NCBI GenBank assembly: GCA_012961035.1
Contig: DUAC01000039.1
Span: 1 to 39,866 of the forward strand
Reading direction: 5' to 3'
Length of the DNA stretch: 39,866 bases
Origin: Acidimicrobiia bacterium
GTDB lineage: Bacteria; Actinomycetota; Acidimicrobiia; Acidimicrobiales; MedAcidi-G1
Part shown: positions 1 through 39,866 of the stretch, piece after piece
Layout: each line of letters starts with the position of its first letter
Position numbering within the stretch: position 1 is the first letter of the stretch
The notes under the pieces: model-generated
What the model was told of the DNA's origin: nothing
Seen by the model: only the letters and a program-made list of their open reading frames with translations
Databases searched by the model: none
Program-made: the position numbers and the translations under genes

Positions 1-53
1 TCATGACTCTGAAAATAGGCCGCGAAACACCCAATCCCGACGCGGTCGCCGAC

Positions 54-1265
54 TCAGGCGTCCACGTAGCGCGGAAGCCAGACCGTGAACGTGGCCCCGT
101 CGCCGACCGTCGAGCGGACGGTGGCACGCCCACCGTGGCCCTCGGCGATCTGCCTCACGATGGCCAGCCCCAGACCGGAACGACCAACCTCCCCGGCCGA
201 GGCCCGCTCGCCGCGCCAGAACCGTTGGAACACCCGGTCCAGGTGCTCGGCCGGTAGGCCGGGTCCGTCGTCGACCACCGAGGCCCAGACCATCTCGTCG
301 TCCCGACCCGTCATCACCCTGACCCGACCCCCGGCATCGGATACCCGGATGGCGTTGCTGAGGAGGTTGGCCAGGGCCCGCCGCAGCGCAGCCGCATCAC
401 CCAGCACGTCCAGGCCGCTGCACCGGTCGTGGTCCAACCCCACCCCTTCACGCGACGCCGCGGCCGCGAAGTCCTCGACCGTCTCGGCCACCACCGTTCC
501 AAGGTCGATCGGCTCGCGGCTGCTGTCCCTCCGCTCGTGGTGTGCGTAGAGGAGCAGGTCGTCCACCAGCACCGACATCCTCTCTGCGGCCCGCACGGCC
601 ACCACGCCGGCCGCCCGGAAGTCCTCGGGCCCTGCGTCCGGATCGGCCATGACGACGTCGAGGTTGGTCCGCAGCACGGCGAGCGGATTCCGAAGCTCGT
701 GGGAGGCCTCCTGTACGAAGCGTCGCTGTCCCTCGAAGGACTCGTCCAACCGGCCCAGCATCTCGTCGAACGTGTCGGCCAGGTCCCGGAGCTCGTCGGA
801 TGGACCACCGAGGTCGATCCGGCGGGACAGGTCGGTGGCCGTGATCTCCCGGGCCACCGCAGATATGCGGCCGATCGGGCGCAGGACGAGGCCCGCCACG
901 TACCAGCCGACGGCGATGCTCCCGAGGAAGAGGCCTCCAAGGGCGGTGAACGAATATGCGCGCAGGCGTTCGAGGGCCCTGCGGTTCACCTCCGACTCGA
1001 AGATGACCAGCCACGGCCTCTCCTCATGGTCGCCCGGCGTCATCGACACGCCATCTGCGACATCGGTCGCGACCATCTGCTCGAAGCGGGCCATTCTGGA
1101 CATGGGCTCGTCGGACAACGCCCGGGAGAGGCCCAGGTAGATGCCGCCCACCATGACCGCAGCCAGGGCGAACAGCACGATCGAGTAGAGCAGCGCCAGG
1201 CGCGTACGGAGGCTTCCGAACCGGTCGGGCATGCGTCCCGCCAGGCCCCCGTCGAAGCGACTCAA
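54..1265 (-). CDS. Two-component sensor histidine kinase (HAMP-HisKA-HATPase)
   Basis: This is a membrane sensor kinase of 403 residues that autophosphorylates on histidine and passes phosphate to the adjacent response regulator. Two membrane segments (about residues 21-49 and 105-128) flank a short extracytoplasmic loop of about 55 residues. A HAMP linker (about 128-180) follows, then the H-box QEASHELRNPL with His189, the N-box around Asn304 (NLLSNAI), the DDGPG box at 332-336, an F-box near 346-349 and the SGLGL box at 363-367. All catalytic elements are present. The start is TTG, overlapping the regulator's TGA stop in TTGA, so translation is probably coupled. A later Met12 is an alternative start. 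The small sensory loop gives no clue to the signal. Family assignment is secure; the stimulus is unknown. Confidence 0.93.
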   Translation of the reverse strand: MSRFDGGLAGRMPDRFGSLRTRLALLYSIVLFALAAVMVGGIYLGLSRALSDEPMSRMARFEQMVATDVADGVSMTPGDHEERPWLVIFESEVNRRALERLRAYSFTALGGLFLGSIAVGWYVAGLVLRPIGRISAVAREITATDLSRRIDLGGPSDELRDLADTFDEMLGRLDESFEGQRRFVQEASHELRNPLAVLRTNLDVVMADPDAGPEDFRAAGVVAVRAAERMSVLVDDLLLYAHHERRDSSREPIDLGTVVAETVEDFAAAASREGVGLDHDRCSGLDVLGDAAALRRALANLLSNAIRVSDAGGRVRVMTGRDDEMVWASVVDDGPGLPAEHLDRVFQRFWRGERASAGEVGRSGLGLAIVRQIAEGHGGRATVRSTVGDGATFTVWLPRYVDA

Positions 1266-1954
1266 CGGACGTCGTCCCCGTCCAACAGCCGGTATCCGGA
1301 GCCGACCACCGTCTCCAGCAGCGCCGCCTCGCCGTCCATGCTGAGCTTCCGACGCAACGTCCCGACGGTGACCCGCACCGTGTTGGTGAACGGGTCGGCA
1401 TGCTCGTCCCAGACGTGGTCCAGCAGCACCTCCTGGGAAACGACCTCGCCTGGCCGACTCATGAAGTACCTCAGCAGGGCGAACTCCTTGGCCGTCAGGT
1501 CCAGGTCCCTGTCGTTGCGACGCGCCCTGTGGCGTGCGGTGTCCAGCACCACGTCACCCACCTCCAGGACCGCCCCTGAACGACCTGGATCACGGCGCAG
1601 CAGCGACCTGATCCTGGCCGACAGCTCGTCGAAGGCGAATGGCTTCACCAGGTAGTCGTCAGCGCCGACGTCCAGTCCACGAATCCGGTCCTCGACCGTG
1701 TCCCTGGCGGTGAGCATCAGGATGCGGGGTGGGAACCCGGCACCGGGATCCGCCCGCAGCGTCGAGCAGACCTCCAGCCCGTCGATGCCCGGCATGGTCA
1801 GGTCCAGGCAGATCAGGTCGTAGGGGGTGTAGGAGGCCTTGGCCAGCGCCTCCTCGCCATCCATCGCGGTGTCGACCGCGTAGCCCTCCCGACGCAGCCC
1901 CCGGGCCACGGCGTCCAGCAGGTCGGCCTCGTCGTCGACGAGCAGAATTCGCAC
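1262..1954 (-). CDS. OmpR/PhoB-family response regulator
   Basis: This DNA-binding response regulator of 230 residues is the partner of the downstream kinase. The receiver domain carries the acidic pair Asp7-Asp8, the phosphoacceptor Asp51 (in ICLDLTMPG), Thr82 (MLTARD) and Lys104 (LVKPF). A winged-helix OmpR-type effector domain spans about 130-226 and ends in the typical GSGYRL wing. The reading frame is open 44 codons further upstream, but that stretch is low-complexity and not conserved-looking. I chose the GTG at 1954 because the receiver begins there (VRILLVDDE) and because TACCGT lies exactly 7 bases upstream, as expected for a leaderless transcript. The regulator and kinase therefore form a two-gene operon with its own promoter just after smc. 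Confidence 0.93.
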   Translation of the reverse strand: MRILLVDDEADLLDAVARGLRREGYAVDTAMDGEEALAKASYTPYDLICLDLTMPGIDGLEVCSTLRADPGAGFPPRILMLTARDTVEDRIRGLDVGADDYLVKPFAFDELSARIRSLLRRDPGRSGAVLEVGDVVLDTARHRARRNDRDLDLTAKEFALLRYFMSRPGEVVSQEVLLDHVWDEHADPFTNTVRVTVGTLRRKLSMDGEAALLETVVGSGYRLLDGDDVR

Positions 1955-1961
1955 GGTTACG

Positions 1962-1967
1962 ACGGTA
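1962..1967 (-). promoter_or_regulatory. Leaderless -10 box of the response regulator gene
   Basis: TACCGT on the minus strand ends 7 bases before the GTG start at 1954. This places the transcription start at or next to the start codon. No convincing -35 is visible. Confidence 0.55.
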
Positions 1968-2006
1968 CTCCGGGTGCCCCGCCTCCCAGACCGCGGCCGG
2001 GCGGCG

Positions 2007-5000
2007 TCAGCCGTTGGTGAGGATGCCGAGGCGCTGGGCGACCCGCTCCGCCTCCACGCGCTCTGAGACGACACGGGACGAGCCACCTGGCGCCATCGAG
2101 ACCCCGTAGAGGCAGTCGGCGGCCTCCATCGTGCGCTTCTGGTGGCTCACGACCAGCAACTGGGCGTCATCTCGGAACTGCTCCAGGAGGCCCAGGAACC
2201 TGTGCAGGTTCACGTCGTCGAGGGCCGCCTCCACCTCGTCCATCACGTAGAAGGGCGACGGGCGACTCCGGAAGACGGCGAACAGGAATGCCAGCGCCGT
2301 CAGGGACCGCTCACCACCCGAGAGCAGCGACAGCTTCTTCACGTTCTTACCGGAGGGTCGGGCCTCGACCTCCAGACCGGTCTCGAGCAGGTCGTTCGGA
2401 TCGGTCAGGCGGAGCCGCCCCTCGCCTCCGGGGAAGAGGGTCTCGAACAGGTCGGTGAAGTGCGAGGACACCTCGGCGAAGGCGGATGCGAACACCGAGA
2501 CGATCTCCTCGTCGACCGACCGGATGACCTTGCGGAGCTCGGTCCGGGTGGAGCGGATGTCGTCCAGCTGTTCCTGCAGGAACTCGTGCCGTTCCCTCAG
2601 TGCATCGAACTCGGCCAGTGCCAGGGGGTTGATCGGGCCCATCAACTTCAACTCCCGCTCCAGGGTGGCCACCCTGGAGGCGACTGTGGTCCCGAGGGCC
2701 AACTCCGGGCAGGGGGCGTCCAGCGCCGCTTCCGGTTCGAGGTCGAACTCGCTCCGGACCGCCTCGGTGATGTTCTCGATCCGCATCCGCGTCTCGGCCC
2801 TGTCGATCTCCAGCCGGGACTGGTGCTCACGTGTCTCACGGAGTGCCGTCTCGGCACGGGAGCGATCCTTGCGGAGACCGTCCAGGCGAAGGGCCACGGC
2901 CCGGACGCGCTCCGACTGCAGGCGGCGGCGGTCCCGCAGGAAGTCCAGCTTGACGTCGACCACCGACATCCGACCGTCGACCGCCCCCATCAGGTGGCGG
3001 GTGGCCGCCTCACGACCGGTCAGGTCGGCGCTCAACTCCGATGCCGCCGCCCGCTCGTCGGTGAGCTGGGCCAACCGGCTACGCAACTCGGCGACGCGTG
3101 CCCGGACGACAGCGAGTTGACCGGTCACCTCGGCAACCTGGACGTCGTGTCCGGTTCGACGGGCGCCAAGCGCCGCCGCCCTCTCCTCGAGGTCGCTCCG
3201 GGCGGCGTTCATGCGTCTGACCGCCTGCACGGAAGCCTCCTCGGCAGCCTCCAGGATGGGAAGGCGATCCTCCAGCTCGGTCACCCTCCGGACCTCGTCC
3301 TCAAGGCGCTGGTCCAGCTCGCCGAGGCGCGTCCGCAGCGACCCGGCCTCGTTGGAGAGGTCCCGGCGCTCCACCTGGAGCCGCTGGAGGGCCTCGGCCG
3401 CCGCCGTGAACCTGCCGTCGTGCTCGTCCAGCTCGCGGTTCCGGCGGGCCACGTCGTCGTCCGCCTCGCTGGCCGCCCGCTCGGCCAGGTCGAGTACCCG
3501 CGATGCCTCGGCGTGCTCCACCTCGGCGACTGCCAACCGACCCTCGGCCTCGGCCAGGGCCGCTCCGGTCGCCCCCCGACCGTCTCCGCCGATGCGCCAA
3601 CCAGACGGTCCGAACCGATCACCGGTCGGCGTGACGATCACCGCATCGGGGTGGCTCAACGCCAGGTCCAGAACCGACTCCAGGTCACCATCCACGAGGA
3701 CGACATGACCGAGGAGGCGGTCCAGCAGACCCTCGACCACCTCGCTGCGGGCCCTCACCCTCGGTCGCACCGCTGATCCGAACCCGGGCGGAACCTGACC
3801 GGTGGATTCCACGTCAAGGGCCAGGACCGCCGCCGTGAGGTGTCCGTCGCGAAGCGCCGTGAGTGCCTCCAGGACGTGGTCCAAGCCGCTGACGACCACC
3901 GCATCCAGGGCTGATCCGGCAGCCGCCTCGAACGCCGCCTCGAAGCCCTCCTCCACCTCAACCAGGTCCAGGAGGGTGCCCATCACGCCGTCAATGCCCG
4001 CCAGGTGCTCGGCACCGGCCCTCGACCGGGCCTCGTCCAGCGCCAGGGCCAGGGCATCGGCACGGGCGCCGGCCGTCCTGATCTCGGCCTCGGCGACCAC
4101 CATCCGTTCCCAGGCGACGTTCCTGCCGAGGGCCGCCTCGTGGGCACGCTCCTCCGCCCGGGACATGACCGCCACCAACGGCTCCTCTTCCGACTCACCC
4201 ACCGAGAGATCGCCCCTCAGGCGGTCCGCCTCACCGTCGAGCAGAAGCGCTGCGGCATCTATCACCTCGAGCCGTACGGCCAGGCGGCCCCTCTCGGCGC
4301 CGGCCTGGGCCACAGCGGCCCTCAGCACCCCGAGCTCTCCCCGGGTTTCGGCGGCGTGGCCTCCGAGGGGCACCACGCCCTCGGACCAGGACATCTCGAA
4401 GGCGGCACGATCCGCGTCCAACCCCGTCCCGGCAAGGGCGAGGCGTTCGGCCTCCGGTGCCAGCCCGTCGGCCTCGGCATCCAGCTCGGCTGACTTCACC
4501 TCCGAGCGTTCCAACTCGGCCTCCAGCCCGACGACCACCTGCTGGGAGAACAGCGTGGTGCGCTCGCGCTCGATCCCGCGGAGTCGTTCCACGAGCACCG
4601 CCCGCAACCCGCGACCCCGCTCCCGCAGGGCCTCCAGACGGACCAGACGATCGCCCATGTCATCACCGCCGCGGCTGGCCAGCTCGTCCTCCGCAGCGGT
4701 CACCTCGGCATCGAAGCGTGCAAGGTCGGTGGTGTGGGTGGACTGCCCGGAAGCCAGTTGGGCCCGCCGGCCGGCCTCGTCACGAGCCCTGGTCCGAAGG
4801 CCGGCCAGCTCCCTGCCGGCGCGGTGCAACCTCAGCGCCGTGAGCTCCTGGACCAGGTCGCCGTGGCGTCGGGCCGCATCGGCCTGACGCTCCAGCGGCC
4901 TGACCTGGCGTCGAACCTCCCGCAGGAGATCGGACAGCCGGTCCAGGTTCGCCTCGGTGGAACGGAGACGTCGCTGGGCCTTCTCCTTGCGACGCCGGTA

Positions 5001-5507
5001 CTTCAGGATTCCGGCGGCGTCCTCGATGATCATCCGCCGCTCCTCGGGGCGGGCATTCAGGACGGCGTCGATCTGACCCTGGGAGATGATCACGTGCTGC
5101 TGGCGCCCGACGCCGACGTCGGAGAGCAACTCCTGGATGTCCAGCAGCCGACAGGGCGCTCCGTTCATCGAGTACTCGCTGTCACCCGCCCGGAACAGGG
5201 TCCGGGTGATTGTGACCTCGCCGAACTCGACCGGAAGCTGCCCGGACGAGTTGTCGATGGTGAGGGAGACCTCGGCCCTGCCCAGGGCGGCCCGGGTGGC
5301 GGTGCCGGCGAAGATCACATCGTCCATCTTCTGGGAACGCACGGCACTGGGAGCCTGGGCTCCCAGGACCCAGGCTATGGCGTCCACGACGTTGGACTTG
5401 CCGCTTCCGTTGGGTCCCACGACGACCGTGACACCCGACTCCATCTCCAGAACCGCCGTATCGGCGAACGACTTGAAGCCCTTGATGGACAGCCGCTTCA
5501 GGAACAC
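2007..5507 (-). CDS. smc: Chromosome segregation ATPase SMC
   Basis: SMC is the ATPase subunit of the bacterial condensin, working with ScpA and ScpB in chromosome compaction and segregation. At 1166 residues it has normal length. The N-terminal head has Walker A GPNGSGKSN (about 31-39), followed by a long coiled coil, a hinge in the middle (roughly 480-650), a second coiled coil, then the C-terminal head with the ABC signature LSGGERSLTALAF and a Walker B/D-loop VMDEVEAALDD. I chose the GTG at 5507, giving VFLKRLSIKGFKSFA like other SMCs, with AGGTGG 8 bases upstream. A GTG four codons earlier is possible but lies inside that Shine-Dalgarno sequence. The neighbours rnc and the mutM-type gene are the usual actinobacterial context. 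The usual ftsY does not follow; a two-component pair does. Confidence 0.97.
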   Translation of the reverse strand: MFLKRLSIKGFKSFADTAVLEMESGVTVVVGPNGSGKSNVVDAIAWVLGAQAPSAVRSQKMDDVIFAGTATRAALGRAEVSLTIDNSSGQLPVEFGEVTITRTLFRAGDSEYSMNGAPCRLLDIQELLSDVGVGRQQHVIISQGQIDAVLNARPEERRMIIEDAAGILKYRRRKEKAQRRLRSTEANLDRLSDLLREVRRQVRPLERQADAARRHGDLVQELTALRLHRAGRELAGLRTRARDEAGRRAQLASGQSTHTTDLARFDAEVTAAEDELASRGGDDMGDRLVRLEALRERGRGLRAVLVERLRGIERERTTLFSQQVVVGLEAELERSEVKSAELDAEADGLAPEAERLALAGTGLDADRAAFEMSWSEGVVPLGGHAAETRGELGVLRAAVAQAGAERGRLAVRLEVIDAAALLLDGEADRLRGDLSVGESEEEPLVAVMSRAEERAHEAALGRNVAWERMVVAEAEIRTAGARADALALALDEARSRAGAEHLAGIDGVMGTLLDLVEVEEGFEAAFEAAAGSALDAVVVSGLDHVLEALTALRDGHLTAAVLALDVESTGQVPPGFGSAVRPRVRARSEVVEGLLDRLLGHVVLVDGDLESVLDLALSHPDAVIVTPTGDRFGPSGWRIGGDGRGATGAALAEAEGRLAVAEVEHAEASRVLDLAERAASEADDDVARRNRELDEHDGRFTAAAEALQRLQVERRDLSNEAGSLRTRLGELDQRLEDEVRRVTELEDRLPILEAAEEASVQAVRRMNAARSDLEERAAALGARRTGHDVQVAEVTGQLAVVRARVAELRSRLAQLTDERAAASELSADLTGREAATRHLMGAVDGRMSVVDVKLDFLRDRRRLQSERVRAVALRLDGLRKDRSRAETALRETREHQSRLEIDRAETRMRIENITEAVRSEFDLEPEAALDAPCPELALGTTVASRVATLERELKLMGPINPLALAEFDALRERHEFLQEQLDDIRSTRTELRKVIRSVDEEIVSVFASAFAEVSSHFTDLFETLFPGGEGRLRLTDPNDLLETGLEVEARPSGKNVKKLSLLSGGERSLTALAFLFAVFRSRPSPFYVMDEVEAALDDVNLHRFLGLLEQFRDDAQLLVVSHQKRTMEAADCLYGVSMAPGGSSRVVSERVEAERVAQRLGILTNG

Positions 5508-5557
5508 GTCGGCACCCACCTGGCGCGCGCCTGAATCACAACCGTGTCATTCACCAT
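5498..5557 (-). CDS. Possible 19-residue leaderless leader peptide before smc
   Basis: An ATG at 5557 sits 7 bases after a TAGGGT box (5565-5570), the same geometry as the leaderless genes in this window. The ORF reads MVNDTVVIQARARWVPTCS and stops with TGA at 5500-5498, seven bases inside smc in another frame. If the promoter is real, this peptide would be translated first and smc reached by its own Shine-Dalgarno sequence or by reinitiation. There is no homology evidence, so this is an inference from position only. Confidence 0.25.
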   Translation of the reverse strand: MVNDTVVIQARARWVPTCS

Positions 5558-5564
5558 GTGCGCC

Positions 5565-5570
5565 ACCCTA
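5565..5570 (-). promoter_or_regulatory. Candidate -10 box upstream of smc
   Basis: TAGGGT on the minus strand lies in the 107-base gap between the mutM-like gene and smc. It predicts a start near 5557 and a leader of about 50 bases before smc, so smc may have its own promoter in addition to read-through. Confidence 0.4.
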
Positions 5571-5614
5571 GGCGCGTGGTGGGCGGCGCGGTAGCGCGCG
5601 CCGGTGGGCGCAGG

Positions 5615-6457
5615 TCAGACCTGGGTCTCGCAGAAGTAGGTCCAACGACCCTTGTACTTGACCCGCTGGATGGCGGAACGGTTGCGCTCGCTGAGGGCGC
5701 CGGCCCTGCCATAGACGGCGAGGTGGTGGCGATAGGTACCGGGCTCGCCGTACACGTCCACGAAGGGCCTGTCATCCAGGTCGGTACCGCGGTACTTGAT
5801 GGCGTCGTTCACCACCGAGATCAGGGCTCCGTGCAGGCGCCGCACCTCCTGGGTGGAGAGGCTGTTGGAGGGGCGGTCGTGTCGGAGGCCGGCGTGGAAG
5901 AGGATCTCGTCGGAGTAGACCTCGCCGACTCCCACCACCACGGCGTCGTCGCAGAGCAGGTCCTTCAGGGGCACCTTCCGGCCCAGGACCTGGCCGGCGA
6001 AGGCCGTCCACGGGACCATCTCGCCGGCCGGATCGATTCCGCTGGCGCCCAGCTCGGGGAACTCGGAGAGCAGGTCCTCGGGTGCCACCACGCAGAGCTC
6101 CGATGCGCCCTCCGGGTCGACGAGGCGAAACTGGCCTCCGATGGTGAATGTGAAGGTGGCCTCGGTCCCGGGCTGGACGGCATCCCTGGCGGCGTGACGA
6201 CGGATGGTCGCCCCGGCTCCGGGGCGGATCACCAGCAGGTCGTCGTTGTCCAGCTTGATCACGAGCGTCAGGCCCATGCGCCGAACCGGTCCCAGCTTGC
6301 GACCCTCCACGCGTAAGGCGAAGGACTTGCGGTTCCTGTAACGACTGAGCGTGGCCATCGAGGCCATGTCGACCGTCTTGACCTTGCGACCGGCTATCTC
6401 ACGGTCGAGGGCGTGGCGGATGGTCTCCACCTCGGGTAGTTCCAGATCGATTGTCAC
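5615..6457 (-). CDS. Fpg/MutM-family protein lacking expected catalytic residues
   Basis: The protein has 280 residues and the Fpg/Nei fold signature: LELPEVETI at 5-13, a helix-two-turn-helix region near 163-212 (LLCDDAVVVGVGEVYSDE), and a C-terminal finger-like region ending in TYFC. It sits in the mutM position between rnc and smc, with its GTG overlapping the rnc stop in GTGA. Classical MutM excises 8-oxoguanine and FaPy using an N-terminal proline exposed after Met removal. Here that proline aligns with Leu5 and is preceded by extra residues. The conserved lysine of the GK(Y) strand appears replaced in RRMG (59-62). The usual HLGMSG loop reads RPGAG, and the GxGN asparagine is Glu179. 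Three of the four zinc-finger cysteines are missing, with only Cys276 left. Damage-DNA binding without excision is possible. Family membership is secure; glycosylase activity is doubtful. Confidence 0.85.
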   Translation of the reverse strand: MTIDLELPEVETIRHALDREIAGRKVKTVDMASMATLSRYRNRKSFALRVEGRKLGPVRRMGLTLVIKLDNDDLLVIRPGAGATIRRHAARDAVQPGTEATFTFTIGGQFRLVDPEGASELCVVAPEDLLSEFPELGASGIDPAGEMVPWTAFAGQVLGRKVPLKDLLCDDAVVVGVGEVYSDEILFHAGLRHDRPSNSLSTQEVRRLHGALISVVNDAIKYRGTDLDDRPFVDVYGEPGTYRHHLAVYGRAGALSERNRSAIQRVKYKGRWTYFCETQV

Positions 6458-7194
6458 GTTGCTTCCAGACTCGTGGTCGGTGGTGTATCTACGGTTGTCG
6501 AGGGCATGCGGTCGGTTGCCGGCGTCGTGCCGGCAATGGCATCGAAGGCCATGCGGGCCGCCGCCTGCTCGGCCCGCTTCCGGGAGGTTCCCGTAGCAGG
6601 GCCATGGGAGCCGCCTGCCACCTCCACGACCGCGTGGAATCGCTTGTCGTGGTCCGGGCCCTCGTCGGTCAGGACGTAGCGGGGGGTCGGGATGGACTCC
6701 CGTGCGGCCAGTTCCTGGAGGCGGGTCTTGTAGTCCTGTATGCCGGGGTCGACGGCGGCCAGGACGAGCCGATCACCGAACAACCGCCGGACGAGCGACT
6801 CTGCTGCCACCGGGCCACCGTCCAGGTGGACCGCGGCGATGACCGCCTCGAGGGCGTCGGCCAGGATGGACTCCTTGTCGCTCCCACCGGACGTCGACTC
6901 CCCGTGTCCGAAGCGGATCGAATCACCCAGCCGGATGCCACGGGCCACCTCGGCGAGCGCCGGAGCACTCACGACCGCGGCGCGGATCATGGCGAGGTGT
7001 CCCTCCGACAGGTCGGGGTGGTCCCTGAAGAGCTGGTCGGCGATCACCATTCCCAGCACGGCGTCGCCAAGGAACTCCAACCGCTCGTTGGAGGTGCCGC
7101 CGTTCTCGGCGCACCACGACCGGTGGGTCGTCGCATCCCTCAGCAGGTCCGGGTCTCCGAACCTGTGGCCGAGGCCAGCCTCCAGGCCAACCAT
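6454..7194 (-). CDS. rnc: Ribonuclease III
   Basis: RNase III cleaves double-stranded RNA in rRNA precursor processing and RNA turnover. From the ATG at 7194 the protein is 246 residues. The catalytic motif NERLEFLGDAVL (36-47) supplies Glu37, Glu40 and Asp44, and the second acidic pair is Asp113 and Glu116 in LADALEAV. A double-stranded RNA-binding domain spans about 160-228 and is followed by a Thr/Pro-rich tail. Longer in-frame starts at 7233 and 7266 would overlap acpP, so I preferred 7194, 16 bases after the acpP stop. The Shine-Dalgarno signal is weak, leaving the start uncertain. The stop overlaps the next gene in GTGA. Confidence 0.93.
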   Translation of the reverse strand: MVGLEAGLGHRFGDPDLLRDATTHRSWCAENGGTSNERLEFLGDAVLGMVIADQLFRDHPDLSEGHLAMIRAAVVSAPALAEVARGIRLGDSIRFGHGESTSGGSDKESILADALEAVIAAVHLDGGPVAAESLVRRLFGDRLVLAAVDPGIQDYKTRLQELAARESIPTPRYVLTDEGPDHDKRFHAVVEVAGGSHGPATGTSRKRAEQAAARMAFDAIAGTTPATDRMPSTTVDTPPTTSLEAT

Positions 7195-7210
7195 GTCGTG
7201 GGACCGCTGC

Positions 7211-7501
7211 TCAGCCGAGGCGAGAGACGACATAGTCGACGGCATCGCGGACCGTCTTGAGGTCATCCAGGTCGTCGTCGTCGATGCGGAAGCCGGCGGA
7301 ACGCTCGCTGAACTCCTCCTCGAGGGCCTCGACCAGCTCGATCAGAGCCAGCGAGTCGGCATCCAGGTCGTTGGCGAATGAGTCGCCCTCGCCGATGTCG
7401 GAGGGCTCGATCTCGAGGATGTCGGCCAGACGGTCCTTGACGATCTCCAGCACCTCACGGCGCTCGATCGGCACACCTTCGACATGGGTTTCTGCTGGCA
7501 C
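7211..7501 (-). CDS. acpP: Acyl carrier protein
   Basis: This small acidic protein of 96 residues carries acyl chains on phosphopantetheine during fatty acid synthesis. The modification site is Ser50 in the DADSL motif, followed by the acidic recognition helix (ALIELVEALEEEF). It is somewhat longer than the usual 75-85 residues because of an N-terminal extension of about 10 residues and an acidic loop (DDDDLDDL). The GTG start is supported by GAGGAG 7 bases upstream. A 182-base gap separates it from plsX, unusually long for this cluster. That gap holds a candidate promoter and an array of three 10-bp repeats, so acpP may be transcribed separately from the upstream genes. Confidence 0.9.
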   Translation of the reverse strand: MPAETHVEGVPIERREVLEIVKDRLADILEIEPSDIGEGDSFANDLDADSLALIELVEALEEEFSERSAGFRIDDDDLDDLKTVRDAVDYVVSRLG

Positions 7502-7579
7502 TGTGACTCCTCGGCGGTCAGCGAGCGTGGCCGGAAAGGCCCTCGGCGACGACCGTCGGGCGCCCTGGACCGGCAGGTA

Positions 7580-7585
7580 ATCCTA
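7580..7585 (-). promoter_or_regulatory. Candidate -10 box for acpP
   Basis: TAGGAT on the minus strand lies in the plsX-acpP gap about 78 bases before the acpP start. It fits the TAnnnT type used elsewhere in the window. A start near 7573 would give a leader of about 70 bases including the GAGGAG ribosome site. No clear -35 is seen. Confidence 0.35.
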
Positions 7586-7614
7586 CCGTCCGGCGTCTGC
7601 GTATCGGATTCTCA

Positions 7615-7640
7615 CTGAAACGGCCTGAAATGGCCGGAAA
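7615..7640. repeat. Three 10-bp-spaced direct repeats in the plsX-acpP gap
   Basis: On the plus strand CTGAAA occurs at 7615-7620 and 7625-7630, and CGGAAA at 7635-7640, an exact spacing of ten bases. Flanking GGCC bases are also shared. A further GGCCGGAAAGGCC copy lies at 7529-7541. Repeats on the same helical face, placed just upstream of the candidate acpP -10, resemble a regulator binding site, but no regulator is identified. Confidence 0.5.
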
Positions 7641-7683
7641 GGGGCCTGGAGGGAAGTATTGAGCAGGTCGCAGGAGGCCACCC

Positions 7684-8667
7684 TCAGGAGCCGGCGGCGA
7701 CGGCTTCGGAGAGATGTCCGACGACGTCGGACCGCACCATCTCCGCACCCGTGACGATGGCGTTCTCCATCGCGGTGGCGCCCGTGGAGCCATGGCTGAT
7801 TATGCACACGCCGCGGACGCCCAGGAGCATCGCTCCGCCGTAGGTGTCGGGGTGGAACTCCCGGTAGAGGCTGTCCAACTCCGGGGTGAGCACCTCGGCG
7901 GCGGCGAGCGCCTCCGGCCGTCCGGCCATGGCGGTCAACAGCGCCGTCATCAACGCCTTCAGGGCACCCTCGGCGGTCTTGAGCGCCACGTTGCCGGTGA
8001 AGCCATCGGTCACGACCACGTCCACGGCATCCGTGAGCAGGTCCCGGCCCTCGACGTTTCCAATGAACTCCGCTCCCACGAACTCCGCCTCGGACAGGGC
8101 GGCATACGCCTCCTTGACCAGCGGGCTGCCCTTGCCGGGCTCCTCGCCTATCGAGAGGAGGCCCACGCGCGGTCGTTCGATCCCCAACCGGTCGCGTGCG
8201 AACACTGCTCCCATCTGGCCGAACTGGACCAGCCATTCCGGGCTGCACTCGGCGTTGGCGCCGGAGTCCAGCAGCACGGTCGGCGTGGATCCAGGTGTGG
8301 GAAGGAGGGTGGCGATGGCCGGACGGGCCACACCGGAGATCCGACCCATGCGAAGCAGGGCACTGGCCATCGTCGCCCCGGTGTTGCCGGCGCTGACCAT
8401 GGCCGAGGCCCGACCGTCCCGGACCGCCTCGGCTGCCCGGACCAGCGAGGAGTCCTTCATCCGGCGCACGCTGGCGCCCGGCTCGGCGTCCATGGCGATG
8501 ACCTCGGAGGCCTCGATGACCTCCAGGTCGCCGATGTCGGTCAGGTCCTCCGGGCGTCCTACGAGGACCACTGGAATTCCGTGTTCCTCCTGGGCGCGCC
8601 GCGCACCGGCGATGATCTCGCCCGGTGCATTGTCCCCACCCATGGCGTCAACCGCTATGGGAAGCAT
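7684..8667 (-). CDS. plsX: Phosphate acyltransferase PlsX
   Basis: PlsX converts acyl-ACP to acyl-phosphate, the donor for PlsY in phospholipid synthesis; it acts as a peripheral membrane enzyme. The protein has 327 residues, the usual length. It begins with the hallmark LPIAVDAMGGDNAP and contains SAGNTGA near residue 93 and further Gly-rich motifs such as LDSGANAE and GFTGN. The ATG lies 18 bases after rpmF. Gene order rpmF-plsX-acpP-rnc is widely conserved, linking ribosome and lipid synthesis. A FakA-like gene lies upstream in the same direction; FakA systems also produce acyl-phosphate. Confidence 0.96.
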   Translation of the reverse strand: MLPIAVDAMGGDNAPGEIIAGARRAQEEHGIPVVLVGRPEDLTDIGDLEVIEASEVIAMDAEPGASVRRMKDSSLVRAAEAVRDGRASAMVSAGNTGATMASALLRMGRISGVARPAIATLLPTPGSTPTVLLDSGANAECSPEWLVQFGQMGAVFARDRLGIERPRVGLLSIGEEPGKGSPLVKEAYAALSEAEFVGAEFIGNVEGRDLLTDAVDVVVTDGFTGNVALKTAEGALKALMTALLTAMAGRPEALAAAEVLTPELDSLYREFHPDTYGGAMLLGVRGVCIISHGSTGATAMENAIVTGAEMVRSDVVGHLSEAVAAGS

Positions 8668-8685
8668 GATCAGGTGGGGATCAGG

Positions 8686-8865
8686 TCAGTCAACGTCGAC
8701 GGCCTGGCGGCCGGCGTACCAGCCGCAGTTCCCACAGATCCGGTGTGGGCGCTTGACGGCACCACAGCGATCACAGGCGCTACGGGCGGAGCGGCCGAGG
8801 GTCCATGAGGATGCCCGGCGGCTGCGGCCCTTGGCCTTGGAGGTCTTCTTCTTTGGGACGGCCAT
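8686..8865 (-). CDS. rpmF: 50S ribosomal protein L32, zinc-binding form
   Basis: L32 is a small structural protein of the large ribosomal subunit. The 59-residue ORF begins MAVPKKKTSKAKGRSRRAS, the family signature. It contains two CxxC pairs (Cys31/Cys34 and Cys44/Cys47), so it is the zinc-binding C+ type. The start is supported by AGGAA 7 bases upstream of the ATG. It directly precedes plsX, as in many bacteria. Confidence 0.95.
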   Translation of the reverse strand: MAVPKKKTSKAKGRSRRASSWTLGRSARSACDRCGAVKRPHRICGNCGWYAGRQAVDVD

Positions 8866-8942
8866 CGTCGGTTCCTAGGAGGCGGTCGGCAGGACTGGAG
8901 GTGGTCACCCCGACCGGAGGAACCGGCCCGGGCAACCAGACG

Positions 8943-8948
8943 AGGCTA
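8943..8948 (-). promoter_or_regulatory. Candidate -10 box for rpmF-plsX
   Basis: TAGCCT on the minus strand in the 138-base DUF177-rpmF gap predicts a start near 8936 and a leader of about 70 bases. It matches the window's TAnnnT pattern. Transcription from the upstream genes may also run through. Confidence 0.3.
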
Positions 8949-9003
8949 GCGGGACCGACCCGGAACCGGTACCGCAGTGACAGGCGACCCACCGACGCCG
9001 GAA

Positions 9004-9564
9004 CTACCCGGGATCGGGCCCGTCATCGCCACGCAGCGCGTCCAGGACTGCCCAGCGGGGATCGCCTACAGGCCCGGCTTCCACGTCCCCGGTGCCACTG
9101 GTGGCAGGAAACCGCTCGGGGTCCGGCCCGGCGCACAGCTCGTCGCAGAGAGGCGAGATCGGAAGGGCCAGGAGCAGGGCATCGCGCACCACCGGTTCCA
9201 GGTCGGCGTCGTCGCCGTCCAGTGGGTAGACGTCAGACGCATCGTCTTCACTGGTCCTGCTCCCCGTCGCCGCCATCACCTCGTTCACCCTGAGGTCCAG
9301 CCGGCCCCCCAGCGGTTCCAGACAGCGTCTGCACTCCCCCTCCCATCGGGCAACCAGGGCACCGGTCACCACCACCTCGGCTCCCCGGGCCTCGGCCTCC
9401 AGGCTCAACTCGACCTGACCATCCAGGATCGACACCCCGCCCACCCGCAGGTCCCCGAGCACCACCGTGCGGTCCAGCCGGCGGGGGTCGGCCCGTCGCC
9501 GGAGCACGGCCAACGAAATGCGCAGGGAGTCGGTCACGGAGCGGTCGATCGGAGCTGACGGCAT
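9004..9564 (-). CDS. DUF177/YceD-family protein
   Basis: The protein has 186 residues and belongs to the DUF177 (YceD) family normally encoded just before rpmF, implicated in 23S rRNA accumulation. Visible hallmarks are CRRCLEPL (residues 78-85), a paired CxxxC (PLCDELC, Cys140 and Cys144) and the C-terminal DPRWAVLDAL. The cysteines may bind zinc. The open frame continues far upstream, overlapping the preceding gene. I placed the start at Met 9564, just after the preceding stop; an ATG at 9600 would overlap that gene by 23 bases. Neither has a strong ribosome site. Confidence 0.88.
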   Translation of the reverse strand: MPSAPIDRSVTDSLRISLAVLRRRADPRRLDRTVVLGDLRVGGVSILDGQVELSLEAEARGAEVVVTGALVARWEGECRRCLEPLGGRLDLRVNEVMAATGSRTSEDDASDVYPLDGDDADLEPVVRDALLLALPISPLCDELCAGPDPERFPATSGTGDVEAGPVGDPRWAVLDALRGDDGPDPG

Positions 9565-9577
9565 GGACCCGTCGGGG

Positions 9578-10234
9578 TCACTGGTCTCCGGACTCTGCAT
9601 CCTGGTCGAAGAAGGTCGCACCGGCCCGTCCCGTGGAAGCCTCCCGGGCCAGATTCGCGGCATCGGCGGCACGGCGCTCCCGATCCCTGTCCAGCACCGT
9701 CTCCTGGAGCCTCCGCCGTCCCTGGGCGATGGCATCCCTCGTGCTGCCCAGCAGCGTCTCGAAGCTCCCCAGCTTCTGGTCGCAGTAGTCCTCGGTCTCC
9801 CGCCGCATCCTGCGGGTCTCCTCACGGGCCGACTCGACCAGGTGCCGTGCCCGCTGCTCGGCGGTCCGCACGACCTCGGTCCGCTGCACGAGTCGCTCGG
9901 CCCGGGACCTCGCAAGCTCCAGAATCTCGTCGCCCTCGCGGCGCACCTTCGCCAGGAACTCCTCACGCTCCTTCAGCAGCCAGCGGGCGGCCCGCAGCTC
10001 TTCGGGCAGCCTGACGTTGGCCTCGTCGATCAGGCCGAGGAGTTCCTCCTTGTTGACCATCGAGGAGGCCGAGAGCGGCATGGGACGTGCGTTGGCAACG
10101 ACCTCCCGGAGTTGGCGGAGGATCGTCTCGATCTGCGGCGGCCGGTAGGGATCCGTAGTGGCGGGCGGGGGTACCGCCGCCTGGACGGTCTCCACCGTCG
10201 GAAGGGGTCGTGGGCCCTGGCTCGGATCGGTCAC
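9578..10234 (-). CDS. SepIVA/DivIVA-like coiled-coil protein
   Basis: This 218-residue protein has a disordered Pro-rich N-terminus (1-33). A conserved block follows (about 36-70, with RPMPLSASSMVNKEELLGLI), then a long charged coiled coil (about 70-190). Sequence character and position match mycobacterial SepIVA (Rv2927c), a DivIVA-domain septation factor encoded beside the DUF177 gene. The C-terminal segment with YCDQKLGSFE also resembles the end of that family. It is shorter than the mycobacterial protein, with fewer coiled-coil repeats. The GTG start overlaps the coaD stop in GTGA. A role in polar or septal cell-envelope organisation is inferred from homology and context. Confidence 0.75.
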   Translation of the reverse strand: MTDPSQGPRPLPTVETVQAAVPPPATTDPYRPPQIETILRQLREVVANARPMPLSASSMVNKEELLGLIDEANVRLPEELRAARWLLKEREEFLAKVRREGDEILELARSRAERLVQRTEVVRTAEQRARHLVESAREETRRMRRETEDYCDQKLGSFETLLGSTRDAIAQGRRRLQETVLDRDRERRAADAANLAREASTGRAGATFFDQDAESGDQ

Positions 10235-10710
10235 CCTGGGAACCGGTCCTGGAGGCGCGCCCGCACCGGATCCGGCACCATCTGGCTGACATCGCCGCCC
10301 AGGCGGGCCACCTCGCGGATCAACCGGGAGGCCATGAACGAGCGTCGGGAGGCAGTGGGCAGGAAGAGCGTCTGGACCCCTGAGATGGCCATGTTCATCT
10401 GCGCCATCTGGAGCTCGCTCTCGAAGTCGGACACCGCCCGCAGGCCCTTGATGATGAAGTCCGCCTCCACCTCGCCGGCCAGGTCCACCACCAGGCCGTC
10501 GAACATCGTGGTCCGCACGTTGGAGAGGTGTGCGAACGACTCGTCGAGCAGCGCCATCCTCTCCTCCAGGTCGAACAGGGCATCACCCTTGGACGGATTG
10601 ATGAGGGCAGCCACCACCACCTCGTCGAAAAGACCGGCCGCCGTCTCGACCATCTCGACGTGGCCGTTGTGCACCGGATCGAAGGATCCGGGATACAGGA
10701 CACGGGTCAC
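10231..10710 (-). CDS. coaD: Phosphopantetheine adenylyltransferase
   Basis: CoaD transfers AMP from ATP to 4'-phosphopantetheine, the penultimate step of coenzyme A synthesis. From the GTG at 10710 the protein is 159 residues, the family norm. It starts RVLYPGSFDPVHNGH, whose HxGH-type nucleotidyltransferase motif (His14 to His17) binds ATP. The second motif region reads FMASRLIREVARLGG near residues 125-140. The frame stays open 90 codons upstream, but that part overlaps rsmD and is not family-like. The start overlaps the rsmD stop in GTGA. Pairing with rsmD is standard in actinobacteria and firmicutes. Confidence 0.96.
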   Translation of the reverse strand: MTRVLYPGSFDPVHNGHVEMVETAAGLFDEVVVAALINPSKGDALFDLEERMALLDESFAHLSNVRTTMFDGLVVDLAGEVEADFIIKGLRAVSDFESELQMAQMNMAISGVQTLFLPTASRRSFMASRLIREVARLGGDVSQMVPDPVRARLQDRFPG

Positions 10711-11291
10711 GGCCTTGTCTCCCCTCGCTGGATGGTCAGTCGGTCGGCGGTCGGCACCGCCTCGGCCCCGGTCAGGAGCAGCGTCACCACGGTACTCCCG
10801 TACCGTCGACACGATTCGACATGCCAGCCCGGTCCCGGTTCCACCTCCGAGTCCGACTCGACCACCACCGGTCCGTCCACACGGCCCACCAGGCTCGCCA
10901 GCAGGTCCTCCCAGCCGTCGAAGTCGTACGGTGGGTCCAGGAGGACGAGGTCCCACCTCTCCTCCGATGCCGCCAGCCATGCGGGGCCGTCGGCACGCAC
11001 CACCCGCGCATTGCCATCGAGGCCGCAGGCGACGAGGTTCTGGGACACCAGGGCGGTGGCGGTTCTGGACACGTCCACGAACACGACGTGTCGGGCGCCG
11101 CGCGAGAGGGCCTCGATGCCGAGGGCACCGGTACCGGCAAACAGGTCCAGGACGGTGGCGTCCACCAGTGCCGAGCGACTATGCAGCGCGTTGAACACGG
11201 CCTCCCGCACCCGATCCCCGGTCGGGCGGATCTGGCTCCCGGCGGGCGACGTCAGTCGACGGCCACGGGCTGTTCCGGATACGACTCGCAC
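10707..11291 (-). CDS. rsmD: 16S rRNA (guanine966-N2)-methyltransferase RsmD
   Basis: RsmD methylates N2 of G966 in 16S rRNA using S-adenosylmethionine. The protein is 194 residues from the GTG at 11291. Visible are the N-terminal RVVSGTARGRRL, the SAM-binding motif LDLFAGTGALGIEAL (48-62) and the catalytic DPPY at 119-122. The upstream open frame of 37 codons is not family-like. CATACT lies 6 bases before this GTG, consistent with a leaderless transcript. It is the first gene of the rsmD-coaD-sepIVA-like run. Confidence 0.95.
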   Translation of the reverse strand: MRVVSGTARGRRLTSPAGSQIRPTGDRVREAVFNALHSRSALVDATVLDLFAGTGALGIEALSRGARHVVFVDVSRTATALVSQNLVACGLDGNARVVRADGPAWLAASEERWDLVLLDPPYDFDGWEDLLASLVGRVDGPVVVESDSEVEPGPGWHVESCRRYGSTVVTLLLTGAEAVPTADRLTIQRGETRP

Positions 11292-11297
11292 CGCCCC

Positions 11298-11303
11298 AGT
11301 ATG
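11298..11303 (-). promoter_or_regulatory. Leaderless -10-like box of rsmD
   Basis: CATACT on the minus strand ends 6 bases before the rsmD GTG. It deviates from TAnnnT only in the first base. It lies back to back with the zinc-ribbon gene's box at 11327-11332. Confidence 0.4.
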
Positions 11304-11326
11304 GAGGCCCGGGGCCGGCGGCGAAC

Positions 11327-11332
11327 TACGGT
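11327..11332 (+). promoter_or_regulatory. Leaderless -10 box of the zinc-ribbon gene
   Basis: TACGGT ends 7 bases before the GTG at 11340, the same geometry as other leaderless genes here. Confidence 0.55.
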
Positions 11333-11339
11333 CACGAGG

Positions 11340-11528
11340 GTGCGGGCCCCGGAACAGATCATCTGCGTGGACTGTGGTGGAACCTGCCACCTCCTGCCCC
11401 ACCCCGAGACGGAGTTCCAGCCCGGTGACCCGGTCGCCTACCGCTGCTCCGACTGCATGGACCGGTGGGACATCGTGATGCCCGACGAGGACGACGGCCG
11501 CGGCGACATGCCGCCGGAAGGCGCCTGA
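11340..11528 (+). CDS. Small zinc-ribbon protein, function unknown
   Basis: This 62-residue protein carries two cysteine pairs typical of a zinc ribbon: ICVDCGGTC near the N-terminus and YRCSDC about 24 residues later. An acidic tail follows (MPDEDDGRGD). I do not recognise a named family. The ribbon suggests binding to nucleic acid or to a large complex. It is the only plus-strand gene in the first 16 kb and is divergent from rsmD. An ATG at 11301 would give a 75-residue version, but TACGGT placed 7 bases before the GTG at 11340 favours the shorter form. The stop lies 10 bases from the end of the convergent GNAT gene. Confidence 0.7.
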   Translation: MRAPEQIICVDCGGTCHLLPHPETEFQPGDPVAYRCSDCMDRWDIVMPDEDDGRGDMPPEGA

Positions 11529-11538
11529 CCGGTTCCCC

Positions 11539-12177
11539 TCACCGGGGATCCCGCCACATGAGGGGCACCGTCGGCCCCCCCGGGATCGTGACCTCGCTGG
11601 TCACGCTGAATCCGTGGCGCTCGTAGAGGGGCACGTTCGCAGGGTCGCTCGACTCGAGGTAGGCACCGTGACCGGTTGCATCGCATCGCCGCGTCACCTC
11701 GGAGATGCACGCCGAGGCAAGGCCCCGACCCCGGGCTGACGCCACGGTGCCGACGAAGGCCAGGTACCAGTGGGGTGTCACCGGGTGCGCCTCCATCAGC
11801 GGAGCCAGTGGGGCCAGGCGTTCGACCGCCCACTCCTCCCCCAGCAGGGCCATGTTGGCCGCACCCACGGCAGCGAAGTCGGGCCCCGGTTCGTCGGGTC
11901 CCGACGGCGGCACCCAGACCGCCGCGCACGTCCGGCCACCATCGGCGTCGGCCGGAACGACCACCTCGTCGAAACCGCGGCCACCGGCCAGCCGGTTGGC
12001 GAAGAAGGCGGCCAGCAGCGAGGGGCGACGTGCCGGGTCCTCGAACAGGAAGGCGAGGACGGGATCCGTGGCGAACGCCTCGGCCAGGGTCGCCACCACC
12101 CCCGGAAGGTCGGAGTCCCCAGCCACCCGAACCCCGGTCATGGGCACAATGCCTAGCCCGTCCTCCGCGCCCGTCAC
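11539..12177 (-). CDS. GNAT-family N-acetyltransferase
   Basis: This 212-residue protein has the GNAT fold: an N-terminal strand-helix region (VRVAGDSDLPGVVATLAEAF), the acetyl-CoA-binding motif A with the R/QxxGxG/A-like loop ARGRGLASA (about 148-156), and the C-terminal LYERHGF motif (about 185-191). The substrate is unknown. The GTG at 12177 overlaps the recG stop in GTGA; Met13 is a possible internal start. Its position in the recG transcript looks like co-transcription rather than a functional link. Confidence 0.85.
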   Translation of the reverse strand: MTGAEDGLGIVPMTGVRVAGDSDLPGVVATLAEAFATDPVLAFLFEDPARRPSLLAAFFANRLAGGRGFDEVVVPADADGGRTCAAVWVPPSGPDEPGPDFAAVGAANMALLGEEWAVERLAPLAPLMEAHPVTPHWYLAFVGTVASARGRGLASACISEVTRRCDATGHGAYLESSDPANVPLYERHGFSVTSEVTIPGGPTVPLMWRDPR

Positions 12178-14348
12178 GACTTCAGGAGGAAGTCCGATTC
12201 GTCGTCGGCCATGAAGAGCGATACCTCGTCGGCCAGTTCGGGGTACGCCGCCATGCCGTCACCGTCGCCGACCATGCGCAGCGCCTCGGCCCGTGCGGCC
12301 TCCACCCACTCCCGGTCGCGTCTCAGGGACGCCAGACGAAGGTCGTTGCGTCCCTTCTGGCGCTCTCCCATGATCGTTCCCTCGCCCCGTAGGTCCAGGT
12401 CCACCTCGGCCAACTCGAACCCGTCGGTCGTCCGGACCAGTGCCCGGAGGCGCTCCTCGGCGTCGGGCGTCGGCGCCCCGCCGACCAGCAGGCACCGACT
12501 GGCCTTGTCGCCGCGACCCACCCGTCCCCGCAGTTGGTGGAGCTGTGCGATGCCGAACCTGGCGGCGTCCAGGATCACCATCACCGTGGCGTTCGGGACG
12601 TCCACGCCCACCTCTATGACCGTCGTCGCCACGAGAACGTCCAGCTCTCCCGACCGGAAGAGCCCCATGGTCTCCTCCTTCTCCACCCGACCCACCCGAC
12701 CGTGGAGCAGCCCCACCCGCAGCCCGACCAGCTCCCCGGCGGTCAGGCTGGCGAAGGTCTCCTCGGCGGAACGCACCTCGAGGGTGGCGGACTCGTCGAT
12801 GAGTGGGCACACCACGTAGGCCTGAGAGCCTGCAGCCACCTCCCCGCGGACGACCTCCCAGACGTCTGCCTCGTCGGCATGCCAGGTGGTCGCGATCCTC
12901 GTCCGACCCGGTGGGAGTTCGTCCAGTACCGATACGTCCAGGTCGCCGTAGACCGTCATGGCCGCCGTACGGGGAATCGGCGTGGCCGTCATGACCAGCA
13001 CATCGGGGGCCGTTCCGTCACGGTTCTTGTCACGCAGGGCGGCCCTCTGCTCGACGCCGAACCGGTGCTGCTCGTCAATCACCACCACACCCAGGGAGCC
13101 GAACTCCACGCCCTCCTGGATGATGGCGTGGGTGCCGATGAGCACGTCCACTCCCCCGGCCAGCAGCTGGCTTCCGATCCGTCGCCGTTCGCCGGCCGTG
13201 GTATGGCTGGTCAGCAGGTCGACCTTCAGGGGTCGGTGGCCGAGCAGGGTCGCCGGATCGGAGACCGTCATCTCGTCGAGCAGACCGGAGATCGTGGCGT
13301 GGTGCTGCTCGGCGAGGACCTCCGTGGGAACCATGACGGCCGCCTGGTGCCCTCCCTGCACGGCGGCCAGCATCGCCGCCACGGCCACCACGGTCTTCCC
13401 GGAGCCGACGTCTCCCTGGAGGAGCCGGTGCATGGGGGCCGGCCGGGCCAGGTCGGCGAGGATCTCGCCCACGACCCGGTCCTGTGCAGCAGTCATCCGG
13501 AATCCCAGCCCGGAACGGAACTGGTCCAGGAGCGCCGTCACCCCCACGTCGTGCGCGATGCCGACCGAGGTGCGCTCCAGGTCCACCTTGCGCTGGACGA
13601 GGGCCAACTGGATGCGCAGGAGTTCGTCGAACACGAGGCGGCGACGGGCCTCGCCCATCTCGTGGAGCGACCCGGGTCGGTGGATGGCCTGATAGGCCTC
13701 GGACCTCCCCACAAGGCCGTAGCGCTGGCGCACCGCTCCGGGCAGCGGATCGGAGAGCCCCCGCACCTTCATCACCCGTCGCAGGGCCTCGGCCACGATG
13801 CCGTCGACGTCCCAACTGTGCAGGCCGGCCGTCTCGGACTGGGGATAGATGGCGACGATCCGCCCTGTCCGGTCTCCGACGAGGTCCACCACCGGGTTCG
13901 TCATCTGGAGGTTGCCCTGATAGCTGTCCAGCCTGCCGAACACGACGGCCTGCATGCCCACCTTCAGCTGGTCGGCGCGCCATGGCTGGTTGAAGAAGGT
14001 CAGGCGAAGCTCGCCGGTGTCGTCCGATACCCGGGCTTCCACCAGGGACCGGCGGTTCCGGGTCCGTCGGGACGAGACCGTCCCGACGCGAACGAGGACC
14101 ATCCCCTCATCGCCGATCGACAGCCCACCGACGGTGGCCTCCCTGGTCCGGTCCAGGTACCGGCGGGGGTAGAAGCCCAGCAGGTCCAGGATCGAGTGCA
14201 CCTCGGCGGCGGCCAGCGCACGGGCACGGGCGTCACCGACCCCGTTCAGGTCGGTCACCGGTCGTGCGTCGAGTTCCCTGAGGGTGATGCCGCCTTCGCC
14301 CACCGTTGGAAGGTACCCCCCATGGATCGCCGGGTCGCTGCTCTCCAC
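12174..14348 (-). CDS. recG: ATP-dependent DNA helicase RecG
   Basis: RecG remodels stalled replication forks and branched DNA intermediates. The protein has 724 residues, in the family range. It shows a wedge OB-fold domain (about 75-160), Walker A GDVGSGKT (312-319), the DEQH box (425-428), motif III MTATPIPRT and motif VI QLRGRVGRG, followed by the C-terminal TRG-type region. The start is a GTG 18 bases after the fakA-like stop. Order fakA-like, recG, then lipid and ribosomal genes is shared with firmicutes. Confidence 0.96.
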   Translation of the reverse strand: MESSDPAIHGGYLPTVGEGGITLRELDARPVTDLNGVGDARARALAAAEVHSILDLLGFYPRRYLDRTREATVGGLSIGDEGMVLVRVGTVSSRRTRNRRSLVEARVSDDTGELRLTFFNQPWRADQLKVGMQAVVFGRLDSYQGNLQMTNPVVDLVGDRTGRIVAIYPQSETAGLHSWDVDGIVAEALRRVMKVRGLSDPLPGAVRQRYGLVGRSEAYQAIHRPGSLHEMGEARRRLVFDELLRIQLALVQRKVDLERTSVGIAHDVGVTALLDQFRSGLGFRMTAAQDRVVGEILADLARPAPMHRLLQGDVGSGKTVVAVAAMLAAVQGGHQAAVMVPTEVLAEQHHATISGLLDEMTVSDPATLLGHRPLKVDLLTSHTTAGERRRIGSQLLAGGVDVLIGTHAIIQEGVEFGSLGVVVIDEQHRFGVEQRAALRDKNRDGTAPDVLVMTATPIPRTAAMTVYGDLDVSVLDELPPGRTRIATTWHADEADVWEVVRGEVAAGSQAYVVCPLIDESATLEVRSAEETFASLTAGELVGLRVGLLHGRVGRVEKEETMGLFRSGELDVLVATTVIEVGVDVPNATVMVILDAARFGIAQLHQLRGRVGRGDKASRCLLVGGAPTPDAEERLRALVRTTDGFELAEVDLDLRGEGTIMGERQKGRNDLRLASLRRDREWVEAARAEALRMVGDGDGMAAYPELADEVSLFMADDESDFLLKS

Positions 14349-14366
14349 GATTCCGACCAGCGGGTA

Positions 14367-16004
14367 CTACTCCACTCCCAGGAAGTACGGGTAGAGGGGC
14401 TGGCCCCCTTCGTGCACCTCCACCTCGACGCCGGGATGCTCGGCCGCCAACCACGACACGATGGCGGCCGTGGTGGCCTCGGCCGCGTCCAGGCCGGCGA
14501 TGAGGGTGACGATCTCGTGCGAGTCGTCCACCATCTGGGCGAGCAGCCCGGTCGTGGCATCGAACGCCGAGCCGGCGACCACCCGCACCTTTCCTCCGCT
14601 GAGGCCCAGGTGGTCGCCCTCTGAGATCTCACCGGCGTCGCTGCCGGAGTCACGGACAGCGACGGTCACCTCGCCGGCCACCACGCCGGCGGCGGCGGCG
14701 GCCATCCCGGCCAGGTTGCCGTCAGCCGTTCCCCGGGGGTCGTATTCCAGCAGCGAGGCGAACCCCTCGGTGATCCCGCGTGTGGGAACAACCCGGACGA
14801 TCTTGGACGTCTGGGCATCGACCTGCTCGGCCGCGGCGATGATGTTGCCGTTGTTGGGCAGGATCAGGACCTCGTCGGCCGGAACCGCCTCCACCGCGGC
14901 CAGCAGGTCGGCTGTCGACGGGTTCATGGACTGCCCGCCGGCCACCACCCTGCGCACCCCCAGGGATCGGAAGATGTCGCGGATCCCGGAACCGTTGGAC
15001 ACCGCCACCACGGCGCACGGAACGGGCTCGCCCACGTCCTCGGCGTCAGCCGACATCTGGTCCCGGACCCAGGCCTGTTCCTCCACCTCCTCGAAGAGGT
15101 CGGTGACCCGGATCCGGTAGGGCCTACCCACGGTGATGCCGGCCTCCACCGCCCCACCTATGTCGTCGGTGTGGACGTGGCAGTTCCAGACGCCGTCGCC
15201 GCCCACCACGACGATGGAATCGCCGAGAGCGGCCCACGCCTCCCTGAAGTCCTGGATCGACCCATCGGGTGTGTCGAGGAAGAACATGACCTCGTACCGG
15301 GTTCCCTCCGGACCGTCGGTCCGGTGGTCGTCGGGCCTCGCAGCGCCGACCGTGGCCACCAGATCGGGGGGATCCGGGACGGGACGCCCGTCGACGGCCG
15401 TCAGGACCGCGTCCAGGAGGAGCAGGAAGCCGCTCCCGCCGGCGTCCACGACGCCGGCGTCGGCCAGGACCTGTAGCAGGTCCGGGGTTCGGGCCAGGCT
15501 CTCGCCTCCGACCGCCCGGGCCTCGACGGCGACGCCCAGCAGGTCGGCGCCGGAATCGGCGGCGGCGACGGCGGCATCAGCCGATTCGCGCACCACCGTC
15601 AGGATGGTTCCCTCGACGGGTGCCATGACGGCGGCGTAGGCGGCGCTGCTGGCTGCGGCCAGGCCGTCGGCGAGGGACCGTCCGTCCACGGTCCCCGCTT
15701 CGGCGAACACTCCGGAGAGGCCACGCAGTACCTGGGAGAGGATGACGCCGGAGTTGCCTCGGGCGCCCATCAGCGAACCGTGCGAGATGGCCGCGGCGAC
15801 CGCTCCCATCCCGGGCGGATCGTCCAGTTCGGCCAGTTCGGCCACGACCGACTCGGCGGTCATGGTCATGTTCGACCCGGTGTCCCCGTCGGGCACCGGA
15901 TAGACGTTGAGGAGGTTGAGCGCCTCGCGGTGCAGGGTCAGCGCATCCCGGAAGGTGCCCATCAGGGCGCGCAGCGCACCTGCGTCCAGGGATTCGACGG
16001 TCAC
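14367..16004 (-). CDS. DAK2-domain, FakA-like (YloV) protein
   Basis: The protein has 545 residues. Its N-terminal DhaL/DAK2 kinase domain has NVYPVPDGDTGSNM (33-46), whose Asp39 and Asp41 coordinate the ATP magnesium ions. MGARGNSGVILSQ and GGSGF follow. The C-terminal half is the DegV-like region found in FakA. FakA phosphorylates fatty acids bound to FakB to give acyl-phosphate, which PlsX and PlsY can use. No fakB is in the window, so fatty acid kinase activity is inferred. The GTG at 16004 lies 8 bases after TACGCT, supporting a leaderless start; an upstream in-frame extension of 23 codons looks non-coding. It is divergent from rpmB, a context shared with B. subtilis yloV. Confidence 0.88.
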   Translation of the reverse strand: MTVESLDAGALRALMGTFRDALTLHREALNLLNVYPVPDGDTGSNMTMTAESVVAELAELDDPPGMGAVAAAISHGSLMGARGNSGVILSQVLRGLSGVFAEAGTVDGRSLADGLAAASSAAYAAVMAPVEGTILTVVRESADAAVAAADSGADLLGVAVEARAVGGESLARTPDLLQVLADAGVVDAGGSGFLLLLDAVLTAVDGRPVPDPPDLVATVGAARPDDHRTDGPEGTRYEVMFFLDTPDGSIQDFREAWAALGDSIVVVGGDGVWNCHVHTDDIGGAVEAGITVGRPYRIRVTDLFEEVEEQAWVRDQMSADAEDVGEPVPCAVVAVSNGSGIRDIFRSLGVRRVVAGGQSMNPSTADLLAAVEAVPADEVLILPNNGNIIAAAEQVDAQTSKIVRVVPTRGITEGFASLLEYDPRGTADGNLAGMAAAAAGVVAGEVTVAVRDSGSDAGEISEGDHLGLSGGKVRVVAGSAFDATTGLLAQMVDDSHEIVTLIAGLDAAEATTAAIVSWLAAEHPGVEVEVHEGGQPLYPYFLGVE

Positions 16005-16012
16005 GGGAAACG

Positions 16013-16018
16013 AGCGTA
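16013..16018 (-). promoter_or_regulatory. Leaderless -10 box of the fakA-like gene
   Basis: TACGCT on the minus strand ends 8 bases before the GTG at 16004. Confidence 0.5.
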
Positions 16019-16092
16019 GCCACCGCCCGACGGAGCCTCCCGCCTTCCGCCCCGGGTGCGGTGGAGGGCACACCCCGGGTTCCGGTCCATGG

Positions 16093-16122
16093 TTGGAGTA
16101 GACCGGTGGAAGGCCGTAACCT
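16093..16122 (+). promoter_or_regulatory. Candidate sigma70-type promoter for rpmB
   Basis: TTGGAG (16093-16098) and TAACCT (16117-16122) are separated by 18 bases. A start near 16129 would give a leader of about 55 bases ending in GAGG before the rpmB ATG. This is the best -35/-10 pair I see in the window. Confidence 0.5.
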
Positions 16123-16183
16123 TGCTGCGTTCTTGAAGGACCGGTCTGGATGGCCCGACCGGTTGAGGTGATCGAGGTGTGTG

Positions 16184-16378
16184 ATGGCAGCAGTCTGTGA
16201 AATCTGTGGCAAGAAGCCCTGGTTCGGCAAGTCCCTGAGCCACTCCCATCGGCGGACCAACCGCCGTTGGAATCCCAACATCCAGCGGGTGCGCGCCGTC
16301 GTGGGCAAGTCCACGAAGCGCATCAACGTCTGCACCGGGTGCATCAAGGCCGGCAAGATCGTCAAGGCCGGTCACTGA
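16184..16378 (+). CDS. rpmB: 50S ribosomal protein L28
   Basis: L28 is a structural protein of the large ribosomal subunit. The 64-residue protein reads [20 protein letters not shown] and carries two CxxC pairs (CEIC and CTGC), so it is a zinc-binding form. Conserved [12 protein letters not shown] is present. The ATG at 16184 has GAGG 6 bases upstream; a GTG one codon earlier is in frame but less well placed. It is transcribed divergently from the fakA-like gene, a widely conserved arrangement. Confidence 0.96.
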
Positions 16379-16402
16379 CCGACCGGTCGAAGGGGAACCG
16401 GC

Positions 16403-16627
16403 ATGCAGGGCGTCATCAAGTCCTACGACCCGGGCACCGGTGACGGCATCGTCATTCGCGAGACCGACCTCGCCGAGTTCGACCTGGCCGAAGGTGCCCT
16501 GGACGGCTCGGTCTTCCGGATGCTCCGCCAGGGACAGCGGGTCCTGTTCATCCTGGACGACGATCAGCGCGCCACCTCGCTGTCGCTGGGCTCCGAGGTC
16601 GACATGGGAACTCCCGAACTGACCTGA
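16403..16627 (+). CDS. Cold-shock-like OB-fold protein
   Basis: The protein has 74 residues and begins MQGVIKSYDPGTGDGIVI, in the pattern of a cold-shock domain (G-x-V-K-x-(F/Y)-x-P-x-x-G). It is followed by LRQGQRVLFILDD, like the later strand of that fold. The aromatic RNA-binding motifs of true CspA proteins are replaced: the KGFGFI position reads GDGIVI and the FVH position reads EFDLAE. Nucleic-acid binding may therefore be weak or altered. It follows rpmB by 24 bases with AAGGGG as ribosome site and is probably co-transcribed. The assignment is tentative. Confidence 0.6.
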   Translation: MQGVIKSYDPGTGDGIVIRETDLAEFDLAEGALDGSVFRMLRQGQRVLFILDDDQRATSLSLGSEVDMGTPELT

Positions 16628-16629
16628 TA

Positions 16630-16653
16630 CCCGGTACCCGTCGGGCACCCGGG
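16630..16653 (+). terminator. GC-rich hairpin after the rpmB operon
   Basis: CCCGG (16630-16634) pairs with CCGGG (16649-16653), and CCC (16637-16639) with GGG (16643-16645) inside it. The hairpin begins two bases after the stop of the cold-shock-like gene. There is no T-tract, so termination activity is uncertain. Confidence 0.35.
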
Positions 16654-16678
16654 CCACACGGGGCCGATTGACCACAGT

Positions 16679-16695
16679 CACACCTCCCCCGTGTG
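16679..16695. repeat. Short inverted repeat upstream of pckG
   Basis: CACAC (16679-16683) and GTGTG (16691-16695) flank seven bases, 37 bases before the pckG ATG. It could be part of a regulator site, but five-base arms are common by chance. Confidence 0.2.
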
Positions 16696-16731
16696 GCATC
16701 GTCGCGTCAGGGCCGATACCAATGGACGGCA

Positions 16732-18537
16732 ATGGCTACGAACGGCGAACCCACGACCAACCGAAGGCTCCTCGAGTGGGTCGAGGAATGGGCCGCGATC
16801 CTGGCTCCCGATGCCGTCCACTGGTGTGACGGCTCGTCGGAGGAGTACGACCTGCTGGCCGCCGAGCTGGTCAGCGCCGGCACCTTCCAACGCCTGAACG
16901 ACGACCTCCGCCCCAACAGCTACCTGGCCCTCTCGGATCCGGGCGACGTGGCCCGGGTGGAGGACCGCACCTACATCTCCACCACCAACCCGGCCGACGC
17001 CGGCCCCACCAACAACTGGCGGGACCCGGCGACCCTGAAGGCCGAGATGATGGAGCTCTACCGGGGAGCCATGCGCGGCCGCACGATGTTCGTGGTGCCG
17101 TTCTCCATGGGTCCACTGGGCTCACCGATAGCCCACATCGGGGTGCAGCTGACCGACTCGCCATACGTGGCGGTCAGCATGCGGACCATGACCCGGATGG
17201 GCAGCGCGGTACTGGACATCCTGGGAGACGAGGAGTTCGTGCCGTGCATCCATTCCGTGGGTGCACCCCTCGAGGTCGGAGAAGCCGACGTGCCGTGGCC
17301 CTGTGACGCCGAGAACAAGTACATCTCGCACTTCCCCGAGACCCGCGAGGTCTGGTCGTACGGGTCGGGCTACGGCGGCAACGCCCTGCTGGGAAAGAAG
17401 TGCTTCGCCCTCAGGATCGCCTCGACCATGGCACGCGATGACGGCTGGATGGCGGAGCACATGCTCATCCTGGGGCTCACCTCGCCAGAGGGCGTCAAGA
17501 CGTACGTGGCGGCCGCATTCCCATCGGCGTGCGGCAAGACCAACATGGCCATGCTGGTCCCGACGCTCCCCGGCTGGAAGGTGGAGACGATCGGTGACGA
17601 CATCGCCTGGATGAAGTTCGGCGAGGACGGCCGCCTCTACGCCATCAACCCGGAGGCCGGATTCTTCGGCGTCGCGCCGGGCACCTCGGTGGCCACCAAC
17701 GCCAACGCCATGCAGACCATGTGGGGCAACTCCGTGTTCACCAACGTCGCCATGACGCCCGACGGCGACATCTGGTGGGAGGGCATGACCGACGAGCCGC
17801 CCGAGCACCTGACCGACTGGCGGGGCGAGGACTGGACCCCGGAGACCGGCACGCCCGCCGCCCACCCGAACGCCCGGTTCACGACACCCGCCTCGCAGTG
17901 CCCGTCAATCGCCCCCGAATGGCAGGACCCCGCCGGCGTCCCGATCTCGGCGATCCTGTTCGGTGGCCGCCGTGCGACCAACGTGCCGCTGGTGACCGAG
18001 GCCAGGGACTGGGACCACGGGGTCTTCCTGGGATCCATCATGAGCTCGGAGAAGACGGCAGCCGCCGCCGGCGCCATCGGCCAGGTCCGGTTCGACCCCT
18101 TCGCCATGCTCCCCTTCATGGGCTACAACGTGGGCGACTACTTCTCGCACTGGTTGTCGATCGGTGACCGGGCGGAAGCCTCCCGCCTTCCGAAGCTGTT
18201 CTGGGTGAACTGGTTCCGCAAGGACGCCGACGGGAACTACATGTGGCCCGGCTTCGGTGAGAACATCCGGGTGCTGAAGTGGGTCACCGAACGGGTCGCC
18301 GGCACGGGATCGGCCATCGACACCCCCATCGGCCTGGTTCCCACGATCGACGCCATCGACCGCGACGGCACTGACGTGGACGACCAGACGATGGCGCAGC
18401 TGCTGGCCGTGAACCCCGCCTCATGGGGCCACGAGGTGGCGCTCATCAACGAGCACTACGCGATGATCGGCGATCGCCTGCCCAAGCGCCTGGACGCCGA
18501 ACTGGACGACCTCAGCCGACGCCTGGACGAGGCCTAG
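16732..18537 (+). CDS. pckG: Phosphoenolpyruvate carboxykinase (GTP)
   Basis: This enzyme interconverts oxaloacetate plus GTP with phosphoenolpyruvate plus CO2 at the gluconeogenesis/anaplerosis node. From the ATG at 16732 the protein is 601 residues, normal for the GTP-dependent class. It shows the PEPCK P-loop [13 protein letters not shown] (263-275) with reactive Cys267 and Lys269, the metal-binding IGDDIAW (287-293, Asp289 and Asp290) and FWVNWFRKD in the GTP-site region. Upstream in-frame codons from 16693 are unlikely to be used. A weak GGA precedes the ATG. A 13-bp tandem repeat covers the stop codon. Confidence 0.96.
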
Positions 18538-18558
18538 AGGCGAGGCCTGGAGGCGAGG
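18528..18558. repeat. 13-bp tandem repeat across the pckG stop codon
   Basis: CGAGGCCTAGAGG (18528-18540) is followed directly by CGAGGCCTGGAGG (18541-18553), with one mismatch, and then by the first five bases of a third unit. The pckG TAG lies within the first copy. It looks like a small slippage duplication. Confidence 0.6.
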
Positions 18559-18578
18559 ATCGGCCCGTCCGCCGCCGG

Positions 18579-18962
18579 TCAGGCGACGAGCATGGCCCGG
18601 ATTCCCAGGCCCATCAGGAAGAGGCCGGAGCAGCCGTAGAGCAGGTGCCGGTGGGGACGAAGGCTCTGCCGGTAGCTGTAGACGATGCCGACGGTGATGA
18701 GGGCCACGAAGCCGTAGAAGAGGTGGAACTGCGGCGGGTCGATCCCCTGACCGGCCACCAGCCCGACGCCCATGGTGACCTGTACGGCAATGACCACCTG
18801 GACGAGGGCCGTGAACCACCACAGCGCCCGTCCCCTCAGCGCACCCACCCGGTGGGCGGCCAGTGCCCAGAAGCCGGCCATGCCGTTGCCGATGACCATC
18901 ACCCACGCCATTCCCTCGTGGAGGTCGCGGAGCGAGCCGACGACGAGGCTCATGGAGGTCAC
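18579..18962 (-). CDS. Four-helix integral membrane protein, function unknown
   Basis: The protein has 127 residues with four predicted membrane helices (about 18-36, 47-69, 79-97 and 106-125). Loops are short and basic, including SYRQSLRPHRH. I do not recognise a named family. The GTG at 18962 lies 7 bases after the PIG-L stop; an ATG at 18953 is an equally possible start. It is probably the last gene of the transcript containing the hydrolase, racemase and PIG-L deacetylase. Confidence 0.7.
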   Translation of the reverse strand: MTSMSLVVGSLRDLHEGMAWVMVIGNGMAGFWALAAHRVGALRGRALWWFTALVQVVIAVQVTMGVGLVAGQGIDPPQFHLFYGFVALITVGIVYSYRQSLRPHRHLLYGCSGLFLMGLGIRAMLVA

Positions 18963-18969
18963 CGGGCCA

Positions 18970-19782
18970 TCATGCCAGCAGCAGGTCCGTCCGCTGCGGC
19001 CGACCCCGGCGGGGGCTCCCGGGATCGACGAACCATTCGGTTCCGAAGACCATGGCGAACTGCTCCTCCGGCATGGCCAGGAAGAACGAAGCCGGACCTA
19101 TCTGGCTGGCGTGGGCGGCAATCGCGGCCCGCTTCCTACCGATGACGGCCGACACGTCGACGGCATGGGTGATCTCGGCGTCGGGCATGCCGAACGACTC
19201 CGATTCGGCCCGTTCCCGACGAAGCTCCAGCATCCCCTCATCGCTCCAGGAGCCCTCATCGGCCAGGGCCGCCTCGATGGAGGCCCGGATGGCGTCCCGG
19301 TTCATCGTCACCCAGCGCACCCGGTCGATGTCGGCAATCTCGGCCCACCGGTGTCCGACGCGGTGTACCTGGATGTGGTCGGGGTGGCCGTAGCCGCCGT
19401 CAGGGTCGTAGACGACGAGCACGTCGGGCTCCTCGTCGGCGAGGGTCACCGCCAGGTGACCGGCGGCCCCGTCCACGTCGGCCTGCCAGAAGCAGTCCGG
19501 ATGGTCGTTGGCATCGTCGCCTGCCATGCCGCTGTCCCGGTAGGCCAGGTTCACGACCCGTTCCACTCCCAGGATTTCAGCCGCCTCAGCCAACTCGGCG
19601 ACGCGGCGGTCCCCCAGCGACTCGCCGTCGGCGAGCACGCCCGGAACCGGCTCGCCCTCCTCTCCGCTGGTGGCCACCACCAGGACCACCCGGTGGCCCT
19701 CGTCGGCCATCCGGGCCATGGTGCCTCCGGTCGCCAGGGCCTCGTCGTCCGGGTGGGCATGGAGGAACACCACGGTGGCCAT
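18970..19782 (-). CDS. PIG-L (LmbE) family deacetylase, MshB-like candidate
   Basis: This 270-residue zinc-dependent deacetylase has the family metal motif AHPDDE (9-14) near its N-terminus and GYGHPDHIQVH (130-140), which supplies the third ligand and a catalytic histidine. The family includes MshB (mycothiol precursor deacetylase) and Mca. The GYGHPDH motif and length are compatible with an MshB-like role, but I cannot exclude another N-acetyl sugar substrate. The upstream open frame of 92 codons overlaps the next gene and is not real. The ATG at 19782 follows the racemase stop by 2 bases, so the genes are coupled. A clear Mca homologue lies at 37442. Confidence 0.85.
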   Translation of the reverse strand: MATVVFLHAHPDDEALATGGTMARMADEGHRVVLVVATSGEEGEPVPGVLADGESLGDRRVAELAEAAEILGVERVVNLAYRDSGMAGDDANDHPDCFWQADVDGAAGHLAVTLADEEPDVLVVYDPDGGYGHPDHIQVHRVGHRWAEIADIDRVRWVTMNRDAIRASIEAALADEGSWSDEGMLELRRERAESESFGMPDAEITHAVDVSAVIGRKRAAIAAHASQIGPASFFLAMPEEQFAMVFGTEWFVDPGSPRRGRPQRTDLLLA

Positions 19783-19784
19783 GC

Positions 19785-20927
19785 TCAGGCGACTGCGCCG
19801 GCGGTACGGAGGGCGGCGATCTCCTCGTCGCCCAGGCCGGCCTCGGCCAGGACCTCGTCGGTGTGCTGGCCCTCGTGGGGAGGGGGTCGGCGGATCTTTC
19901 CGGGGGTCGCCGAGAGGCGGGGTGCCGGACCCGGCTGCACGATCCCGCCCACCTCCACGAAGGTCCCCCGGGCCACGTTGTGGGGATGCTCGATGGCCTC
20001 GGCCACCGTCAGTACCGGTGCGTAGCAGACGTCGCTCCCCTCCAGCACGGCGTCCCACTCAGCCCGGGTCCTGGTGGCCACCACGGCGGCGACCTTCTCC
20101 TTCAGATCGGGCCACCTGGAGCGGTCGTGCTGGGCAGCGAAGTCATCGGGATCCAGCCCCAGCTTCTCCACCAGCTCGGCATAGAACTGCGGCTCGATCG
20201 ACCCGATGGAGATGTACTCACCGTCCGAGCACTCGTAGACGTCGTAGAAGTGGGCGCCGGTGTCGAGCATGTTCTCGCCCCGGTTGGACGTGGTGAAGCC
20301 CGTGTGGAGCATGCCGTAGAAGAAGCTCATGAGGCTGGCCGCCCCGTCCACCATGGCGGCGTCCACCACCTGGCCCTCACCGGTGGTCCGGGCCGACAGC
20401 AGCGCGCAGACGATTCCGTAGGCCAGGTACATGCCACCACCGCCGAAGTCACCCACCAGGTTCAGCGGCGGCACCGGGCCGCTGTCGCTCCGCCCCATGT
20501 GGGCCAGCGCCCCTGCCAGCGAGATGTAGTTGATGTCGTGTCCGGCCGTGGAGGCGTACGGGCCGTCCTGGCCCCAGCCGGTCATGCGCCCGTAGACGAT
20601 GGCCGGGTTGCGTGCCAGACAGTCCTCAGGACCCACGCCGAGGCGTTCGGCCACGCCGGGCCGGAAGCCCTCGAAGACCACGTCGGCGTCCTCCACGAGG
20701 CGAAGCACCAGGTCGCGTCCCGCCTCGGACTTGAGGTCCACGCCGATGCTGCGACGACCCCGGGCGTTCACCACCGCCGGCGGCGAGGCCGGGTCGCCTC
20801 CGCGTACCGATCCGGCCCGGTCGATGCGGATGATCTCGGCTCCCATGTCGGCCAGCATCATCCCGCAGAACGGTCCCGGGCCTATCCCTGCCAACTCGAT
20901 GACGCGTACCCCGTCAAGTGCTCCCAT
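19785..20927 (-). CDS. CaiB/BaiF family CoA transferase, alpha-methylacyl-CoA racemase type
   Basis: This 380-residue class III CoA-transferase-fold protein most resembles alpha-methylacyl-CoA racemase, which epimerises 2-methyl-branched acyl-CoAs for beta-oxidation. Diagnostic segments are NLVGDFGGGGMYLAYG (157-170) with putative catalytic Asp160, His130 in AGHDINYISLAGAL, and GAHFYDVYECSDGEY. The His130/Asp160 spacing equals that of the mycobacterial racemase pair. The ATG has a strong GGAGGAG site. An alpha/beta hydrolase precedes it on the same strand. Confidence 0.9.
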   Translation of the reverse strand: MGALDGVRVIELAGIGPGPFCGMMLADMGAEIIRIDRAGSVRGGDPASPPAVVNARGRRSIGVDLKSEAGRDLVLRLVEDADVVFEGFRPGVAERLGVGPEDCLARNPAIVYGRMTGWGQDGPYASTAGHDINYISLAGALAHMGRSDSGPVPPLNLVGDFGGGGMYLAYGIVCALLSARTTGEGQVVDAAMVDGAASLMSFFYGMLHTGFTTSNRGENMLDTGAHFYDVYECSDGEYISIGSIEPQFYAELVEKLGLDPDDFAAQHDRSRWPDLKEKVAAVVATRTRAEWDAVLEGSDVCYAPVLTVAEAIEHPHNVARGTFVEVGGIVQPGPAPRLSATPGKIRRPPPHEGQHTDEVLAEAGLGDEEIAALRTAGAVA

Positions 20928-20984
20928 GGCTGCTTCTCCTCCGTTGGACCGTGCGTTCCATCAGGTTCTGTTCCTGTTCCTTGT

Positions 20985-21821
20985 TCAGGTGGCGCCGTCG
21001 GCCCGGTGGCAGTGGGTCGCTATGGCGTCGATCAGTTGCGGCCAGGCACCGGGGGCCATGTCGTGGCCCCAGCCCTCCGCCATCACCAGGTCGGCCCCGG
21101 GGATGACCGCAGCGGTCCGCTCTCCCCCCGACGGGGCTATCAGCGTGTCCACGGTGCCGTGGATGACCCGGGTGGGCACGGTGATGGTGGCGAGGCGCTC
21201 CTCACGGTTCCCGAAGGCCCGCACCGCTGCGACCTGACGGTCGAAGGCGTGTCGGGGCTGCACCGAGCGGGCCGCGTATGCGGCGAAGACCGCACGGGCG
21301 TGATCGTCGTCATGCCAGATACTGGCCCATATCCGCCTGTCGGAGAGCTCCTTCTGGATGGCTGCGGCCGGGTCCGAGGGCGCCGGAGCCATCATCGCCT
21401 CGAGGGCGGTACCCGACGGTCGACCGAAGTCCCGGTTGCCGGTGTTGGACGCCATGGAGACCATGGACCTGCAACGACCGGGCTGCTCGACGGCGAAGGT
21501 CTGGGCGATCATCCCGCCCATCGACATCCCCACGACGTGGGCGGCGGGCGCCCCGAGGTGGTCCAGCAGGCCCACGGCGTCGGCCACCTGGTCCGAGAGG
21601 GTGTAGGCGGATCCCGCCTCCAGGATCGTCGAACATCCGCTGTCGCGGTGGTCGTACCTGACCACCCGGAAGCCCTCGGCGGCGAGGCCCTCGCAGAACC
21701 CCTCCTCCCAGAGCAGGAGCTGGCTGCCCAGACCGTGCATGAGCAGCACCACGGGATCGGCCGGACTACCGAAGGCCTCGTGGCAGAGCTTGATGCCAGA
21801 CGGCAGCTCGGCGATTTCCAC
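20985..21821 (-). CDS. Alpha/beta-fold hydrolase
   Basis: The protein has 278 residues with the classical triad: nucleophile Ser100 in GMSMGG, an acid near Asp225 (HGTVDTL) and His253 in GWGHDM. The oxyanion-hole motif is MHGLGS (28-33). It resembles esterase/lactonase-type hydrolases, but the substrate cannot be read from sequence. I chose the GTG at 21821 because no other in-frame start precedes the folded region. It is divergent from the ElaA-like gene and lies 57 bases before the racemase gene, probably in one transcript. Confidence 0.85.
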   Translation of the reverse strand: MEIAELPSGIKLCHEAFGSPADPVVLLMHGLGSQLLLWEEGFCEGLAAEGFRVVRYDHRDSGCSTILEAGSAYTLSDQVADAVGLLDHLGAPAAHVVGMSMGGMIAQTFAVEQPGRCRSMVSMASNTGNRDFGRPSGTALEAMMAPAPSDPAAAIQKELSDRRIWASIWHDDDHARAVFAAYAARSVQPRHAFDRQVAAVRAFGNREERLATITVPTRVIHGTVDTLIAPSGGERTAAVIPGADLVMAEGWGHDMAPGAWPQLIDAIATHCHRADGAT

Positions 21822-21868
21822 TTCCCCATCATCGAATGCCAGCGCCGGGCGGGCAAACCCGACAGGGC

Positions 21869-21874
21869 TAGCGT
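21869..21874 (+). promoter_or_regulatory. Leaderless -10 box of the ElaA-like gene
   Basis: TAGCGT ends 7 bases before the GTG at 21882. Confidence 0.5.
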
Positions 21875-21881
21875 CGCCATC

Positions 21882-22322
21882 GTGACGAGCATCCACGACC
21901 ATCCGTTCCGGGACCTCGACCCGACGACCTTCCATGACCTGCTGAGGCTCCGGATAGACGTGTTCGTCGTCGAACAGGAGTGCGCCTACGCCGAGTTGGA
22001 CGGACGCGACACCGAGCCGGGCACCCGCCACATCTGGTTGGATGGAACCTCGGGTCCGGTGGCCTACCTGCGCGTCCTCGTGGAACCCGACGGCAGTCAC
22101 CGCATTGGCCGGGTGGCCACGCTGGCCGGGGCGCGCGGCAACGGCCTGGCAGGCGTGCTGCTGGACCACGTCCATGCCACGACGCCGGGCCCTCTCGTCC
22201 TGGATGCCCAGACCCACCTGGTTCCCTGGTACGCCTCGCTGGGCTACCAACGCAGCGGCGGGGAGTTCCTGGAGGACGGCATCGCACACGTGCCGATGGC
22301 CAGGGAGCCGGCGGTCGACTGA
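21882..22322 (+). CDS. ElaA-type GNAT acetyltransferase
   Basis: The protein has 146 residues and the ElaA signature: LLRLRIDVFVVEQECAYAEL (about 20-39) followed by DGRDTEPGTRHIW, then the acetyl-CoA-binding core ATLAGARGNGLAGVLL (79-94). The C-terminal WYASLGYQRSGGEFLEDGI segment is also typical. The substrate is unknown. The start is the GTG at 21882, supported by the leaderless -10 box. A much longer open frame exists upstream on this strand, but it is antisense to two genes. Confidence 0.88.
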   Translation: MTSIHDHPFRDLDPTTFHDLLRLRIDVFVVEQECAYAELDGRDTEPGTRHIWLDGTSGPVAYLRVLVEPDGSHRIGRVATLAGARGNGLAGVLLDHVHATTPGPLVLDAQTHLVPWYASLGYQRSGGEFLEDGIAHVPMAREPAVD

Positions 22323-22350
22323 CCGGACGGGCAGGCGACCGGAGGGGCGC

Positions 22351-22695
22351 TCAGGCCCAGCCCAGCTCGTCCAGCCTGTCGTCATCGATGCCGAAGTGGT
22401 GGGCCACCTCGTGGACGACGGTGATGGTCACCTCGTGGCGGAGTTCGTCGACGTCACCGCACACCTCGCAGAGGGCCAGCCGGTAGACGAGGATCCGGTC
22501 CGGCATCGCCAGACCTCCATAGTCCTCCCGCTGGGTCAGCGGGACCCCGTCGTAGAGCCCCAGCAGGTCCGGCGGGTCACCCCGGTCGGCGGTCAGCACG
22601 ACCACGTTGTCCATGAGGTCGACCAGCTCGGCGGGCAGGCCATCCAGGGCCTCGGCGACAAGCTGCTCGAACGCCACGACCCCGACAGGTTCCAC
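22351..22695 (-). CDS. Zincin-like metallopeptidase family protein
   Basis: This protein of 114 residues carries HEVAHHFGIDDDRLDELG at its C-terminus. This HExxH-x-x-G-I-x-(D)-x-R-L motif is characteristic of a small actinobacterial/proteobacterial metallopeptidase family. The two histidines and a downstream acidic residue would bind zinc. The middle region LGLYDGVPLTQR is also typical. No signal peptide is seen, so it is cytoplasmic. The upstream open frame is dropped because TACGAT lies 6 bases before the GTG at 22695. Its biological substrate is unknown. Confidence 0.85.
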   Translation of the reverse strand: MEPVGVVAFEQLVAEALDGLPAELVDLMDNVVVLTADRGDPPDLLGLYDGVPLTQREDYGGLAMPDRILVYRLALCEVCGDVDELRHEVTITVVHEVAHHFGIDDDRLDELGWA

Positions 22696-22701
22696 GACCC
22701 G

Positions 22702-22707
22702 ATCGTA
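22702..22707 (-). promoter_or_regulatory. Leaderless -10 box of the metallopeptidase gene
   Basis: TACGAT on the minus strand ends 6 bases before the GTG at 22695. Confidence 0.5.
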
Positions 22708-22780
22708 TTGGCAGCACCCCCCGCCGTCCGGCTCCCCTGCCGACGGGCGCCCCCCCACGGAGGCTGTCACGAGCCGTCGC

Positions 22781-22786
22781 TAGGGT
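22781..22786 (+). promoter_or_regulatory. Leaderless -10 box of uvrD2
   Basis: TAGGGT ends 7 bases before the ATG at 22794. The same bases could be read as a weak AGGG ribosome site, but the -10 geometry matches many other genes. Confidence 0.5.
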
Positions 22787-22793
22787 GCGCCCG

Positions 22794-25145
22794 ATGAGCA
22801 TGGCGAACCGATCCGGGGATCCACCGGGCAACCCAGGCGGTGATGGAGGCGACCTCTTCGGTGCCTCCACCGACGACGCCGATGCCGAGGCGCTGCTACT
22901 TGGCCTGAACGAGGAACAGCGTGAGGCGGTGACCACCGAGACCATGCCGCTGGCAATCCATGCCGGAGCCGGATCCGGCAAGACCCGGGTACTCACCCAC
23001 CGCATCGCCTGGCGGTCCCTGACCGGCGAGATCGACCCCCGCCGGGTCCTGGCCCTGACGTTCACACGGAAGGCGGCATCGGAGATGCGCAGCCGCCTCC
23101 GACGGATCGGGATGCGCGACCAGGTGGCCGCCGGGACCTTCCACTCGGTTGCGTACGCCCAGTTGCGGACCTGGTGGCGGGAGAACGACAGGAAGGAACC
23201 GGAGCTCCTCGTTCGCAAGATGGGCTTCGTCGCCCCCCTCCTGCCCCGCGACCACCGGGCCACCGCAGCACTGGACGTGATCGGCGAGATCGAATGGGCC
23301 AAGGCACGGCGCATCCGACCGGGGGCCTACCCGGATGCCGCCGAGGCCGCCGGTCGCACCCCGCCACTCCCCCTTCCCTCCATCGCCAGGATCTTCCAGG
23401 ACTACGAGGACCTGAAGGACTCGCGCCGGATGGTCGACTTCGACGACCTGCTCGACCTGTGTCGAAGCGCAATGTCCACCGACCGACGTTTCGCCGACGC
23501 CCAGAGGTGGCGTTTCCGCCACCTCTTCGTGGACGAATTCCAGGACGTCAACCCTCTGCAGTTCATGCTCCTCACGTCATGGTTGGACGGTCGGCCCGAC
23601 CTCTGCGTCGTCGGCGACCCGAACCAGGCCATCTACGCCTGGAACGGCGCCGACGCCGACTACCTGAACCGCTTCACCACCCACTTCCCGGGTGCCGCCG
23701 TGGTCCGGCTTCGTCAGAACTACCGGAGCACTTCGCAGGTACTGCGAACGGCCGCCGCCGTCCTGGTCGGTCAGGATCCGATGCTCTCGAACCGGGGCCC
23801 GGGCCCCGATCCGGTCGTGGAACAGTACGAGGACCACGAGGCCGAGGCCCGGGGAGTGGTCCGGCGGATCCGCGACCTGAAGGGACCGGACGGCCGCTGG
23901 TCGGACCACGCCATCCTCGTGCGCACTAACGCCCAGACCGAGCCGATGCTCGCCGCCCTCCGCTCGGCGAACGTCCCGTTCCGGACCAGGGCCGGCAGCG
24001 GCCTGCTGGACCGGGCCGACGTGAAGGCCCAACTGAAGGCCCTGGGCCGCAGCGACAGCCCCGTGGCGGACCGGATGGCCGACCTCCGCACGGTCGAGCT
24101 GTCAGCCGACACCGACGACGATCCGGAGGAAGACACCGGCAGGGAGGCGGCGTTCGCCGAGATCCGGCGCATGGCCGACGAATTCCTGTCGCTGGATCCG
24201 GGAGGCACCGGGAGGGGGTTCGTGGCGTGGGTCTGGTCCCAGGGACGCGCCATGGCAGACGACTCCACGGACGCCGTGGAGGTGTCCACCTTCCACGCCG
24301 CCAAGGGACTGGAATGGCCGATCGTGCACGTGGCCGGACTGGAACAGGGCCTGGTCCCCATTGCCCACGCCCGCGACGCCGACGCCCGTGCCGAGGAACG
24401 CCGCCTCCTCTACGTGGCCCTCACGCGGGCCGAGGACCGCCTCTTCCTGACCTGGGCGGCCCGACGCTCGTTCGGCACGCGTTCATCCACCCGAACCCCG
24501 TCCATGTGGCTACCCGACCTGGAGGCTGCGATAGCCGGGCTGGAGCGGCCGCTCGGACGTGCCGAGGGGGCACGACGGGTGGCCGCCATCCGCGAGAGGA
24601 CCAGCCGCGCCGCGCTGCCGGACCATCCGGTCGTGACCGCCCTGCGCGACTACCGCTCCACGGCGGCCCGGGCCGCGAACGTCCCCCCCTACGTGGTGTT
24701 CAACGACGCCACCCTGATCGACCTGATCACCACCTGGCCCTCCACGGTCGGCGAACTGCTGGGGATCACGGGCATCGGACCCACCAAGGCCGATCGCCAC
24801 GGTGCAGCCATCCTGGCCATCCTCGCCGTCAACGACCGCCCTGATCCGCTCCCCATCACGGAAGCCCCCTCCGAGCCCGCACCGGTCACCGCCGCATCGT
24901 TCGATCCGGATGACGTGGATGGTCCCGGCGGGCCCGTCTACGAGGCCCTGAGGGCCTGGCGCTCAGAGGTGTCGCGCTCCGCCGGAATCCCCGCCTACAG
25001 GGTCTTCAACAACCGGACCCTGGACGCCCTGGTGGAATTGCGCCCAGCCGACCTGGAAGGGCTGCTGGAGGTCCCCGGAATAGGTCCCAGGACGGTCGAG
25101 GCCTACGGAGAGGCGATCCTCATGGCCATCACCGGGGCAGGCTGA
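22794..25145 (+). CDS. uvrD2: UvrD2-like superfamily 1 helicase with two HRDC domains
   Basis: This 783-residue ATP-dependent 3'-5' DNA helicase shows Walker A GAGSGKT (58-64), FTRKAASEM, GTFHS, Walker B FVDEFQDVNPLQ, QNYRST, STFHAAKGLEW and YVALTRAEDRL. The 2B region is short, as in mycobacterial UvrD2. The C-terminus carries two related HRDC domains (about 611-678 and 713-781), each with the pattern LRxxRSxxARxxxxPxYxVFNxxTL and ending in GIGPxK/T. They are joined by an acidic Pro-rich linker. Mycobacterial UvrD2 has one HRDC domain plus a tetracysteine motif; the latter is absent here. A tandem duplication is likely. The 3' end overlaps the convergent exonuclease gene by 17 bases. Confidence 0.92.
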   Translation: MSMANRSGDPPGNPGGDGGDLFGASTDDADAEALLLGLNEEQREAVTTETMPLAIHAGAGSGKTRVLTHRIAWRSLTGEIDPRRVLALTFTRKAASEMRSRLRRIGMRDQVAAGTFHSVAYAQLRTWWRENDRKEPELLVRKMGFVAPLLPRDHRATAALDVIGEIEWAKARRIRPGAYPDAAEAAGRTPPLPLPSIARIFQDYEDLKDSRRMVDFDDLLDLCRSAMSTDRRFADAQRWRFRHLFVDEFQDVNPLQFMLLTSWLDGRPDLCVVGDPNQAIYAWNGADADYLNRFTTHFPGAAVVRLRQNYRSTSQVLRTAAAVLVGQDPMLSNRGPGPDPVVEQYEDHEAEARGVVRRIRDLKGPDGRWSDHAILVRTNAQTEPMLAALRSANVPFRTRAGSGLLDRADVKAQLKALGRSDSPVADRMADLRTVELSADTDDDPEEDTGREAAFAEIRRMADEFLSLDPGGTGRGFVAWVWSQGRAMADDSTDAVEVSTFHAAKGLEWPIVHVAGLEQGLVPIAHARDADARAEERRLLYVALTRAEDRLFLTWAARRSFGTRSSTRTPSMWLPDLEAAIAGLERPLGRAEGARRVAAIRERTSRAALPDHPVVTALRDYRSTAARAANVPPYVVFNDATLIDLITTWPSTVGELLGITGIGPTKADRHGAAILAILAVNDRPDPLPITEAPSEPAPVTAASFDPDDVDGPGGPVYEALRAWRSEVSRSAGIPAYRVFNNRTLDALVELRPADLEGLLEVPGIGPRTVEAYGEAILMAITGAG

Positions 25146-25920
25146 AAGCGAAGTCGGCAACCACGGGCGCATGGTCGCTGGGCTTCTCGCCCTTGCGTTC
25201 GTTGCGGTCCACGATGACGAAGTCGAGGGCGGCCGCAGCCGGCACCGAGGCGTAGACGAGGTCGATCCGCATCCCCATCCGCTTGTAGAACGCTCCACCC
25301 CTGTAGTCCCACCAGGAATGCAGGCCGGCCGCGTCGAACCGCTGGCGGAACACGTCGGTGAAGCCGAGGGCCACCAGCCGGGCCAGGGCGTCGCGTTCGG
25401 GCACCGTCACATGCGTCATGCCCTCCAGGTCGGCCGGCTTCCAGACGTCCCGATCATCGGGCGCCACGTTGAAGTCGCCCACCACCACCACCGGCTGTGT
25501 GGCGGGATCTGTGTTGGCCGCCAGGTCGTCATGGAGCCGCCCCAGCCAGTCCAGCTTGTAGCGGTAGTGGTCGTGGTCCACCTCGCGGCCGTTCGGCACG
25601 TAACAGCACGCCACCCGAATCCCGTCGCAGGTCGCCCAGATGATCCTGGCGTCCGGATCGGGATCGTCGCGACCATCGGCGAAGCCCGAACGCACGTCGG
25701 TCAGGCCCACCCGTGAGATCACGGCCACACCGTTCCAACGGCCTTCGCCGTGGTGGGCCGACTCGTATCCCAACGCCGTGAACCGCTCATGGGGGAATGC
25801 CTCGTCGGTCATCTTCGTCTCCTGGAGGCAGAGCACGTCGGGTCCGACGGCGCTGATCCACGCCTCGACCCGATCGATCCGGGCCTTCAGGGAGTTGACG
25901 TTCCAGGTGACGATGCGCAT
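25129..25920 (-). CDS. xthA: Exodeoxyribonuclease III
   Basis: This AP endonuclease and 3' exonuclease of base-excision repair has 263 residues from the ATG at 25920. Motifs present are WNVNSLKAR (6-14), LQETK with the metal-binding Glu, RWNGVAVISR, YVPNG, GDFNVAP, the W-W-D-Y-R region followed by RIDLVYAS, and the catalytic PSDHAPV. TACCCT lies 8 bases upstream of the ATG. An adjacent GTG one codon earlier is also possible. The gene converges on uvrD2 with a 17-base overlap of coding ends. Confidence 0.95.
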   Translation of the reverse strand: MRIVTWNVNSLKARIDRVEAWISAVGPDVLCLQETKMTDEAFPHERFTALGYESAHHGEGRWNGVAVISRVGLTDVRSGFADGRDDPDPDARIIWATCDGIRVACCYVPNGREVDHDHYRYKLDWLGRLHDDLAANTDPATQPVVVVGDFNVAPDDRDVWKPADLEGMTHVTVPERDALARLVALGFTDVFRQRFDAAGLHSWWDYRGGAFYKRMGMRIDLVYASVPAAAALDFVIVDRNERKGEKPSDHAPVVADFAFSLPR

Positions 25921-25928
25921 CACGGGCG

Positions 25929-25934
25929 AGGGTA
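25929..25934 (-). promoter_or_regulatory. Leaderless -10 box of xthA
   Basis: TACCCT on the minus strand ends 8 bases before the ATG at 25920. Confidence 0.45.
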
Positions 25935-25957
25935 GCCCTGTCCGGTGCGCCCGCCGG

Positions 25958-26605
25958 TCAGCCCAACCGGATCCCGAGCACCTGCTCCAGCTCGGCGATG
26001 GCCGTGGCCGGGTCGCCGACCTTGATGGTGGTCATTCCCATTGCCCTCGCAGGCTTCAGGTTCACGCCCAGGTCGTCCAGGAACACGCATGCCGAGGGCT
26101 CCACGTCCAACCGCTCGCAGGCCAGCGCATAGAAGGCCGGCTCCGGCTTCCGGCAACCGACCACGCTGGACTCCACCACCACGTCGAACATGTCGACCAC
26201 CTCCAGCACGGCGCTCCGCCCGACCTCCTGGTCGGCCAACGGGGTGATGTTGTTGGTGAGGAGTGCTGTCCGCAACGTCGAACCACAGCGCCTCAGCGCC
26301 TCCACCATGGCCGGCCGGAGCTCGCCGTCCAGACCGGCCAGGATCCGGGTGGCGTCCACCTCCAGGCCCAGGGCAGCCGCCTCGGCCTCGAACACCCGGC
26401 AGAACTCGGAGGTGTCCACCTCCCGCCTCTCGAACCGTGCCCAGGCGTTGGTGTCGGGGTTCGTCGAGTTGATGCGCCGGACCGTGTCCGGCGGCAGGCC
26501 CGCCTCGGCCTCGTAGGCGGCGAAGGCATCGAAGGGGCTTGTCAGGATGACCCCTCCGAAGTCGAAGAGGACCGCCTCTGGAACGGGTGAGGTGGGGCCG
26601 GGCAT
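25958..26605 (-). CDS. HAD-superfamily hydrolase (ACAD10/epoxide-hydrolase N-domain type)
   Basis: The protein has 215 residues with HAD motif I in AVLFDFGGVIL (Asp nucleophile), motif II LLTNN, motif III Lys in GCRKPEPAFY and motif IV FLDDLGVNLKPAR. DFGGV rather than DxDGT, with a helical cap inserted after motif I, is typical of the subgroup related to the N-terminal phosphatase of soluble epoxide hydrolase and ACAD10. The start at ATG 26605 follows TACGCT by 6 bases. Longer frames upstream overlap ettA. The substrate is unknown. Confidence 0.87.
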   Translation of the reverse strand: MPGPTSPVPEAVLFDFGGVILTSPFDAFAAYEAEAGLPPDTVRRINSTNPDTNAWARFERREVDTSEFCRVFEAEAAALGLEVDATRILAGLDGELRPAMVEALRRCGSTLRTALLTNNITPLADQEVGRSAVLEVVDMFDVVVESSVVGCRKPEPAFYALACERLDVEPSACVFLDDLGVNLKPARAMGMTTIKVGDPATAIAELEQVLGIRLG

Positions 26606-26611
26606 CAGGCG

Positions 26612-26617
26612 AGCGTA
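26612..26617 (-). promoter_or_regulatory. Leaderless -10 box of the HAD gene
   Basis: TACGCT on the minus strand ends 6 bases before the ATG at 26605. It sits within the 64-base divergent gap shared with ettA. Confidence 0.5.
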
Positions 26618-26655
26618 GGTACCTGCCGGCCACGGGGCCACGCCGGGACCCCCGG

Positions 26656-26661
26656 TAGCCT
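26656..26661 (+). promoter_or_regulatory. Leaderless -10 box of ettA
   Basis: TAGCCT ends 8 bases before the ettA ATG at 26670. Confidence 0.5.
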
Positions 26662-26669
26662 CTGCGCCC

Positions 26670-28367
26670 ATGGGAGCCCAGTTCATCTTCACCATGCAGC
26701 GCGTCGGCCGCTTCCACCCGCCCGACCGGGATGTGCTGCGCGACATCACCCTGGCGTTCTACCCGGGCGCCAAGATCGGCGTGCTGGGCGCCAACGGGTC
26801 GGGCAAGTCGTCGCTGCTGCGGATCATGGCCGGGGTGGACGACGGCTTCACCGGCGATGCCAGGCTCACGGATGGCTTCACCGTCGGGCTCCTGGAACAG
26901 GAACCCACCCTGGACGCCACGACCGATGTGCAGGGCAACGTCATGGCCGGGGTGGGCGCTGTCGCCGGACTACTCACGCGCTACGAGGAGGTCCTGGCCG
27001 GCTGGAGCGACCCGGAGGCCGACTACGAGAAGTTGGGATCCGACCAGGCGGAGCTGGAGAAGAAGATCGAGGCGGCCGGCGCCTGGGACCTGCAGCGCAC
27101 CATCGAGATAGCGATGGATGCCCTCCGACTGCCACCGGGGGATGCTGACGTCTCGATCCTCTCCGGTGGCGAACGCAGGCGGATCGCCCTCTGCCGACTC
27201 CTGCTGTCGCGTCCGGACCTGCTGCTGCTGGACGAACCCACCAACCACCTGGACGCCGAGTCGGTGGCCTGGCTGGAACGCACCCTGCGCGACTACCAGG
27301 GCACCGTGGTGGCCATCACCCACGATCGCTACTTCCTGGACAACGTGGCCGGCTGGATCCTGGAACTGGACCGCGGCAGGGGCATCCCCTACGAGGGCAA
27401 CTACTCGGGATGGCTGGAGCAGAAACAGGCACGCCTCGCCTCCGAGGAGAGGGTCGACTCCGCACGCCAGCGCACCATCCAGCGCGAGCTGGAATGGGTG
27501 CGGATGGCACCGAAGGCCCGCCAGTCCAAAGGGCGGGCCCGGCTGAACTCCTACGACCGGCTGGTGACCGAGGCCGCCGACACCGAGCGCCGGGCCAGGG
27601 ACCTGCAGATCGACATTCCGGCCAACCAGCGCCTGGGCGACCAGGTGATCGAGGTGGACCACCTGTCGAAGGGCTTCGGAGACCGGCTGCTCATCGACGA
27701 CCTCTCGTTCTCGCTTCCGCCGGCCGGCATCGTCGGGGTGATCGGCGGCAACGGCGCCGGCAAGACGACCCTCTTCCGGATGATCATGGCCGCTGCCGAC
27801 GGGTCGGCCAGTGGCGACACCGCACCGGACTCCGGCGAACTCCGGATCGGCCACACCGTCGAGTTGGGGTACGTGGACCAGTCCAGGGACAGCCTCGACC
27901 CGGACCGCACCGTCTACCAGGAGATCACCGACGACCGGGAGTTCATCCAGGTGGGCCGCCGGGAGGTCAACGGCAGGGCCTACGTGGCGTCGTTCAACTT
28001 CAAGGGTTCCGACCAGCAGAAGCGGGTCGGAGACCTGTCCGGGGGCGAACGCAACCGGGTCCACCTGGCCAAGGTGCTGCGCAGCGGCGCCAACGTGCTG
28101 CTCCTGGACGAGCCCACAAACGACCTGGACATCGACACCCTCCGGGCACTGGAGTCGGGGCTGGACGCCTACGCCGGCTGTGCGGTGATCATCAGCCACG
28201 ATCGCTGGTTCCTGGACAGGGTCGCCACGCACGTCCTGGCCTTCGAGGGTGGCTCCCAGGTCCGCTGGTTCGAGGGCAACTTCACCGAGTACGAGGCGTA
28301 CAGGAGGAAGGAGTTGGGCATGGACGACCAGCCCCACCGCATGAAGTACAAGCCGCTGGTCCGATGA
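26670..28367 (+). CDS. ettA: Energy-dependent translational throttle protein EttA (ABC-F)
   Basis: EttA is a soluble ABC-F ATPase that binds the ribosomal E site and gates the first elongation step according to ATP/ADP ratio. The protein has 565 residues, close to the E. coli protein. It has two ABC domains: the first with GANGSGKSS (40-48), LSGGE (164-168) and LLLLDEPTNHLD; the second with GGNGAGKTT, LSGGERNR and LLLDEPTNDLD. The linker carries the KARQSKGRARLNSYDRL segment typical of ABC-F proteins, and no membrane domain is present. A small membrane-protein gene overlaps its stop in ATGA. Confidence 0.95.
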   Translation: MGAQFIFTMQRVGRFHPPDRDVLRDITLAFYPGAKIGVLGANGSGKSSLLRIMAGVDDGFTGDARLTDGFTVGLLEQEPTLDATTDVQGNVMAGVGAVAGLLTRYEEVLAGWSDPEADYEKLGSDQAELEKKIEAAGAWDLQRTIEIAMDALRLPPGDADVSILSGGERRRIALCRLLLSRPDLLLLDEPTNHLDAESVAWLERTLRDYQGTVVAITHDRYFLDNVAGWILELDRGRGIPYEGNYSGWLEQKQARLASEERVDSARQRTIQRELEWVRMAPKARQSKGRARLNSYDRLVTEAADTERRARDLQIDIPANQRLGDQVIEVDHLSKGFGDRLLIDDLSFSLPPAGIVGVIGGNGAGKTTLFRMIMAAADGSASGDTAPDSGELRIGHTVELGYVDQSRDSLDPDRTVYQEITDDREFIQVGRREVNGRAYVASFNFKGSDQQKRVGDLSGGERNRVHLAKVLRSGANVLLLDEPTNDLDIDTLRALESGLDAYAGCAVIISHDRWFLDRVATHVLAFEGGSQVRWFEGNFTEYEAYRRKELGMDDQPHRMKYKPLVR

Positions 28368-28711
28368 GCGCAGCCGACGCCCGTACCCGTCTGCTGGCCC
28401 CCGGAACCATCCGCGGCATTGCGCTCCTGCTCTGCGCCACCGGCGTCGTCGGCATGATCGTCACCTCGATAGCCGACAACGTGGACGCCGCCATCGCCTT
28501 CGGCTTCGTGGGCGCCACCGGTGCGCTCGCCCTGCTGCTGGTCGGCGTGCTGGTCCCCGCCGTGGAGGCCGCTTCGGCCTGGGACGAGGAGCAGGCGGCA
28601 GGGGTGGAGGACGGGATTCAACGCCTGGTGGACGCCGGGGCCGACGAAGACGACATCCGGACCACGGTCCGCGCCGCCATCCAGCTGGGCCGACGCTCGG
28701 CCGGCGACTGA
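28364..28711 (+). CDS. Small two-helix membrane protein, function unknown
   Basis: The protein has 115 residues with two hydrophobic segments (about 17-36 and 43-66), followed by an acidic, helical cytoplasmic tail of about 45 residues. I do not recognise the family. Its ATG overlaps the ettA TGA by four bases, implying coupled translation. cysQ follows after 11 bases, so the run ettA to nucS may be one transcript. Confidence 0.75.
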   Translation: MSAADARTRLLAPGTIRGIALLLCATGVVGMIVTSIADNVDAAIAFGFVGATGALALLLVGVLVPAVEAASAWDEEQAAGVEDGIQRLVDAGADEDDIRTTVRAAIQLGRRSAGD

Positions 28712-28722
28712 GCAGCCTGCAC

Positions 28723-29487
28723 ATGGCCACCCCCGAGGACCATTCCCTGGCCGCGGACCTGGCCAGCCGGGCCGGCGTGCTCCTGCTCGCCATCCGGGAC
28801 CGGCTCGCAGCCGATGGAGCGCCGTCGGCGGTGCTGAAGCACGAAGGCGACCGGCAATCCCACGAATTCCTGATGGCGGCACTGGCCGAGCAACGTCCCA
28901 CCGACGCGGTCCTGTCCGAGGAGGGAACGGCGCACGCCGTGCATCCGGATCGGGCCGGTGCCGACCGGACCTGGATCATCGACCCGGTGGACGGCACCCG
29001 GGAGTACAGCGAACCACCCAGGTCCGACTGGGCGGTCCACGTGGCCCTGGTGGAGGCGGGTCGCCCGACGGCCGGAGCCGTGGCGCTGCCGGCCCTGGGC
29101 CTGACGCTCTCCACCGCTGACCGGACCCTGGGCGCGGGACTGCCTCCCGTCGGCACCAGTCCCCGGATGGTGGTGAGCAGGTCGCGACCCCCGGCCGAGG
29201 CCGTCGCCGTCTGCAGGGCACTCGGCGGCGAGCTGGTCGAGATGGGCTCGGCGGGTGCCAAGGCCATGGCCGTGGTGCGCGGCGAGGTGGACGCATACGT
29301 GCATTCGGGCGGACAGTACGAGTGGGACAGTTGCGCCCCGGTGGCCGTGGCCGAGGCAGCCGGCCTGCACACCTCGCGGATCGACGGGTCGCCGCTTGCG
29401 TACAACCGCCCGGACCCGTACCTCCCGGACCTGGTCATCTGCAGGGCCGAGCTGGCCGACGCCATCCTGTCGGCCCTGGCGGGCTGA
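28723..29487 (+). CDS. cysQ: 3'(2'),5'-bisphosphate nucleotidase CysQ-like
   Basis: This inositol-monophosphatase-fold enzyme of 254 residues probably hydrolyses 3'-phosphoadenosine 5'-phosphate from sulfate assimilation, or inositol monophosphates. Metal-binding motifs are LSEEG (Glu66, Glu67), [12 protein letters not shown] (Asp87, Asp90, Gly91, Thr92) and the second signature [15 protein letters not shown] with Asp202. The motif spacing and DxxDGTxE resemble CysQ more than SuhB. nucS starts 4 bases after the stop. Confidence 0.87.
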
Positions 29488-29491
29488 GCCG

Positions 29492-30184
29492 GTGCGCCTG
29501 GTAATCGCCCGCTGCACCGTGGACTACGAGGGACGCCTGACCGCCCACCTGCCCGAGGCCGTCCGCCTCCTCATGGTCAAGGCCGACGGATGCGTGGCGA
29601 TCCATGCGGACGGCGGGGCCTACAAGCCCTTGAACTGGATGACCTCGCCCAACACGCTGGCCATCGACGGGGACCCGGATGACGAGGACGGGGCCGGGGC
29701 CGAGGCCGTCTGGACGGTCCGGAACCCGGCGGGCGAGGTACTCACCATCACCCTGCACGAGGTCCTGTCAGACGTCTCCCACGAGATGGGACCGGACCCG
29801 GGCCTCCAGAAGGACGGTGTGGAAGCCCACCTCCAGGCACTCCTGGCCGCAGATCCGACCACCATGGGCGATGGGCTGCGCCTGGTGCGCCGCGAGTACC
29901 CCACCGACATCGGTCCGGTGGACCTCCTCTGCCGGGACGCCGACGGCGTGGCCGTCGCGGTCGAGGTGAAGCGGCGTGGGGAGATCGACGGCGTCGAGCA
30001 GCTCACCCGCTACCTGGACTTCCTGAACCGGGACCCGATGCTGCGACCGGTCCGCGGGGTCTTCGTGGCACAGGAGATCAAGCCACAGGCCCGGGTGCTG
30101 GCCGAGGACCGGGGCATCGGCTGCGTGGTCGTCGACTACGACGAGCTGCGTGGCATCAGGTCCAACGAGCTGAAGCTCTTCTGA
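29492..30184 (+). CDS. nucS: Mismatch-specific endonuclease NucS/EndoMS
   Basis: NucS makes double-strand cuts at mismatches and provides non-canonical mismatch repair in actinobacteria and archaea that lack MutS/MutL. The protein has 230 residues. An N-terminal DNA-binding/dimerisation domain includes the conserved YKPLNWM (44-50). The RecB-like nuclease core shows Asp144 in IGPVDLL, Glu158 and Lys160 in VEVKRR, and [10 protein letters not shown]. The C-terminus ends in NELKLF, which resembles the QLxLF clamp-binding consensus. The GTG at 29492 is 4 bases after cysQ; the longer open frame overlaps cysQ and is rejected. Confidence 0.95.
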
Positions 30185-30201
30185 GGTACGGGACCGACTG
30201 C

Positions 30202-31407
30202 GTGAGGGTCGACCTGGCGATCGTGGGTGGTGGTCCTGCCGGATCGGCTGCGGCCATAACCGCCTCCAGGGCGGGGATGTCGGTACTCCTCGTGGACAAG
30301 GCCACCTTCCCCCGGGAGAAGTGCTGCGGTGACGGCCTCACGGCACTGGCCCTCCGGCTGGGAGAGGGCCTCGGCCTGGACCCGTCGCCCATCGAGGGCT
30401 GGCAGGAGGTGGAGGACCTTGTGATCCACCCGCCGGGAGGGCGGTCCACCCGATACCCGCTCCCGCGGGGTGACGGCCTCTACGCGGCGGTGGTACCGCG
30501 ACTGGAGTACGACGCAGCGCTGCTGGACCTGGCCCGTTCGGCCGGTGCCGAGGTCCGGGACGGCCACGGCCTGACGGGGATCAGCGTGGACGACGGGTCG
30601 GCGACGCTCGAGGTCGATGGCCTCGGGACCGTCCGGGCCACGACGGTGGTGGCCGCAGACGGCATGTGGTCCCCGACCCGCAGGCTGCTGGGCCTGGCTT
30701 CCAGCGGCTACCGCGGTGAATGGCAGGCCTTCCGGCAGTACGTGGCTGACGTCGGACCGGCGGCCGCCGACCTGCACGTCTGGTTCGAACCGGACCTCCT
30801 GCCCGGCTATGCGTGGTCGTTCCCCCTGCCGGACGGTCGGGCCAACGTCGGCTTCGGAGTGCTGCGGGGCGGCCGGGTGGCCGTGGGCGACACCGGGCGG
30901 ATCTGGGACGGCCTCATGGATAGACCGTCCATACGGGCCGTCCTGGGCAACGATGCACGCCCGGAGGGGCGACGGTCCGCCTGGCCCATCCCGGCCCGGG
31001 TGGACGCCGCCGTGCTGGACCATGGACCGGTCCTGTTCGTCGGGGATGCCGCATCGGCAACCGACGCCCTGACCGGCGAGGGAATCGGCCAGGCCCTGCA
31101 GACCGGGATCCTGGCGGCCGAAGCGGCACTGGCCGGCGGAACGGCAGTCGAGGTGGCGGCCCTCTACAGGCGGACGGTTCGACGGGAGCTGGTCGCCGAC
31201 CACCGGATGTCGGTTGCGCTCCAGTGGATGCTGGCCAGACCGCCCGGCGCCCGGATGGCCCTGTGGACGACCGGACTGATGCCATGGACCCGTCGCAACT
31301 TCGCCCGCTGGCTGTTCGAGGACTATCCCCGGGCCCTGCTTGCCACGCCGCGGCGCTGGAAGCGGGGTTCACTCTCAGCCCCGGGCGCCTATCTCGGCGG
31401 CGACTGA
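30202..31407 (+). CDS. Geranylgeranyl reductase family FAD oxidoreductase
   Basis: The protein has 401 residues with an FAD-binding Rossmann motif IVGGGPAGSAAA (7-18), the family's EKCCGDGLT (39-47) and a second FAD motif FVGDAASATDALTGEGI. This family reduces isoprenoid double bonds, as in menaquinone tail or chlorophyll side-chain reduction. A menaquinone or polyprenyl role is plausible in actinobacteria but is not shown here. The C-terminal 70 residues are basic and Trp-rich and may associate with the membrane. The GTG start lies 17 bases after nucS. Confidence 0.88.
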   Translation: MRVDLAIVGGGPAGSAAAITASRAGMSVLLVDKATFPREKCCGDGLTALALRLGEGLGLDPSPIEGWQEVEDLVIHPPGGRSTRYPLPRGDGLYAAVVPRLEYDAALLDLARSAGAEVRDGHGLTGISVDDGSATLEVDGLGTVRATTVVAADGMWSPTRRLLGLASSGYRGEWQAFRQYVADVGPAAADLHVWFEPDLLPGYAWSFPLPDGRANVGFGVLRGGRVAVGDTGRIWDGLMDRPSIRAVLGNDARPEGRRSAWPIPARVDAAVLDHGPVLFVGDAASATDALTGEGIGQALQTGILAAEAALAGGTAVEVAALYRRTVRRELVADHRMSVALQWMLARPPGARMALWTTGLMPWTRRNFARWLFEDYPRALLATPRRWKRGSLSAPGAYLGGD

Positions 31408-31462
31408 ACCCCTCCCCACGAGCCCGGGAACCCACCGAATCGGGACCCGGACCGACCTCCCG

Positions 31463-31468
31463 TAGGCT
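31463..31468 (+). promoter_or_regulatory. Leaderless -10 box of the PAP2 gene
   Basis: TAGGCT ends 6 bases before the GTG at 31475. Confidence 0.5.
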
Positions 31469-31474
31469 GGATCC

Positions 31475-32137
31475 GTGGCCACCGCTGAGGTGCCGGCTTC
31501 CGAGCCGACCGACTCCTCCCCCGGAGAGCCCGATCCCTCCTCCGTTGGATCCGATCCCGAAGCACCGGGCACGGCTGACGAGGGAACGGAGTCGGCCGAG
31601 GGGACCCCGCATCCGCTGGGCCCGATCGGCGCCTCTCTCGACGATGCCGTCGACAGGGCATGGGACCGCCTGCGTGGCAACCCGGCCCTGGACCACCTCT
31701 TCTACACGGCCAGCGAACTGGGCGACTTCAGCCTCATCTGGCACCTGCTGGGCACGGCACGCGGCGTCACGCTGCGAGGCGGCACGCGCGAGGCGGCACG
31801 GCTGGCACTTGCGCTCGGCGTCGAGTCGGCGCTGGTCAACGGCATGGTGAAGTCGGCCTTCAGGCGGGAGCGACCGGCCCAGTCCGGGGAACGACCCCAC
31901 AACCTCCGCCAGCCGCTCACGAGCAGCTTCCCATCGGGGCACGCATCGGCAGCCTTCCTGGCCGCCACCCTGCTGTCCGAACGATCGAAGGTGAAGCCGC
32001 TCTGGTTCGGGCTGGCGACGATCGTGGCCACATCGCGGATCCACGTCCGGATCCACCACGCCAGCGACGTGGTGGTGGGCGCCGGGATCGGGCTGGCGTT
32101 GGGACGCCTGATACGCAGGGCCGTGCCGTTGCGCTGA
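31475..32137 (+). CDS. PAP2-family membrane-associated phosphatase
   Basis: The protein has 220 residues with the three PAP2 motifs: K-x6-RP (Lys126 to Arg133-Pro134), PSGH (153-156) and SR-x5-H-x3-D (Ser187 to Asp198, with His194). The first 50 residues are disordered and rich in Pro, Ser and acidic residues. Hydrophobic stretches occur near 107-124, 157-170 and 175-212, consistent with a partly membrane-embedded lipid phosphatase such as one acting on phosphatidic acid or polyprenyl pyrophosphate. The GTG start is supported by TAGGCT. Confidence 0.9.
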   Translation: MATAEVPASEPTDSSPGEPDPSSVGSDPEAPGTADEGTESAEGTPHPLGPIGASLDDAVDRAWDRLRGNPALDHLFYTASELGDFSLIWHLLGTARGVTLRGGTREAARLALALGVESALVNGMVKSAFRRERPAQSGERPHNLRQPLTSSFPSGHASAAFLAATLLSERSKVKPLWFGLATIVATSRIHVRIHHASDVVVGAGIGLALGRLIRRAVPLR

Positions 32138-32189
32138 CCCGCCGGTCGGTGGGGCGCCTGGTATTCCACGGATCTACCCGCGGACGACC

Positions 32190-32214
32190 CCGGCTGTACC
32201 GATCCGCCAGCCGG
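32190..32214. terminator. Inverted repeat between convergent genes
   Basis: CCGGCTG (32190-32196) and CAGCCGG (32208-32214) form a seven-base stem with an 11-base loop in the gap between the PAP2 gene and the convergent 59-residue ORF. It could act as a bidirectional terminator; there is no T-tract. Confidence 0.3.
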
Positions 32215-32226
32215 CGGAGAGCCAGG

Positions 32227-32406
32227 TCAGTTGGAGGGTGCGGCCTCGAGATCGGCTTCGCTGGTGACGAGCAGCAGGCGTAGGTCGAGCAGTAGATCTG
32301 CCACCTCGGATGCAGCGATCAACTCGCGGCTCTGGGTGGTTCCCAGTCCGCGGTCGATGATGGCTCGGATCTCGTCGATCTTCGTGGTATCGAGTGTCTC
32401 TGTCAC
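32227..32406 (-). CDS. Conserved-looking 59-residue protein, function unknown
   Basis: This small acidic, helical protein (MTETLDTTKIDEIRAIIDRG then a Leu-rich helix, LLLDLRLLLVTSE) has no recognisable domain. The GTG start has GAGAGG about 8 bases upstream and a TAGGGT box at 32440-32445, so it looks like a genuine leadered gene. Base composition (AUC, GAU and CGA codons) is slightly less GC-biased than its neighbours. Its leucine-rich amphipathic helices suggest self-association or protein binding. Confidence 0.6.
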   Translation of the reverse strand: MTETLDTTKIDEIRAIIDRGLGTTQSRELIAASEVADLLLDLRLLLVTSEADLEAAPSN

Positions 32407-32439
32407 GGCCTCATCCTCTCGTGTCTCGTCGATAACTCC

Positions 32440-32445
32440 ACCCTA
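32440..32445 (-). promoter_or_regulatory. Candidate -10 box of the 59-residue ORF
   Basis: TAGGGT on the minus strand predicts a leader of about 26 bases that contains the GAGAGG ribosome site. Confidence 0.4.
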
Positions 32446-32504
32446 GACGGAGATGGAGGTGACCAAGGCCACCGGTATCGAATTGCGCTCCATGTTCCCT
32501 GTCG

Positions 32505-32510
32505 TACCCT
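32505..32510 (+). promoter_or_regulatory. Leaderless -10 box of the Mug/TDG-like gene
   Basis: TACCCT ends 6 bases before the GTG at 32517. A possible -35, TTGCGC, lies at 32483-32488 with a 16-base spacer. Confidence 0.5.
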
Positions 32511-32516
32511 CCCGGC

Positions 32517-33260
32517 GTGACATCCACGGCGGAAGCCCACCACATCGGCACCTGCCGGCCGACGACCGACCTCCCGCTGCTGCTCGCCGACCTGCACCTC
32601 GCCCTCCTCCCGGGAGACGAGGTCCGCATCCGACTGGACCCGGTTCCGGACGCAGGTTGGACGCTGCAGCGCGCCGACGACCTCCTGGTCGGGGCCGGGT
32701 TCGTGCCCGACACCATCAGCTGGTGCGACACCGGCCGGGTCGAGGTGGCGGCGACCAGGATCCGGAGCCTTCCCGACACGGTGGCACCGGACCTACGCCT
32801 GCTGGTCGTAGGCCTGAACCCCAGCCCCTCCTCGGCCGACACGGCCGTCGGCTACCACCGGGGCGGGAACAGGTTCTGGCCCGCCGTACTGGAGGCCGGG
32901 TTGGCCAGCGTCGACCGGGAGCCCCGCCGCGCCCTACGGGACCACAAGCTGGGCATGACCGACCTGGTCCGCCGTACCACGTCGCGGGCCGACGAGGTGG
33001 CTCCCGCCGAGTACCGGAGGGGCGCCGAACGCGTCGAGCGCCTGGTGGCGTGGCTCCACCCGCGGGCCGTGTGCTTCATCGGCCTGGGGGGATGGCGGAC
33101 CGTCGTAGATCGTCACGCCGTCGCAGGCGAACAGGAGCGGAGCTTCGGGGGCCGCCCCGTCTACCTGATGCCCCACACCAGTGGCCTCAACGCCCACAGT
33201 CGGCTGGCCGACCTGGTGGAGCACCTGCGCGGAGCTGGTCGCCTGGCCGACCGGGCCTGA
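32517..33260 (+). CDS. Mug/TDG-type uracil/thymine-DNA glycosylase with N-terminal extension
   Basis: The protein has 247 residues. The C-terminal domain (about 92-240) is a mismatch-specific DNA glycosylase of the uracil-DNA glycosylase superfamily. Motif 1 is LLVVGLNPSPSSA, with Asn101 as the likely water-activating residue, followed by GGNRFWPA. Motif 2 is MPHTSGLNAHSR (218-229). The first 90 residues resemble the C-terminal strands of a class I SAM methyltransferase (ADLHLALLPGDEVRIRLDP, then ADDLLVGAGF), without the SAM-binding glycine motif. It would remove uracil or thymine from G mismatches. The GTG start is supported by a TACCCT box. Confidence 0.87.
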   Translation: MTSTAEAHHIGTCRPTTDLPLLLADLHLALLPGDEVRIRLDPVPDAGWTLQRADDLLVGAGFVPDTISWCDTGRVEVAATRIRSLPDTVAPDLRLLVVGLNPSPSSADTAVGYHRGGNRFWPAVLEAGLASVDREPRRALRDHKLGMTDLVRRTTSRADEVAPAEYRRGAERVERLVAWLHPRAVCFIGLGGWRTVVDRHAVAGEQERSFGGRPVYLMPHTSGLNAHSRLADLVEHLRGAGRLADRA

Positions 33261-33324
33261 CCCGTCAACCGGCCCACAGGCCGTCTGGCCGTCTGACCGG
33301 GACCGGGGCCGGGTCGTCTACCGG

Positions 33325-34314
33325 TCAGGAGCGTGGGGCCAGGTCCTGAACGGCCGCAACGGGATCCACGCCGGCCAGCGGCACGATGGCGAGCACCGGC
33401 GTGGTGATTCCGGCGGCCACGTACCTGGCAATGGTTGCCCGGCACTCGTCCGGGGTGCCGTGGACGAGCAGGTCGTCGACGACGGAGTCGGGCATGGCCT
33501 CGAGCGAACCGGCCCGGTCACCGGCGTCCCAACGCTCCCAGTGTGCAGCGAGCACGTCGGTCCGACCCAGCCACTCGTGGAACGCCCGGTAGACCGGGAC
33601 GTTCACGTATGCAGCCACCAGGCGCTTCGCCCCGGCCAGCACCCTCTCCCGGTCATCGGACGGGCAGACGAAGATCCTGGCCGCCACCTCGGGGGCAGGG
33701 CGCCCGGCGGCCGACGCCGCCTCCCGCACGATCCCCGTGACCCGTTCAGCGTCCGTCGGCGACAGCCAGTTGACCACCGCTCCGTCGGCCTCCCGGCCGG
33801 CCAGGCGCAGCATTCCCTCCCGGAGGGCGGCCACCACGATCGGTGGTGGCTGCTCCGGCGGATCGCCCAGTCGGAACCCCCGGATCTCGAAGCTCTCGAA
33901 TTCCTCCGTGACCTTCTCACCGGTGAAGGCCGCCCGTAGGAACCGCACCGTGTCGCGCACCCGCCGGTAGGGCTCCTCGAAGGGAATCCCGTTCCAACGC
34001 TCGACGATCACGTTCGAGGACGAGCCGATGCCCAGCACGAATCGGCCGGGAGCCGCCGAGGCGAGCGCCGCTGCGCTCTGTGCGAGCAGGGCGGGCCCAC
34101 GGGTGAAGGCTGGCAGGATCGCCGTTCCCAGCCGAAGTTCCGGCGCCCAGACCGATGCAAGGGACAGCGGCGTGAGACCGTCGTGCCCATCGGCCTCGGC
34201 GGTCCAGGCGTCCGTGTAGCCGAGCTCCGACAGCTCCCGGAACCGGTCGGCCTGCTCGTGGAGCGGTCCGCCGAACGGAACGGTCATCCCGTAGCGGGTC
34301 TCTGCAGCGGTCAC
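33325..34314 (-). CDS. LLM-class F420-dependent oxidoreductase
   Basis: This TIM-barrel oxidoreductase of 329 residues belongs to the luciferase-like monooxygenase family and probably uses F420 rather than FMN. Recognisable segments are GYTDAWTAEADGHDGLTPL (32-50), LGTAILPAFTRGP, RFVLGIGSSSNVIVERWNG (about 102-120) and ADGAVVNWLSP. The substrate is unknown. The GTG at 34314 overlaps the thioesterase stop in GTGA, linking it to acyl-CoA metabolism by position. The longer open frame is antisense-like and rejected. Confidence 0.9.
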   Translation of the reverse strand: MTAAETRYGMTVPFGGPLHEQADRFRELSELGYTDAWTAEADGHDGLTPLSLASVWAPELRLGTAILPAFTRGPALLAQSAAALASAAPGRFVLGIGSSSNVIVERWNGIPFEEPYRRVRDTVRFLRAAFTGEKVTEEFESFEIRGFRLGDPPEQPPPIVVAALREGMLRLAGREADGAVVNWLSPTDAERVTGIVREAASAAGRPAPEVAARIFVCPSDDRERVLAGAKRLVAAYVNVPVYRAFHEWLGRTDVLAAHWERWDAGDRAGSLEAMPDSVVDDLLVHGTPDECRATIARYVAAGITTPVLAIVPLAGVDPVAAVQDLAPRS

Positions 34315-35123
34315 CGTGGCTCCATTCGCCTGGGGTTGCGGAACTGGCATGTCTGGCTGGCGGTGGCCAGGAGGTGGCCGTCCTGAGACCAGAGGTGGAC
34401 GGTGCCGTGTGCGTAGCCGTGCACGAGGCTTCCGACTCGGACGTCCACCAGGATCCACTCGGTATCCACCGGGTCGACCACCCGGAGCGTGTTGTCGAGG
34501 CTCTGCCCGCCACCCAGTCCGCCGCCCACGGCGTCCCGACCGCCCCACGGTACGTAGTCGCCGAGTACGGCCAGGAAGGGGGGATCCACCACCAGGTGCT
34601 CGGGAACCCTCACCCACATGGCCACACGGCCGTCGTCCATGGCCGGGTCCTGGGCCTCGATGCGGCCACGCACCAGGCGACGTTCCAGGTTGGCCGACAC
34701 GGAACGAGAGGAACTACGGCTGGGAAACAGCGGACAGTCGAGGGGCGACGGAGCGTCCGGCGGCGATACCCATACTCCTGACCGGTGGACGTCACGTCGG
34801 CCGAGGGTGGCGAACACGGCAATGACCTCCCGGCCGTCGACGTGCCCACGGGCGCGGGCCTGGGTGGTGGCCCGCCCCTCGGCCATCAGGTCGACCTCGA
34901 CCACAAGCGTCTCTCCGGGCGAGGCGTGCGAGATGAACTGGCCTGTGGCCCAGACGAGCGGCCTGTCGGCGTCGGCCTCAAGCGCCCTCACCGCCGCACC
35001 CAGGCCCGTTCCCCCGAACAGGCGCCCGGCTCCGGAGCACTCGTCCTCGGTGATCGGCAGGTACCAGGTACGGGGCTGCCCGCCGCGCCGCAGTTCCTCG
35101 CTGAGGTAGGAGCGACGGAGCAT
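34311..35123 (-). CDS. Acyl-CoA thioesterase, TesB-like double hotdog
   Basis: The protein has 270 residues with two hotdog domains. The first contains RLFGGTGLGAAVRALE (34-49) and FISHASPGETLVVEVDL. The second contains SLDNTLRVVDP, LVDVRVGSLVHGYAHG and a typical end (LATASQTCQFR). TesB-like enzymes hydrolyse medium- to long-chain acyl-CoAs. The ATG at 35123 is preceded at 6 bases by CATCAT, a weak leaderless -10. It is coupled to the LLM gene. Confidence 0.87.
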   Translation of the reverse strand: MLRRSYLSEELRRGGQPRTWYLPITEDECSGAGRLFGGTGLGAAVRALEADADRPLVWATGQFISHASPGETLVVEVDLMAEGRATTQARARGHVDGREVIAVFATLGRRDVHRSGVWVSPPDAPSPLDCPLFPSRSSSRSVSANLERRLVRGRIEAQDPAMDDGRVAMWVRVPEHLVVDPPFLAVLGDYVPWGGRDAVGGGLGGGQSLDNTLRVVDPVDTEWILVDVRVGSLVHGYAHGTVHLWSQDGHLLATASQTCQFRNPRRMEPR

Positions 35124-35188
35124 CCGTGGATGATGCCGCCGGGAGGTCGTAGGTCCACCATCCGGGCGGTCCCGGGGTCGTTGTCACA

Positions 35189-35207
35189 CCCCATCGTCAA
35201 GATGGGG
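35189..35207. repeat. Perfect inverted repeat covering the ribosome site of the next ORF
   Basis: CCCCATC (35189-35195) and GATGGGG (35201-35207) are perfect complements with a GTCAA loop. The right arm ends two bases before the ATG at 35210, so the folded RNA would hide the only purine-rich ribosome site. Alternatively it is an operator in the divergent gap. Confidence 0.55.
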
Positions 35208-35209
35208 AC

Positions 35210-35512
35210 ATGGAAACAAGGCTCCCCTTCCCCACCCGGAAACCCAGTCAGACACCCGGTCGTGGATCAGGTCGACTGTCGACCCGCCGGCTGGATGCCC
35301 GGACCCGGGAGATCGGCCTGGCCGGCGTTGCCAGCGCCCGTCTGGTGCTGGCCGCCTGCCGGTCCGGCACCGACAGCCTCCCCGATTCGACCGACCGGGA
35401 TCCGACCGGCGCCGACGATCCGGTGAACGCCAGCAAGCCGACCGGCAACGACGATCCGGCAGTCGCGGTGCCGGTGGGCGGCGCGGATCGGGCCCTTCCC
35501 GAGGCAGCCTGA
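35210..35512 (+). CDS. Possible truncated lipoprotein-like ORF
   Basis: This 100-residue ORF has codon use like real genes from about residue 25 onward. It contains ASARLVLAACRSGTDSLPDS, which looks like a lipobox (LAAC) followed by the Ser/Asp/Pro-rich linker typical of actinobacterial lipoproteins. The stretch before it is basic but too polar to be a good signal peptide, and no folded domain follows. It may be a decayed lipoprotein, or a genuine small protein coupled to the nuclease gene 7 bases downstream. I do not recognise a function. Confidence 0.4.
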   Translation: METRLPFPTRKPSQTPGRGSGRLSTRRLDARTREIGLAGVASARLVLAACRSGTDSLPDSTDRDPTGADDPVNASKPTGNDDPAVAVPVGGADRALPEAA

Positions 35513-35519
35513 GCGGACA

Positions 35520-36071
35520 GTGACCGGATACCTGGGAGCAGTGGAATCCCGACCGCCGACGGCTGGCCTCCTCTGGCCCGTCCTGGGCCTGGTCGCAGGC
35601 CTCCTCATCGCCTGCACCACGACCGGGCTGCCCGAGAGCGGCCTCGGCACGGTCGTCGGCGTGGTTGACGGCGACACCCTGGTGATCGACCTGGACGGGC
35701 GAGCCGAGAGCGTCCGCCTACTCGGCATCGATACGCCGGAGACGGTCCACCCGGACCGTCCTCCCGAGTGCTTCGGCGCCGAGGCATCCGGGCGACTGGC
35801 CCTCCTGCTGTCACCCGGAGCCGCCGTGCGGATCACGCGCGACGTGGAGGCACGGGATCGCTACGGGCGACTCCTGGCCTACGTGGAGCGCCTCTCGGAC
35901 GGCCTGGTCGTAAACCTGTCGCTGGTCGAGCACGGTTTCGCAGCCACCCTCCACATCGACCCTAACGACGGGATGCGACACGACCTGGCCGCCGCCGAGG
36001 CACGGGCGCGCGCTGCCGGGCTGGGGCTGTGGTCCGCCTGCGGAGGGCCCCACGAGCCGCTCGGCGGATAG
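35520..36071 (+). CDS. Lipoprotein thermonuclease (staphylococcal-nuclease fold)
   Basis: The protein has 183 residues. A lipoprotein signal occupies about 15-32, with hydrophobic GLLWPVLGLVAGLLIAC and lipobox Cys32. The SNase domain (about 43-175) retains the catalytic set: Asp50 in VDGDTLVI, Arg66 in VRLLGIDTPET, Asp71, Glu74, and Arg117 in RDRYGRLLAYV. It should be a calcium-dependent nuclease anchored outside the cell membrane, useful for extracellular DNA degradation or scavenging. The GTG lies 7 bases after the preceding ORF. A hairpin follows 20 bases after the stop. Confidence 0.88.
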   Translation: MTGYLGAVESRPPTAGLLWPVLGLVAGLLIACTTTGLPESGLGTVVGVVDGDTLVIDLDGRAESVRLLGIDTPETVHPDRPPECFGAEASGRLALLLSPGAAVRITRDVEARDRYGRLLAYVERLSDGLVVNLSLVEHGFAATLHIDPNDGMRHDLAAAEARARAAGLGLWSACGGPHEPLGG

Positions 36072-36090
36072 GGCTGGGTGAACCAGGTCA

Positions 36091-36107
36091 CTGATGGTCG
36101 CCATCAG
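36091..36107. terminator. Perfect hairpin after the nuclease gene
   Basis: CTGATGG (36091-36097) and CCATCAG (36101-36107) form a perfect seven-base stem with a TCG triloop, 20 bases after the nuclease stop. There is no T-tract. It may be a terminator or a dyad operator upstream of the ChbG-like gene. Confidence 0.4.
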
Positions 36108-36195
36108 GTGGTCCGGCGAGCCGCTCGGCGAACTCGGGACCGGCCACGACGACCGACGGATGGGGCCTTCCTGTGACCCCGTAGGAACCGACGTG

Positions 36196-36201
36196 TACCG
36201 T
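36196..36201 (+). promoter_or_regulatory. Leaderless -10 box of the ChbG-like gene
   Basis: TACCGT ends 7 bases before the GTG at 36209. TGTGAC at 36172-36177 is a possible -35 with an 18-base spacer. Confidence 0.5.
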
Positions 36202-36208
36202 TCATGGC

Positions 36209-37039
36209 GTGACCAGCGTGGGCGAACGACTCGGCCGGGATCCCGGGGACCGCCTCCTCATCCTCACCGCCGACATGCTGGGGATGTGCCACGCCTCCAA
36301 CGTCGGCGTCTACGACTGCCTCAGGAGCGGGCTGGCCACCGGCGCCGGCCTCATGGTCCCGGGACCCTGGGCCCGGGACGCCGCCTCCCACTACCGGGGG
36401 GAGCCGGTGGGCGTACACCTCACCCTGAACGCCGAGCTGGACTGCTACCGCTGGCGGGCCATCACGCAGGCGCCCAGCCTGCACGACGGGGACGGCGGTT
36501 TCCCGCGCACTGTCGACGACCTCTGGAACCACGCAGACCTTGACGAGACCCGTCGCGAGTGCCGGGCCCAGTTGGAGCGTGCCGTCCTGTGGGGCTTCGA
36601 CGTCAGCCACCTCAGCACCCACCTCGGCGCACTCCAGGACCGACCGGAGTTCTTCGACGTCTACCTGGAGCTGGCCCTCGACTTCGGCCTTCCCATCCGC
36701 CTGGAGGGCGGCACCGCGGAGTCCTCGGCGGGGTTTCCGTTCCGGGCGCTGGCCGCCGAAGAGGGCGTCCTGACCGTGGACCACCACCGGAAGCGACGGC
36801 TGGCGGACCCGGCGGTCCTGGAACGCGAGGCCATGGACCTCCAGCCGGGCGTCACCGAGATCGTGATCGAACCGGCCGCCGACACGCCCGAGCTACGGGC
36901 CATCTGCGACGAGTGGGGTCGCCGGGTGGACCACAGGGACCTGGCCTGCGGCAACAGCGAACTGCGTGCCGACCTGGACCGTGGACAGGTCACCCTGGTG
37001 AGTTGGAGGGACCTCCGGGAGGTCCAGCGGGCCGGCTGA
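36209..37039 (+). CDS. ChbG/HpnK (YdjC) family deacetylase
   Basis: The protein has 276 residues and the YdjC-type carbohydrate deacetylase layout: an N-terminal metal motif LILTADMLGMCHASN (17-31) with Asp22, VGVHLTLN with His70, and SHLSTHLGALQDRPEF with His134 and His138. Known members remove acetyl groups from chitooligosaccharides or hopanoid glycosides. The usual ADDFG motif reads ADMLG, so the second aspartate is lost, and the SHxDSH aspartate is Ser here. Asp22, His70 and a histidine could still bind metal. The start is supported by TACCGT. Confidence 0.83.
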   Translation: MTSVGERLGRDPGDRLLILTADMLGMCHASNVGVYDCLRSGLATGAGLMVPGPWARDAASHYRGEPVGVHLTLNAELDCYRWRAITQAPSLHDGDGGFPRTVDDLWNHADLDETRRECRAQLERAVLWGFDVSHLSTHLGALQDRPEFFDVYLELALDFGLPIRLEGGTAESSAGFPFRALAAEEGVLTVDHHRKRRLADPAVLEREAMDLQPGVTEIVIEPAADTPELRAICDEWGRRVDHRDLACGNSELRADLDRGQVTLVSWRDLREVQRAG

Positions 37040-37046
37040 ACCAGGC

Positions 37047-37442
37047 TCAGAATTCGCTCCTGGCCGCCAGGTCCCGGAGCAGCCGGGTCCACTCCCCACT
37101 GCCGAATACGGGTCGCAGGTCGAACACGTAGCGGGCGTAGTCGTCCTCCACCTTGCACCGACCGGTCATGTAGGCCTCGTCGGGATCCAGGTCGCCGCTG
37201 AACTGGGCCACGGCGTCGGCGTACTTCCAGGTCACGGTGGCCTCGGCCTCGCCATCCCGGCCGGGGAGCAGCTCGGCGACACGGCCGTCGACGATCACCA
37301 GCCGGAACTGGACCTTTCCGTGCGGGGTCGAGGTCATCACGAACCTCACCACGCCATCCACCCCCGGCCGAGCGGGCAGTGCGGCTCCGGCCTCGCCCAG
37401 TGCCTCCAGCCACCCGTCCGACAGGAACGACAGGTCGGCCAT
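37047..37442 (-). CDS. SCP2 sterol-carrier-type protein
   Basis: The protein has 131 residues and resembles SCP-2 domains, small lipid-binding folds: FRLVIVDGRVAELLPG, EATVTWKYADAVAQFSGDLD, then DEAYMTGRCKVEDDYARYVFDL. The ligand is unknown. Its ATG overlaps the mca stop by one base (TGATG), so translation is coupled. This suggests co-expression with mycothiol conjugate hydrolysis rather than a proven link. Confidence 0.75.
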   Translation of the reverse strand: MADLSFLSDGWLEALGEAGAALPARPGVDGVVRFVMTSTPHGKVQFRLVIVDGRVAELLPGRDGEAEATVTWKYADAVAQFSGDLDPDEAYMTGRCKVEDDYARYVFDLRPVFGSGEWTRLLRDLAARSEF

Positions 37443-38338
37443 CAGCCGGTACCCGCGGTCCCACGCAACCCGGCGAACAGGTCGTCCTCGAGGTCCCCCT
37501 CGGCCGGGCTCCCGACGTGGCTGAACTCCAGGCGGTAGTCGTCGAACGGATAGATGGTGCTGGCCACGTCGTCCGGGAGGCCGAACCAGAACGACGATCC
37601 CGGGTCGATCTGCGTGGCATGGGCCCGCAGCGCCTGGATCCCCACGTCCCAGTGCTCGGCGACCGGCACCTTCGTGGTCAGCAGGTGGTCACGGGAAGGG
37701 CGCTCGAACCACCAGTCGTCGTACGGCGAGTCGATCCCCAGCTCCAGGAACTTGGCGTGCCGGCCGGCGATCCGGGCCCGCGACCACATCGTGTAGTACA
37801 GCTTGGATGGCTGCCAGGCTGGACCCGCCTCCGGGTACCGACCGGGATCTCCTGCGGCGTGGAAGGCCGGCACCGTCACGTCGTGCACCTGCACGTGGTC
37901 GGGGTGGTCGTACTCGCCCCGGGCGTCCGGGTAGGTGACGATGACCTGGGGTCGGACCCGCCGGATGATCGCCACCAGGCGACCGATGGCCTCGTCCGGG
38001 TCGGCGTTGGCGAACGCCCCCGGGTGGGCGTTGGCTTCCGACTCCTTCATTCCGGAGTCCCTGTAGCCGAGCATCACGACCTCGTCGTATCCGATGATCG
38101 CCGCTGCCCGGGCCAACTCGGACTCCCGGACCGCAGCCAGGTCGCCACGGACGTCGGGCCGGTCCATCTCCGGGTTCAGGATGTCGCCCGCCTCGCCGCC
38201 GGTGCAGCACACCAGCACGCAGTGCACTCCCTGGGCGTTCAGGCAGGCGACCGTCGCCGCTCCCTTCGAGGCCTCGTCGTCCGGGTGGGCGTGGACCGTC
38301 AGCAGGCGCAGTGGGGCATCAGGGGAAACTGCTGGCAC
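37442..38338 (-). CDS. mca: Mycothiol S-conjugate amidase Mca
   Basis: Mca cleaves mycothiol S-conjugates of electrophiles, releasing mercapturic acids for export and recycling the glucosaminyl-inositol part. The protein has 298 residues. Zinc ligands lie in AHPDDEASKG (17-26) and YDHPDHVQVHD (143-153). Mca-specific stretches include TGGEAGDILNPEMDRPDV and the C-terminal RLEFSHVGS. TACGGT lies 8 bases before the GTG at 38338, so I chose this start over an ATG at 38359. It indicates that the organism makes mycothiol. Confidence 0.92.
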   Translation of the reverse strand: MPAVSPDAPLRLLTVHAHPDDEASKGAATVACLNAQGVHCVLVCCTGGEAGDILNPEMDRPDVRGDLAAVRESELARAAAIIGYDEVVMLGYRDSGMKESEANAHPGAFANADPDEAIGRLVAIIRRVRPQVIVTYPDARGEYDHPDHVQVHDVTVPAFHAAGDPGRYPEAGPAWQPSKLYYTMWSRARIAGRHAKFLELGIDSPYDDWWFERPSRDHLLTTKVPVAEHWDVGIQALRAHATQIDPGSSFWFGLPDDVASTIYPFDDYRLEFSHVGSPAEGDLEDDLFAGLRGTAGTG

Positions 38339-38346
38339 GATCCGAA

Positions 38347-38352
38347 ACCGTA
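38347..38352 (-). promoter_or_regulatory. Leaderless -10 box of mca
   Basis: TACGGT on the minus strand ends 8 bases before the GTG at 38338. Confidence 0.5.
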
Positions 38353-38475
38353 TCCGCATAGCCGGTGGCACCACGTCCGACGCGGACACCATTGCCGACC
38401 TCCGTAGTACGTTGGCGATACTGGACGGCGAGCCTCCCGGAAGTGCCGTTCCGACGCGAACCGAGGAGCACGAGC

Positions 38476-38925
38476 ATGGATCCCGAAGTCTGGCGCTGGA
38501 TCTGGCTGGTGGCGGCCGCCACGTTCGTGGTCGGCGAGATCGCCATGACCGGCGCCTTCTTCCTCCTGCCGTTCGGGGTCGGAGCCACAGCCGCCACCGC
38601 CATCGCCTTCACCGGCGCCGATCCCGTCTGGCAGTGGCTGGCCTTCGTGCTGGTATCAGTCGCCTCGTTCGCCGCCATGCGACCCATGGCCAGGCGGATG
38701 GAACGGGGTGGCAACCCGGTCGGCGTGGGTGCTGGACGCCTCGTCGGCGAGACCGGCGTCGTGGTCACGGACCTCTCCCCGGATCCGGAACGGATGGGAA
38801 CGGTCCGCATCGGCCGCGAGGAATGGCACGCCGAGACCCCTGATCGTGGCCACCTCTCCGCCGGAACCCCCATCCGGGTCGTCCTCATCGAGGGCACCCG
38901 GGCCGTGGTCCAGCCAACCGACTGA
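38476..38925 (+). CDS. NfeD-family membrane protein
   Basis: This short NfeD of 149 residues has an N-terminal membrane region (about 8-33, 34-46 and 50-68) and a C-terminal OB-fold (about 85-148) containing [13 protein letters not shown] and GTVRIG. NfeD proteins pair with SPFH/stomatin proteins in membrane microdomains, and an SPFH gene follows. The ATG at 38476 has GAGGAG upstream. In-frame upstream codons are not used because they overlap the mca promoter region. Confidence 0.9.
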
Positions 38926-38944
38926 GCACTCGAGAGTTGATCGA

Positions 38945-38968
38945 ACCAACCACCACCAACCAACCACC
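38945..38968 (+). repeat. G-free C/A-rich tract in the SPFH leader
   Basis: The stretch before the SPFH Shine-Dalgarno sequence is made of repeated ACC/AACC units with no G or T. It should be unstructured in RNA and may aid ribosome loading at the TTG start. Confidence 0.35.
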
Positions 38969-38980
38969 TGGGGAGCCACG

Positions 38981-39866
38981 TTGATTGCAGCAGTAGTAGT
39001 CCTCATCGTCATCGCCTTCGTCCTGTTCGTGTTCGCCGCGGCAGGCATCAAGATCGTCCGGCCGTACCAGAAGGGCATCGTCGAACAGCTGGGCCGCTAC
39101 AAGGCGACCGTCGGACCCGGACTGAAGCTGATCATCCCTGTCATCCAGTCGCTGACCCGCGTCGACATGCGGGAGCAGGTCGTCGACGTGCCACCGCAGG
39201 AGGTCATCACCAAGGACAACGTGACGGTGACCGTCGACGCCGTCATCTACTACGAACCCACCGACCCCCAGCGGCTCATCTACAACGTGGCCAACTTCCT
39301 CATGGCCATCACGAAGTTGGCACAGACGAACCTCCGCAACGTGATCGGCGATATGACCCTGGACAGCGCCCTCACCTCACGGGACAACGTCAACGTCACC
39401 ATGCGCCAGGTGCTAGACGACGCCACCGACAAGTGGGGCGTCCGGGTGGTCCGCGTCGAGATCCAGCGGATCGACCCGCCGGCCGACGTCATGCACGCCA
39501 TGCACGAGCAGATGAAGGCCGAGCGGACCCGGCGGGCCGTCGTGCTCGAGGCCGAGGGTGTCAAGGAGGCGGCCATCACCCGGGCCGAGGGCGACAGGCA
39601 GGCGGTCATCCTGGGCGCCGAGGCGGTACGGCAGCAGGCGATCCTGGAGGCCGAGGGCGAGGCCGAGGCCATCCGGGCCGTGGCCGACGCGGAGCGGTAC
39701 CGGCAGCTCACGGTGGCCGAAGGCGAGGCCGAGGCAGTGCGCAGCGTCTACGGGGCCATCCACGACGGCAACCCGACACCTGACCTGCTGGCCATCAAGT
39801 ACCTGGAGGCCCTCGGGACCGTCGCCGACGGACGGGCCACCAAGATCTTCCTGCCGACGGACCTGA
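38981..39866 (+). CDS. SPFH/stomatin-like (band 7) protein, 3' end cut by window
   Basis: At least 295 residues are visible and the frame is still open at the last base. The TTG start has GGGGAG 5 bases upstream. One membrane helix (about 2-20) precedes the SPFH domain (about 25-185), with [34 protein letters not shown] and [11 protein letters not shown] Glu/Ala-rich region (about 190-260) rich in AEGEAEA-type repeats drives oligomerisation. This is the slipin/stomatin type paired with NfeD, organising membrane microdomains and guiding membrane protein quality control. Confidence 0.93.

Follow-up and report, generated by a model that had tools for sequence, protein, structure and literature searches.

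A conserved MutM-like protein between rnc and smc of Acidimicrobiia with a degenerate active site: a probable pseudoenzyme

Few repair enzymes have been studied as closely as MutM, to which a single job is usually ascribed. The locus studied here raises the question of what a MutM-like protein is kept for when its active site is degenerate. The window, which is the whole 39,866-nucleotide stretch of an Acidimicrobiia genome that was analysed, carries on its minus strand, as do all window features given below, a gene for 280 amino acids (5615..6457, GTG start, stop codon included). As the initial annotation stated, this gene occupies the mutM synteny slot, with rnc (RNase III; 6454..7266) upstream and smc (2007..5519) downstream, and is referred to as the slot gene. 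The rnc stop overlaps the start codon of the slot gene, the GTG lying inside the 4-nt overlap (GTGA); overlaps of 4 or 8 nt with rnc are common among slot loci. The first four codons (MTID, 6446..6457) form an N-terminal extension before the catalytic-proline position, and the family orthologs start with ATG, GTG, or TTG at this position and have the same short extension throughout. An alternative start restoring PELPE was ruled out, since both the rnc overlap and the alignment of all relatives fix the start, and so was a CTG start at Leu5, where relatives carry H, T, Y, or P. The frame is intact, as had been claimed: no stop or frameshift was found in any family ortholog found whole, and neither another start nor a frameshift gives a P-E-L-P-E N-terminus.

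The residue changes are numbered after the MutM of G. stearothermophilus (Bst MutM). Leu5 (CTG, 6443..6445) replaces the catalytic Pro2, with which it pairs by sequence and, in the VIA-align superimposition of the model, where residue 5 corresponds to chain residue 2. The adjacent Glu6 (6440..6442) is the equivalent of the catalytic Glu3. Leu63 (6269..6271) replaces the phosphate-binding Lys60, and RPGAGA (residues 78–83, 6209..6226) replaces the HLGMSG loop (H74–G79, HLxMxG), with R78 at the His74 position and A81 at the Met77 position. The segment E116–A118 (6104..6112) replaces the intercalating residues, Arg112 being E116 and Phe114 being A118; hence the intercalation triad Met77/Arg112/Phe114 is absent (A81, E116, A118). 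Glu179 (5921..5923) replaces Asn174 of the GxGN segment in the H2TH motif. The finger hairpin (residues 256–278, 5624..5692) is zincless, with S256, N259, and T278 for C249, C252, and C272, and of four cysteines only C269 (C276) is kept. Aside from C276, the window protein keeps E3 (E6), E6 (E9), R264 (R271), and Q273 (Q279). The substitutions listed in the initial annotation, namely those of the proline, the GK lysine, the HLGMSG loop, the GxGN asparagine, and three of four finger cysteines, were thus all found on alignment. Conservation of Leu5 among relatives, which had been set as support for neofunctionalisation, was not observed, as the position is free (L, H, T, Y, or an internal P) and the conserved trait is the absence of an N-terminal proline.

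Retention of the Fpg fold, also proposed earlier, was borne out by structure prediction. The AF2 model, built from a 40-row alignment, has a mean pLDDT of 94.1 and a pTM of 0.90, and superimposes on MutM 1r2y with a Z score of 33.8 over 272 residues (2.2 Å, 32% identity). The best solved relative by sequence is G. stearothermophilus MutM (3gpp, E 8e-38). Both domains of the Fpg/Nei fold superfamily are present, as Pfam Fapy_DNA_glyco scores 51.2 bits (cut-off 25.5) and Pfam H2TH, covering residues 140–225 (5783..6040), scores 58.9 bits (cut-off 34.7). The protein falls below the curated NCBIfam fpg cut-offs, with 161.9 against 212 for PRK01103 and 144.4 against 203.3 for TIGR00577.

The same state is found in relatives of the window genome. 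Orthologs were found in 36 of 36 other genomes searched in the family, one split across two contigs and two cut at a contig end, and all have the short extension and none an N-terminal proline; an isolated single pseudogene is thereby ruled out. By title, the 80 named relatives that were fetched belong to Acidimicrobiia or to other Actinomycetota, save one record labelled Acidobacteria, and no relatives were found in the viral contigs searched. At nearly all slot loci with long enough flanks, rnc is upstream and smc downstream, and the window protein groups with slot proteins in trees. We scored 175 slot proteins of Acidimicrobiia at seven residues (Lys60, His74, Met77, Arg112, Phe114, Asn174, and Arg264). 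They fall into two states without intermediates: 50 are canonical, with six or seven residues kept, and 125 are degenerate, with at most three kept. The degenerate proteins have lost Pro2 in 104 cases, Lys60 in 124, and Cys249 in 106, and the Arg264 equivalent is Arg in just 36. The Glu3 equivalent is kept in 121 (97%), something not expected if chemistry were simply lost, and is F, D, or S in the other four. All 125 retain Glu6, Gly171, Tyr176, and Glu179, Cys269 is kept in every degenerate sequence reaching that position, and 41 columns are invariant across 13 diverse degenerate proteins.

The tree gives an order to these losses. Among the degenerate proteins, Pro2 persists in several early branches in which Lys60, the loop, and the triad are gone, and later branches are without Pro2; hence loss of the proline was mostly late. 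When the trait columns were removed, degenerate proteins of family f23 stood beside canonical f23 proteins with starred support. A single clade of all degenerate proteins was rejected (p-AU 0.011), and a joint origin of the main degenerate clade and family f39 was not (p 0.298). The f23 grouping and the rejected single clade indicate repeated loss of the same residues.

Loss of the active site is accompanied by a change of charge and by a wider release of conserved positions. The median net charge is +7 for canonical slot proteins, −1 for degenerate ones, −4 for the window's family, and +9 for the second, canonical MutM described below (MutM-B). Of the positions that canonical slot MutM conserves, 27 vary freely in the degenerate group, including Pro2, Arg35, Lys60, His74, Met77, His93, Arg112, Phe114, Gln166, Asn174, Tyr242, and Arg264, several of which are lesion or backbone contacts in MutM structures. 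The contacts of N174, R264, and K60 and the intercalation loop are described in PMC3188539. Another set of residues is conserved in both slot states and different in MutM-B: K27, K54, R87, F104, G108, R111, D142, W150, R192, D194, R195, E204, R206, K221, and R260. Three of them (E204, R206, and K221) are on the helix 202–221 (5795..5854). On this helix R207 is invariant in degenerate proteins, and residue 210 is Arg in 86% of them and Gly in the window protein. By helical geometry, positions 206, 207, 210, and 221 would share one face.

A search of the rest of the genome for a canonical MutM, proposed as a check in the initial annotation, found MutM-B on contig C78 of the window genome (G000; 603-1421, minus strand). 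It has all catalytic residues and exceeds the two NCBIfam cut-offs (248 against 212 and 238 against 203), and all nine key residues are present in 30 of 30 MutM-B proteins. A second fragment of MutM-B (L063, G000:C73:28927-29526), which is truncated at the end of its contig and shares 96% identity with the C78 copy, is probably due to strain variation in this metagenome-assembled genome (MAG). Across three genome sets, 88 of 101 degenerate-slot genomes have a second canonical MutM, compared with 0 of 46 canonical-slot genomes. The latter count was 2 of 46 before inspection; the second Fpg-like matches in G095 and G118 were found to have no equivalents of Met77, Phe114, and Asn174 and are not MutM-type. 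These two proteins (L238 and L239) and L244 of G053 are Fpg/Nei-like and carry HLSQAG/HLMQGG and GGR where MutM has HLxMxG and GxGN. The second MutM of families f32 and f23 is canonical but of other types than MutM-B, and family f39 has four degenerate slots with MutM-B and three canonical slots without it. The degenerate slot thus goes with a second MutM, strongly in counts but over few independent events, since a tree-based pairs test found just four state changes, which puts significance out of reach. In thirteen degenerate-slot genomes, no second MutM reached the threshold. Some of them are incomplete MAGs, yet incompleteness is not obvious for genus g2, G053, or the genome of L040. Genus g2 accounts for five of the thirteen; MutM-B is absent from five of five sampled genomes there, all of them small, and the slot gene is retained.

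Further repair-type genes were noted. A third paralog of Fpg/Nei type (L234-L237, L245, and L248), with MPEILEIE...RFGMTG and a finger ending in a CxxxHQ-like motif, has intact Lys60, Arg112, Asn174, and Arg264 equivalents and also occurs in genomes without MutM-B. In a small sample of family f1, four of five genomes without MutM-B (G017, G022, G026, G030, and G034) have a MutY-like match of 184–206 bits, and those with MutM-B (G000, G004, G007, G019, and G021) have EndoIII-like matches only (61–82 bits).

We then compared selection on the slot gene with that on its neighbour and on MutM-B. By the Nei-Gojobori method, the slot gene has a median dN/dS of 0.118 across 19 matched genome pairs of the family, lower than the 0.177 of MutM-B and the 0.179 of rnc. 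In a set of 21 genomes, the mean amino-acid identity is 69.7% for the slot gene, 69.3% for MutM-B, and 62.8% for rnc. In genus g2, the one measurable pair (G017-G022) gives a dN/dS of 0.035 for the slot gene. These values argue against decay. The earlier suggestion of a retained non-catalytic role rather than decay is supported by the loss of catalytic residues, the kept fold, the dN/dS of 0.12, and the orthologs in 36 of 36 genomes.

The reading that we favour, with a probability of roughly 0.6, is that the slot protein is a vertically inherited rnc–mutM–smc MutM turned pseudoenzyme with a non-catalytic binding role. The residues that serve to excise and flip the base and to grip the backbone have disappeared as a set, and the slot gene stays in place under strong purifying selection. 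It is very probably a dead enzyme, and that it retains a function is just as probable; binding via a slot-specific surface is a tentative mechanism, to which we give somewhat less than even odds. The ancestral slot MutM would have had two jobs, excision of 8-oxoG/FapyG and a non-catalytic binding role. With another MutM supplying excision, the slot copy would be free to lose this activity and keep its second job. It would then act as a binding or scaffold protein that does not read lesions via the old active-site groove. The surface proposed comprises K27, K54, R87, R111, R192, D194/R195, E204/R206/R207, K221, the finger residues R258/R260, C276, and Q279-V280, and may engage a partner that acts in chromosome maintenance or in RNA processing. 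The slot-specific shared residues could partly reflect common ancestry or folding constraint.

The conserved glutamates bear on a different reading, in which the slot protein remains catalytic but its chemistry has changed. It would be a monofunctional glycosylase or lyase that acts on a different substrate by means of Glu6 (Glu3) and water, or of another amine. Such an enzyme is consistent with the Glu3 equivalent in 121 of 125 and Glu6 in 125 of 125 degenerate proteins, and with the ability of Nei2 P2A to keep 5-hydroxyuracil glycosylase and of NEIL3 to work with Val (PMC11323726). The P2A mutant of Nei2 keeps its in-vivo function as well, whereas K51A, at the Lys60 equivalent, loses both in-vitro activities (PMC11323726). 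As the proline is dispensable and the lysine needed in Nei2, the combined loss of Lys60, contacts, and charge is a stronger argument for a dead glycosylase than loss of the proline, which had been called unusual; that loss is real, but its weight was overstated. Lys60 is lost in 124 of 125 degenerate proteins, His74, Met77, Arg112, Phe114, and mostly Asn174 and Arg264 are lost too, the net charge is about zero, four proteins have F, D, or S for Glu3, and the N-terminus is shifted by three or four residues across the whole family. Altered chemistry is hence improbable, and novel chemistry, raised in the initial annotation, now appears less likely. A sensor of lesions or DNA structure that flags damage for another pathway without catalysis, like the alkyltransferase-like proteins, would account for the retained H2TH fold and for the conserved basic positions on one helix face. 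Lesion recognition without chemistry would, however, need the same contacts as the enzyme, and the intercalation triad and flipped-nucleotide contacts are lost together with the positive charge (from +7 to −1, or −4 in the window's family, against +9 in MutM-B) and the release of 27 canonical-conserved sites. The role in damage recognition suggested earlier is accordingly disfavoured, and we consider a sensor unlikely, at nearly the same low level as an altered enzyme.

Two further readings were considered. The common rnc overlaps mean that an open frame may matter for coupling, so that the gene could be a decaying leftover kept just as a translation bridge from rnc to smc. Purifying selection on it is nonetheless stronger than on rnc (0.118 against 0.179), 41 columns are invariant among the 13 diverse degenerate proteins, the family orthologs found whole have no stops or frameshifts, and the small g2 genomes keep the gene, which contradicts a mere bridge within this family and makes it very improbable. 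The window genome is a MAG of 212 contigs with 2.3% contamination, so a wrong start, a binning error, or an assembly error was considered; the chance of such an artefact is negligible, as 36 relatives from separate assemblies have the same state and extension at the same rnc/smc locus.

Several known systems are close to the slot protein. Bacterial MutM/Fpg (1r2y; TIGR00577/PRK01103) is alike in sequence, fold, and operon slot, and the slot protein differs from it in the lost Pro nucleophile, Lys60, His74, Met77, Arg112, Phe114, Asn174, and zinc and in scoring below the curated cut-offs. The zincless-finger Fpg/Nei proteins are active enzymes with a catalytic N-terminus and Lys. They include the plant/fungal Nei clade, NEIL1, and mimivirus Nei1, and share with the slot protein a finger hairpin without zinc cysteines (PMC3188539), whereas in the latter the active site is gone too. 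In NEIL3 the nucleophile proline is likewise replaced (Val2 for Pro2), and the enzyme is active with a free N-terminus that is correctly placed once Met is removed (PMC11323726); in the slot protein, by contrast, the N-terminus is extended so that the Pro2 position is residue 5, and Lys60 is missing. M. tuberculosis Rv0944 (Fpg2) is, like the slot gene, a MutM-family gene of Actinomycetota without the catalytic N-terminus. It is a truncated paralog that is full-length in other mycobacteria, and the rnc-linked Fpg1 is intact there (PMC2734929); here the reverse holds, with the rnc-linked copy degenerate and the other intact. The NFACT-N domain of Rqc2/RqcH is related to the Fpg/MutM/Nei domain and serves a purpose other than DNA base excision (PMC6514570); a search of the slot protein with NFACT_N gave no specific match (10.7 bits against a cut-off of 31, E 0.21).

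Precedents thus exist for Fpg homologs that are inactive or truncated (Rv0944, PMC2734929), for fingers without zinc (PMC3188539), and for a nucleophile other than proline (NEIL3). In the literature searched, with few subscription journals covered, we found no class-wide, operon-fixed MutM that was repeatedly inactivated yet strictly conserved beside a canonical replacement. The slot group would form a pseudoenzyme branch of MutM, and the degenerate state spans a large group of aquatic actinobacteria. Repeated loss of chemistry, with conservation above that of the active copy, amounts to a natural separation of function, through which a hidden role of slot MutM can be tested. A bolder and rather doubtful extension is that the rnc–smc MutM of Actinomycetota always carried a second, non-enzymatic function, selected above excision and repeatedly bared in Acidimicrobiia as the chemistry passed to another MutM; it may persist in canonical slot MutMs, e.g. 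mycobacterial Fpg1. For annotation, degenerate slot genes would be called MutM by homology but should be left out of counts of 8-oxoG repair genes; the active MutM is encoded elsewhere in the genome.

Further variant slot proteins were seen. L264 (G416, family f52 of another class), outside Acidimicrobiia, is a further degenerate slot-type MutM that keeps Pro2 and Lys60 and is changed in the loop, the triad, and Asn174. Five slot MutMs of the same phylum (L257, L258, L260, L261, and L263; families f58 and f92) likely have a GTG start directly at the Pro position. They would then begin with M-E-L-P-E-V, Met1 standing where Pro is expected, and they retain the remaining catalytic, lesion, and zinc residues, which makes them candidates for MutM with a non-proline nucleophile.
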